From the NCBI GenBank assembly GCA_037043015.1, contig CM073323.1, positions 13,451,758-13,515,757 of the forward strand: DNA of 64,000 bases, in the 5' to 3' direction. Shown one piece after another: positions 1-64,000 of this stretch. Made by a program: the position numbers and the translations under genes. The notes under the pieces are model-generated. The model did no database searches, had not been told where the DNA came from, and saw only the letters and a list, made by a program, of their open reading frames with translations. Position 1 is the stretch's first letter. Each line of letters starts with the position of its first letter. The DNA comes from Bryum argenteum. Taxonomy: Eukaryota > Streptophyta > Bryopsida > Bryales > Bryaceae.

Positions 1-56
1 GGATGTTTTTGTACTCATTGCTAAACACACGACTGTGCGTATTGTTAAAATGGTAC

Positions 57-900
57 CTTATTGCTGAAGAACACACGGTCGGCAGCGTAATGGTTTGTGT
101 TGTAAACACACGAGTTGCACGGAAAATGCACCGTGGACTCATTCGGGAGTTCAATAGAGACGGCCTTGAGAAGGAACTCGTCTCTATGAAAATTCTTCAA
201 AATCAGCGCACCTGGAGTACCAAAGTCCTTCTCCACCTTCAAGTCAACATTGAATCGTGTGACGTTCGAGGACGGGGAATGATTTTCGGGATCAACTTCC
301 GTCCAGTTCTCTATCGCCACAGCGCTACTCTGCTTCGGCCTCCCAGTCACTGCGATCGATGCTCTCGTAATTAGCTTCCACTCCTCACAATCAAGAAACA
401 ACATGAACTGAACTGTGCATAATCATGACTGTGCACTCACCTGGATCAACGTCAACGCTAACAAGCTGAAACCAAACCTTCAATCCAAGCCTTTCGTCCT
501 CCTCATCGCAAAACGTTACATCACTTTCGGCTACCGACTTCGGGAGAACGAAATACTCCTTCTTACACAACTCGATCGTAACCTTTAGCACTTGCAGACA
601 ATCTTCTTGCTTCTGCAACTGAAAATGATCGCTAATCCTCTGATCGACGCTAACACCGTTAATCAACTCCACTTCCGTCAACGCGGGAGCCAATCGTCTT
701 TGCGACGCCGATGCCGCTTGACTCCTCCTCCCTTCCCTCTTCTTGCGACTTGATTCACACTTGACGGTCAAAGCTCTTGTCAATCTTGGCTTCGACGAAG
801 AACGAACTAGTCCACGGCACTCCAATCGACTCACAGAGGCCCAAGGCATCATCATCTTCAACGTCGAACATGCCGTCACGCTTGTAATACATCGCTCCAT
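57..900 (-). CDS. Lipoxygenase, 5' part (plastid-type), truncated by window edge
   Basis: Lipoxygenases dioxygenate polyunsaturated fatty acids in the oxylipin pathway. Two coding exons are visible, 441-900 and 57-349, separated by a 91-bp intron; the rest lies left of the window. The start is the ATG at 900; the first ~70 residues are rich in Ser, Arg and Ala with almost no acids, as in a plastid transit peptide. Exon 2 carries the core of the PLAT/LH2 beta-barrel (FNVDLKV, PGALILKN, PCNSCVY, RVFFSNK). Exon 1 ends in phase 1 after a DP pair, and exon 2 ends right after FFSNK. Both boundaries match the complete lipoxygenase at 55441-58972, which supports homology and the exon model. The acceptor at 350/351 was chosen because it gives VTGRPKQ, aligning with VTKSGQL in the second gene. 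No catalytic residues lie inside the window. Confidence 0.85.
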
Positions 901-3900
901 CTCTTCAAAAGTTCCGTCTCTAATCAATAATCTGCCACTCTCATGCTATCAGTTTCATATCCTCAATCTGAATTTAGCAGTCGCATCTTCGGCATGATTT
1001 GCAATTACAGAAACTCGGGATCTTTCAGACAACCCGGACCTGGCCGATTATAAACTGCAAGCTTCGAAGTTCGTCTTCTATACCAGGAGAAGTGCAGCCC
1101 GGGCCCTGGAGAAATTCCCGGCCGGGTATTCGAACCCGCGATAGCTGGCATGGGAATGAATTTGCTATTTCTTTAATCTCAAGCTAACACTTTCTGTTGA
1201 CCTTGAGGAAACTCAAAATCTGCCAAATGTAGAATTCTCAGTAAAACTGGTGATCTCCTTTGTAAATTTAGATGCATTTTTTATGCTTTAGACACACATG
1301 GGGTTCCCAAAGTTCGGACAATTTCCTGGTGACCATTTTGAGAATTTGACTGTATGAAAAAGTGCAGGTTTTATCATCGATTATGGTGGGGTCTGCATTG
1401 CTACTATTAGATTATATTTGGTTGGTTTACTTAGACTACAATTCTACTAGTGCAAATAGTCATAACAAAGTATAGACTCCATGGTCTTCTTGTAATAATA
1501 AGCTTGAGATTATAAGGCAACAAGAGTAAAACCTTGTTTTATGATCTCCTACATATCTCAGTGTTTATCAATCATCTCTAATCCATGACTACTTTGAGAT
1601 TGTTTCATGTGATGCATGTCAACTATTGAAGGCCTTGTATTAGAACAAACGTTCTTCTTTACATATCCTCGACGAATTGGAGACAGAAATAAGTAAAATG
1701 GTAGTATTTGGAATGGAATAAATGTAGAAAATAGATTGGTTCCTTTTCTATCATAAAATACATGCTTAGGAGATCCTTATAGAATTTTCATCACCTCTTG
1801 CATTATTAAAAATAGTACAAGATCTAACATCACATCTCACATTCCTTTGTAATTGGAGTTGTAGCGAGATCATACAATTCATGTAGGTTTGCAAAGCAAT
1901 GACTTACCTACTTTGAGTTTCCATAACGTAGATGGTTCATAAAGTCTTCAGATACACCAACATCAATATAAGGGGACTGATAACAAAAATTCATTACACA
2001 CTTCATGTCAAAAGACTTTCTCAAACAACCTGCTAAATGTTTTTGACCAACAAGTTGATGTATAGTTAAACATACAACAATATATACAAGTTCTCAATCA
2101 ACATGATCATGCAATGAACCTAAAAGTTGTCATTCAGTAACTGTGTAAAATGTGATATACAAGATGAGTATATCAAGGCAAGTCTCCCTACCAGACTTCA
2201 AAGGTAAACATTTCTATAAAGTTAAATTGTTTCTACCTCTATTATCCTATGTATGCAATTGTAGTGAGCCTATATTAGTGTATCAACTTGTAATTGGCTG
2301 AGACATTATTGGATGAGAATATATAACACATATCATTTTGTAATTAGAGTACAGTGAGGAGGAAGTTCCAAGAGACATTCTTCACCGGAAATGTATGCAT
2401 ATACACGATTGCAAAGAGACTCTCTATAATTCCAATATAACAAATTTACCATTATTTGGTTTTATGAACAAAGTTAGTTGACTATTCACAAGATGCCGAT
2501 CTATGAGTAGATTTATACTTTAAACCTTTCTATTTTTACGGTAAATACACAAAACTTACATTCCCCAAGATAAGATAATTACAAGAATTTGACAATAGTG
2601 CAGGTTTTATTATGGATTAGTTTTTTTACACATTAGTTAGAATGGCTTGATGTTCAGATTTGGAAAGTGAGTAATGAGTGAGAGTGTTTCTATAATGAAC
2701 CTGCAGCTGATGCTCCAGGGGGATGCCGAGGCATGACCAGCATGGTGAGCATGGAATCTTCTTCTTATCTGCATCCTTTTCGTGCTTTTGGTAGGACCAA
2801 CTTTTTCTGAACAGTATGTGCCAGTCCAATTTACACTATGGACCAAGAGCCATGACTATGAAAATTAAAATCAAAAGCTCTGACCATGATAAATCAATAA
2901 TGGATGTTTGAGTGGTTTAGTCTCTCTTGTACTGTAAATTGGATTTGGACTAGGACAAGGTTAAGCTCAATTTTCTAATATAAATCCTCTTTTACCCTCC
3001 CCTTTTTCCTTCTTTGTTTTTAGATAATTGTACACTAGCCAATCAAAGATTTTTGAGCCTCATGGTCTCATTGATTGTAGTTGAGTGGAGGCATTTGCTT
3101 CAACTCAACTATGATAAAGGATAGTGACTATGAAAACATTATCCACTATGGAAAAGTCAAGCATCCTTTGGGGACCTCGCAGTTAGTGGTCATTCTCCTT
3201 CAGTGCAAAGCGGAATAGGACCGAGAGCACTTTACTCTCCAATCACAGATTTAAAAGAACAATATTTAGAATAAGGCCATGGAGTTCTTTCAATTTGGTT
3301 ATGTACAATCGAAACAAGGGATCATGTGGTTTTTCGCAAATTTTTTTTGGTTTTTTGCAGATATTTTTCTTTTATCTGCAAAGGGAAATTAAAGCTTCAA
3401 TTTAAATGATATAGTATTAGTTACCTAGAAATTAGTCTTGATACAATTGAAACATCTGAGAACAAGATTATGGCTGAGTGTATAACACATTTTTGTGACA
3501 ATGGATGTAGTAATAGTAATAATGAAAGCTATCATATGACTATCGCCACTGGTTCAAGCCAGACGTCTGCAGTCATTTAGAAGCACCGTCTTGCCTACCT
3601 AAGGTAGAGGCACCTATAACCGACCACGTAAGGATTTTAGCATATGATATTAAGGTATGTTTTTTTTTAGAATTTTTCATGTGTGCAAACATAAGGTTCT
3701 TGTTGAATGCAAAAAGTTTAGTGATTTTATTTGCATTATTCAAATAGTTATAATTGTTTAAAGTGAAAAGTTGCTTGGAACCTAAAGTCGATCACATGCT
3801 CAAATATACAAATGAGGTACATTTGTTCTTTCAAAATCTAGGAATTGGGCTTGATCAGTTATGGGTCCCCGGTCGGGAATGGGTCCCTTTACCTTACATG

Positions 3901-4800
3901 ATAAATACTTCCATAGTCACCAAAATTATGCGCTTTTCTTGTACTAGTGGATGCAGAATTGATTTTGTGAGGCTCTTTTGATGATAATTTTATTAAATGA
4001 GGCTGTTCTACAGGTAATTTTTCATGTGGCAATTTGCAACATTGCAATGCTCACTTGCTCCCACACAATCCTTCATTTAGTGCGTGAGTCTTGTGATGCA
4101 TAACATGGATTAGGCATGTCCAAGTCCCAGAGCTCTTCTTTTCACATTACTTAGCAATATGATTTGTACATAAACATCCTGATCTTTATTTTATATTAAA
4201 TTCTAAGTTCACGGATCCAAAAATTCAGGAAAAATATTGATATAACAGATTAAGGACCAGAAATTAAGTCAGTGTGGTTTGAGTGACTTAACCTCACACA
4301 AATTAGACGAGGAATTTGGCAGGGGGCAAAGAACATCTTATTCCGTGCTTGTGAAAGTACATGTATTACTAACTGAAGAACCAAAATTCTGCAAGCTCAT
4401 AACAACATGGGATTTAAAAATCATTTCCCATCATTCTTCTCTAGTTAGAAAAAAACCCCCATTATTCTGTGAAATGACATCAAGGAATTGTAGTCTGTTC
4501 AACTTCTTCGACATTTTGGCACTTTTTGGTGATGAGTTTTTTAGTCCAAAATGTTTATGGCAGTTTATCAGCTCCATACCAAACTAACCAAAGAAATTCC
4601 TTCAGGTCACCAACTATTGGTCTTTTTTGAAATATTGGTCATCAAATTGGTTGCCAAGGTTGAAAAACTTACTCAAGATTGCTGGTAAACTAAAGAGTGT
4701 AGCAATTGCGAACCTCTTTAGGACTGAAGCTCAATTCACACTTAGCACATATGGAAGTTGGGCAGCAGTGGTAGTAGAGTGACTGTTTGCATAGGGATAC
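901..4800. other. Intergenic region, no gene recognised
   Basis: About 3.9 kb of AT-rich sequence upstream of the lipoxygenase. Only short open frames occur, many starting at TTG, and none resembles a known family. A TATA-like TTTATAAT lies on the minus strand at about 1046-1053, some 150 bp upstream of the lipoxygenase ATG, and could be its TATA box. On the minus strand near 1118-1140 there is a GGTTCGAATACC element resembling a tRNA T-arm or Pol III B box, without a full tRNA around it. Confidence 0.5.
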
Positions 4801-4802
4801 TA

Positions 4803-5113
4803 CTCCCTCCGTCTCGGGAAAACATCATGATTTGGTTCAAACACTCGTCTCACAATAATACCAAGATTTGATATTAATGAGTAATCAGGACTATCCAAAC
4901 CATATCCAACTACATCAATGAGTAATCTAGACCATCCAAACCATATTCAACTATATCAATGAGTAATCTCGACCATCCAAACCATATCCAACTACATCAA
5001 TGAGTAATCTCGACCATCCAAACCATATCCAACTATATCAATGAATAATCTAGACCATCAGAAAAATCAACCATTTTTAGCATATCATGGTGTGTTTTAT
5101 GAGACGAAGGGAG
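4803..5113. mobile_element. Stowaway-type MITE
   Basis: The element begins CTCCCTCCGTCTC and ends in its imperfect reverse complement (GAGACGAAGGGAG). A TA dinucleotide flanks it at 4801-4802 and 5114-5115. Termini of this form with a TA target duplication are the hallmark of plant Stowaway (Tc1/mariner-related) MITEs. It is 311 bp long, non-coding, and its middle is occupied by a tandem repeat. Confidence 0.85.
4876..5066. repeat. 41-bp tandem repeat inside the Stowaway MITE
   Basis: About five copies of a 41-bp unit (ATCAATGAGTAATCT followed by ACCATCCAAACCATAT) lie head to tail. The outer copies are more degenerate than the inner ones, as expected when a minisatellite expands from its centre. 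Confidence 0.8.
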
Positions 5114-5115
5114 TA

Positions 5116-6700
5116 CAAGACAACTATGGTTATTATAGTTCAAAGTTACAAACCTTCCATTTTGATTGCAATAGTTTGAAAACTAAGTTGATGTATTGTC
5201 TAATCAGTAGATAGTTTACAAGCTTTATTTTGGAAATTTTTATGTACTATAGCAGTTGGGCCATCATAAACTTAGAAGCTAGAGGCCAAGCTACAATATT
5301 TCATGATTCTTTCTACTTTAGTTAGTTGGCTATCAATTGTAAGTTTAGTGAAGATCATATTCTTAAAACAATTGAAAAGAAATGTAGAATAAAGAACTTT
5401 ATAGCAACCCTACTTCTAATTGGACCTTAAAACCAAAGTGTATCATGATTCCAAAATTGCAAATTCTCTATCTTTAAAAATGAATTTCTTCTTTTTGAAT
5501 TCTCTATATCCACCATGAGTAAATGAAATCAACACATTTGATGACAAAAATCTCGAAAATCAAAATTGATAAAAAGGGAATCTTTTCCAAGATTCTGCGA
5601 ATATCTAACCCCGTGTTGACACTCCGAGACACTTGTCATCGAAAGAAACAGAAGAAATCATGCAACAAAGACCCATTGAACAATCTAAATTTTCCAAAGA
5701 CTAGATCGGATTCTGGATCCCATGCATGAATTCGGGGGCCGAGCGTCCACAGACACACAATCATATAAACAAAGAGCCTAAATATTCACTTTGACTAACA
5801 CAAATACTCCTTTGACTAATCCTCATTTCGGTACACTAATTTGAGGGAGGGGTGCTTTGACCGCATTATTCAATTCTCTTTGACTTGTCCTAGATTAGCT
5901 TTACTTCGCAGGGGAGGGTCCCGTAACGGTAATTGGCGAATGATTCCGGAGAAGTTTCTGCTTGCTTTCTCGCAGCTAGCACCGAGCTACCAGTCTCCGT
6001 TAAATTCCTGACTGTAGCAACGGCGCTGTGATCCTTGTAACTCCGGCGATCCATTTTACAAGCCGGCCTTCGTGCCGGACCTGAGCATGTGGCAATCTCC
6101 CCAGTCTCGATCCATCGATGCATAGCGGATCGATCAATCAGTTAAACTTAGGGGAGGAAGATCAAGCCGTGGTCGAGACGACAATATCGATATCAACGTT
6201 AAAATCACGATTTAACTTGTGCCGTTTCGACATGGAGTCGTGTGGGTCTGCTTTTCTGTAACAAATATCAGTACTTTAGGCTTTGATTCTCAAGCTTTTC
6301 TGTGACTTCGTGCGGTAGGATGATCAAACCTTGATAGAGACGCAACGTGTGATGATAATAATGACAAATTCAATTTCAACGTTGAGTTGACGATTTATAA
6401 CGATATATGACGACAGTATCAATATCAGTTGCTGTTTTGAACTGGAGTCGTGTGGGTCTGCTTTTTCTGTGACAGTTCCACCGCTCAGTTCTTACACTGG
6501 ATTTCACGAGGGTGAGGTCAAATTTTTATACTGGCAGATTCATTAAAGAAAATGGCAGTTTGGAACAAAGTTGATTGAAAGGTTTCAGGTGCAGAAAGTG
6601 AGAGGTTTCATGTTGCAGAACTTACTTCTGATTCGCACGTGTCCTGTTGAGTCAATTTATTGGTCTAACCTCGTGGTTGAATTTCAAGATTTAATATCAC
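5116..6700. other. Intergenic region with a diverged direct repeat
   Basis: No recognisable gene. Two diverged copies of a ~100-150 bp segment lie at about 6165-6260 and 6330-6475; the best conserved block is GGAGTCGTGTGGGTCTGCTT. An ATG-started frame of 77 codons on the minus strand (5890-6123, Arg/Ala/Ser-rich) has no family resemblance and is probably chance. Confidence 0.45.
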
Positions 6701-6704
6701 GGTT

Positions 6705-7135
6705 CAACATCATGGTTCAGCCTCTTGGTTCAACCTTTTGGTCCAAACGTCATGGTTCGACTTCTTGGTTCAATCTTTGGTTTTAGCATCATGGTTCAAC
6801 CTCATGGGTCGACTTCTTGGTTCAACCTTTTGGTTTTAGTGTCATGGTTCAACCTCATGGTTCGACTTCTTGGTTCAACATTTTGGTTTTAGCGTTATGG
6901 TTCACCGTTATGGTTCAACCTCTTGGTACAAACGTCATGGTTTGACCTTTTGGTTCAACCTTTTGGTTTTAGCGTCATGGTTCAACCTCTTAGATCAATC
7001 TTTTGGATCAACCTCTTGGTTCAACCTCTTGTTTCAACCTCATGATTTTACCTCTTGGTTTAACACCATGGTTCAACCTCTTGATACGAATGTCATAGTC
7101 CAATCTTCAAGCTTAGTTGATTCAACCTCTTGATA
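6705..7135 (+). repeat. Degenerate ~15-bp minisatellite (TGGTTCAACCTCT)
   Basis: Roughly 430 bp built from variants of TGGTTCAACCTCT and TTTTGGTTCAACC. They are arranged in longer units punctuated by TTTTAGCGTCATGG. The short open frames here exist only because the unit keeps frame for a while; they are not genes. Confidence 0.85.
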
Positions 7136-7740
7136 TAATACTCTAAACATTGCAATATCATATCATGGAAAATCACAACTTGAAGATAATTACACTGAGT
7201 CAGTCTAAAGATACGCTCACCCAGAAGCCAAGCTACTTTGATGCGATCTCTGATGTTGCCCTTAATGGTGTCATAAATTTGTAACTTCTGATTGCAGAAT
7301 ATGTACTCAGAATGAGTATCACCTCAACACTCGAATGTCTGGAGTCCTCTCATCAAATTTCCGAACTTCACAGTACATTTTACTACACTTGTTGGAATAC
7401 TGCATACATTGATTTCTACTGGTCCAGTAGACTTTCATTCACCATTTATGATGACTTCTTCCGAAATTTGCTCCTTCGTCTACGACAGTGTCGTGCAAGA
7501 TGAGCCTCCTGTCCTGTCCGCTCGCAATTCTTGCACTATACCATGATGAATCAATGCGAACTCTACAATCACGTCTGCCGTAAACTGTGTTTGAAAATCA
7601 TCTACCTCTCATACACAGCTCTTTATTCACTCTTATCGATCAGCCTCAAAAATTTCCAACAATGTCATGTATGAGATATTGAGATCCAAGCTGTTGCATT
7701 TTTGTGATTTGCAATAAGTGGCCCAGCACCCAAGCAGCAG

Positions 7741-8560
7741 TTGAATCCGAGAAGGTTAGTTGCTGATTGCAACGACAACTATGGCGTTGAATCAGCATGG
7801 GGGCAGCAGCCAGTTAGGGAAGCCCCGACCCATGTGCTCTGTTACGGGTCCGAGGCTTCGTGTTGGGAGGGAGGACTGCTGTTGCATTGGCGCCAAGGTG
7901 AGTATCAGCGCTAGCGGTATGGAGCACAGGGAGATTGACCAGAAGTTTCTGTTTTACACCAAACCTCAATTCTGTTAAAATGGCACAATTCCTTGTGCCA
8001 TATTGCCAAAGCCATGTTGTGCCAATTTGGTCGCGTTTCTGAAACGTGCCATTTTACCGGCATATTTTTGAACTCAAAATCTCAAAGATTTATGCTTGCA
8101 AAATGGCACGTTTTTTAATATCACCCACATCTTCCATTATATCAACAAATTTCTGTAATATCATCAAAAATTCCATAATATCACACTATTTGATGAATTT
8201 TGACCTTCAAATTCTGTCGAAGGGCAGTTTTTTCTCAACGGCCGCTCAGAAATATCTCTGGTTTTGAGCGGCCGCTCAGAAAAATTTGCTCTATTATGTC
8301 AAAAAATGACAAAAACGAGTGTTGTTTTTTTCATTTTTTTCACCTTAAATCGTGCCATTTTACCATAATATTGCCAAATTAACGGAATTGAGGTTACCAC
8401 CAACTTCGGTGAGATGGAGCGCAAGAATTTAACAAGTCGGAGTTTGAGGCTGTTTACAACAAGACCCATATCGTTCGCTGCCCCGCCAATCATTCGTGGA
8501 GTTTCTGGTGCGATCTTGGACCGCCGGCAGTTCTCTGCATTCTTGTTTGGCCGCGGAGGT
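7741..8560 (+). pseudogene. Duplicated gene fragment, copy A (interrupted by a MITE)
   Basis: Segments 7741-7961 and 8396-8560 together match 31880-32260. Shared blocks include GACTGCTGTTGCATTGG, CCAAGGTGAGTAT (an apparent exon end with donor) and GGAGTTTGAGGCTG-like sequence. The partner copy could encode an Ala/Ser-rich leader followed by EIDQKLLFHTTDFADIKQ. The parent gene is not recognised. Frames disagree between the copies, so both look dead. Copy A is split by the element at 7962-8395. Confidence 0.55.
7962..8395. mobile_element. TIR element (MITE) inserted in the duplicated fragment
   Basis: The ends are AACCTCAATTCTGTTAA and TTAACGGAATTGAGGTT, inverted repeats with one mismatch in 17. 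The flanking direct repeat is ACCA (7958-7961 and 8396-8399). The uninterrupted paralog around 32085 acts as an empty site and confirms both ends. Inside are several inverted AAAATGGCAC / GTGCCATTTT motifs and two GGCCGCTCAGAAA copies. No coding capacity; the superfamily is uncertain. Confidence 0.8.
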
Positions 8561-9237
8561 CGAGGAACACCTCGTCTTGTCTTCTAAACAGCTTATCCCT
8601 CATCTCTTAAGACGATCAGATATACAGCAGCAGAATTCAACTCTTCCAATATAAGAATGAGATTAAGCGTCTCGTAAGCCCTGGAAACTGTGGAAGTTGC
8701 ATTCTGATTAATGAGACCGATGTGTCAGTCCTTGTTTGATCGAAATTTGATGTGTAAGTAACAGTCACCCCCTCCCCCCTGCCTGATGACTCGAAGGTCG
8801 AGCTCGAGGCTTACTTCGATTGCCGCTCTGAGAGTGAGTTCTAACCTTGCTCTCGAGTTTACTGCGTCGTATATATTGCAAAAGTTTTTATACTCTGTGT
8901 GATGTGCACTGTACGTCTTGGTTTTCCACACCTCTAATTGTAGAGTATATATTTCATTTGCCTTTTCTATTTACTTCTACATGGTTCATGCTATTGGTTC
9001 TAAATGTCTCTTAGCTCCCTGTAGACAACCATGGGGTTCATGTTAAGTGCGACTGGAAGCCTACCTGCATAAAAGAGTGTTTGCTTGGCGACATGCAGGA
9101 CTTTGTGGATATTACAGTTGTTGCTTGCACTGCTACAATGTGAGAAAGATGTGGTTCAACTTCATAGCTCTGAGATCATGGATGCAAGTTGAAAGCAGTA
9201 ATCAAATCAGTAATTGAAAAATTCACCGATATAGTCA
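8561..9237. other. Intergenic region, 3' flank of the kinase gene
   Basis: No gene or clear repeat seen. The part next to 9237 presumably holds the 3' UTR and poly(A) signals of the minus-strand kinase, but no signal can be picked with confidence. Confidence 0.4.
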
Positions 9238-10647
9238 TTAGGTACAATCGAAAATGCTGATGTAGGAAATAGCATCAGACTCACTAGAGAATTCTGGTTG
9301 TATGAATTCTGGTTGATATTCTAATTCTGGTGCTGGTTGATATTCTTTAAACAGTGCTTCTAGAGGTAAAACATTCAAACCATTGGGTTCAGGAGGGCGT
9401 CCGAAGATAGGTTCTTCCTTACCCATATCATATGTCCATCGTTGATAATGAAGGAAGTCTTCTCTGTAATGAGGGTGGTCTGTCCCTCTTAAATGCCCTT
9501 GTCCCGCAACGCAGGCGTAACGGGTAAGCTTGTCAAGCTTTCGTCTGATCTGTCGAACAGTGGGCCTCATCCAAGGCTTTGGATGCCAGCACTTGATTAT
9601 AATATCTCGAATCCAGTAATGAAGATCCTCAGGCAATTCTGGCCTTTGTCCGCTCAGCACAACATCATAATCACTCCAAGCATGCTCCTCGAAGGGAAGG
9701 CGCCCTGTCACAAGCTCATAGCACACCATGCCAAAACTGTACACATCGTTCTTCTTTGTGAACTTCACTTGAGCACTGCTTCTGCCATCCTTCAAGTGGC
9801 GCAGTATCTCAGGTGCCCTCCAGAACCCAGTGCCCACCACACTCATAGAGCATTCATAATCAGCCACATTCAGATCCACGAAATCCTCAGAAAGCATATA
9901 CATAGGATTGGCGCCGAAGAGCACATTAGAAGCTTTCAGATCCTTGTGGATGATGCCGTGTCTGTCGTGCAAGCATTCCATGTCTATTGCAATTTTGTGC
10001 ATGAACTTGGTGATGACGCCGATGGTGAAAGGAGCACCGTGAGTTTTCGCGCGCAACTTTCGGTCATCGATGAACTTCCGAAGGTCGCATACTTGCATGT
10101 CAATCACAAGTGCGAATCTGTTCATCAACCTCTCGTCTTTCAACATGGTTGCGCCTAAAATCCTTTCCAGAGGGCTTTTACTCACATCCTTCGCTGAAAA
10201 CAAGGAGGGAGGTATTTGTCTTTGTGACGAGCGCAAAGGATAGCCTTTCTTGAACACTTTCACCACCACAGGATAGGCACAGCCATGCCTTTTAGCGTAA
10301 TAGATCTCTCCTTGACCTCCCTCCGACATTTTGTGATACACCTCAAGGTTCGGAAAATCCCTGAAGAAATGTTTCCATTGCGGATGCTTCTTCAGTACTT
10401 CCTCAAAGTACACAAGATCGGACTCGGGGTCATAATTATCGTCGGAGTCCGTGGCACGACCCACTTCGCTCCAGTGAACTTCGGAGTGTTCTACACTCTC
10501 AGATGAAGTCCTCTCGGTGAAGTCACTCCTATTTTCGCGCATGCTCTCGATGCGTGGAGAAATGTAGAGCGATAATGTTGACGAATGAGGTGCTGGATCT
10601 GTGGACGTTGAGTTCTCCGTTCTTTTGATGCTTAAAACATTCCCCAT
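9238..10647 (-). CDS. Atypical Ser/Thr-type protein kinase with N-myristoylation motif
   Basis: Single-exon coding region of 469 aa starting MGNVLSIKR. Gly2 and Ser6 fit an N-myristoylation signal, so the product is probably membrane-anchored. Residues 10-100 are acidic and Ser-rich. The kinase domain spans about 104-375: glycine loop SEGGQGE (108-114), VAIK-equivalent lysine K130 in VVVKVFKK, catalytic loop HKDLKASN (234-241; HRD reads HKD), APE at 278-280 and DVYSFG (301-306). The DFG motif reads DYE (263-265): the metal-binding Asp is kept but Phe and Gly are lost, so activity is uncertain. The overall pattern is TKL/RLCK-like. A possible 5' UTR acceptor lies near 10674. The start is supported because the longer open frame begins only with TTG at 10683. 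A Copia element sits 0.8 kb upstream, and a broken copy lies at 38695-38990. Confidence 0.85.
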   Translation of the reverse strand: MGNVLSIKRTENSTSTDPAPHSSTLSLYISPRIESMRENRSDFTERTSSESVEHSEVHWSEVGRATDSDDNYDPESDLVYFEEVLKKHPQWKHFFRDFPNLEVYHKMSEGGQGEIYYAKRHGCAYPVVVKVFKKGYPLRSSQRQIPPSLFSAKDVSKSPLERILGATMLKDERLMNRFALVIDMQVCDLRKFIDDRKLRAKTHGAPFTIGVITKFMHKIAIDMECLHDRHGIIHKDLKASNVLFGANPMYMLSEDFVDLNVADYECSMSVVGTGFWRAPEILRHLKDGRSSAQVKFTKKNDVYSFGMVCYELVTGRLPFEEHAWSDYDVVLSGQRPELPEDLHYWIRDIIIKCWHPKPWMRPTVRQIRRKLDKLTRYACVAGQGHLRGTDHPHYREDFLHYQRWTYDMGKEEPIFGRPPEPNGLNVLPLEALFKEYQPAPELEYQPEFIQPEFSSESDAISYISIFDCT

Positions 10648-11409
10648 AGCCTCGATCTCCAAAACACAAGCCCCTGCATTCAATTATAAAGATAAACACG
10701 ATCATGGCAGGAAACTGCAATCCCAACCCAATTCAGGGGGCTGAAGATGCTAATTGGAGAGGTTTTCTACGAGAGCAACATGAATATCTGATGTACAGAT
10801 TGAATGCCTCTCGCCAGCACATAATGTTCCCACTGCTCATCTATGGTGCGCTTACAAAAAGCCATCGAAGCTCAGGTTGCAGTTCATATAGAAAGGTGCA
10901 TCCATGGATCAATCCATAAAGTACTCGACAAGAAGCTAAAGCAGGGGCGAAACATAAGGAACCTCCTATGCGGACTAATCAATCCACTGTCGAAAGAAAT
11001 GATCTCATTATTGAACCACATGCAGATGTGGGAGACGTACCTTAAATTCCTCGTTGGTACGATCGAGTTCACCTGTATTCGCAAACAGAGTAATCTCACA
11101 TCAGAGGAAATCGCGTTTATCAATCATATGAAGATAAAAGGTTAAAAACACAAGAAGCGTGTCAAATGGTTTCTGCTACATGATCACGTCCAATGTCCCA
11201 CGTGTACACATCACTAGCTTGCCAGCATCAGAAACTATTAAGATAGGCATATCAGAGTGGAACGGAGATTTCCACAAAAGCAATGCTGGAGCAATGCAGT
11301 GGAAATTTCCTGACAAACGCTCCATGAGCTGGAGTTTGACAAACGTATTACATCAGTTGAGAGAAACCAAAATACCATTTTGCACCGGAGCTCTTTCGGA
11401 AGCAAACAA
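10648..11409 (-). promoter_or_regulatory. Kinase 5' leader/promoter region, proximal part
   Basis: Non-coding sequence directly upstream of the kinase ATG. The block at about 11010-11115 (minus strand: TTTGCGAATACAGGTGAAC, then CTCCCACATCTGCATGTGG) recurs at 38040-38140 beside the kinase pseudogene. It therefore belonged to the gene before duplication. It contains intron-like acceptors and probably includes 5' UTR exons. Its distal part was displaced to 16537-17200 by the Copia insertion. Confidence 0.55.
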
Positions 11410-11625
11410 TGTTGTGTGTAGAACGCAAGATGACAGATCATAATTTGAAGAAGCATTTACATTATATATATATATATTAATTATAGAATAAGATAACAAG
11501 CCTTCATATGAAGGACAGAGACACCGTTTAGCAAAACGGTATGACAACGTTTGACTTTGACAGGATAATGTGTCTCAGAGATTCTAGCTACTTTATGTAA
11601 CGTAATCAGAATCGGTTCACTAACA
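11410..11625 (-). repeat. 3' LTR of the Copia element
   Basis: Begins TGTTGTGTGTAGAACGC and ends GGTTCACTAACA. It contains an (AT)n tract two or three units longer than in the partner LTR. Confidence 0.93.
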
Positions 11626-11917
11626 CGCCCCTTCAATCGCATGGCTTTGAAAAACATCAATCGCCAACTTGAGTTGTATTGTAAAATTTTGAAAAATGTA
11701 AACTTTATAAGCTTCAGAGAGAAGAAGTAATATATTGGTCGCCCCCTTGCTTGAGAGCGAAGAAAGTCAACGGTAAGGGCTTGAATACAAGCCTCGATGT
11801 TTAGCTTTTGTAAGAGACTTTGTCAAGATATCACCCCACATGGTAGACGTTGAGGTATACTTTGAAGCTTTAAAATCTTGTCGTGAACTTTCTCACGAAG
11901 GAAATGGAACCGCAAGT

Positions 11918-14480
11918 CTATATGTTTAGATCGATCATGATATTTTGTATTCTCACTCGAGTAATACAAGACTGGTTGTCACGAGAAAATGATTCCTGGT
12001 AAATACAAAGAGTAACCAAGTTCTTGGAATAGTGCTTGAAGCCAAAGAAGTTCTTTGGTGGCAGTGGCGGCGGCAATGTATTCGGCTTCCGTTGATGACA
12101 AGGCAACAATAGTTTGCTTGCGGCTCTGCCAAGAGAGAAGACATGACGAGTCAATTTGAAAAAGATAACCCGAAGTGGACCGCGGGGTGTCGATATCACA
12201 CCTTAATCAAGATCACTCCAACCATTGATCGATGGGTAGAACTGGATGTGAAGGACTAGTGTACATAAGTCCTTGCTGTGAAGTTCCACGTAGATACCGA
12301 AATATACGTTTGACTCCAAGCCAATGAGCTTGAGTGGGGTCTTGCATAAATTGGGCAAGATGATTGACGGCAAAAGCCAGATCCCACCTTGTGCACATAA
12401 CAAGATATCAAGATCGCCGATGGCTTGTCATGCGGGATCTTGTCCATAATAAGTTGTTTGGAAGAGGGAATAGTATCAGTTTGGTGACATGAGTATCGAA
12501 TTCCAGCTTCTAGAGGCGTTGCAACTGAATGGGAAGCGGCCATATTAAATTTAGTTAGGAGATCGTTGATGTATTTTTCTTGTGATAATAATAAAGTCTT
12601 ATGAATGCGATCTCGGTGAATCTGGATGCCCAAAATATAGCTAATCTCATTGTTATCCGTCATAGAAAAGCGTTGAGCAAATATTGCTTTTGTAGCACAA
12701 AAAAATCGGAAGTTATCAGAGATGATTACGAGATCATCAATATAAAGACCCAAAAAGAGAATAGAAGTATGGTAGCGTTTAATATAAACGTTTGGATCTG
12801 AGGTACACTTAATAAAACCTTGAGTCAATAAAAATTTGTCAAATGTCTCGTACGAAGCTCGCGGGGCCTGCTTTAAACCGTAGAGGGATTTCAACAGGCG
12901 GCAAACTTGATGTGCATTTCGAGGGTTAATGTATCCCTCAGGTTGTGTTATATAAATTTCTTCATGTAAAGTAGCATTTAAAAATGCTGTGATCACGTCC
13001 ATTTGGTGGATGTGATAGTTATAAATAGTAGCTAATGCTAAAAGAAGTCGAAGTGATGTCATCCTAATAACAGGAGAAAAAGTTTCAGTGAAGTCAATGC
13101 CTTCCTGTTGAGAGAAGCCACGAGCCACAAATTGTGCCTTAAAACGTGATAAGGAGCCGTCAGAGTTGTATTTTCTTCGAGAGATCCATTTGGTGCTTAT
13201 AATTGATCTATTTGGTGGTGGATCAACAAGATCCCAAGTGCGATTTGTAATAAGAGAATGATATTCCTTGTCCATAGCTTCTTTCCAGTCTTTAGAGTGT
13301 TCGCTAGCAAGGGCTTCGGAGACTGTAAGAGGATCAGCCAGCTCAGCTAAGAAGCCAAAACTGTACAAGTTTGTGTCATGATACCGAGGGGTATGCCTTT
13401 GTCCTTTGTTTACACGTGCAGACCTCCTAATTGAAGGAGGAGAACTAGGTTCGGTTTGGCGGAAATGAGACCGCTGATGTGCAGTAGTTGGAGCGGTGGA
13501 AGGTGGGTCTTCATCATGGAGAGGAGGTGGGTGCTCTGGTGGGTCCTCAGGTGGATCCTTATCCAATTTGAAATCAACTTGTTGATTGAGTGGCAGGGAG
13601 TTGGAAGGGCCTGGTTGGTCAATGGAAGACTCAGGAACAGTATAGTAAAATTCAACAAGATCGGCCGGAGGAGAAGGAGGCTGTTCATTTAAAAAAGAAT
13701 CGCCTTCAGGCAATAAGGTATCTTCCGAAAAAGTAACATCGCGACTTGTAAAAACGAGCTGATTATCTGGATTATAGAGACGATAGCCCTTGATGCCAGA
13801 AACAGATGAATAGCCAATAAAGATACATTTCGAAGCTTTGAAGTCTAATTTCTTACGATGTTCTTTTATAATATGAGAATAGGCTGGACATCCAAAAATA
13901 CGCAAATCATTGAGATCAGGTCTTAACCCTGTCCATAGTTCATATGGTGTTGTATTATTTAATGAAGTTGAATAAGAACGATTTTGCAGATAGCAGGCAG
14001 TAGCTACAGCTTCTGCCCAAAAGTGTTTGCTCAAATGAGCAACTTGAAGCATACATCTTGCAGCTTCAACTAAAGTTCGGTTCTTCCTTTCCGAGACTCC
14101 ATTTTGGGCAGGATGATAAGGATTGGTCAAGTGACGTTGAATTCCGTGATCTTGACAGAATTTGGTGAAGTTGTTAGATGTAAATTCGCCACCGTTATCG
14201 GAGCGGAGAATAAGTATTTTATGTTTATCATGTTGATTTTCAACTAATGTTTTGTAGGTTTGAAAATGAGATAGAGTAGAAGATTTCTTGTTTAAAAAAT
14301 AGACATGTGTAAAATGGGAGTAATCATCAATGAATAAAAGAAAATATAGAGCACCACCTAATGATGGTGTGCTCATTGGGCCACACAAATCCGTGTGTAT
14401 CAAGGCCAATGGCACAATAGCTCGTGTAGTAGGTCTTTGTTGGTACGAAACTTTGAGTGTGTTTACAACACACCCTCACA
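11918..14480 (-). pseudogene. Copia integrase-RT-RNase H region, frameshifted
   Basis: The open stretch 12256-14415 holds the integrase core (HTDLCGPM, SDNGGEFT, HPAQNGVSERKNRT) and the reverse transcriptase (KWISRRKYNSDGS, QMDVITAFLN, SLYGLKQAPR, catalytic YIDD). After about 12440 the frame shifts. RNase H pieces continue in other frames (AVNHLAQFMQDP near 12370; QTIVALSSTEAEYIAAA near 12080-12120). A further frame break between 14415 and 14570 separates it from gag-protease. It cannot make a full polyprotein. Confidence 0.9.
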
Positions 14481-14568
14481 GAGAGGAGATTGGATTTTAA
14501 TGTATTAGGAAGTCCAGTGACCATATTTTGATTTTGCATGAGAGTAATAAAACGTATATTGAGATGGC

Positions 14569-15986
14569 CTAATCGATAATGCCATTTAAGCGTTTAAAGT
14601 CAAATTTTGACAAAGTTGTAGATAAACAAGTTGACTCGAGGGGTGGGATGCCAATACCCAATGAAAACAAGTTGCCTTCTTTTGGAATTCGTAATATGAT
14701 TTTCTTACTTGAGTTTGGTAACTTGGTCTTGATAAGACATTGAGTCTGAGTGAATGTAATAATTGTATTTCCTTTTGTTGTTATTTGACAAACGGAAAGT
14801 AAATTTTTGGCAAGGCCAGGGACATATAAAACGTCTGGAATTAATAGATTTTCTCCAGTTGGTACTCTTAAAAGAATGGAACCGTAGCCAAGAGCACTGT
14901 GTGAGCGATTGTCACCCAAAATTATAGTTCTTGGAGTGTCGAGAAGTTGATAATCCCAAAAAAATTCTTTTTCAGGAGACATATGTTGACTAGCTCCTGA
15001 ATCTAGGTACCAAGACGAGGAAAGGCCTGAAATATCACACATGGCCGAAAATTGATAGACGGGAGTATCACCAGTAAGATTATTATTAGATTGTCCTTGT
15101 CCAGTCTTTACCTGATCACGTTTCTTCTTTCGACAGTCAGGGGCTTTGTGCCCGGGAATCCCGCAATAGTGACATATAATTGTTCGATAAGATGAGGAAG
15201 TATTTGGGTCATTGGATTTTTGTCCTTGCCAACTCTTTCCACTGTTTCGGGATTGTTCCTGCCAACTCTTTCCACTGTTGCGGAAGTTTTGTTTATAGTT
15301 CTTTGATAATTGACCAGATGAAAATTTATTATGTGAAAATGGCTTAATAAATTTGCCTTTAACATAAAAGGCACTAGATTTGGATACTTCAGGTTTAGAA
15401 TGATTAATGGAATTTTGCTGAAGAATATTAGACAGCAAAGTTGGAAACGTAAGATTGGCAATACCACCTTGTGTGGTTATGAAGGCACTCCAAGAATCTG
15501 GTAAAGCGCCAAGCAACAAGTTAACTTGCTGATCGTCTGTGAATATGCATCCGGCGATTTCAGCTTCGTGAAGAAGCGATTGCCATGTTTCTAAGAAGGA
15601 CATGGTATCGTCGGAGTCAGACATCGTCAAGCGGCAAAGTTGCTTATGCAAGTTTACCTGTGATGCTTTATTAGACTTCTCGTAGAGTTGTTTTAGACGA
15701 TCCCAAACTTCCTTAGAAGTTGTGAGAGATCGTAAAGAAAGTAGCTGCTTCTCGCTACAATGGAGCAAAAGCTCCGATCGGGCTTTGGCATCTCTCAATG
15801 TCCAGTACATCAAGCCTAGTACGTCACTTGCGGCAGGAGAGTCGCATCGCCGCCATCTACGACTCCCCATATTTCGGAGCGAATTAATAATAGTTCAAGT
15901 TTCATACTCCAAGACGCATAATTATCTGCGTTTAGAGGTGGAATGACATAAGCTCGGTTTCTTTGAAGTTAATCCAAATTGGCCAT
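14569..15986 (-). pseudogene. Copia gag-protease region, frameshifted
   Basis: The natural gag start is probably the ATG at 15986 (MANLD). It meets a stop at codon 6, then continues with a typical copia gag N-terminus (NADNYASWSMKLELLL) before a frameshift near 15865. The long open part (14569-15870) has the UBN2-type gag, a CCHC zinc knuckle (CHYCGIPGHKAPDC), the aspartic protease site WYLDSGASQHM and the start of the gag-preintegrase domain. The frame is lost again before the integrase. Confidence 0.9.
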
Positions 15987-16312
15987 TATGAATTAAATTT
16001 AAATTTTCAAAATAGCAGATTGAAAATATTGGAACTCAAAGTTCTGTTGCCAATAAGGCTCAATGACGAGGGAATCATCCTCGTTCAATCCCCGTTTTCG
16101 TTCTCTTCAATTCTTTGGTTCAATCGGCTTGATTGGACCTTGGATAAATCCGTTTTGAAGGTCGAGTTGAAAAAAAAATATCTAATTGGTAAAGGAACAC
16201 GAATATGATTGTCAAATTGCTCTTCTACTTCCTCTAGCAAAACAAACACATCTTCACTAGAATTTAATTCGATTAAGGTTTCTCCGAGAAACACATGGTT
16301 CCACGATTTAAT

Positions 16313-16324
16313 GCTCTGATACCA
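16313..16324 (-). other. Primer binding site (initiator tRNA-Met)
   Basis: Minus-strand TGGTATCAGAGC, the canonical plant Copia primer site complementary to the 3' end of initiator tRNA-Met, immediately adjacent to the 5' LTR. Confidence 0.92.
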
Positions 16325-16531
16325 TGTTGTGTGTAGAACGCAAGATGACAGATCATAATTTGAAGAAGCATTTACATTATATATATATTAATTATAGAAT
16401 AAAATAACAAGCCTTCATATGAAGGACAGAGACACCGTTTAGCAAAACGGTATGACAACGTTTGACTTTGACAGGATAATGTGTCTGTAGATTCTAGCTA
16501 CTGTAACGTAACTGTAACTGGTTCACTAACA
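16325..16531 (-). repeat. 5' LTR of the Copia element
   Basis: Pairs with 11410-11625; followed on the minus strand, with no spacer, by the primer binding site. It differs from its partner mainly in the AT tract and in short indels near CTAGCTACT. Confidence 0.93.
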
Positions 16532-16536
16532 AACAA

Positions 16537-17200
16537 AACCTCACTTCCGCAAGGATGTCTATTTGCCAGCATGGTGCGGCCTTGCCTTCACTGATCTCGA
16601 CTCACCACAAAATGCAAATGAGAATAAGGCAGGGCAACTAAAATGTGAGGGAAAACAGAACTTGCCTGTATTGACGCCGCGATTGACTCACTGTCAATGG
16701 TCTGCAACACCCACAAACATACATGTATGCAAATCTTCGAAGCTTTCGAGCAATTAATGACCTCGCTACCGACATTTTCGGTATGATCATGTGAAGTTCA
16801 GAATGCGAGAACTGTTGCAAATCGCCATTGTCGAACTGGAGCTTGAAGTGGCTGCGTAGAGATGGTACTGACTATTCGATCATGCAATGAAGCTAAAGCT
16901 ATACCCTTATAAACTTTCATGCAAAACACCACATCAAGTAATCACGCAGCTTCAAGAAAACACCACACTGCGGCAGGCTTAGAGTACACATCGAAAGGCT
17001 CGATACCTACCGCTTCTCGAACACCATTAACAGAGCGATCAGGAATCCAAGACTACTGACATTGCCAGTATGTGATGTAGATTCAACAATTTCAAACGAA
17101 ACCCTAGACAGATCTACTGAAGCCGAACCTTGAGCCGGATCATGCGCATGATCGTGGAACTGATCCTCCACATATCCCTGAATCAATAACACTGTAGTCT
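16537..17200 (-). promoter_or_regulatory. Kinase 5' leader region, distal part
   Basis: Continues the kinase upstream region on the far side of the Copia insertion. Minus-strand blocks such as AAATGTCGGTAGCGAGGTCAT and GGTGTTGCAGACCATTGA recur near 30060-30115. TTCGAGAAGCGGT recurs near 37798. GGAGGATCA..TTCCACGA recurs near 37634. The TCTAGGGTTTCG near 17090 resembles a plant 5' UTR. No consistent frame is shared by the copies, so this looks like leader or promoter rather than coding sequence. Confidence 0.5.
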
Positions 17201-17892
17201 CGTTTTAGCCTACAACGGATTATAGAGGACAGAAGTTTCCCCCCCATAACTGCTGCTACTGTAACTAATACGTTCTTTCCCTATGAAGCTACCATGATCA
17301 CTCTCATCTTGGCACCAATTCTCAAAGTACTTAAAGATGAAGTAGTCCTGATACTTGAGGATTTTCAAGTGCCTGAAGATGGCTCATATACAGGTCTCTA
17401 CTACCTAATCTTCTCCATATCAGTTTCCTCTAGGTGTGAGTTTGACCAGTTTTTTTTCATAGCTGGAGTGGATTTAGTGTATGTATTGCTCGTATGTTCT
17501 GAGTAGTGTTTATCTTGATCAAGTTATCAGGGCTTTGAGATCGAGGCAGATTGCAACACGGATCTTTTAGAGGTTTATGTTTTCTGGAAAAGTCAGTGAT
17601 CAACTGAGATCATAGAATAGATTTCTTGCATTCATCAATATGGATCATGGAGAACGTGTGACTACACCGAAAGTACTCTCGGAAGTTGAAAAATGTAGTT
17701 CCTTGAAGATCCAGGTAGTGTTTTCTTTAGCCACTGTACTAGTTTTTAAGAATTATACAAAATAAAGAATGAAATTGAATTATGCATAAGGGATTGCGGT
17801 ATTTGTACTTCAACAACGTGTCAAACTGATTGCGTCTTGATGTTTTTTTACTTGGCCAAACCTGAAGGGGATGTTCTGTAGGACTGAGATGA
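17201..17892. other. Intergenic region, nothing recognised
   Basis: A short open frame (17294-17506) is hydrophobic and has no family resemblance. No repeats or RNA genes were seen. Confidence 0.4.
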
Positions 17893-18197
17893 TACTAGTA
17901 GATAATGACAAGAAAGTGATGGCCGTAATTCATGACTTGACGGGAATGACACAAAGTGTGAGTTTAAATTGTGCTTCTAATAATGTCAAAATAAATTATG
18001 ATGTTTGTCACTTTTTCTTAGATTATTTTTGGTTGTAATAAGCATACAACATTGTAATAGATCAGTAAAAAAATTAAAGAAAAGTGACAAATATAATAAT
18101 TCATTGTCATGTCAGTAGAAGCACAATTAAAATATGCACTATGTGTCATTACGGTCAAGTCATTACGGCCGTCACTTTTTGCCATTTTCTACTAGTG
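17893..18197. mobile_element. CACTA-type MITE, copy 1
   Basis: Ends are ACTAGTAGATAATG and CATTTTCTACTAGTG, the plant CACTA terminal type; the first base has mutated to T. A 3-bp target duplication TGA (17890-17892, 18198-18200) fits the superfamily. The interior is mostly self-complementary (GTCACTTTTTCTT / AAGAAAAAGTGAC type), with no coding capacity. Confidence 0.8.
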
Positions 18198-18643
18198 TGA
18201 ATGACTAAGGTTTTTCTACATGAGGACTCTGGTGGGTTCACGGCTCAGGTAGTAGACGTACCCTGCGAAGCTGCAAGCCAAATAGATGGCTAGGTACGTT
18301 CAGATCAGGTGGAGTAACCACCTCCTCCTCATGGTCCGAGTCAAAATCATCCTACAAGGCTACAAGCATTTAAGAGAGCTCATTAGTATTTGTTTCGATT
18401 TTTTTTTTTTTTTTAAATCTCAAAGAGAATGATGTTTACCAGGTACCCCAACTCATCTAATCGTAATGTACGCAATACCATTGGCCATAGTAGAGTAGGA
18501 GCTCCTCTGGATGTGGTTGGTCTTGACGGTGAGATATTATAGATAGCATGACAACTATCCTTATCGATAGGTCTCCTACAAGTAGGGTCACGGTTTGCTC
18601 TTGTTTTTTTCTTCCAACTAAGTAAGAAGGTGATCCCAACAAA
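18198..18643 (-). pseudogene. Degenerate coding fragment between CACTA MITEs
   Basis: On the minus strand 18225-18360 reads DDFDSDHEEEVVTPP, then LQLRRVRLLPEP and a stop. A paralog at 19525-19680 reads SDHEDEVVTPP, then LQLGRAHQLREP and a stop at the same place. Conserved frame and stop suggest the C-terminus of a once-real protein, perhaps one carried by a CACTA element. The parent is not recognised. Confidence 0.45.
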
Positions 18644-18945
18644 CACTAGTAGAAAATGGCAAAAAGTGACGGCCGTAATGACTTGACCATAACGACACAT
18701 AGTGCATATTTTAATTGTGCTTCTACTGACATGACAATAAATTATTAGATTTATCACTTTTTCTTAATTTTTTTATTAATCTATTAGGGTGTGGTATGCT
18801 CATTAGAACCCAAAAAAACTAAGAAAAAGTGACACATATAATAGTTTATTTTGATGTTATTAGAAGCACAATTAAAACTGACACTTTGTGTCATTAACGG
18901 TCAAGTCATTACGACCCTCACGTTTAGTGCCATTTTCTACTAGTG
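18644..18945. mobile_element. CACTA-type MITE, copy 2
   Basis: Begins CACTAGTAGAAAATGGC and ends GCCATTTTCTACTAGTG, perfect terminal inverted repeats, with the same interior as copy 1. A 3-bp target duplication is not evident (AAA left, TCC right), so a neighbouring deletion or rearrangement is possible. Confidence 0.8.
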
Positions 18946-19318
18946 TCCCTAAACTCATCTACGCAAATGCCACATACCATTGGTGCTCTTTCGCACATTT
19001 ATTACACTCACATCTTCGGTATGGTAGTTTTGATTCCGTCGTACCTTTATTACACTTATAATCCCATGGTGGTTCTACCATCTGATATGTGCAGCTTTAG
19101 TACGGCTTGACCAAGCAAGACAAAGTATAGAAGAGCAGCGCAGCGGAAGAGCTGAGGAGATGAACAGGTATACACTTATTTTGACTTGATTTCGCTGCTC
19201 CTTCTAATGCGTGCCTAGATTTGCCAATCTTGATTTTGCCTAGCGCCTTCGTTTAGCGCGTGATTCCGAAAATTTAGCAGCCCCTCTAGGAAGTCTTGAT
19301 AGTGCATTGAGCTTCTAA

Positions 19319-19405
19319 CACTAGTAGAAAATGGCAAAAAGTAACGGCCGTAATGACTTGACCGGAATGTGACAAATATCATAATTTATTTTGACGTGAG
19401 AAATA
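19319..19405. mobile_element. CACTA-type MITE, copy 3 (truncated)
   Basis: Begins CACTAGTAGAAAATGGC like copy 2, then jumps to the distal interior (GTGACAAATATCATAATTTA) and stops without a right end. Confidence 0.7.
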
Positions 19406-21609
19406 ATTAAACCCAAACGCATGTGAGTAAACACCTACAGCTTTTGCACTAATGCTTTGGTGCACTTGTCTTCAATAGAGACACAAAGTTTTCACAATTG
19501 ATGGGACATACAAGAAATTGTTTAACTCCGGTGGGTTCATGGCTCACGTAGTTGATGAGCCCTGCCGAGTTGCAATCCAATTGGATATCCAGATATGTCT
19601 ACATGAGGTGGAGTAACCACCTCATCTTCATGGTCCGAATGAAACCCTTCCTAGAATCATTTTTTAAAGCGCATTAGTATTTGTTCAAAAGTTTTCATCC
19701 ATCATTGAAAAGTGTGCACAATGAGTGGAAGTGCACGGTGAGTAGCGTGTCTATAATTGCATTATTTGTATTTGGCCTCATTTCCATACTTTACCCTCAA
19801 CACTGTCGTCTTTCAACGCAAGTGAAGGCTTTTCACTTTACATTGTATTTTGAAGTATGTAGCATAGGATTTAGCATGTAACTTGTACATATTTGTGTAA
19901 ACCAATTCTTAAACTCAATTTCCGCATCATTTGTGAGATCATAATGTTCAAAGTTGGAAAGAAACACTAGTAAGAGGAAAACAATGTCCTTGTTGACAAT
20001 TTTTAACGCTGTTTTTAACGCGGTTTAACGGCGACAGAATTGTTGACGCAAATAAATTAAAAATGTCACGGACGTCTTTTTAGTTTAACAGGTCTTCTTA
20101 AAACATGTTAAATGAGTTAACATGATTGAACATGATATATTAAAAGACGTCATTCCAGTTGGGGGAAGTTACCTAGGGTCAGTAACTTGGTAAGTAAATT
20201 CCTTTCCACGTTGGCTTTTCTCGCGTTTGTACATTCCACGTGGGACAAGTTTTTGTCGTTGGGATGGATGGAACTTGATATGATGTGGCATCGAAAATCT
20301 GACGTGGCATTTGATATTCGATGGCTAGGATCGTGACACGTGGCCACATCGTGGAATGTGCGTCAGTGTTCGGAGTTTGTGTCAAAAGAAACAGAAGATA
20401 GTGTCCAGGTTGACGCTGATTAACACTTGTGTCTTATGTTTTAATGCAATTTCCGAAACGTTCTTAGATGTCGGATGACGTTGGGCATGTTTGTAGTGAA
20501 CGTAGATATTCTGGATTTTGTGTCAAAAATGACACAATGTTTTATTCATTTTGACGTTGTTTAACACATGTGTTACAAATTTTAACGCGTTTACGCAAAC
20601 GCATCTAAACCTATGGTGACGCGCGCTACGTCACTAATGATTTTTCATCTAATTGCAAAAAAAATTTATTGAATTGTTTTATGAGCCACTTAACCATTTC
20701 TTGAACTAAATTCCACTTGAGGCTCTACAGATTATTGTTCCAAGGACACTTAGAAGTACTTTCATTGATTTACTTTTTACCCCATGGGACCTACAAAACC
20801 TAAATAATAGCTTGAATTTTTACATGGAGGTATGCTGAAAATTAAATTAAGAGATTTTCTTTGCGAATGAAATAAACATGTGAAAAATTATTGAAGAGGA
20901 AAACCAAATCATGAGATTATTCCTTAGAACCTTATCTAAATGTAGAGAAAACAAGACTCAAAGAAATAAATAAAATCCCATTTTTTTGTGACTCTTTGAA
21001 ATTTCCACCAAGTAATTGATTCTATGCACATTTTGAGAATAAATGAGCTTGTATTGCAAATTTGGGTAAATTCCAAAAGCTCCTTATACTGATTCAAATT
21101 CAAGAGTTAATAACCTCAAAGTACGAGGAATTTTGAAGCATGATTGTATTGGCTTGGTTGGAAAGATTTGGGAAGATTCTATAGTCTTCAAAGAATGAAA
21201 TCAACTTCAAGCTATTAAAATTTTGTAAATTAGAACTTGCCCAAAGTCAAATGCAACCACAATTCACTCTAGAAATTAGAATAGCTTCAACAAGATCAAT
21301 AACCTCTAAAGTCAAAATCAACCACATTGTTATCGATGTGCTTTAAAAAAATGATGTTTTTGCAAAAACTTGAAACTTTGATGCAAGATCCGTATCATAA
21401 AATTTAGTAGAATTTTGTGATTTGACTAATGAGAGACTTATGAACAAGATCCAATGATTGAATTTCAAACACTGTCAGGCGGGGTTTTAGTAGACAACAT
21501 GCAGAATGTCAGGTTCGAGCTCTCGAGTTTACAAAAAAAGGTTGATTGATTATAGCAGATTGGTAAATACGGTACACGGCGGGCTCATGCCAACCTCGAT
21601 GTGAACGAC
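19406..21609. other. Gene-poor region; second copy of the CACTA-flanking fragment
   Basis: 19525-19680 is the paralog of 18225-18400. From 19963 a CACTAGTAAGAGG start leads into sequence rich in TTAACG and TTGACG motifs up to about 20640, but no matching right end was found. 20650-21609 is AT-rich with no gene seen. Confidence 0.4.
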
Positions 21610-24600
21610 TTATGACCGAAAAGGTAAGCTCCAGATGGAAGCTTTCTTTTCGTCATTTTCTGCAGCCTGAGCCTTCCTAAGTGCGCGCACCACTTGGGTC
21701 ATGTCTGGACGATTTGCCCCGTATGGTTGTGTGCACAGCTTGGCCACCTCTATCACTCGTTTCAACGCCTTGGGGTTGTAATGGCCGCCTAAATTGGGAT
21801 CCACCACGGGTTTCAGAGCCCTGCCGTTGTAGTGATCCTCCACCTATCACCAATTCTCACACGTTGAGTAAAAGAAAAAACCAGATTGCATTCGTTCTGG
21901 CATAGCAGATTTCAACAATGAAAAGTGGCTTACCCAATCACCGATGAATCGTTTCTTGTCAGAATCTTGAATTGGTTTTCGACCTGTAATAATCTCCAGC
22001 AGAATGACTCCAAAACTGTACACGTCGCTCTTCTCCGTCAACTGCCCGGTTTTCAGATACCTGCAGAAACGTTCGCTCTCAAAGTGAGATAAATGGTAGG
22101 AGCGTTGAAGCTTTGGCAGGCAGGATGATTAACGTAATGGTGAGCGATGGAACATAAATGCATGAGATTGAGAGTGAGTAGTAGTCATACTCTGGGTCTA
22201 GATACCCGAGGGTGCCCTTCACCATTGTCGTCACATGCGTTTTGTTCAGATTTTCTTGGTCCGCGCCCAACTTCGACAGCCCGAAATCAGCAACCTTTGC
22301 AACCATGCTTTTCGTTAAAAGGATGTTCTGACTCTTGATGTCTCGGTGAATGATTCTTGGACTACAACCCGTGTGCAAGTACTCCAGCCCTGACACAGAA
22401 ATTAAGCCACAAGTCAGAAATACATTCTCTGAACGATGAAGAGGTCAAATAATGCACAATGGTGAGATGTGGGAGGGATGATCGTACCACATGCGGACTG
22501 TAATGCAATGTTGAGACGCTGCTTCCAGTTAAGCGACGTTCCTCCAGCTGCATGGTACAAATTCATCCATTATGGTCCAAAAGTTCTGTAGCTCAAAGCA
22601 ACAAATGTACTCAAGAAGTGATTCTGACCTTGAAGGTGGTCCCATATGCTCCCTTCTTCGGCTAGTTCGTAAATAAGAACCTGTCTCTCATCTTGGCAGT
22701 AGCCCAAGAGTCTAATCAGATGCACATGGTTGATCCTCTTGAGCAGGTTCACCTGTCGCAACGTACATGACCAGATCAGTACGCTACGCTTAATACGATC
22801 AGAACATACAAGAGTTGCAGAGTATGAAATAGAACTGTACCTCATTGAGAAACTCATTGATTCCCTGCTGTGAAGTCGCATCAAGAATTTTGACCGCCAC
22901 CTCTTTGCCATTCTCCAGCTTGCCCAAGAATACGGCACCGAAACCACCTTTCCCGAGCTGACGGGAGTTGAGATCATTCGTCATATCGAGCACGTCGTCC
23001 CAGGTAAACTTCTTCACGACGTCCTCGATAATGGACTCACTCATCCTCATTTGCGGGCACGAGGTACTACGGGTACTCTCTGCTCTAGGAGCATGAGCCA
23101 CTGCCGGTTCGGTGCTTGCAGTGGTGGCTGATCTGTGGAGCTCGGGAACTCCGTCTCGGACTGGACCCGAGCCAGAGAATTCTTCGGAGCTCATCTCCGA
23201 GGTAGAGCTCGATTTGTACGTATGCTCGGACGAGACATTGCTCGACTTGTACGCCGGTGATAGCTCACTCGCTTCATGTCGAGTGCTGATCGATCTCTGG
23301 CTTGGTGATGCTTCACCCAAAATATTGTTGGCTTGTAATGGCTTGCCCGGTGAGAACTCGGAGGAGTCAACCCGCCTGCTGCTGCTCGATCGCTGACTCA
23401 GTGATGCTTCACCCGAGATGTTGGCTTGCAATGATTCAGAGCTTTTCACGCCATTGCCCGCCTGATACTCATAGGAGTCAACCCGCCCGCTTCTTTGTGA
23501 TGCTGATGCTTCCCTTGAGATGTTGGCTTGTAACGATTCGGAGCTATTCACGCCATTGCCTGCCTGGTACTCATAGGAGTCAACCCGCCCGCTTCTTCGT
23601 GATGCTGATGCTTCCCCCGAAATGTCGGCGGCTTGTAAGGATTCAGAGCTCCGAGCGCTGTTGTCCTGAACGGAGTCCACCCGTCTGCTGCTCGATCGGT
23701 GGCTCTGTGATGCTTCACCCCGAATGTTGGCTTGTAAAGATTCGGAACTCTTCGCGCCGTTGCCTGCCTGGTACTCATACGAGTCAACCCGCCTGCTCTC
23801 TCTCTGGCTCGGTGATGCATCCCTCGAGATATTGCCTTGTAACGGCTCAAAACTCTTCGTGCCGTTCACCGGAGGGAATTCAGAGGAGTCCGACCGCCTG
23901 CTGCTCGATACCCGTTCCGAAAACTCCTGCGACTTACTGTCAGACCGAGGTGGGAACAGTTCAGAAGATTCTTGCGGCCTGGCTCCGAATGTCGCGCTCT
24001 TTTTGTACACTTGAGGAGGTGCTTCGGAGAGTGACCTTTCGTCAAAGCTGTCGCTCGACTTGTGTAATGGAGGATTGCGTCCCACTGGTGGTCGTGCAGA
24101 GAATTCCTGCGATCCATAAGCTCGTGTTGGTTCTTGCGAGCCTTCCAAGCTGTTGCTTGAAACCTGCGGTGACCAAGGATTGCGTTCCACTGGTGGTCGT
24201 GCAGAGAATTCCTGCGATCCAAAAGCTCGCGTTGGTTCCTGCGAGCCTTCCAAGCTGTTGCTTGAAACCTGCGGTGACCCAGACTTCTGCTGCTCCTCGT
24301 CTACTGGAATTACTTTCTTTAAGTCATTTACAACCCTGAAGAGTTCGCTTACAGCAGATTCTCCATGTTTCTCCGTCATCTCATTAAGAGCTTGTATCTC
24401 CTTCCGAAGAGCTGCTGCCGTATCTAAATTCAATGACGCAGCCAATTTTGTAAGCGTCTCCACGTCCAATATGTCGATCATTATTGTCTCGCCCAAGTAT
24501 GAAATCAACTCTGCATAGAGAATTGCATCGAAAGTATCTTCCACCGGTTTCGACCTTTTGAGTTGACTGTGAACTAGATCAACCTGGAGCATTCGGAAAC

Positions 24601-27600
24601 TAGAGTTAACACCGAAGATCTCATGTTACACGAACATTTGTAGGAATTAAAGAGCGTTACTTATTAAGTTACCTGCTCCCGCACTTCTTCTGAGATTTCA
24701 AGCGACTCTGGCAACTTGTCCAATGCTTGAAGCAACGCAGTATTCACTGACAAGAATTGTTCTGCTACTGTTTTGTGATTCAAGATCTGGAATAGAAATG
24801 CTGGTCAGTAAGCCTGTAACCATCATAAAACCTTCCACCTTGACAATGAAGCGAAAAATAGTGGAGCCTCTCCCTGACAGACGACTCACCAGGTAAAGTT
24901 TGCTGCCCTCGTTGCACAAGAGAATCAAGGATTTAGCCGAATCGAGAGCGGCGTCGAAGGAACTGAAGCATGTGAAAATTTCGTCGGAGACAGGTAAAGC
25001 AGAATCTCGAAACTCCACAAAGAGTGGGAGAAGCATGTTCACGCGCCTTATGAAGGCGGAACACTCCTTTTTGCGAGCCTTGAAGTCTTCTTTGGAGGCT
25101 ATCACATGAATAGTTTCAATGATTTCATGCACTAGAGTCATGGGTGAGCTGCTCTCCACATTGTTGCCCGAGTCATGATCTGGGCCAGCGGCAGCATCTG
25201 ATTCCGCAGAGATCCCGTCGCTTGCTGGAGATTCTCCATGCACCTGCGATGACCTAATCTCCTGGAGGTCGCTTACTGGGGATGGTTCATACTGCTTGCT
25301 CGTGCCATGCACCTGTGGTGACCTGATCTCCTGGAGGTCGCTTACTGGGGATGGTTCATACTGCTTGCTCGTGCCATGCACCTGTGGTGACCTGATCTCC
25401 TGGAGGTCGTTTGCTAGAGATGGTTCGTAATGCTTGGTCGCTTCGTGTAGTTGCGGTGATCTGCTCTCCTGGACGTCACTCGCTGGAGATGATTCATCCT
25501 GGTTGCTCGTTCCATGCACCTGCGGTGACTTAATCTCCTGGAGGTCGCTTGCTGGAGATGGTACATGCTTCATTGAAGGTTTCGAGCGAATTCTCTCCAG
25601 CAACTCGCTTCCTGGAATTTGGTTATGCTGCTTGCTTGCTCCATGCGTTTGCGGTGGTTTGATCCCCTGGACGTCGCTTTCTGGAGATTCTGCTTCATAT
25701 TGCTTGCCCGTTCCATGCACCTGCACTGACCTGCTTCCCTGGAAGCTGCTTGCCGGAGATGGTTCATTCTGGTTGCTTGCTTCGTGCTTCTCCTGAAGGT
25801 CGCTCTCAGGAAATACTTTATCCTGCTCGTATGCTCGCTCCAGCAACTTTTTCTCGAGCGCTATTTTCTCGAGCAACTCGTCAATATCTTCAACCTCCTC
25901 ATGGTCGCTTGCTGGAGATGGTTCATACTGCTCGCTCGTTCCATGCACCTCCAGTGGTTCAGATGGCTCATGCGGTCTGTCCTCTAATTCCCTCGATGCT
26001 TGTGATACATCGGGCAAGTTGTCTAGTACACTGCTTGATTCAAATGCTTCAGCAGCTTCTTCTGGCTCATCTTCATGTGCTCCTCCTGGTGGTTCGCTTA
26101 GACTTGGCTCTGCAAACTCTTCTGATCTAACCTCGTGGGTGTCATTCGATAATACTGCTGGTTCAGGTACCAGGTGCAGCCTGGTCTCATAGGATCTCGA
26201 TTGCTGTTCTTGTGGTGGTGAGGAATCGACTGCTTCGCTTTCAATAGAGCTATACTCTCTGAAATTCTCAAAAACTTCCTGTGACCCAGTGTCCACAACA
26301 TTGCTTAACTCAACATCCTCTAGTGGTGATTCGGTAATCTCCGATGATTCTTCATCTGTCTGTGGTGACTCTAAAACTTCCTTCGAGCCGCTCTCGTCTG
26401 CTGGAGGTGGTTCCTCAACTGCATCGCTTGGCTCAAGTGGCTCAAAAAGCTCCGAAGACGGGTTGCTTCCATCATTCTCTAGTGGTGGTAGCGACCCAAT
26501 GCTGGATTCGCTTGGCACTTGCAAACTGGATACTTCGACATGGTTCTCATCGGAGTTGCTCAATTCATGTTGTTCTGACGAGCTGATTGGATTCTCCACA
26601 GCATCACATACCTACAAGCAGTAAACATGTCTCCAAAGTTTAACACTACTGAATCACAACAACCGTTTCATAAAATCAGGACTCCCACTTTGTAGCCCTC
26701 GAAATTATAGCCCAGAATGATGTAGTGCGAGTACCTGAATGGAGAGCAATTGACGGCGCTCGTCGTGGTGATCCACTCTATTACTGCAAAGATCAATATC
26801 CTCCTGCATGTGTTGATGATTATTAGTTCGAATGCATAAAGAACGCTATCTTTCAAAAGAAGCATCCAGGTTTCAAGATTGAGCATTACCATATAAATCT
26901 CGACCTTGTGCCCGGTCGTCTTGTCTTTGGCCAAAACCGTCAAGATGCCGTCTGCATCAATGTCAAATCGAACAAGGATTTGCGGGACTCCAGCCGGAGC
27001 AGGAGCAATCTCACTGAGTTCCATGGTGGCAATCAACGTGTTATCACATGTCTGAGGATTTTCGCCTTCGAAGATTTGAATGAAGATGCCGGGCTGGTCA
27101 TCGTGGCACGTCGTGAACAGCTGCTCATAGCTTCTCGGGATGCTGGAGTTTCGAGGGTGCATCACATGCATAGCGCCTCCAGCGACCTCTAATCCGAAGG
27201 ACATGGGCGCTACGTCCACTATCAAATAATCTGATAAGTCTTTGTAACCACGAGACATTCCCGATCGAGCAGTAGCCCCACAAACAACAGCTTCCTCAGC
27301 ATTCATGGCTTTGTTCAACTTCGCTTCGTCGTCAAAATACTCGGCTAAAAGTTGCTGCACCTTCGGGATACGACTCGAGCCACCGATTAACACAACTTCG
27401 TAGACGTCGGCTTTCTCTATCTGTGCACGTTGTAGACACTCTTCTACACAAGTAATGCATTTCTCGAACAGGTCCATGTTCATCTCCTCGAAGCAGGCTC
27501 GCGAGATGCTGGAGTGGAAATCAAAATCCTCAAGCAAGGAATCGATCTGAATGGGCGCTTCCATCTCGCTGGAGAGTATCATCTTCACCCTCTCCACTTG

Positions 27601-28816
27601 CAGTTTCAATCTCCTTAGAACGCGTGGGTGACTGGTGATGTCCTGCTCGTGCTTTTGCTGAAGCTCTTGAATGAAATGCTGGAGCAAACGGAGGTCGAAA
27701 TCTTCTCCTCCCAATTGACTGTCGCCGCTGGTAGCCATCACTTCTATCACACCCTCCTCGATGCTAAACAGGGTCACGTCCAGAGAGCCGCCTCCGAGGT
27801 CGAAGATCATCACCTTGTGCTCACCGCTGGGACGCTCGTTCTGTAACGTGTAAGCCAGGGCGGCACAACTGGGCTCACTGACAAGGGTTACGGTTTCTAA
27901 TCCCGCCATCGTGCAGGCGTTCCGGGTTGCTTGTCTTTGCGCCGAGTTGAAGCAGTGCGGCACACTGACGCAAGCGTCGTTGACAACGGACCCCGATGAG
28001 ACCTCCGCAAGGTCTTTCATCTGGCCCAGAATCATTGAGAAGACCTCTTCTGCAGAAAATGCCTTCGCTTTCCCCTTGTATTCCACTTGAATCACTAGCT
28101 TGTCATCTTTCCCATTTGCCACTCGAAATGGCCACTGCAAGTGCACTTTGTCCGAATTGGTTCCCAAGTCACTGAGATTTCTCCCGATCAACCTCTTTGC
28201 ATCTGCAACCGCACATTGATCCATCTCTGTTACTTAAAACGACCCGTCTCTGTTACCTACCAACTGTGAGGGCTCCCTTGACTTATCTGACTTCAAAATT
28301 GTTGATTTTTTTATTCTTTCGAAGATAAGAAACTAGGATGCTTTGAAACCAATAATCGACTCTGGGCAGACTGTAGTACTGGCGACCCCGTGTTTCTCAC
28401 GGTGATGGCGACCTCGAGGTCGCCAGTACTACAGTTGTCCCATCGTCTCTCGAGAAAGCGTGATCAAGAGTCTCAATTGCGTTTTGATTGCTCAAACGAA
28501 TGCTCGTGTTTTCACGTTCATGTTGAGGAGTTAAGTGACTATTAGATACGATAAGCACGGAAAGATTATACAGGAAACGAAGGTCTAACGCACCGAAAAC
28601 GGTGTTGGCAGGGTTCCTGCACACTTGCTCCTTGGCAGCGTCTCCAATGAGGCGCTCGGTGTCGGTGAAGGCGACATAGCTGGGCGAGCTCTGATTCCTC
28701 TTGTCGTTTTCGATGAGCTTGAATCGATTCTCTTCGGCTAACCAGATCCCCGCACGACTGTTTGTGGTCCCCAAGTCGATACCAATGGCGGGTCTCACAT
28801 CCTCTGATTCAGCCAT
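21610..28816 (-). CDS. Hsp70 - UND - receptor-like kinase fusion protein (1975 aa)
   Basis: Eleven exons join in frame: 28594-28816, 26890-28202, 26735-26803, 24890-26611, 24673-24786, 22841-24583, 22629-22752, 22488-22547, 22191-22389, 21934-22060, 21610-21843 (5928 nt). All introns are GT-AG with matching phases. Residues 1-512 are Hsp70: [10 protein letters not shown] (11-20), DLGGGSLDV (209-217), [11 protein letters not shown] (346-356), then the substrate-binding beta domain; the helical lid is missing. 513-1025 is acidic and Ser/Pro-rich with 23-aa repeats. About 1026-1241 matches the UND domain of plant U-box ligases ([24 protein letters not shown]), but there is no U-box. 1242-1660 is Ser-rich repeats. 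The kinase runs from about 1673: GKGGFG, K1712, HRD with D1806, DFG with D1824, so it looks active, RLK/Pelle type. The exon joining Hsp70 to the rest has no ATG near its 5' end and follows an intron of only 123 bp, which argues against two genes. The family is otherwise unknown to me. A role as chaperone-type sensor with kinase output is inference. Confidence 0.75.
23240..24280 (-). repeat. In-frame coding repeats, linker between UND and kinase
   Basis: Two near-identical 105-bp units (35 aa, starting [14 protein letters not shown]) lie at about 24074-24280. Further right-to-left are five or more degenerate ~30-aa units around [14 protein letters not shown] and [12 protein letters not shown]. 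They lengthen a Ser-rich, probably disordered linker and keep the frame. Confidence 0.8.
25225..25790 (-). repeat. In-frame 69-bp coding repeats in the acidic linker
   Basis: The unit [20 protein letters not shown] plus three residues (23 aa, 69 bp) is nearly perfect in the copies at about 25240-25400 and increasingly diverged toward 25790. Unit length is a multiple of three, so copy-number change keeps the downstream UND and kinase in frame. Confidence 0.85.
28371..28434. repeat. Perfect 17-bp inverted repeat in intron 1 of the fusion gene
   Basis: CTGTAGTACTGGCGACC (28371-28387) and its exact reverse complement (28418-28434) enclose 30 bp. That loop contains CCGTGTTTCTCACGG, itself a hairpin, and the right arm overlaps the palindrome CGACCTCGAGGTCG. 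It would form a branched hairpin in the pre-mRNA and could be a fold-back remnant. Confidence 0.85.
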
Positions 28817-29440
28817 CGCTCAAACGCTTCTTGGAATGCCTCCACTGCACACGATACTCACATTCGATCAATCTCTACGATCACTTTTGCTACAATCTCA
28901 AACTGTCAAGCTCTACGAGAACTAACTGAGGATTCGTGCCTGGAATGTTGTAAAAACCCACACGAATCTCGCTACTCATCCGCCATTCAGCACATCCCAG
29001 GCCTCACGACCACCGACGCTTCGGCGCGGTGCAGCTTCCATCGTTCTACAGTGCAAAAGCCCTCATCAGAATGACGATTCAATCACTGCAAAATCGGTTG
29101 CGGAGTTGAATCAGGAATGAAGACAAGGACAATGATGCCATCACTAACCGCTAGCCAGTCCCCTCTCCTGGTAAGTCGTGCACCTCGATCTTACTAATAG
29201 CGAGCGGATATGGCGCCTTGTACCAAAAAAAAGGGATCGACAACCGAGCAAGTGGTAAATGAGTACATTAGCTAGGCTGGATCTCCTAGTCAGATACGGC
29301 AGCACAACATCCATTCCAGCCTGCATCGAGGCAAGCAAATTCTTAACGATCCGGTCAAAGGACCCTTCAGCACGCCTTAAGCGGCCACGCTACAATAGCC
29401 CCCACTGCTAAAGTTAGCTGTAAAACGGGGCTCCACCTGT
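28817..29440 (-). promoter_or_regulatory. Upstream region of the Hsp70-kinase fusion gene
   Basis: Presumed promoter and 5' UTR of the minus-strand gene. I see no clear TATA box and no convincing run of heat-shock elements (alternating nGAAn). No gene is seen here. Confidence 0.35.
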
Positions 29441-30870
29441 TGAGTGATTGGCTGGCTTGCAGCAGCAATTTGACATGTGTAGGGGTTCGTCTACGATAAG
29501 ACAGCATCCTAGGCGCATACATGGTCATCGTCGTCCACTGCTCGCAAGTATTGATCGATTCGGAAGAATGTTGCGAAAAAAGTGGTGGGATCTACAGTAC
29601 TCACTGTCTCGAATACCGGGTCAAGAGGACGATCAAAGATGCCAACCGAGCACCAACAACGAGGCACTGGTGATGGCTGGTAAATTATTGCAGCCTGATA
29701 CTTTACTGCACTCCCCTCAACAGTGCCGTGAGCAGGATCATGCATAATTGCGTTTTTCAAGGGCTCTCAACAGTTGATCTCTTTAGGGTTTCATTCATCT
29801 GCTGAATGATGTGGCGATGTCCGTAGACTTGGTTATCTGTCCGATTCGGTGTACTTGTTCTGAAGCAGTGTTTTGTCTGATCCCTAACACAAGCCTTACT
29901 TCAGTGCGGAGCTTTATCAAAGGGCGGCGTTTTGATATTCTGTAAGGGTGACGAGCTTCAGTTTTCGCATTTTTTATTGGTGTAATGCATCAGTGGACAG
30001 CCACTTCAGTCTCCTCCAGGTTGACAAGGGGGCGAGTGGTTGCAGGAACTTACTGACAGAAATGTCGGTAGCGAGGTCATGGCTCGATCGGGTTTGGGGT
30101 GTTGCAGACCATTGAACATACGTGTGTTGATTCACGCAAGTTGTCGTTTTCCATCCATGAATAGTTCCCGTGCCTCGAGACGAGACGAGTAAAGGCAAGG
30201 CTACACAATGCTAGCAAACAAAACGTTCTTGTGAAAAGTGGAATCTTCATCTGAAAAGTGCTTAGATGCTGGATTGTCGTTTCTTACATCTGGTAATGGG
30301 TCTTCAAACTTCTCGTACTGAAGCTCTCGCAGCTTCTGAACACAATTGCACTGCTAGATCAAGCATCCAACTCTTCAATTACATTTCAATCACGAAGTTG
30401 AGATATGCATCTTTGACGGTGCCTGATGCCGGTGGCTTGAAAATTTATCTGTCTAGGGCAGATCTTATGCTGTTCTTTTGCATATCCGGCACTTGGAAGT
30501 TCGGTATACCGACCCTCTTTTTATTCAAATTGATCACATTTTGGAGCACATGATAAAAGCTACATGATATGCTTCATTGGTGACATTTTGTCATCACATA
30601 GTCCTCTGTTGTTTGTGAATACAGGTCACCCCCACCAACAATCAACATGGGTATTGGTGGTAGGCCTCAAGAAGAGTAAATCATCCGCAAGTGAGAGTTT
30701 ACCCGTTTACTCAATCTCAAAAGTGGAAACATCATCCAATCACAGATGCTTTGTAAATCTAGGTGCATCGTAGATCCATAGGTGGCAGTTAGTCTCGAAT
30801 GATACCCACATGACGTCGTCCCTAATAAAGCTGCGCTTAAGTGGGGCTTTGTTACTGACACGGCAGTGTT
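29441..30870 (+). repeat. Paralogous copy C of the kinase leader region
   Basis: Matches the minus strand of 16690-17200 in order: AGGGTTTCATTCATCTGCTG-like leader, GCCACTTCAG with a CTCCAG block, AAATGTCGGTAGCGAGGTCAT and GGTGTTGCAGACCATTGA. Near 30620 GTGAATACAGGTCACC resembles the proximal block at 11090. No kinase coding sequence follows, so only the leader is present. No open frame is conserved between copies. Confidence 0.6.
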
Positions 30871-31879
30871 TGGTTTTTTCGTTCATTTTTTTAATACTGT
30901 TGTGCTGATCTCAGATTCTTATACGACAGCCTTCGATTACAGTTATCATTAAAAATTAAAATTGCAATCAATACATCATGAACCTGGACATTATTTTTGC
31001 AATGGTTCAATCTTCAAATATATATACTCAGCATAACTGTTGAGGAATTCTCTGCACGTCTGAAGCTGTAGTAACTATCGCACTGTTTGAAATTCCTTGG
31101 AGGAGTCATTGCAGTACAAGCTTGCGTGCCCGTAAAATGGTACTGTTTAACGTATGTCAAATGATGGAGTCGGTATTGTGCCGTATTCAATTCCCTTTTT
31201 GGCCTCATGTAAGAAACGTGATATGAGAATGATGGCAATGCATCTGTCAGGGCCACGCCAATGTTGGCTCCACATCTTTCTTCAGTTCTCGTTCTGATTT
31301 GTAGTAGGCAGGTGGGGTACTTCTATTGTCTCATTTTTGTGTGTTTCAGTGACATAGTTATGAGTTATAATAAATTCTGTAAATTCTTGAATCTAGTCAA
31401 TTTAAGGTAACTAATTTAGGATTTAAAATTTGTGATCTCAGTATGTGACAAGATTTGGTTGATTTTTGAAATTCAATTGATGAAAAAAACTATATCAGAA
31501 CCGCATTCAGTCTTTGATACATTAGCCTGTAACATTCATAACTTGGTGGCAAGGTTTTTAAAAAAACTCCAAGGCACTCATTTATATCTCACAAATGTAA
31601 AACTCTATGTGCATGCCCTCTATGTCAATTTCAAAAAAAAAACCTTGGCAACTATTCACAATCTGTGTGCACCTTCTTTTAGTTAACTCTCCATTAACAC
31701 AAAGTATTATTCCAACTTCAAGATGAAAAATCATAATACTGCAATGGGCCCGAAGCATCTCGCAATCAATCAACGTGAACAATCTCATCGATCAGCTTCC
31801 CGATTCATAAATCTCACATTCCCACATACCAAGAATCAAGCTGTTGAAGTTATGAGAGATTTCTTCACATGCAGCAAAT
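30871..31879. other. Intergenic region, nothing recognised
   Basis: AT-rich; only short unconvincing open frames. No repeats or RNA genes seen. Confidence 0.4.
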
Positions 31880-32260
31880 GGTCCAGCCGCCCCGCGAGCA
31901 GTTTTTGGTTGCAATGGCAGCTATGGCGTGCACAGCTATCATTCGTAAGCCTCCCCATTCATGCTCCACGAGCTTTGTCGTGCGTGGGTCCGACGCTTCT
32001 GGTTAGGAAAAGGGACTGCTGTTGCATTGGCTCCAAGGTGAGTATGCGCGTCAGAAGGAGATCGATCAGAAGTTGCTGTTTCACACCACCGACTTCGCCG
32101 ACATAAAGCAAGAATTTGAGGCTGATTGTGAGTGCATACATTTCCTCCCGCAACCCCGCTAGAATTTCGTTGCGTTTCTGAAGCGATCTTGCTTCGCTGA
32201 GTTATCAGAATTCGTAATGTACAAGAGACTTGACTGAAAGTTGAGGTACATACCTATTCT
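31880..32260 (+). pseudogene. Duplicated gene fragment, copy B (uninterrupted)
   Basis: Paralog of 7741-8560 without the MITE. It reads as an Ala-rich leader (MAAMACTAIIRKPP, ATG near 31911), a stop in GSDASG-stop, TAVALAPR ending at an apparent donor (CCAAG|GTGAGTAT), then EIDQKLLFHTTDFADIKQEFEAD to another donor-like site. The leader resembles a plastid transit peptide. The parent gene is not identified. Confidence 0.5.
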
Positions 32261-32603
32261 CATCTCCCAGACCTCGTCTTTCAAGCGCACTCCAGGAGAA
32301 TCCAGTCCCTCATCAATTAATCCCTCCTACTGTCGAGGGTTTTGATAAGTGCAATTTGATTGTTTCTAAATGTTCGAAGAAGGGGCTGCTGGACTTGAAC
32401 CTGACTTCAGATCTAGGGTTTCTGACCATGGGGCAGATGAACTTGTAGGCCACTTACCTGTCGGAGAAGAGTGAGTAGTAGAGACCGCTATTTGAGCATC
32501 TTCAAGTACGTACTTCGGGAATTGGTCTCCGAGATGAGAGTGGTCATGGTGAATTCTTCACCGCTCTCACGAAGGCACAGGCACAGTTCTTTCGATGCTA
32601 TGG
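32261..32603. other. Intergenic region, nothing recognised
   Basis: About 340 bp with no gene, repeat or RNA signal seen. Confidence 0.4.
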
Positions 32604-33009
32604 ACTACACTAAAAATTATATTTAGTGTTGGATGACAATTAGTGTAGTACCCACCATCATGCTCCAACACTATTAGTCAACTTGTGGACAATTAGTATT
32701 GGGGGGCCACCCCTTCTTAATGGCAACCTCTCTTTTATAGTCAACTTGTAGACAATAGTGTATTGGGGGGCCACTATATCTTAATGGCACCCTCCCTTTT
32801 AGTCACCAAAGTTGCAAGTTGGCTAACACCAAATCAAAATCTAACACTAAATGTCAACTTCTTCATTTTTCAATTCTTTAATTCTTACTATTGTTCACAA
32901 TTGGTGTTGGAATTGACAATTAGAGTTGCTACAATTCTACCCTTGTTGACAATTGGTGTTGTTGTTCGTATTTAGTGTTGCCAACACTAAATATAATTTT
33001 TAGTGTAGT
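32604..33009. mobile_element. Short TIR element with 29-bp perfect terminal inverted repeats
   Basis: The left end starts ACTACACTAAAAATTATA and its 29 bp are exactly mirrored at 32981-33009. Internal variants of AATTAGTGTTGG occur in both orientations, like the subterminal repeats of CACTA elements. No TSD is obvious; read with CACTA as the true end, a TA flank is possible. Non-coding, 406 bp. Perfect ends suggest recent activity. Confidence 0.8.
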
Positions 33010-33634
33010 TTCGTCTGCCTCTCTGAGCGTGAGAATTTGCCTGCTTCATGTACAAACTGCAAACATCTTCTCACATTACAAGCAGCCTTCATTGATATCT
33101 TTTCATGCATAGTCCGAGCTGAACTTTTGGAAGGAGAGTGAACACTAGTTTTTGGAGGTTTTAAAACATGTTGCTTGATGATGTGATTATCCCTTAAACG
33201 TCACCCTATGCCCGAGGGGCTGGGTTTTGTGAGTTTTTTCCCTCGCGCGGGAGAATCAGTCAGCGAGAGGTGACGCGGAGTATATCGTTCGATGCAGGGT
33301 GCGACGACGAATCAAGTGATCTTCGAAAGTGAGGGAATTCTGCCGCGAGTGATGATCGAGAGGAATCCCTAGTTATTCGGAAGGAGGCTGTCTGTTTTTC
33401 GAGCTTCCCGTTTGCATGCCCGTTTGAGAGGGGAGGGTCCCGTGCGGTTTATTGCGCAATCAGAAGCTCCGTTCGCGTGTCAGATTGTTGCAGGGTTTTG
33501 TTTTTTTTTTTAGCTTCTCGGTTTAGGGTGGAGGGAGTCTGTCCGTTCGAGGGGAAGAGAGGTCGTTGAGGAGGGGCGTTGCTCGCAAACGGCCGTTGAG
33601 GAGGGACGTTGCAAGAAACCTGCTTGGCTCGGAG

Positions 33635-36600
33635 ATGACGCCCGCTCAGGTGCAGAGAGGTGAAGGCGGAAATGCTCAATTTCTCTTCAAGCGAAATTTG
33701 GAGGACTGGTTGCGAACTGAGCAGGGACAGGGAGATCTTATGGTCGCCGAGGTTCTAAATTGTCTTGACGAAGCGCACCTGTTGTCATTGCCCTTGCCGA
33801 AGGGCGTGCAGTGGCCGGCGCGTCCTGTCGCGAGAAACTACCGCTTCCTCTTTCGACGCCAGGTTGCGAAGCTCCTCGGTTGGACGGATCGGCGCGTTGA
33901 AGGCAATACTCTTGGATTTTCGTTCGATGTGAACAAGGGGTTGCGAGAATGTTGGTGGCCTGATGAGGAGCAGCAGGTAGAGCGCCGCAGCCTCAGCCCA
34001 CTTCTCCGTGGAACCAGCAGGTACGTGCCTTCTCTTCGATTGTCGTTGTGATTGTGGTATCAGAAGCGCTGTTCGGAGATGGACACAGGAGATGAACTCG
34101 ACGTGAGTCTCGATGATCACTTCCGGCCCTTCCGACCACTGCGCAGTGGGATTCTTCCAAACCAGGGTGCTAGCAGTGCACCTCGGCCGACGCAAACGAT
34201 TTCTGTGCAACAAATAGTTTCCTTCTCTGATGCACAAGAGGTGCAAGAGATTCGACAAACGGTGGATTTAAGTCAAGGCTCGGCACCGATTGTGAAGCAG
34301 ACTGTTCGTGCGGTTGGTGAAAGTAGCTCATTGGGAGGGCGTAAGAGGGCACAGTGTGCAGGCGGTGCGGTGCGCGAGGGTCAACAAGGGCAAGGCCGAG
34401 CGCGGAAGCGAAGGCCCTCATCGACGAGGGTTGCCTCAGGTCAGTCCCTCTTTCCCGAACTGAGTGCCGTTGCAAGTTTCGAGTCCCACCTTAGTGGCGC
34501 TTCTGGTCAGTCCCAACTTAGTGGCGCTGCAGGTTTCGAGTCCTTGTTCTCATCTCGAGACCAATCTCACCAGCATGTCTTTGATAATGGACAGGCACCT
34601 GAATAACACACGCATTCTGAGATTGATGAGTTGCTAGGTGCGCTAAATTGGACAGAAGCTTGTGAATTGTCCGGTGATGGAGAAGAACAGTTTGAGCGAA
34701 TCTGGAATAGTGGGCATCTCAACTCGAGAAATGTAACACTCAGAAAAGATGAAAAAAAGAGATTACACATTCCTTTATACGATTTGGGACTACGTGGAAG
34801 AGTCTGCATTGTGCCTCGTCTTGAGCTGTCTAGTTTGGTGATTGATGAGTCAAGCCCTGCCGTGGCTTTGGAGTCCTTCTGGGGTACCATAGTAGCGGAG
34901 TTTTATGATCCAGATGAAGCAATCGACATGCTGTCTGTTTTGCTGTATGGCCCGTGGGGTTGTTTTGATGTCCCAGAGGCGGTCGTTCAGTTCGTTGACG
35001 AAAGAGACGGTCAAACGGTGAGCGACTTGCAGTTGTGGGGTGAACAGCTGGAGGCAGCAGGGTGCGCCGACGAGCAGACTGCTAGTGGAGAGGAGTCGGA
35101 ATACTTACCGGGCCTGTCTGATTCCCAAGCGTGCAGCACGGACAAGCTGGATAACTTGGAACTCACCCCGAACAGCAAGAAGTGGTTTGTCACTCCAGAT
35201 GTGATCACTCGTGAGCTCGGTTTAGACTGTGATCTCTCATTTGAAGACTTCAACGACCTTCCTGTAGAGAAAAGATTTGCATCAGAGATGTGGAATTCTC
35301 CGTCGACCCAGCTTCCGCGCGTGGAGTGGACAGGTGACTCGCCAGGTTTGAAGGAGCCCTTGACTAATTGTACAGATCCAATCCATTTTTTCATGTTGTT
35401 CTGGCCATCGAGTATTCTGCTTCAGATCATTAGGATGACAAACTTATATGCTTCATCATGTACTGCTGAAGGGGGAACGAAAGGCGGGCCGAAATGGTCA
35501 CCACTGATACTCTCTGAACTTCTGATTTTCTTTGGTGTTTTGATGCTCATGTCGTTGAAACGAGTAACACACCAGCGTTTGCACTGGTCTAGAGATTCTG
35601 ATTTGTTTAGAACTCGTGCCATATCTGATGCAATGTCACGAACGCGATTTGAAGGTATTATTCGATGCATACATCTCGTTGACAACAATCAGGTAGTGAC
35701 TACTAGAGGTGACCCAGAATTTAGCAAGATCGCAAAAACTGCTTGGCTCGTGAATGCTCTAAATGACCTTTGTGCTCAGTATTGGAATGCCGAGCAAAAC
35801 CTCTGTGTCGACGAGATGATGATCAAGTACACAGGTAAGTACTCACCAATCCGCCAATATATGAAAGCAAAGCCCACCCAGTATGGAATCAAAATTTTTT
35901 GTCTTGCTAACACCACGTCCAAGTATGTCCAAAAAATCCAAATTTATTGTGGTGCAGATGAGAATCATGATAAAATAGGGAATGTAGGTTCTAGAACAGT
36001 GTTGTCATTGTTAGAAGGTTATGGTGGTAAAGGGCATATTGTGACCTGTGACAACTTCTTCACAAGTCCTCACTTGTTTTGGGAGTTGATGAAGAACAAC
36101 ATTTTTGCAACTGGGACAATACGTACAAACCGTAAGGGTTGGCCGGATGCTTTGACGATGGCGTCATCAGGTGGAAGAAGAGGCCAATTGTGGTACCGTG
36201 TTCACTCTTCAAACCGGATGTGTGCTGTGACCTGGTACGATAACAAACCTGTCTCATTGATCTCCACTGCGTGTAGCCCTGTTGATTGTTCTAAGTCTTT
36301 GTTTGTTGAGCGGTGGCATGAGACTAGTACTATTGAGATTCCTTCTTCTCCCGTTCTTGTGCACTACCAGAAGCATATGCGCGGAGTTGATGTACAAGAT
36401 CAACTTCGCAGTTACTACTCAGTGCAACGGCGAGACCACAAGTGGTGGCACAAGATCCTTTGGCACGTGGTTGATCAAACCTTACTAAATTCTTACACTC
36501 TCTATGTTACCGCAATGAAGGAACGAGGCAAGAAACCACTTTCACACCTCGGTTTCAATTTGAGTGTTGCATATGCTCTTACAAAAGTGCCCAAGGTGAA

Positions 36601-36871
36601 GCGGACATGTATGCCAAAGGCTAAGGTAAAAAATCGTGGAGGTTTGCATTATAGTATGGCATGGTCCGGACACAGAACACGAAAGCGTAGGACTTGTGTA
36701 GTTTGCAAGAAAGTTCAACAATATTATTGTCCAACATGTCAAGAAGCAATGTGCCTTGGCAACTGCTACGTGAAGCACCACAGCAATTTGCCTGAGCACC
36801 AGAACATTCAAGTACAGGACCTACCTAGATCACGAGGAGGGAGGCCAATCAAGTGTCCAAAGAGGCCATGA
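33635..36871 (+). pseudogene. piggyBac transposase with two in-frame stops
   Basis: One frame runs from the ATG at 33635, interrupted by TGA at 34049-34051 and TAA at 34604-34606. The remaining 34607-36871 is open. Both stops are one C-to-T change away from Arg and Gln codons; the first could instead lie in a tiny intron (donor GTACGTGCC at 34021). The N-terminal part is basic and unrecognised. The C-terminal part has the full DDE core: Asp codon at 35810 in CVDEMMIKYTG, Asp at 36050 in VTCDNFFTS, and Asp at 36389 and 36398 in RGVDVQDQL. KWWHKILWHVVD follows, then a Cys-rich zinc domain (CVVCKK, CPTCQEAMC). Catalytic residues are intact, so the loss is at the N-terminus. Confidence 0.85.
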
Positions 36872-36929
36872 ATGGTTCAGTTCTTTCTCTATTATTTGTT
36901 TCTCTGTCATTTGTTTGTGGGGTCACCAG

Positions 36930-37165
36930 TCACAGCCGTAAGGGGGGGTTCATTCACTTCTCTGTCTATGCGGGGGTCACCAGTCACAGCAAGGAGGGGG
37001 GTTCAGTCAATCACAGCAGCAAGGGGGGGCGGGTTCAGTCAATCACAGCAGTCAATAGGGGGGAGGGCAGTTTGATTCACAGGGGGGGTTCAGTCAAGGA
37101 GGGGGTTCAGTCAAGGGGGGGAGGGCAGCCACGTATGATCAACAGTAGTCGGGGAGGGGGGGGGG
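36930..37165 (+). repeat. G-tract minisatellite near the piggyBac right end
   Basis: Repeated AGGGGGGTTCAGTCAATCAC-type units with at least ten runs of five or more G; the longest run, at about 37156-37166, has eleven. It lies between the transposase stop and the right end. The + strand could fold into G-quadruplexes. Confidence 0.8.
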
Positions 37166-37529
37166 GGGTGTCAGCCCACGTCGGGTGGCAAGCCGGGTTC
37201 AAACCCCGGGCTGACAGCGTCTCATTCAACTGCGCGGTTGCTCTGCCCCTTTCTAAACCCCGGGCACCCGCCCATCACACCTGCCCCTTCCGAAGATGCT
37301 GCAAAGGATACTTCGGGCTGCCCCCCCAGGCCCTAAAATGACGTTTAAGGGTTATTACCCAAGTATGATTGTATCCTGGAGTCTGATAGAGCGGTCTTTC
37401 AGGACATCAGATAAATTGTCTGCAATGAACTGTGAGTCTATTAGCACCAGGTGCGGCGAGAACATAGTAGTTACTGTAACATCAGTAATAATGAAGTGGA
37501 GTATCCTTTTTGAGTGGTAAAACTTTTCT

Positions 37530-38694
37530 TACTCTCTCTACACTGTTGTGGGATCAGGGATGTTATTAAGATCAGTTCACGCCTTTAATTTGGCACAAGA
37601 TTCGTCTACAGTGTTGTGGGCTCAGAACGACAAGGAGGATCACTTCCACGAATCGTGCATAATCAAAGACCCCAAGCGGCTCTGGGGTTGTCGACTGTCG
37701 ATCTTTTTCAAGGTTTCATTCATCTGCTGAGGTTGTTGAATGAATGATGAGAATCACAATCTAGCGAGGACAGTAGCCTTTTTATTCGCTATCGATATTC
37801 GAGAAGCGGTGAGTATCGAGGCTTTCAATGTTTAATTACTATGAGCCTACTTAGTGCGGAGATTTGAATTTGTGTGGTATTTCGCTATGTTTGATAGTCT
37901 GTAAGCTAGGGTGTGCTTCCATAGGATACTCTTCGTGTCACAGCATGAGTTTATGATGAAATGCATCAATACAAAGCCACTCTCAACTCCAGATTGATGA
38001 GGCTGATTTGTACCAGTTATTGCTAATTTCCATTTCCTCTGTATTGTGATTGTCTGTTTACAAATGCAGGTAAGTTTCCCACCAACAAGGAATATAAGGT
38101 ATGCCTCCCACATTATCTACATGTGGTTGTCAAGAATCAGATGATTTGTTTCGGTTAGTCGGTACTGATAACATAGATACTTTAAGTTGTCACAGCAGAA
38201 TCGTTCACCTGGAAGAGCGTTTTCGCTCAATCTAGTGTTTCTTTGGTAGCAGTGGCCTTTCTGGAGTATGATAATACCCTCTTTGTCATTTTTTATCAGA
38301 CTAAAATTGGCGTAAATTTCAACTCAATCTTCCTCTTCTGATCTTGATAGTGTAGTCGAAGGACCTCAATGAGGTTGTGTACGTTCCATATAATTCGCCC
38401 CTGCTTTAGCCTCTTGTCAAGTGCTAGATTGATCCATTCATCTTTCGAGGTTGTCTGCAATAGGAGCTTCGATGATCTTTTGTAAGCGCGTCATGGAAGA
38501 TCGGTGGGAACATATATACTGGCGAGACGCATTCAATTAGCTATCCTTGTTAATTTCATCAAGTCCGTACCTTACTTGTTCATGTTGACTCCTCGACGTC
38601 TGTGTCCAACAGAAATGAACCTGGCCCGATGTCCGACGATGACACGATAGAGCCCCCAGAATTGGGTTCTTCATGAGGTTCCTTACCGTCCATG
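37530..38694 (+). repeat. Paralogous copy B of the kinase leader region
   Basis: Colinear with the minus strand of 17170 to about 16790 and then about 11120 to 10990: TTCGAGAAGCGGT near 37798, GCCACTCTCAACTCCAG near 37977, TTACAAATGCAGGTAAG near 38058, CTCCCACATTATCTACATGTGG near 38106. It lacks the Copia element and so preserves the pre-insertion order. Confidence 0.65.
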
Positions 38695-38990
38695 GATCCA
38701 GCTCAGCGTTCGTCACCATCGTCGCCCTACTTCTCTTCACGCATTGAGAGCATGCGGGAAAACGGGAGTGACTTCACCGAGAGGACTTCATCCGAGAATG
38801 TAGAACAATCCAAAGTCAACTGAACCGAAGCGGATCGTGCCGATGACTCCGACGATGAATATGACCCCGAGTGCGACCGTGTGTACTTTGCCGAAGTGCT
38901 GAAGAAGGATTCGCAATGGAAATCATTTCAAGATTCAAGGATTTTTCAGACCTTGAGTTGCGGAGGGAGGTCAAGGACAGATCTATTGTA
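38695..38990 (+). pseudogene. Truncated kinase pseudogene (paralog of 9238-10647)
   Basis: Reads SSRIESMRENGSDFTERTSS, then a TGA stop where the intact gene has the Trp of VHW, then DSDDEYDPECDRVYFAEVLKK. After a small deletion that shifts the frame it still shows the glycine-loop nucleotides (GGAGGGAGGTCAAGGA) and ends soon after. It aligns to residues 17-116 of the intact kinase. Stop, frameshift and loss of the catalytic region make it dead. Confidence 0.85.
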
Positions 38991-41674
38991 TCATACAGAC
39001 AGTATACTAAGGTGTAGGTATCAGCATTGCCAATTTCATGGAATCCTAGACAAGCTTTTCAACAGATGGTGGATGCACAACCAATTTTGGGACTTTCTTT
39101 TGCATATAGTGGAGTTTGTCATTCTTCAAACTAAGCTTTCAGATATGACAAGTAGAGGATGCTCGCAAAGTGTCATTATGTCATAGAAAGAGTAAAAGCT
39201 ATTAGAATGAATAGAGAAAAATATCCTCAAACCAAAAGTCAAATCTAAGATGTGGCACCATGCTTTTTTATGCTTCATTATAGATAATATGTATACCATA
39301 ATAGAGAATATAGGTACCGTATACTCAAATACTCTTGAAATTATCTTATCTGATGGTTACTCAAATTTCATAACTTCGTGATAATCAAAGAAGTTCTCAA
39401 GAATGAATAGCAAGTCACTTCAACAATTCACTCATTTCAATCCTTTCATCAAATTCAAAATTAGTCATTTCAACTCTTTATTCCTTTGTTCATGGAACTA
39501 TTGAATGTAAAATAACTTAAATCTGGACTCACTTACAATTGAAAAGAAATAGTTTTTATAATTCTAACTCCTATCAAACTTTGCTAATTGAGTTGTGTCA
39601 AGTCAGCCTCCATCAATAGATTTTGGTTGCAGCACAGATGACTAGTGTTATACGTATTTCTCTTAAACCTCCAGGCACTTCATCCCCTTGATCCCCTTCC
39701 CTTTCTTCCCTTTCTTTTTGGTTTGTTCTTCCTTTCTCTACAACCTTAATTGTTCTTCCTTAGGAGATTTTATGATTTTATGAATTCCAGCAAGTCAACT
39801 TGCAATAGTAATTTTTCATTTGCATCACACATACATGTAGAATTTTAGTTATAACCATTGTGTATGGCAAGAAATTCTAAGACTTATACCAAATTATTAT
39901 TTGATGGATGAAAAATATTTGGATGAAGGAAAAACAATTGTTTAAATAATACATTGTCTAAAAAATGAACATAAAGACGGTCAAGGGATATGAGGATAAG
40001 TGGACAAGGGCCATGTAAGGGCCAACTGAAGGTTAGGGCTTGAACTATAGAAGTTTTTGAAGTATTGAGGTGGGCATTTTATATGCAAAAGTGGAGGACT
40101 GGTGCTCTAAACAAGTGGCAAATATAAGCACTTTTAATTTCGATTTTTTCACTTTTACTTCCGAGCTTTTTCACAAAGAATGTGACGATTGGTAATCATA
40201 ACTTAACAATCGTTAACCATATTAAATCATAAGTATGAAAACCACTCACTGACTTTGCGAGCCGCACACCAATAAGAAAGCAGTTTACAATGGTTTTGAT
40301 ACGTATACTCTATGACTCAACAATTGTTAACCATATTAAATCATAAGTATGAAAACCACTCACTGACTTTGCGAGCCGCACAGCAATAAGAAAGTAGTTT
40401 ACAATGGTTTTAATAAGTATACTCTATGACACAATCTTGACCAATTTACTATTCAATAGTATAAGAACATTACATTTCTATAATTGGCTCATTTAATTGC
40501 CATATCATGCCATACATACAAGATTGCAAATTTCATAATAAGAAATTGTGAGATTGTAAAATAACCCCTATTTTTACAATAATGTGTCGACTTGCAATAT
40601 TCCAAGGAAAGTTCAGAAAGGCCGATGGCTTAAGGCCTAACTTCAAGAAAATTTCACGAAGGCCTACGGCCTAAATGTGGGGCAAGCTAGAATAAAGTTG
40701 TTATATTATCCAAGTTTTTGATATTTTCTTGATTAAGCCCAATTCAAGTTGTAAACATCACAAGCTATATTTGTATACATTGTTGTGTACTTCAAGTATT
40801 CATAAATAATTGAATGGACTAATTTTGCACATAGCCTTATTTATTTGATATTCTGTATGCATTATTGTATATGATACAATAACTTGAATTCTTAGTACTA
40901 TACATATCAGTTCACTTCGATTCGACTTGAAATCCCTAACAAATTTTAACAGACAATTCAATGTATCAAATCTCAAATATGACTATCAAATCTCAAATAT
41001 GACTACCAAATCTGACTCAAATCTCAAATATGACTACTACATATCGAAACTAACAAATATGGAGAAAAGTTCATTCAAAATGTCTCTTTACATGTGCAGG
41101 TGACTCTCAAAACAAATCCAAACAAAAACTAAGAAAACATACATAGTGAAGCGAAACAATTGAATTTTTAAGATATTGAATTTCATGAAGTTGGGCACAT
41201 GGAGAGTTGGGCACATGGAGAGATCAGAATTGTCACAGTTAGAACCATAATCATTTTCCTCAACACCAACTTACATCCCTTCACATAAACATTCTCCTGA
41301 ACACCAACTTACATCTTACAATAATGCACATCAATAAAAGCAATGAGACTAGGCCAAAAGGTGAACCAAAAAGGTGAATTCATATGAGCTTCTGCGAACA
41401 CCGTGAACATGCAGAGCACAGTTTATGTAACATAATAATTACTGTAGGAAGAGATCAACTTTGATACCTCTACACATCAGGCTACTTTACATGTCAGTAC
41501 CGAAACTGATTTCTATCTAATATGCCTGTCACGGGAATCAATGAATAAATCGGTACAATTATATATTAACACCCAAGCTAGCTTTACAGTGACAAAAAGG
41601 GTAATTGGTCTAATATACACTGGAGAGAATCTGAAAGAAAAAACGGACTTTAAAGAGGTGAAACCCTCCCCCAC
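38991..41674. other. AT-rich intergenic region with short tandem duplications
   Basis: No gene seen. Small tandem motifs occur near 40966-41045 (CAAATCTCAAATATGACTA) and 41190-41222 (GTTGGGCACATGGAGA twice), besides the larger duplication at 40212. Confidence 0.45.
40212..40439. repeat. 114-bp tandem duplication
   Basis: Two adjacent copies of GTTAACCATATTAAATCATA through ATACTCTATGAC, 114 bp apart, with only a few mismatches. No coding content; a recent local duplication. Confidence 0.85.
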
Positions 41675-44600
41675 TCAAAGTGCTTGGAAAGTGAAACACG
41701 ACATCCAGGACTTCAGGTAATTCCTTCTCGACCGCTTAGTTGGTGTAACGTTGCAGACGATTGATGGAAGGTACGGACGAATGTGCTTGTGGAATGCATT
41801 CACTGCTCCTTGTATGCCATCCTCGGACTCCATGGCCTTTGCCAGCTCCACTGCTTTTTGTTTGACCTGCCATAGCCACCCCGATTCGTGTCATCAGATA
41901 TGCATGAAATGCATAGCTAGTGACGACGCGTAATTACGTGATATCATTGTGAAGGTAACTACGGTTATACTGTGAAAATAATCCTCATATCAGTTCTCGT
42001 TTCGAACAGAATGCGTCAGGAACTTACCGCAGGATCCAGCATAAAATCGATAGCATGCACAAGCTTGTCCAAACTGAAGTGGTTTACTGGAATAGGAGAT
42101 GGTCCTACACCCTTCTCATGCACACGATCGCCCCAAAAGGGTTGGTCTCCGAAAAAGGGGATGATTGTTGTCGGGCACTGTAGACACAACAGTGTAAGAA
42201 GTCATTAATTAATGCAACTCATTCCGCAATTAGAGGGGACGAACAGCAAGTGGCTGAAAGAGATCGCATAACTTCTCTCTCTGAGGTCCATGTCTAATAC
42301 AAGTAGTAAAGCTATAGTTGCGCTAAGCACAGTCAGTTGTGATCACAGCATGTGAAAACGCAAACAGCTAGGATAAACACGAGATGGCGTAAGGTAGGAG
42401 AGTAAACGTACGGCAGCCTTGAGGCCTGCTGATGTGGTCCCCGCACCACCATGATGGACCTGGACACATTCAAAGACCGCGTCAACCGTGATCACATGAC
42501 AGCCCGAATGCAATGCAGCAAACAATGAGCTGACTACTTTCAATGTTAGTGAACAATCTGCAAACTTAAGGTATAAGTACGCAGTGAACAGAGGATTCAG
42601 TCTGGAATCTGAATACATACCACTGCGGCACATTGAGGAAATAGCCAATCATGTGGGCAATCCGATACAAGGAAGACATTCGGGGGTGTCTCCTTTACTG
42701 CCAAGCACAAGGATGCGTCAATAACTTATACTAGCAGAAAGGATGTCAGAAGCTAATATTACCACATGCAAAACTGTTGGGACGGAGGGACTTTGTTCAT
42801 GACAAAGCCCGCCCTTAGAATGGAAACATGTAGTGTAAGCAGGACTAGGATTGGCATTCCAGGAAAAGCTACACGTCGATAGGGTTATTAACAACAGAAT
42901 TTAGTCAAAAGCTTACAGTTTCCTATGCCTCCCCAGCCCTTGCCGATAATTCCTCGTTGCTTAGTCTGGGCCAGCGCTTCAATGATAATTTTTGTCATAC
43001 CTTCTGGATCCTCTACAGGCTGCAAGGTAATAATGAACACATCCGATCACAAAATCGTCAGTCATCTCAGTCCATCCTTCGTACCTAACTTAAATATTTT
43101 ATAACTTTTAGAATTTGTTGTGATCTGTAGAAAGAGAGATCAAGTACATGGCAAGTCAGAGACCGGTGCGTTGCACCTAACAGCTTGTATAGCATCAACA
43201 TTATCATACCATTATATGAAGGAAGCGAAATTTCAAAGCATTCGCGAGTAACTGAACCAGTTCAAAGCAGGGTACATTCCAGACCAGAACAAGACCTCGA
43301 CATTGCAAGAGCAGCCTACAGATCACGTGATGAAAGAAGCTTACAAGACTTCCGAAACCGATATAAATAGGAGGCGGACCAGCTTTCAGAAAATTCATAA
43401 GGTCTTCTGGAGGTTTATAGTCTGTCGCAAGGTTTAAGAAGCAAAAGCCAACCACATCAACCAACGGTCCCCAGTCTGCAAGACGAAAGAGAACCACATG
43501 AGTTAACATGATAGAACTGGAAGTGATGTTCCATGAAAGCAGAAGATCTAGAAACCTACTGATATCAATGCCCTACAAGATGATTCAGTGTCTACATACA
43601 AAAGAGGTAAACGTCCTCGAAGACCTCGGCTAAGCTCATATGAATCTAGGAAGAAACTAACCTTTAGGTTTTGGGACTAGATGGGGGCTCCAGATGTAGC
43701 CTGTTGGCTTTTCAGTAATTGAACCTTGAGATACACCACTCAGATAATTGATAGGTCGTAGCTTAAGGTACTTCTTACGCCAACTGTTGATTATTCCACG
43801 AATCCCCAACCATATAAGCGTGTCTACCACTCCATATGACATCTGATGGGAAGACGACAAAAGTGTGAGGACTGAGGCCTCCCATGAAATGCAAAGATTA
43901 TGCATCAATAGAAATATTGTAAGCAATAACAAAGGTGAAAGGAAACATGTGATCATCCAACCAAATTATGAGAAGGTGCTTACTCGATATGCTGCCGGTG
44001 GTTTCACTCGAGACAGAGGATGCGGAAACTTAGAAGTAGGCCTATTAAGTCCATGAAACAAAATCCACTCATTAAACAGAACAATAGACAAGAAATTGCT
44101 TGTGGATTTGACCCACGAACTTAAGGCTTCAACATTTTTTGCATCTGTTCCTTTGCCAATTAAATCACACCAGATGTATGATCAGAACTTATCACGACAA
44201 GCCCAAAGAAGACTGTATGACAGCATGCAATAGTCAGAAACTTACGTCCAAGGCATCGTGAAAAAGATGTGCAGCGGAATCTTCAGATACTCTGCTACGT
44301 GCACATGTCCTAGAAAGATATCAAATTCCTCTCGTTAGACCTCAAATGCCATATAGGTTACCTTAGTCTACAATACTAGGAGCATATATGCTCTGCAGCA
44401 AACTAGGAATCACTAAGGCGTCCAAGACGCTCACAAGAAATAGCAAGTGATCACAACACAGGAGACAAACAAGACACACCAAGAAAGACCACACGAACTT
44501 GTAGGTCCGATCCTTATAGTACGGTCCTTCTATGAAAACACAACTTCATTACAGAAATTGAGTATGTTCTGCGGTCTCCAGATGATGTCTGCTTTCCAAA

Positions 44601-46437
44601 GACTTGAAGGGAATTGGATTGATAGTCCAGGATGCATACCATATGCTGGAGGGTTGGCAATAATAGCCTGCGCCTGAAAAGGAATTTTCGAATCCATGTC
44701 TGGCTCAGTGCAAGCTGGTAGTAGAGAGTAAACAATTTGCTTAATTTGCTCACGTTGCACAGGAATCTCCGAAGGGTTTGAAGGCAAGAAACCCTTGTTC
44801 TTGACCATATCTGTCAACAATTTGAACAAATTAATCAAACTATGTACTGTAAGTATGTAACAAGCAATATAAAGTTCCTAGGATAGAAAATCTTGAAAGA
44901 AATACTTAGAATTCAAATTCTGAAGATGAGAACGTACATCCAGCAAGAACCACAGGATCGCCTCCTAAAGGATAAAACTCCAAGCCCTCCCTCCTCACAA
45001 AATCCTTGAAATTCTTGTGTGATGCCAGTCTTACTCGGTGTCCATATTCCTGTCATGAAATTACCGTAGAATCGTTCAGGACATTCCGTTACCTGCAAGC
45101 AAGAATCTATACTATCAATCTGAAGGAAGGTAGGCACAGCGAACCCTCAGCTAACAAGGCCCAACCGGCTTCACCTCACAGCCTTATTGCCAAAATTTAT
45201 TGCGTTAAATCTGGTGCATCCAATTGATAATATAAAAAATGCGTATGTAATTTGGAGGAAGATCGAAGATCTTGATTAAAAAACACAACAGGGTGGACAC
45301 TGAGATTACCTGAAGTTTTTTCCCAATGGCTATGAATGGCTGTACGTCACCACGTGTACCCACGATAAGCATAACAATTCTCAAGGGAGGAATTGTCTTA
45401 TAATCAGGTACAAGATCGTCGGTCCTGTTATCCACTTGGTCATTTTCAGCTTCTAGAGCAGATGGCTCTCTAGGCGTGAAACCATAACCGAACAATTCCT
45501 TCGCTGCTTGAGAACTCACGTTAAGGTCAAACTCCACTGCTCCATCTTTCTTTATTGTAGCAAGCTTTCTCAGAAGTTTTTTCTGCCAAGATAGCAATAA
45601 GCTATATGAGCTGACAAAAACTCGACACCGTACAAAAGTGCCACGAATTAAAGATAAAACTGCAACGCAGAATAGGTGTAGCAGAGGAAGGAACCTACCT
45701 TTCTGCGAGTCGACATCCTGGGCTCTCCAAAATTGCGGATGCTTGCATCATCCTCGTCATTCTTATCCTTTTTCTTTTCGGTGTTGGAACGTCTCAAATT
45801 CTTCGAAGATGTACTCTTCTCACTCCCAGAACTCGCCAGTGGCGGCATTGATGATGATCGCGCGACCGAATCCTCTAGAAAAAAGTGCACGTCTCAAAAT
45901 TGTCAAATAAGCTTCAACATTGCAAGCTTCAGCAGGACGACGGAGAGCTCGCAAAGGAGACTTTTAGCATGAACGTGCGCAAAAACGTGTAGAGGAATTC
46001 TTTCTGTTATCCATCACATGAAGATGAACAAGGAAAAAATGTTTTTTGTACGGAATGGAGAGAATTCATCCAAACTTAGAAATAAGACGCCCTGAATGCA
46101 GCAGATGTGAAAAAGATTGCAAAGAGCAAAGAAAGAAAAACAGTGTAAAATTAACAAGAAAAAAAGATGAAATCTCACCTCGAGTAAAACCCCCGGAACC
46201 AGCATATATGTTCTGAATGAGGTGGACACTCTCCTCCGATAGTTTCTTTGTATCGTCTGAAGAAGGCGGCGTCACACTCGATCTCTTCTCGTATAATGGC
46301 TTCCCCTCATTTAGTTCTGTTTCTTCCTCAGTGGAAGCCGCCGCCACACTCTCCTTGAGTTCAAGTGCTTGGCTTCCGTTCCTGCTGTCGTCTAATAAAA
46401 TAGCAGATACAACACCTAAGCTTGGGCTTTCGTCCAT
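41675..46437 (-). CDS. Sterol 3-beta-glucosyltransferase (UGT80 family)
   Basis: Transfers glucose from UDP-glucose to the sterol 3-hydroxyl to form steryl glucosides at membranes. Fourteen phase-consistent exons: 46179-46437, 45699-45874, 45310-45582, 44938-45049, 44640-44810, 44246-44309, 43984-44041, 43662-43842, 43345-43475, 42917-43019, 42621-42697, 42412-42459, 42028-42177, 41675-41866 (664 aa). GT28-type N-lobe GTRGDVQPF (about 220-228); [17 protein letters not shown] and [13 protein letters not shown] are near-diagnostic of UGT80. The sugar-nucleotide site is [20 protein letters not shown] (about 523-542), followed by [13 protein letters not shown]. Residues 1-150 are Ser/acidic and poorly conserved, as usual. 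The start at 46437 is the first in-frame ATG; the exon extends upstream to an acceptor near 46636, so the leader is spliced. Confidence 0.9.
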
Positions 46438-46881
46438 ACCTTCACGGTCGCCAGCACTAGAAGCCAAATTGGGCAATAGAGATGACTCGACTTCGGTAGG
46501 GTAAGTAGTCAAAAGCGGGATATCTGTTTTAGTATCTTTCCCGGTGGCGCAACATGAACAAGTCACACCTTTTCCACGCGAAAGGCTCAAAATCTTGCCG
46601 GCATCAAATTCACTATATCCTGCATCCGAAAACACTAAGATGTTAAACGCTGAGCCCGTAACATTCAAGAACGTGACACTCAATCTCCAACTACAAAAAA
46701 TTCAACATATTAAAGTGATGATACTAAAAGAATCATAAAGAAATCATTAAAAAGCTGGACTGCAATCCTCTAAGATGCCAATCGTATCTAACTTCATCAC
46801 GATGCTACTGGCTCGTAAAACCAAAGCAGAGAGCTGAATCCTGTAAGTCTCAAGACACATGATCACAGATAACACATAAAT

Positions 46882-47640
46882 CCTCTCTCTCGCAAGCACA
46901 ATTCTCATCTTGGTTACTGTTCATGAGCTTCTAACTGCAGTAACAGAATGCCATCGCTACTCTCTAATTTGAAAATCTTCATGGCATAGATGATGAGAAA
47001 ACAAAGACGGCTCTTGCGTACTTTTAAGTGACTGACCTGGTAAAGTGGAAATGCTGATCTGCTTTTGAACGATCTATCACAATCTAACAAAACAAGCGAA
47101 TCATAACACGAAACCTCTTACTTAACGCTACACTCAAGCCACTCAGGAACTTTCGCAAATAGTGACTAAAAAATGCGCGGAAAAGATTAGAAGTAAGGGG
47201 CTAAGAAAATGTGAGCGTCAACGTCGTCACACAACACTCCATGTCTGCGCTTAATAAACATTCACTACGCCGACGGGCCGAGACTCCCACTCTCGACTCT
47301 CGAGGCTCGAAGCTCCTGAGGAAGCTCCTGAGAGAGACGACCAAAGCCCGAGCCCCGGTTCCCCGCTTGTTCCCAGACCTGCCCCCTCACGTTCCCGCCA
47401 ACGAACCTCCTCCTCTCTAACTTTTCACTCTCTCTCTCGCAAGCACAATCCTCATCTAGGTTTCCGTTTATGAGCTACTAACTGCAGTAACAGAATGCCA
47501 TCGCTACTCTCTAATTTGAAAAAATTCATGGCATAGATGATGAGAAAACAAAGACGGCTATTGCGTATTGTTAAGTGACTGACCTGGTAAAGTGGAAATG
47601 CTGATCTGCTTTTGAACGATCTGTCACAATCTAGGATAGT
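46882..47640 (-). promoter_or_regulatory. Duplicated leader/first-exon segment upstream of UGT80
   Basis: A ~210-bp block occurs twice, at 46882-47093 and about 47430-47640, roughly 95% alike. On the minus strand each copy holds CATTTCCACTTTACCAG|GTCAGT, a good splice donor ending an ATG-less exon. Each could be an alternative first exon and promoter for UGT80. The ~340 bp between them includes a GC-rich stretch (47270-47415) with no recognised gene. Confidence 0.5.
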
Positions 47641-47755
47641 ATTCAACTTTTATACTACCACAATTGAAGCTCTCAGATGTTTCTTGATTCAAACACTACA
47701 CTCCTGAAAAAATGATCTCCAAGCTACTGTCTCAAGATTCGAAGTTACGCCGGGA

Positions 47756-48055
47756 ATGGACAAGAGAGAGCAAGGAATTAAGCAACGCCTGCGCTTCTTT
47801 CACGTTAAGAGTGACAATCAATTGAAAATAGTGCCGATGCGTCGATTTCGTAGGGCGGATCTGAGAAAGTACTACTCCACTACGCGAACAATGCAAGAAG
47901 CGCAAGATTTATATTACAAGCGGAGCGCGTACGGCGAATGTCGCGATCGAAGTAGCTTCATGTGCGAGTTCTTTGGAATGTTCGATAGGGCAGGAGAGAG
48001 ATGTGGTAGGAAGAATGGCCGGTTCATGTTCTCGAAATTTCTCCCCGAACGCTAA
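47756..48055 (+). CDS. Small basic ORF, unknown
   Basis: ATG-started frame of 99 codons, rich in Arg, Lys, Phe and Tyr (MRRFRRADLRKYYSTTRT near residues 28-45). It lies divergent from the UGT80 leader. I recognise no domain. No intron, signal peptide or membrane segment is seen. It may be a short real gene or chance. Confidence 0.25.
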   Translation: MDKREQGIKQRLRFFHVKSDNQLKIVPMRRFRRADLRKYYSTTRTMQEAQDLYYKRSAYGECRDRSSFMCEFFGMFDRAGERCGRKNGRFMFSKFLPER

Positions 48056-48533
48056 GTGGTAGGGTCCGATTCCAGCAAGGAAGGCGACAAGGGGAGTCAG
48101 AGTTTTAGGAACTTGCAGAGAGAGTACATGAATAATTGCGGGGTTCCTTCAGGAATTGACCTGCACTTGCTTGAACTTCTGCTGCAGTGCACTCCACGGC
48201 TACGGTAACTTCGGCATTCCTGAAGAATCCAGATATGCAATTCCATGCTCCTTCTCACTCACAAGCATTCTTCGAGTGCAACATTTCCAGGAATGAGCAT
48301 CGTTCACTCCTCACTGTCGGTTTTCCGTCCCCGACCCGTGGCCGTCGGTCCTGTACCGTACTTGCTATCACGGACGCGGTCATACCCTTTGCTTCTTCTG
48401 TTTTTAATGATTGACCGCGTAAGCTCTTTCTATTGATCCAATCAGATTCAAACAAGAAATTGAGGTCCTTCAGATAACTATTGATTGCAATAGTCAACTA
48501 TAAGCGCTATGTAATTAGTTAGGTCATTGTTCT
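48056..48533. other. Intergenic region, nothing recognised
   Basis: No gene or repeat seen up to the MITE at 48538. Confidence 0.4.
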
Positions 48534-48537
48534 TTAA

Positions 48538-48794
48538 CCCCTAAAGATCCACGATATTTTGGGAGCTTGAAATCTCAACTCAGACCACTATGTACTGGGG
48601 GTACGTACAATATTTTTGGGAATTTTCGATAATTTCAACCGTAGGATCTTGAAATAGACTACCATTGGTAGTAGTGTGGAAATTTTCAACCGTTGGATCA
48701 TCACTAGATGTGAGATCATGACGTTTGAAGTTGACTGTAAAAAAATTTTGCCTTGACCGTAAAAGCCGAATCGGTGGCCGTGATCGTTTAGGGG
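48538..48794. mobile_element. piggyBac-like MITE with TTAA target duplication
   Basis: Begins CCCCTAAAGATCCACG and ends in the inverted form of CCCCTAAACGATCACG; flanked by TTAA at 48534-48537 and 48795-48798. 257 bp, non-coding. TTAA duplication with C-run ends is the piggyBac signature. The interior contains paired GATCTTGAAA and CAACCGT(A/T)GGATC motifs. Confidence 0.8.
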
Positions 48795-48799
48795 TTAAA

Positions 48800-49395
48800 T
48801 GCTTCTCGAAACCAGCCTATGAAATTTATTAATACATCTAATAAGCACACACTACATTTCTATTTCACAAGTTTTGTTTCACTATAAATAATGGTCCACT
48901 CATAAGATAGTTCCTTCCTCTAACTATTTTTCACTAAGTAGTTACCTAACCAATATGATGCAATATCTCCTCCCTTTTGAACTAAAGTAAACAAAGTAAT
49001 TCTAATAGAGTGTTTTTGTAAAACCAAGTGAGTGGGACAAAACTTTCACTCTCAACTTGCAAATAAGTAGAAACTCAAACTAATGTGAATGGATCGTTCA
49101 AGGACCACACTATACCATGCAACTTGATAAAAATTAAGTTGCATGCCCACAAGTTGTTTTCTAGGAAGTTGTTGAGCTCTTACGCACAAAAAGAAAAACA
49201 ACCATTGTGTCATAAACAAGTGTACTAAAAGTTCAAAGGCGACGGTACCCTTCAATTCTATGTGGTACACTCTAGTTCTGAACATTATGACCACAAGCCA
49301 TATGCAAGAACACATAGTAAGTCCTAGAGGCACAATTAGGTGTACCAAGAGCAAGATTTGTCCTTAACAAAATCTGGCTCAAATTCTGCACCGTC
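48800..49395. other. AT-rich intergenic region, nothing recognised
   Basis: No gene, RNA or repeat seen. Confidence 0.4.
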
Positions 49396-49694
49396 AGTAA
49401 ACGCCCATGGGGTTTAAAACAGACAACCAAAATTGGATCACAACATTTTTTGGACTTGGGCATCATAAAGAGTGCACTTTTTGAACTTGGGCATCATGAA
49501 TGAACCAATTACTAATGAGCTTGCAACCTCCTACAAGGTTATGTACAACCCCAAACTACCTACCACAATCCTTTCAAAGCACAAAATCATTCATACAAAA
49601 TGTAATTTGAATTATGGAATCTCACTTTTTGAATGCATCACAAGAAGGTGATCAAATTGACATCAAAATGTAAGTGAAAAGTTGAGTACATTAA
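49396..49694. mobile_element. TTAAACGCCCATGG-type MITE, copy 1 (truncated)
   Basis: Starts at TAAACGCCCATGGGG, lacking the first bases of the family end. It matches the other copies through GTGAAAAGTTGAGTA and is interrupted at TTAA by copy 2. It shares AAAATTGGATCACAACAT and GGGCATCATGAATG with them. Confidence 0.75.
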
Positions 49695-50015
49695 CCCTTA
49701 AACGCCCATGGGGTCTAAAACGGGCAGCCCAAAATTGGATCACAACATCTTTTGGACTTCGGCATCATGAATATTGCACTTTTTGAACTTGGGCATCATG
49801 AATGGACCAATCAATGATGAGCTTGCAACCTCCTACGAGGTTATGTACAACCCCAACCTACCTACCACAATCCTTTCAAAACACAAAATCACTCATACAA
49901 ATTGTGATTTGAATTGTAAAATTTCACTTTTTGGATGCATCATAAGGAGGTGACCAGTTTGACATCAAAATATAAGTGAAAAGTTGAGCTACATAGAAGA
50001 TTCTGTTAGAAAGAG
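49695..50015. mobile_element. CCCTTAAACGCCCATGG-type MITE, copy 2 (right end lost)
   Basis: Begins CCCTTAAACGCCCATGGGG directly after TTAA (49691-49694). It follows the full-length copy at 52742 to GAAGATTCTGTTAGAAAG, then diverges before the right terminal repeat. Its position at the point where copy 1 ends suggests it inserted into copy 1. Confidence 0.8.
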
Positions 50016-50375
50016 TCTCCGCAATTTCCAGGAGAGCTTTTCTATCCGGACCAATAGGCAGTCTTTGCCAGGAAAGCCACAAAAATGGGTTAGTTATTAG
50101 CAGGGTTTGATTTGTTCTCATTGTTCCCCTCATTTGGGAACGTGTTCCCACTCCCTCGCCACTCTGTCGGGTGGAAAAGTCAACCGGAAATGGTCAGTTT
50201 GAGTCAATCCTTGTTTCTTTATGTGATTTATTGGCTCTGTATCTAAATTAGGCAACCCTGTTCCATGATCCCCGGTTCCCATTGGAATATTTTAATTTGG
50301 TAAATGCCATCTCTTTATCACTATTTGATAGGTTTGGAAAAAGTTAAATTAAGTACATTACCCAAAACTGAAAAA

Positions 50376-50379
<4 letters not shown>
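50016..50379. other. Intergenic region, nothing recognised
   Basis: Between the truncated MITE and the AT microsatellite; no gene seen. Confidence 0.4.

Positions 50380-50432
<53 letters not shown>
50380..50432. repeat. (AT)n microsatellite
   Basis: About 26 uninterrupted AT dinucleotides. Confidence 0.95.
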
Positions 50433-50435
<3 letters not shown>

Positions 50436-50449
50436 CATTTTCAAAATTA

Positions 50450-50952
50450 GGGACGCTTTACATAGGGAGTCAAGTCCAACAAATCTTCAAACCAATTCAC
50501 TTGCATTTTGAGCCCAATTGGCTCCATGGGCCACTTGGAGAACACACTAAACAATTAATAAAGTGGGGGCCAATTCCCCCATGTGTAAACCCCTTGGGGC
50601 TAATTTCTAGAAGGAAAAACAAGGCCATGGAGCCAATTCGTATTATTAGCCACATTCCATGCTTTTGATTTGATCACATTAAAGTATTTTAGTGAAATAA
50701 TAAATTATAATTGAAATCAAGAAACGGCCTCTAGGCCATAAATTGGCCTTCCATTCTTGTATCTCTCAACTTTTGGAGCGCGGGCCGTGTCATAACTTGT
50801 CCCCCACCCATTATAATATAATTTGAGAAAACTGGCCTTGACTCCCCATGTAAAGCCCTTCGGGCCAATTTCAAGAATTGGACCAATCACAATATAGGAT
50901 TTGGCCATGAATTGGCCCAATCAATGGCTTGGCCCCTCGTGTAAAGCGGCCC
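50450..50952. mobile_element. Tourist-like (PIF/Harbinger) MITE
   Basis: Ends GGGACGCTTTACATAGGG and the inverted GGGCCGCTTTACACGAGG, flanked by TTA (50447-50449, 50953-50955), the PIF/Harbinger target type. Internally GTAAAGCCCTTCGGGCC and GTAAACCCCTTGGGGC repeat the end motif. 503 bp, non-coding; sits just right of the microsatellite. Confidence 0.75.
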
Positions 50953-50955
50953 TTA

Positions 50956-52737
50956 GATTGCAAATATTTCAAAATAATCATGTGAAATTGGAATTTTACT
51001 TTCTTAAAATTTTGTATGCTGCCTGTTCTTAGCTTTTTGAATATCTAGAATAATTTGTTATATGGCCCTTAGAGATGATATAGGGCATTGTATTTGAATT
51101 TCAACTTACTTGCTGGCGTTTCTTTGGGGTGTATACGTCCTATATGGGTAGAATTTATATAAGCTTGTGTCTTTTTCACCTAGAAACGAAATTGTAACTA
51201 GCCTCAAATCATATCTACTCCTAATAAGGGTTTAGTGAATCACAAAATATTTCTTCTATTCTATAACAGGCGTAAGATACTCGTCTTCTAACTTCGATCA
51301 TTACAATTTTACAAATATTGAGGAAACTCAATTTCACAAATATTTTAATTAAATAGATCCTCATTTAATTAAATAGATCCTTATTTAATTAAATAGATCC
51401 TCATTTTACAGATTTTACAAATATTTTAAGATCTAGTATCATGTGCATGGTCAAGTTAGGCACTAGATGATACAATTGCATTTTTCAAAAAAAGTTTCAT
51501 AGATGAGAATAAAGATAAGCTTTACAGATCTCAACCGTGCAAACTTGTAATGCACTTGTTTTATATCATGCGGACCAAAACTTGACTCATGGGATCTCAT
51601 ATATTGTAAGAGCATTCTGTATTAGTGCAGAAAATAGGCTACAAAATACCATCATTTTCACTTTGAATTGAAAATACTACTTACATAAAATATGCAATAA
51701 AAAAATCACAAACTAGAAAGTTGTTCATCTTCATCTCAAAAATACTCTTCTACAAAAAAAATTCATCAAGAAGATATCTTGGTTCAAATAGTAGCCTTGA
51801 AGTGGTGAAAATTGCCAAAAATCTACAAAGGGACCACAGTCCAGAATTAGACCCCTTGCACTCAAATCTATGTCCTATCCTCAAAATATCTCTTATTGGG
51901 TCAAGCTAGACTATAATTGGAATCCATCCCAATAAATAAATCAAAATCTAACGGTTGATGAAGGAGATATAGCTCCTCTAACATGATTTATTTTTCACTT
52001 TATACAGCGTTGAAACTTCATTGCGAAGCCAATACCAAAGTTATCTGGACCAAAATACTTCCAACTACAAAGTTGTTAGATTGCATCTAAAGATTACACT
52101 TACGTGAAAATATTAAATAAAAAGAACTATTTTAATTTTGATCTTACACAATTGGCTTGCAATGGTAAATCATGCCAAATGTTTGTAAACCCAAAAATGA
52201 AAGTTGCCTTTCTAAATTGCGCGCCATCTATTCAAACTTTATTGTATGGGTCTGAAATGTTTACCACAAGAGACTTGATTTGTGACCCAACCCAAGTAAT
52301 TTTTGGGTTTTCAAACATATTAACTTTGAAGAGCCATAACTTTCTCACATCTTGGATGAAATTAAGGTTTTTACTACAAAATCTAGATTTGAATTGGAAT
52401 TCAACCTACCAAACAAAATTGAATTTCAACAATGGATGAATGAGAAACTTCTATTCAAAAACCATGTATTTTTTTTTATTTTTTTCAAGATAGAAACATC
52501 ATTGCAAATCCAATATGGAAATTATTCTAAAAACAATCCTCCAACTACAAAGTTGTCGGATTTCATCTTGAGATCACACTAATGCAAAAAAAAAAAATCA
52601 TGAAAACTAAATTGGATTTCACATAACTTGCTTGGAATGGCCTACTTGAAGTTTGCATACCTTCCTACTCTCTTAAATGCCATTTGAGATGTGCATTAAA
52701 AGGAAGTCAATTCTAAATACTCTATTGTTGCACAATA
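50956..52737. other. AT-rich intergenic region
   Basis: No gene. The one clear feature is the tandem repeat at 51341. Open frames here are short and low-complexity. Confidence 0.45.
51341..51400. repeat. 20-bp tandem repeat, three copies
   Basis: Three consecutive copies of T(C/T)ATTTAATTAAATAGATCC. Confidence 0.9.
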
Positions 52738-52741
52738 TTAG

Positions 52742-53103
52742 CCCTTAAACGCCCATGGGGTGTGAAACGGGCAGCCCAAAATTGGATCACAACATCTTTT
52801 GGACTTGGGCACCATGAAAAGTGCACTTTTTGAACAAGGGCATCATGAATGCACCAATCAATGATGAGCTTGCAACCTCCTACAAGGTTATGTACAATCC
52901 CAACCTTGCTACCACAATCCTTTCAAAGTACAAAATCACTCATACAAATTGTGATTTGAATTGTAAAATTTCACGTTTTGAATGCATCACAAGAGGGTGA
53001 CCAGTTTGACATCAAAATATAAGTGAAAAGTTGAGTATAGTGAGAGCTACAAAGAAGATTCTGTTGGAAGGTGACTCCTCGGGTCACCTTGGGCGTTTAA
53101 GGG
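52742..53103. mobile_element. CCCTTAAACGCCCA-type MITE, copy 3 (complete)
   Basis: Full-length 362-bp copy. The left end CCCTTAAACGCCCATGG and the right end CCTTGGGCGTTTAAGGG are inverted repeats; TTAG flanks both sides (52738-52741, 53104-53107). The first ten bases equal the ends of the piggyBac element at 33191. An inner inverted repeat AAGGTGAC / GTCACCTT lies at about 53069-53090. Non-coding. Confidence 0.85.
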
Positions 53104-53107
53104 TTAG

Positions 53108-53807
53108 TGGCTTTTCATAACTATGAATTTTCCATGTCTTTCATTTGGTGTTAAAAGGTTGAAAGGGTTTGTTCAAATACTTCATTGCATAAGAGTTTTT
53201 ATTCCTTGTTACTTTTCGAATGTGAAGTTTGTTAGTAATTATTTATAATCTATTTACTCACTAATTTCAAATAATCACTTCATACATACAAGCTCTAACT
53301 TTCTAAATAGTTGCCTTTCACTTCCTGGTTACATTCACAAATTTAACACCTCAAAATCCAAACAACCATTTATGGATCAACTGTAAATTTTTGTAGGGCT
53401 TCCATGTCTAAAATTAGGATATCATTATAAAGAAAGTAATGTAGAGTAGAAAAGTGGTAAGTCTAATTTGACATGATCATGAAATTTACAAAACTTCATT
53501 TATATTTGTAATTTATCAATAAATATAACAAGGCTATAATTTTTTAGCTCAGAGGGACTATATATTTACTTCTACTCTAAATAACACATTGTGAACTAAG
53601 AAGCAATTGAATTACCATATACAGTTTAGCCCTTGTCAAATGCATCATTATAGAGTAATTAACCTTTTCTAACTTACAAATATCGAGATTTTGACTAAGG
53701 AAGTTAGAGGTTCCCCTCACACCCTACTTGCAATTGTAATTTTTTTTTCTCAACTAGGAACATTTGGAGTTCTTGCACACTTCATACTTACATTGAAATC
53801 TAATTGG
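53108..53807. other. AT-rich intergenic region, nothing recognised
   Basis: No gene or repeat seen up to the insertion at 53820. Confidence 0.4.
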
Positions 53808-53819
53808 TTTACAATTTGG

Positions 53820-54046
53820 TGTATGGGTACCTCGAAGCCCTTTGGGGGGATACTATGTCAAGTATCTTCAAGGCACTAGTGACTAGACTAGAAACTAGCG
53901 TAGTTCTAGTGTCCACCCTCGAGAGGGGAAGTAGTATTGTTCTAATTTCCCCTTGTCCGGTAGCCATCGGGATATTAGCATTACGAATGGACACTTCATT
54001 TACGCCGGCCCCTTAGAAAGGACCGGAGTTTCTATCTATCTATCTA
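53820..54046 (+). mobile_element. Retroposon-like insertion with 12-bp direct repeats and CTAT tail
   Basis: A 227-bp block, more GC-rich than its surroundings, lies between direct repeats TTTACAATTTGG (53808-53819, 54047-54058). It ends in about four CTAT/TATC units. Long target duplications plus a simple-repeat 3' tail are typical of SINEs and other LINE-mobilised inserts. Internal Pol III boxes are not convincing. It contains a hairpin CCGGCCCCTT / AAAGGACCGG. Its source is unknown; organelle DNA cannot be excluded. Confidence 0.5.
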
Positions 54047-54554
54047 TTTACAATTTGGCCTCTACACCATCTAGGAAAAAATCTTCCATGTCTATTTGTG
54101 GCAAGTTCTGGACAATACTTTATATTGTTAAGTGTTCACACTTATTTGGATGGAATTCTTTAGAAACCTTACTTTCTCAAATTATGGTAAGGTAACCTCC
54201 AACCGTTAGGGTTTGCAATTTCTCTCATAGTTGAAGCCCAACATGAGCCGGAACCCAGCCCAGCTATGGCTGGTGAAACTTTGTGCCTTCGGCCATATGA
54301 TTCTTGTAAACCAAATGTTCAAATAGTAAAGGTTATCTGGCCAACGAGATCGTTGGTTTACTATTTCCATTCCAAGCTTTCATGGGTTAGAATTGAATCC
54401 TTGCATAAGAGATTCTTGAGTAGGAACAATGTGAAGATAACTGTGCAGGATATTGCAGCCATGGCGACCTCGAACACGAATGAACACTTGCTCACTGATC
54501 CTATGCAAGTAGATTCAGATTCAGACTCACACCTGATCATCTCTAGATTACGGA

Positions 54555-55364
54555 ATGGAGATTACATACACTGAAGACGTAGAAGAGCTTGATACAGAAT
54601 GGAGCAATCCATGGACCGCATCCGAACGAATAGTCTATACTAATACGTTGTCCGGTGTCCATCGCCCATCTCGAGAGATCCACCGCCTCCCTTCTCTCTC
54701 TCATCTCCTACTGGGGGGGATAGATTTCGATCCTGAAGTTCTGTATGCGAGTGGAGGAGGCTTGCTGTTGTTGCTACTGGAAAATCCTGTTAAGCTGCGA
54801 GCTCGCGATGTAGAGGAAGTGCCATCTCGTCCATCATATGATTCAGATGATAAAGCTTTGAGGCCGCTCATCGTGACCCATCCTGTAACCAAAGAATGGA
54901 GATTATTGCGTGAACCGAATTGCAGTGACTTGGGTTTGTGGAGGTGGAACTACATCGACAACTTCCATCTGGATGAAACGGCCAATGCCTACAAGGTGAT
55001 CCTCATACACAGAGAATCGCTTTGTGTCTTCAACTCCACAACCAATAGCTGGAGCTCACACATTCTGTCTGAAAGAATTCCATTTGGCAGTGGGTTATCT
55101 TCAGAAGATGGTGAGATGGTCCTTTATGAAGGATCGACCGTAGTTGTAAATGGTAAGCTTCACTATGTTGAGCTAGAGGACGATGTTGATGCATTGACGA
55201 CGAATCCGATTGTTAGAAATTCTACGAACTTGCTGGAATGGGGTCACATCCAGTTTGAAGCATCCAGACAGTTCTCAAAACTCGATTGTGTCAAGAAAGG
55301 AATATCAAACTCACTTTCAATAATTGCTGATGGTATTAACACTAGTGAGCTCACAAAGTATTGA
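54555..55364 (+). CDS. F-box-associated-domain-like protein, possibly a fragment
   Basis: ATG-started frame of 269 codons, single exon. LIVTHPVTKEWRLLREPN (about 115-132) and YKVILIHRESLCVFNSTTNSW (about 155-175) are typical blades of the F-box-associated/kelch-type region of plant F-box proteins. No N-terminal F-box precedes it. The overlapping upstream frame 54266-54574 does not supply one, so this is either a degenerate gene or one that lost the F-box. It lies tail to tail with the lipoxygenase. Confidence 0.5.
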   Translation: MEITYTEDVEELDTEWSNPWTASERIVYTNTLSGVHRPSREIHRLPSLSHLLLGGIDFDPEVLYASGGGLLLLLLENPVKLRARDVEEVPSRPSYDSDDKALRPLIVTHPVTKEWRLLREPNCSDLGLWRWNYIDNFHLDETANAYKVILIHRESLCVFNSTTNSWSSHILSERIPFGSGLSSEDGEMVLYEGSTVVVNGKLHYVELEDDVDALTTNPIVRNSTNLLEWGHIQFEASRQFSKLDCVKKGISNSLSIIADGINTSELTKY

Positions 55365-55440
55365 GCACTATTCCTATAATGGCATTTACCGACACATCCT
55401 GCACAGAAGTGCTGTTGGACTCTACAGAGATGTACAGGAT

Positions 55441-58400
55441 TTAAATGGAGACACTGTTAGGGATACCCTTGTTGGTGAGCCCAGAACCAGAAAAGGGTCG
55501 AAGAAGTTCATACGGCACTTGCGTAGGCCCATTCCGGTTCTTGAGTGCCGGATTTTTGTTCCTCGACTTGATGAGAGCATCGACCTCCTCCACGGCCTTG
55601 GAGAATTTCGCAAACGCCGCCTCCACCTGGACACAAAATCATGCTTCACATTAGTTCTCATATCCATGGAACAAGATCAGATTGGCTGGTGATTGAGTGG
55701 AGTATGCAGGCTTACCTTGGGGTTCGAGGTCCAGCCATCAGGGCGTTGGCCGAGATACTCCTCGTTGGAGGCATGCGTGGAGAGAATCTCGATCGTGGTC
55801 ATGTTGATTCTGGCGAGCACGGGATTGAGAAGCATGGACATGAGATACTTCTCGGGATTCGCTTGCATTTGATCCCACTCCGGGCTGTCTTCCTCGGGGA
55901 TGAGCTTGCGAGTGAGCGAAGGGTGGTTGGGCATGAAGCCCGCGTACAAGTATTGGCCGAAGTTCACAGCCGCATGGTGGCACGACGCAACCCACGCGAT
56001 CGTGGTGATGATTTGCACCAGATTGTCCTTCGAGTCGGCCATGATCCAGCCCTCAGTGATATCCGCGTGCCCTTTCGTGCGCACTTCCGTCCACCAGTTT
56101 TGGACCTCAGCATCGGCTCGCACTGCCGCGTCGTCGGCGTAGAAGATGTCGATGTGGTCCTTCACCCATGTGCGAATCGCCGCCCACAAGTCCAGCCCAT
56201 CATTCGCGTACGGGTAGTCCTCGATCACGAGCTTCAGGCCGTGCGGAGCACTTGCGTCCGGCACCGCTAAACCCCTCTTGATCAAATCATTCGGAAGCGC
56301 CTGATCGACGAAACGCCATCCTCTGTACACAACGGAGGAGATTTCGAGGGCGTATTTCTGGGGAGTGAAGGTTGATTCGACGATCCCGCCGGCGTTGATG
56401 AGCGTGTTACGAGCTTGTTGGTTGATGTCCATGGTGTTCTTGTAGTGTGGAACAAGTGCTTTGTGCACCGGGTGCAGGCTGCTCAACTGCCGATTGGTGG
56501 CAATGACAAAGGGCTCAATTGCCGCGTGTGTCCGCAGCCTACATCACCCACACTCCGTTAAGCCAATGCACTGGTGGTCAATCTGGCAATTTCAAATAGA
56601 TCTGAGCTTACCAGTGGCTGATGACCTGGTGCCAGGACGAGTCGTTGCTCTGTACGTGGGCTTTCGCAAGCTCCCACGCCCAGTTGATAGTCGAGCCTTG
56701 CGGAGCCGGACGAAACACTCGGAACACGGGAGCGTCTCCGGGCGCCGGGCCTGGAAGTGCAAGCTCGATACAAACAGGTTTCAAGATGCCAGCCTTCGTG
56801 AGGAAGAAGAGCGTCCAGGAGGCGTACGCTTGACTAGGTTTCTGCTCGTTGATGCGCTGGATGTAGCCCATGAATCGCTCATGGTAGTCCAACACAAACA
56901 ACTTCTTCTGTTCCAAAGCCTGCGAACACCACCACATTCGCTTTTCAGTATAACCCGAACATAAATTACTCAGTCTATACGAGCTTTGTGCCGGATGATT
57001 TCTCACCTCGGAAACGGTGAGCCCTTCAAGCGCAGGCTCGATGATCTCGGCAGTGACGGCAGATGCCCTCTTCAATGGAAATTCCTGTAGTGATCACGGC
57101 CACTGCACCATTCAGCAATGTCCGGAAAGCGAGAAAATCCGATCGAAGTAGGGTAGAGTGTAGTAAGTACCTTGAGAGCTTCAATAAGCAAAGGATTCAT
57201 GCCGGCCAACACCTGACGAGCGAACTCAATGTCTTTCGACCACGCGTTCTTGTCAGCTGCATGCACAAAAAAGCATCAGAACATTGCCTCGATCGATCAT
57301 TCGAACGTGTGCTATGCTCCGAAGTCTTTCTAGTGATAAGTCGGGCCCAAAATCATCAGAATATGGCCTAGATCATTCGGACGAACTATTCTCCGAAGAC
57401 TTACCTGCAATGAGTCGGGGCGTCGGGTACTTGAACGCGTTCTGGTTATCGCCTTCAGCTGCAAAGATTTGGCGAAGGAGCTCGAACGGTTGTTGTTGGT
57501 ATTTAGCTGCGGCTGCGAGACTAGAATCCTTTTCGTCCTTCACGTACATCGTCCGCACTTCGTTCAAGTCTTGAAACTCCTTGTCGGTGTCGAGAATTTC
57601 ACCAACAGCTTTGTGTTTCTGCCCCTTGAGGAAGTTTCCCAAGAATCCAGATCGCTTCACCTCGTCGAACACTTCATCTCTCGGAATGTAGTTGCTCGCT
57701 AGTTTGCTACCGCTGATCCTCGTCTCCGTTTTCCCATCTGCTCACACACAGAGAACGTTAGCATCACCAAAACCATGTCGGCCGAAGTTGCAAATCCCAC
57801 AAATAATGGTCGAAATAGTACCTTTGTTCAACTTCCGACCCGTGCGGCATCGACGCGGGTATGGAAACTCCTTCGATCCTCCAAGAATGTGCCTTGGATT
57901 CTCTGGGGTGCCCAAATCATTGTACACGTCGTAGTCGTAGATTCGCTCCCCTTCTTTCCTCTCCCCTTTCCCGTCTCCTCGAAGCTCGTTGAGCTCGTGC
58001 TCCCTCAGTGCCTTGAGACCGGCCGGAGTGGTTTCCGGTGTGTATTCCTGCAAAATCACAAACGTCAGAACAAAACTTGGGTCGCGGTACGATACTTTCG
58101 CAGAAGGTGGTCAAGGCGCGTACCTTGTTGACGAAGAACACTCGTCCTCCGGGATGCTTGCTCATCTCCGACGGGTAAACCCACGAATTGCATGCGAAGC
58201 TAACGACACTCTTGTCCGGCATAGTGACGTGCGCTTCCGTGAGCTTGAACTCAGTCGAGATGGTGATCTTGCTGATGATGAGCGTCAAGTTTTTATGTCC
58301 ATTGTTGACGATGATTGCCCCTGGCTTACCGAAGCTCTTCGGCACGTAGAAGTCGAGGTTGTACTCGAATGGAGTCGGTATGAACAAGTCTCTGGGTTTG

Positions 58401-58972
58401 CCCCAATGCTCCACCGTCACCTTTGCACTCAATTGCCCCGACTTCGTCACTGCCATCAAAATTACCCCATCAGCAAACCATGGCAGACTTCAAAAAGGCT
58501 ACCGACACTTTCGGACTAGAGATAGCTTACCAGGGTCGATCTCGGTGGCACTGGCGAGCTGGAAGGTGATCCGATTGTTGATGGCTTCCTGGGCGAGCTC
58601 AATGAGATCCGAGATGGGGTTGCCGATATCAATGCCGGCCACATTGGCGCGCATGATGGTGACCTGAGCTTTGAGCAGCATGAGGTTGGGATCCTTGGAA
58701 GGGTCGTGAGCGGCGGCACCGAATAAGCCGAATCCATGGCTGAAGGGATTCAGCTTCTCAAGCAAGGATTCGTGGTTCGACACCACCGTGGTCCCGTTCG
58801 ACGCCGACTTCACCGCCAGAGAGACCGTCTCCTTCGGGACCTCGGGAATCGGGTCCGGAATGGGCTTCTCGGTCGTCACTTCCCCGCCTCCGAACAGCAA
58901 GAACAGCTCCCTCGGTGACTTCAAGAACAACGACTCATCCTTAGCGGAGACCACCATCTTGACTACCTGCAT
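55441..58972 (-). CDS. Lipoxygenase, complete (935 aa)
   Basis: Adds O2 to linoleic/linolenic acid to start oxylipin synthesis. Nine phase-consistent exons: 58531-58972, 58124-58449, 57822-58047, 57405-57737, 57171-57256, 57007-57084, 56612-56919, 55716-56538, 55441-55626. The PLAT domain spans about 108-256; the catalytic domain follows to the end. All five iron ligands are present: H599 and H604 (ISHWLRTHA), H788 and N792 ([10 protein letters not shown]) and the terminal I935 of GIPNSVSI. The N-terminus before PLAT (about 107 aa) is long, but it is acidic in parts and not a clear transit peptide. Start: ATG 58972, with another in-frame ATG at 58957. It has the same exon boundaries and phases as the truncated gene at 57-900. 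Confidence 0.93.
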
Positions 58973-61237
58973 CACTCACAACATCACCACTCAGTAAAGC
59001 GTCCTTTTGCCCTGATCCCACACACGAATGCTAAAAAGCAATGCTCGAGCATATAAACCTTGCTGACGTCCTTGATCAATCTGGGTGGGGGATGCAGACT
59101 GTTCGCTCATCAAAAAGCTCTGCTACTTTATAAGAAGCATGACCGATCACCGTGATTCTTGGAAAGGATCCCCCACTACAAAACGTGACCATGCCATGCA
59201 CAATTGACGAGTAGGTGACGAGGTATGAAAAGGGCTCAGCTACGTATCGAGTATCCGTATACGGTATGCCTCTGTCCAGAATAGACGCGAGTATACTCAC
59301 CAACTTGATACCAACTTAGAGCTACAGTGTGGTCACACTCATGGCGCCCGCTAGCAGTGATGCGATTGGCCGAAGTACCAAGAGATACTCGCGGCAAAAC
59401 CGTGCTATACTATTTCAGAGCTCTACACTGTATTCAACATGGGCAGCTGCATTTTCCGACAAACCACGTGCAGGAATTCGGCACTTTCCCCGAAGCATTC
59501 TCTCTCTTTTGTTGACGTCGATGGAATTTCCAGCATTTTGACCTTCGAATTACTCGGTTGTATGGGTGATACTTGGGTGAACTCTGAAAGTTTTGGAAAC
59601 AGAGCGGTAATTTGCCAGTTTTCAGTCGGTTTATTCGGACATTTCTGTGCATATGCCTGCAACTTGACGTTCAAGGTAAACGAGATTCTTGAGGGGTGCT
59701 CTACTGACTCACGAGAAGTGATCATGATGCCATTGAGGAAGCTCCTTTCCTCGCACGACTTTCAAGAATGCTGCACATTGTTTATTATCCGAGATGGTTT
59801 AATTCCTGTCCGGACGACGCCATAGCCACGGTTGACTAGCAAAGTCACGTGGTAGATGAGAGTATCATTTGCCTCTGGGAATTAATAGCCTGTCAATCTT
59901 GCACAAATCCGGCAGGAAACTCGTGCTCAAATCCATGCACTTGACGTTCTCTCGTCCATGTGCACCTGCTGAAATACCTGCCAATCTTTGTGTCGGATAA
60001 TCTGAAAAAAGAAAGAAAATTTAAAAAATACTGTAACGCCAGCACACGTACGTCCGTTGCTGACTGTGTACTTAAGATTCCAACGAAGCTTATGATGTGT
60101 AATTTCCAACGAAATGTGAAGTGTTGGCACATTCTTAAGTGATTCATGTCATGTCTTGCACTCCTCGATTACCATGCTGTGAAATGTAAGCTTCGAACAT
60201 CTTTGATTCAATTCGACAGAGACCGGGTATTGACCTATTCAAGTACTCCTCGAATCGGCAAGTTGAAGGTGAACTTAGTGGGCCTGTCAGAATCGACAAT
60301 TCGTCAGCGGTAGCAATAATTCTGCAAGGGAAAGCTTATATTAATTGGACACAAGACGACCGATTCAATATACACAACCATCGTGCTACCGAGCTTCAAC
60401 TTCACTGCAGTTAAAGCCCGTTCTGGGGTGATTGATGGGGTACGAGAATACGTAAGCGTGAAATTCTCAACTCTGGCCCTTGGCCTGTCACAGGGAAAAC
60501 TGAAAGCTAGGACCAGTGGTTTAACTTCACTGCACATCAGGATCAGACAAGGTTTCAAGTTTAATAAATGTCCTAGCTTCTTCTCGTGGGTTCTCCGTAG
60601 AGAGCCATGACTCTCTGGAGCTGACAATATCATTAGTCTTCATGGATCATAATATGGTTGCAGAGTTCACCAACTGAAAGAATGCAAAGAGAGAACATTT
60701 TTACATCTCCGAATGATCTAATGATATAAGCAACACTGAGCTCATCATAGCAGCTGAAGAGGCGTAAACATCCAGCGACAAGAGAGCCTCAAATGGGATG
60801 TAAATCCTGCACATTAGGGTAATGCCTTAAGGCCCGGCAGATGGTATAATCATTAATTACTGTAATGCACAGTCGGATTATTGTATGAGATGTTTCATCC
60901 TGGTCTACTAAAATGTACAGCCTAGCTAAACAGAGGCATTATATTACCCCTGTATGCTACAAAAGGGTGGGTGCGAACTTCACATTGTCTGTATAACTAT
61001 GTAATATCATTTAGCGCTATATCTGATCAATGATAAATGGTCTTGTACAAGTGACCATTGGTATTCATTTACATTAAAAATTCTCTAGCTCCCAACCCTG
61101 TGAGTTTAATGACAGACCTACATTAGAGCTCTCAGTGTTATCCACTCAGATCATAAATAAGAATTGAAAGTGTGAAGGTAACGATCCTGCCTACCTGAAA
61201 CTCAGTCCAGTGAGCGGAGGTATGTTTGGAACATCGA
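58973..61237. other. Intergenic region between lipoxygenase and B3 gene
   Basis: Contains the lipoxygenase promoter (near 58973-59300) and the B3 gene 3' flank. Two ATG-started frames, 59439-59825 (+, 128 codons) and 60304-60633 (-, 109 codons), show no domain and are treated as chance. No repeats recognised. Confidence 0.4.
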
Positions 61238-63987
61238 TCAGAACCCGTTAATATATACATGTGTGGCATTTAAATCTGCTTCATTGGGGGGAGCTGGATC
61301 ATGGTTCCTTTCCTCTTCATTTGGCATTTGTTTGTCATCAGAAACAGGTAATCGGCTTCGCTTCAGCCAAGGTGCAATCGTATCATTCTTGTTGACATCG
61401 GTGGAATTGAAGACCATGTCAGGCAAGCATTGCCAACCATTTGCAAAGTCTCGAGTCTCCAAGTGTCCTTTCCTTTCTGCGTCAGAAGAATGAGCTCCCA
61501 CTTCTGAGCTCACCTTGTCAATGATGGAACCGAAAAAAACCTGTTTAAATTGTGTTGTGGTGTCAAGCTTCACCTGATCCGGTCGCGGGATCACGTCAAG
61601 GTTCCCGTTGTTCCCTTCCCGTGCATCTCCTCCATTGATGGGCTCTGTTTTAGGTTCTAACCAATGTACGCCTGCACCGGACCCTAATTTGTCTAAAGCT
61701 GGACAGTCGTGATCACTCGCCTCACTTGGACCAGAGATCAATTGTTTATGACTCTCTGGAGGAACTGAGGAGAGCTCCAGTTTTGGAGCGTCATGTTGCA
61801 GCTCTAGACTTCTGTGAGTGGATGAATCCATCAGATTATTCAATTGACGAGAAGTTTCCTTCGTGTTATCATCACTAGTTATCTCTTGTCTATTATTATG
61901 ATGTGAGGCTTGATATTGCCAGTTCATGGGCTCTCCAAAAAGTAAGTCATCTCTTCCCTCTCGCCGTAGAGTTGTCTTTCTTTTGATCCTTTTGATCTCC
62001 TTCGGCGGACACACTTCCTCAATCGGCTCAGTCTTCGGTCGTTTCGTCGTGACCGGCTTCAAATCATCTGTCACTTGCCCCGCACCCTTCTCCGAAAGAG
62101 AACCATGACAGCCTGCTTCAGAATCGCGTATGTTGTCTACTTCCTCAATTTGTTCTCGAGGAGTCGATGTGGCATCCTCTGGTCCACCATCGATCCTCAT
62201 ATCGTCCGCCTCTTGCTGCCTCTCCGGTCTTTCAAGCTGAAGAATTTGTGTTTCTTTCTCGGCTACATCGACAAGAGAGGGTTAGCAATGTGCTGGTACC
62301 ATCTCCATCGATAGGGAGTACTTCTACGACTGGAATTTTGAGTTTACTTTGTAAATTATCAGATCTGACTTCGATGATGGTCTTCTAAATTCAAATTACA
62401 GACATGTTATAAGATCATCTTCAATGTGAAGAGCCAATAAGACGGGTACATAAGAAACAATAGATAGCCAACACTTAGAAACTCCAGATGCATTGATGGG
62501 TGCTAGAAGAGCATTAATATCCATATCTGACACTAGTTTGATGTGAGAGAAAGGCACTGGTGACTCACCGCAGATTTCAGCCTGCCCAGACCCGATGTGA
62601 GACAGTGTCTCAACAGTGCGAGAGGTACCCTCTCCTACGTCATACTGAACAGAGTCTGAGTGCGCATTGTCGTCATTATCAGCAGTCTTCCTTCGTACAA
62701 GAGCCGAGTAGATGGCTTTCGTTTTGGGTTTCGACGGCTTGAGTTGAGGTAGAGTAGAAGGTTGTGACGATGTCTGAGAGGGCTCGTCCTCATCCTGTTC
62801 GTCCTCAGAACTGGAACTCAGTGGCTGGTAGGCTTGCAGAATGTGAGCCTCTCCATCGTAATGCCTCTGGTATGCTTGAAGAGGGACCACAGGCTTGATT
62901 GTACCTATCATGACGTCTAACTTGTAATGATTCTCCCAATCTTTGGGTGACATGCGTGGAGTTGGAAGCTCTACAACACGAAACACATGAACCAGGAACA
63001 CTGGATTGCTTGGGTTCGGATCCATGAGTTCAAACACCAAAGCATCTCCTTCTTCCAGACAATGAGAAAGTGAGAATTCTCTGAAGCTTTTCAAGCAAGC
63101 ACTCTTCTTCCGATTCCCAGCCCAGCGTGCAGTTGATTTCTGGCCCCCAGAGTCCATCAGTGTCACTCTAACAAGTTTTCTGGGAAGCCATTGCTTCGCA
63201 AATGCGCTTGGTATAGACTGCAACGAACACATCCAGTGTTAAGAGTTTCATCCTATTTTGATGACTCAGTAGAAATTAATTCGATACTTAGAGGTGAAGT
63301 CAAGCCACTCTTCTTCATGGAGGCACATGCAATGTGAGAAGGATCAAATTGACGGCTATATTTATTACAAGAGTTAGGAGCGAGACCTACCACAAGAAAG
63401 TGGCAATAAACACTTGAGTTTCTCATGACAACCGTAACGCTTGGATTTTTGGTGTTTAAGTTCCGCGCGCCCAGCTCTGCCCTCCTCCTCTCCTCCATTG
63501 TCACAGGGCGTCTTCGAGACTGGAGAGCTGTGTATTTGTAGCTTGGCATATTAGGCAGCACATTAGCCCCTCTCAAAGGGGAACCACTCCCACCAAGCTT
63601 CTCCATTCTGCACCCGCTATACGCAGGCAATTTAGGGACAGGAGGCCCTATCCCTTTCGGTTTTGCTCGACTTTTTCGTTTTCTCTTCGAGAAATCTGTA
63701 GGAGCTCTTCGTTCTTCGCTCTTTCGAACCTGTATCGGCTCTGACACGTGATCGTCCAACTCGATTCTAAAAATGTGAATCAACAGTGAAAGGTTTATAC
63801 GATCGATCATCTCAAATACGCAAACATCTCCTTCCTCCAACAGGTGGTCCACAGCAAATCTCTTCCAACCAGCGCTCAGTCGCCTCCCTGATTGATTTAC
63901 AAGCCATTTGCACGGCCAAGTCTGACCTGTAGAGTCCACCAAGGTCGCATCTCTAGTCTCATCAGGCAATGCAGCACATCGCAACGT
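61238..63987 (-). CDS. Two-B3-domain transcription factor-like protein, 5' end outside window
   Basis: B3 domains bind DNA; tandem-B3 proteins of this look belong to the REM-like group. Exons 63391-63987, 62569-63217 and 61238-62262 join in phase; an acceptor at 63988 shows that upstream exons lie beyond the window. The first B3 is cut at its start (ATLVDSTGQTWPCKW, LLEEGDVCVFEMID, IHIFRIE). The second spans the first intron and is complete (SVTVVMRNSSVYCHFLV|SIPSAFAKQWLP, LMDSGGQK, LEEGDALVFELMD, VHVFRVVE). A basic stretch SKRKRKSRAKPK could be a nuclear signal. The C-terminal ~340 residues are acidic and disordered-looking, with two KTEP motifs (RPKTEPIEE, EPKTEPING). Stop at 61238-61240. 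Confidence 0.88.
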
Positions 63988-64000
63988 CTGCAATGGAAAA

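Follow-up and report, generated by a model that had tools for sequence, protein, structure and literature searches.

A predicted gene of the moss Bryum argenteum joins a lidless Hsp70, a PUB-type UND domain and a receptor-like kinase in one reading frame

The closest described counterparts of the gene analyzed in this study are two Physcomitrella patens proteins, which are listed in Table 2 of Nishii et al. 2021 with the domains MCAfunc, Pkinase and HSP70 (PMC8049495). The domain combination is therefore already in print, and the preliminary description of the present locus, in which a protein of this domain order was taken to be undescribed, needs correction as to the set of domains (PMC8049495). 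As annotated there, the two proteins have three domains in common with the fusion. Within the open-licence literature, the domain set was found only in PMC8049495, and no functional study of the HSP70-MCAfunc-Pkinase combination was found. A second related system is Pm13 from Aegilops longissima and wheat, termed a "kinase fusion protein", in which an MLKL-type N-terminal domain (MLKL_NTD) is combined with an RLK/Pelle kinase of the LRR_8B subfamily that retains its catalytic residues; in the available text, its authors leave the role of the N-terminal domain between cell killing and effector perception (PMC10951266). New in this study are the lidless state of the Hsp70, the sequence relation of the UND to MLKL N-terminal domains, the donor genes with their introns, and an alternative start. 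The first two and the alternative start, as well as the introns that the kinase has in common with a malectin-type receptor-like kinase (RLK), had been missed in the preliminary description.

The window, that is, the whole 64,000-nt stretch analyzed, corresponds to C3:13451758-13515757 of B. argenteum, and the assembly searched comprises 258.8 Mb in 25 contigs. The 30.6-Mb chromosome that carries the window also encodes an RNA polymerase alpha C-terminal domain, presumably of plastid type, in line with a moss genome, as rpoA has moved to the nucleus in mosses. On the minus strand, a predicted gene runs from 28816 to 21610 and places HSP70 and Pkinase in one spliced frame, as in the P. patens type. 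Re-splicing reproduced the previously described 11 exons with their phases, giving 5928 nt with 1975 codons and one terminal stop, and Pfam agrees with the three domains (Hsp70, UND and RLK/Pelle kinase) that had been correctly named. All 10 introns are GT-AG introns with sizes of 81-391 bp. Exon 1 (28594..28816) carries the start codon and residues 1-74 of the Hsp70, and exon 2 (26890..28202) carries the Hsp70 ATPase and substrate-binding beta domains up to residue 512, with the lid and the EEVD tail absent. Exon 3 (26735..26803) is a 69-bp bridging exon encoding residues 513-535, and its skipping would keep the frame because it is 69 bp long and in phase 0. Exon 4 (24890..26611) encodes linker 1 (residues 536 to ~1018) and the beginning of the UND, exon 5 (24673..24786) the middle of the UND, and exon 6 (22841..24583) the end of the PUB-like N-terminal region, linker 2 and the start of the kinase. 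The rest of the kinase and the stop codon are encoded by exons 7-11 (21610..22752), comprising exon 7 (22752-22629), exon 8 (22547-22488), exon 9 (22389-22191), exon 10 (22060-21934) and exon 11 (21843-21610), the last of which carries the kinase end and the stop codon. The domain order is Hsp70 ATPase and substrate-binding beta, linker 1, UND, linker 2 and kinase. Linker 1 is disordered, acidic and Ser/Glu/Pro-rich with 69-bp repeats, and linker 2, which places ~420 residues between the UND and the kinase, is disordered and Ser-rich and also contains repeats. Within intron 1, an inverted repeat with 17-nt arms (28434-28418 and 28387-28371) was spotted by eye, perhaps a small mobile-element remnant.

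The Hsp70 part matches the Pfam HSP70 profile with an E value of 3.1e-160 over profile positions 1-498 of 599, and since the match stops there, the lid is missing. Alignments to solved Hsp70 structures span residues 8-10 to 510-512, and exon 2 ends at codon 512. The ATPase motifs IDLGTT, DAAK, SEP, FDLGGG and GGSSRIPK are kept in the structure alignment. Compared with cytosolic Hsp70s (HSC70, CrHSP70A and the copies of this genome), the fusion has the complete ATPase and substrate-binding beta domain as well as intron 1 (present in three copies), but it lacks the lid and EEVD and carries the substitutions T204S and R272M (HSC70 numbering). An Hsp70 without a lid is expected to bind peptides loosely and fast. 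Among the Hsp70s of the genome, the five cytosolic-type copies (L011-L015) share 52-53% identity with the fusion Hsp70, and the group of three, L016-L018, shares 45-46%; L016 has the ER-type C-terminus HEEL. Intron 1 lies at the same site and in the same phase as an intron of the cytosolic Hsp70 genes L013, L014 and L015, and L011 and L012 have no intron at this position. A lid remnant in exons 3-4 was also considered and rejected, as the tail did not clearly beat shuffled sequences against any of nine Hsp70s: the lid score was matched by 43, 50 and 49 of 500 shuffles for L013, L014 and L015, respectively; against each of the remaining six, 265-449 of the 500 did so.

The UND region matches Pfam PUB10_N (E 7.9e-26) and, in addition, MLKL_N (PF22215; E 5.5e-7), where its 29.6 bits lie just above the cut-off of 27; the UNDs of the ordinary PUBs on C8 and C10 score below it (22.5 and 24.3 bits). 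The Pfam MCAfunc profile (PF19584), which covers the same region as PUB10_N, gave 17.3 bits (E 0.004) against a cut-off of 35; Nishii et al. used an HMM of their own (PMC8049495). A profile combining the fusion UND with those of four PUBs of the genome yielded eight matches in the PDB at E<=10, seven of which are MLKL N-terminal domains, the best being mouse MLKL (4e-4); the eighth is NUP155 (E 1.4). The single UND sequence had no PDB match at E<=1 and a profile was needed, so the relation between UND and MLKL is one of remote homology. Judged from sequence, the UND is a relative of the MLKL four-helix N-terminal domain. Unlike in MLKL and Pm13, it is neither N-terminal, being preceded by the Hsp70 and linker 1, nor near the kinase.

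Over the aligned stretch, the UND is 56% identical to that of a PUB gene at C8:12.04 Mb, which encodes a PUB13/PUB10-type ligase. Both UND introns are common to the two genes, both boundaries of exon 5 matching introns of the PUB, and the alignment opens at the PUB's own start (ESSS versus MGESSS). The U-box and ARM repeats of these ligases are replaced here by linker 2 and the kinase, and neither was found by Pfam in the scanned pieces of the fusion protein. A search of the genome returned nine UND matches in five loci. A kinase is present only in the window gene, and the other four loci (on C8, C10, C9 and C6) all encode U-box and Arm domains.

The kinase part was identified by Pfam with an E value of 2.2e-52. 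Its best PDB match, aligned over most of the kinase length, is SYMRK, which we take to be the Lotus counterpart of DMI2. The catalytic motifs, including DFG, are kept in the PDB alignment, as in Pm13 and in contrast to MLKL, which is a pseudokinase (PMC10951266). As far as that paper describes Pm13, the fusion resembles it in placing an MLKL-type helical domain ahead of an RLK/Pelle kinase with catalytic residues, and differs from it in that Pm13 has no Hsp70 and its kinase belongs to LRR_8B, whereas the nearest solved kinase here is SYMRK (PMC10951266). The likeness to malectin-type (LRR-I-like) RLKs and SYMRK lies in the kinase domain, and all five kinase introns correspond in position and phase, compared by eye, to those of L041, an RLK whose kinase is preceded by a malectin-like domain. 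In comparison with malectin-type RLKs, the fusion has no ectodomain, no ectodomain family being found in the Pfam scans of the fusion protein, and no stretch of the protein stands out as a transmembrane segment, the 19-residue hydropathy peaking at 1.39 (the usual transmembrane threshold lies near 1.6). On the kinase sequence and its intron pattern, the kinase is derived from a malectin-type RLK.

Altogether, eight of the 10 introns lie at a donor position and in the donor phase, one from a cytosolic Hsp70, two from a PUB and five from a malectin-type RLK, suggesting that the fusion was built from genomic DNA and not from retrocopies. As the gene retains the introns of its donors, the course of its assembly can still be read. 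No second Hsp70-kinase locus was seen in the genome in searches that scored 126 of the 1018 kinase candidates and give counts as lower bounds; the one locus seen compares with the two P. patens proteins listed in PMC8049495. Three truncated donor pieces at one locus, in a window that also holds a copia-type element and a DDE transposase, could be read as a dead chimera of gene fragments captured by mobile elements and without function. We consider this highly improbable, as the donor parts are only ~45-56% identical to their nearest relatives, yet the frame runs through 1975 codons without a stop, the catalytic motifs of both Hsp70 and kinase are intact, and the repeats of linker 2 point to protein-level constraint. 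Moreover, P. patens has the same domain set according to the table in PMC8049495.

Introns 2 and 3, which flank exon 3, are the only two that match no intron of the compared donor genes, and the link between exons 2 and 4 therefore rests on the least supported stretch of the gene. These unmatched introns cut both ways, being expected of a stitched fusion, yet offering no comparative support within the genome. They would also fit two adjacent genes, namely a 3'-truncated Hsp70 and a separate UND-kinase starting from the ATG at 26809, M882 or M1026. In exon 4, which begins at residue 536, the first in-frame Met is residue 882 (base 25573), preceded by 346 codons, and the earlier statement that no ATG occurs there for hundreds of codons was thus borne out; the next is residue 1026 (25141), which is close to the start of the related PUB at C8:12.04 Mb. 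A further in-frame ATG at 26807..26809 (minus strand) overlaps the acceptor of exon 3 (ACATGCAG/GAG) and has C at both -3 and +4, a context that we take to be weak by the start-codon consensus. It could be the start of a shorter UND-kinase form. The earlier claim that no start can be found for a separate gene is thus not fully accurate, the ATG at 26809 and M1026 near the PUB start being candidates. The interval between exons 2 and 4 (26889-26612) contains neither a TATA-like nor an AATAAA site. In the 1500 bp upstream of the gene, no heat-shock element with three units was found, and there is one two-unit match at -1432.

The open frame at the beginning of exon 4 is hard to ascribe to chance. 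The probability of 346 open codons before M882 is ~1.6e-8 at that base composition, and when the first 354 codons of exon 4 were simulated 5000 times with a first-order Markov model, none of the simulated stretches stayed open. By codon log-odds, the fusion frame is the best of the three forward frames in 7/7 segments, and the antisense frames score lower than the fusion frame in six segments; in exon 3, which has only 23 codons, one antisense frame outscores the coding frame (0.551 versus 0.361). The log-odds are lowest before M882, at 0.056 bits per codon. Repeat copies were also compared with one another. In linker 2, three copies differ 4, 4 and 26 times at codon positions 1, 2 and 3, indicating clear protein-level constraint, and a two-copy repeat in the same linker has too few differences to be informative. 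In linker 1 after M882, five copies, the fifth partial, show 44, 52 and 84 differences, a moderate apparent excess at position 3. The corresponding counts before M882 are 46, 45 and 53, so that constraint is hardly visible there from the repeat copies, and this weak signal is not taken as proof.

Two adjacent genes would have in their favor the introns 2 and 3, unseen in the donor genes compared, the in-frame ATGs at 26809, 25573 and 25141, and the nearness of M1026 to a PUB start. However, they would have to be separated within the 278 bp between exons 2 and 4 with neither an AATAAA nor a TATA-like site, a start at M882 or M1026 would leave 346 or 490 upstream in-frame open codons unexplained, and the Hsp70 would finish in an unrelated tail without a lid. 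In addition, all three domains occur together in the two P. patens proteins as tabulated in PMC8049495. The two-gene reading is accordingly quite improbable, and one fused protein is the best reading of the locus. From the splicing and coding evidence, the predicted gene very probably gives rise to a single fused protein.

If so, mosses join a chaperone ATPase directly to both of the modules that are combined in Pm13, a resistance protein of a wheat relative, and a kinase fusion protein exists outside flowering plants. The fusion probably, though by no means surely, has a role in cytosolic stress or immune signaling. Since the UND is MLKL-related and an active kinase accompanies a domain of this type in Pm13 as well, we infer that the fusion may be, like Pm13, a kinase fusion protein, here cytosolic and with an Hsp70 added as regulator or bait. 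Under this proposal, the one gene would give one large cytosolic kinase fusion protein, in which the lidless Hsp70, bound to a client, to a partner or to its own chain, would hold the UND and kinase inactive. Once the client or the nucleotide state changes, both would be freed; the UND would then assemble at membranes or dock to receptor complexes, and the kinase would relay the signal, as has been proposed for wheat Pm13. In a sub-version, the Hsp70 part would serve to bait pathogen proteins that target Hsp70. Gating of the UND and kinase by the Hsp70 is a tentative idea that we hold to be somewhat less likely than its opposite. A still more specific version, a chaperone-gated necroptosis-like switch, is unlikely; here the Hsp70 ATPase would stand in place of the NLR-type ATPases of other immune proteins, and folding stress or a pathogen protein in the lidless peptide site would release the MLKL-like bundle and the kinase. 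A single fused protein would offer a genetically tractable test in Physcomitrium of whether folding state gates an MLKL-like and kinase output.

A real fusion could instead serve mainly as a scaffold of receptor complexes, in which the PUB N-terminal part and the RLK kinase would reflect a partnership of PUBs with RLKs and the Hsp70 would assist in folding or recruiting kinases, with neither gating nor cell death involved. Legume PUBs bind or ubiquitinate RLK kinase domains, as in the pairs LjPUB13-NFR5 and MtPUB1 with LYK3 and DMI2 (PMC6171183), and the best PDB match of the fusion kinase is SYMRK. Nevertheless, the available part of that study credits the binding to ARM repeats, which are absent from the fusion, and no role of the UND in kinase binding was found in it (PMC6171183). 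We consider a scaffold possible but rather doubtful, and prefer the signaling role of a Pm13-kind protein.

Elsewhere in the window, Pfam scans covered 12 of the 28 listed open frames. A 481-residue open frame at 9241-10683 (minus strand) contains another kinase domain (E 1.7e-27). A copia-type retrotransposon lies at 12259-15894 (minus strand) in two open frames, with gag at 14572-15894 and integrase and reverse transcriptase at 12259-14475. On the plus strand, a 754-residue open frame at 34607-36868 carries a DDE_Tnp_1_7 transposase domain (E 1.1e-77), which we take to be of the piggyBac-like type. Pieces of a lipoxygenase gene are found at 55680-58489 (minus strand), with the domain at 55680-56543 (1.9e-129) and a PLAT match just under the cut-off at 57920-58489, and two open frames at 62399-63999 (minus strand) encode B3 DNA-binding domains.
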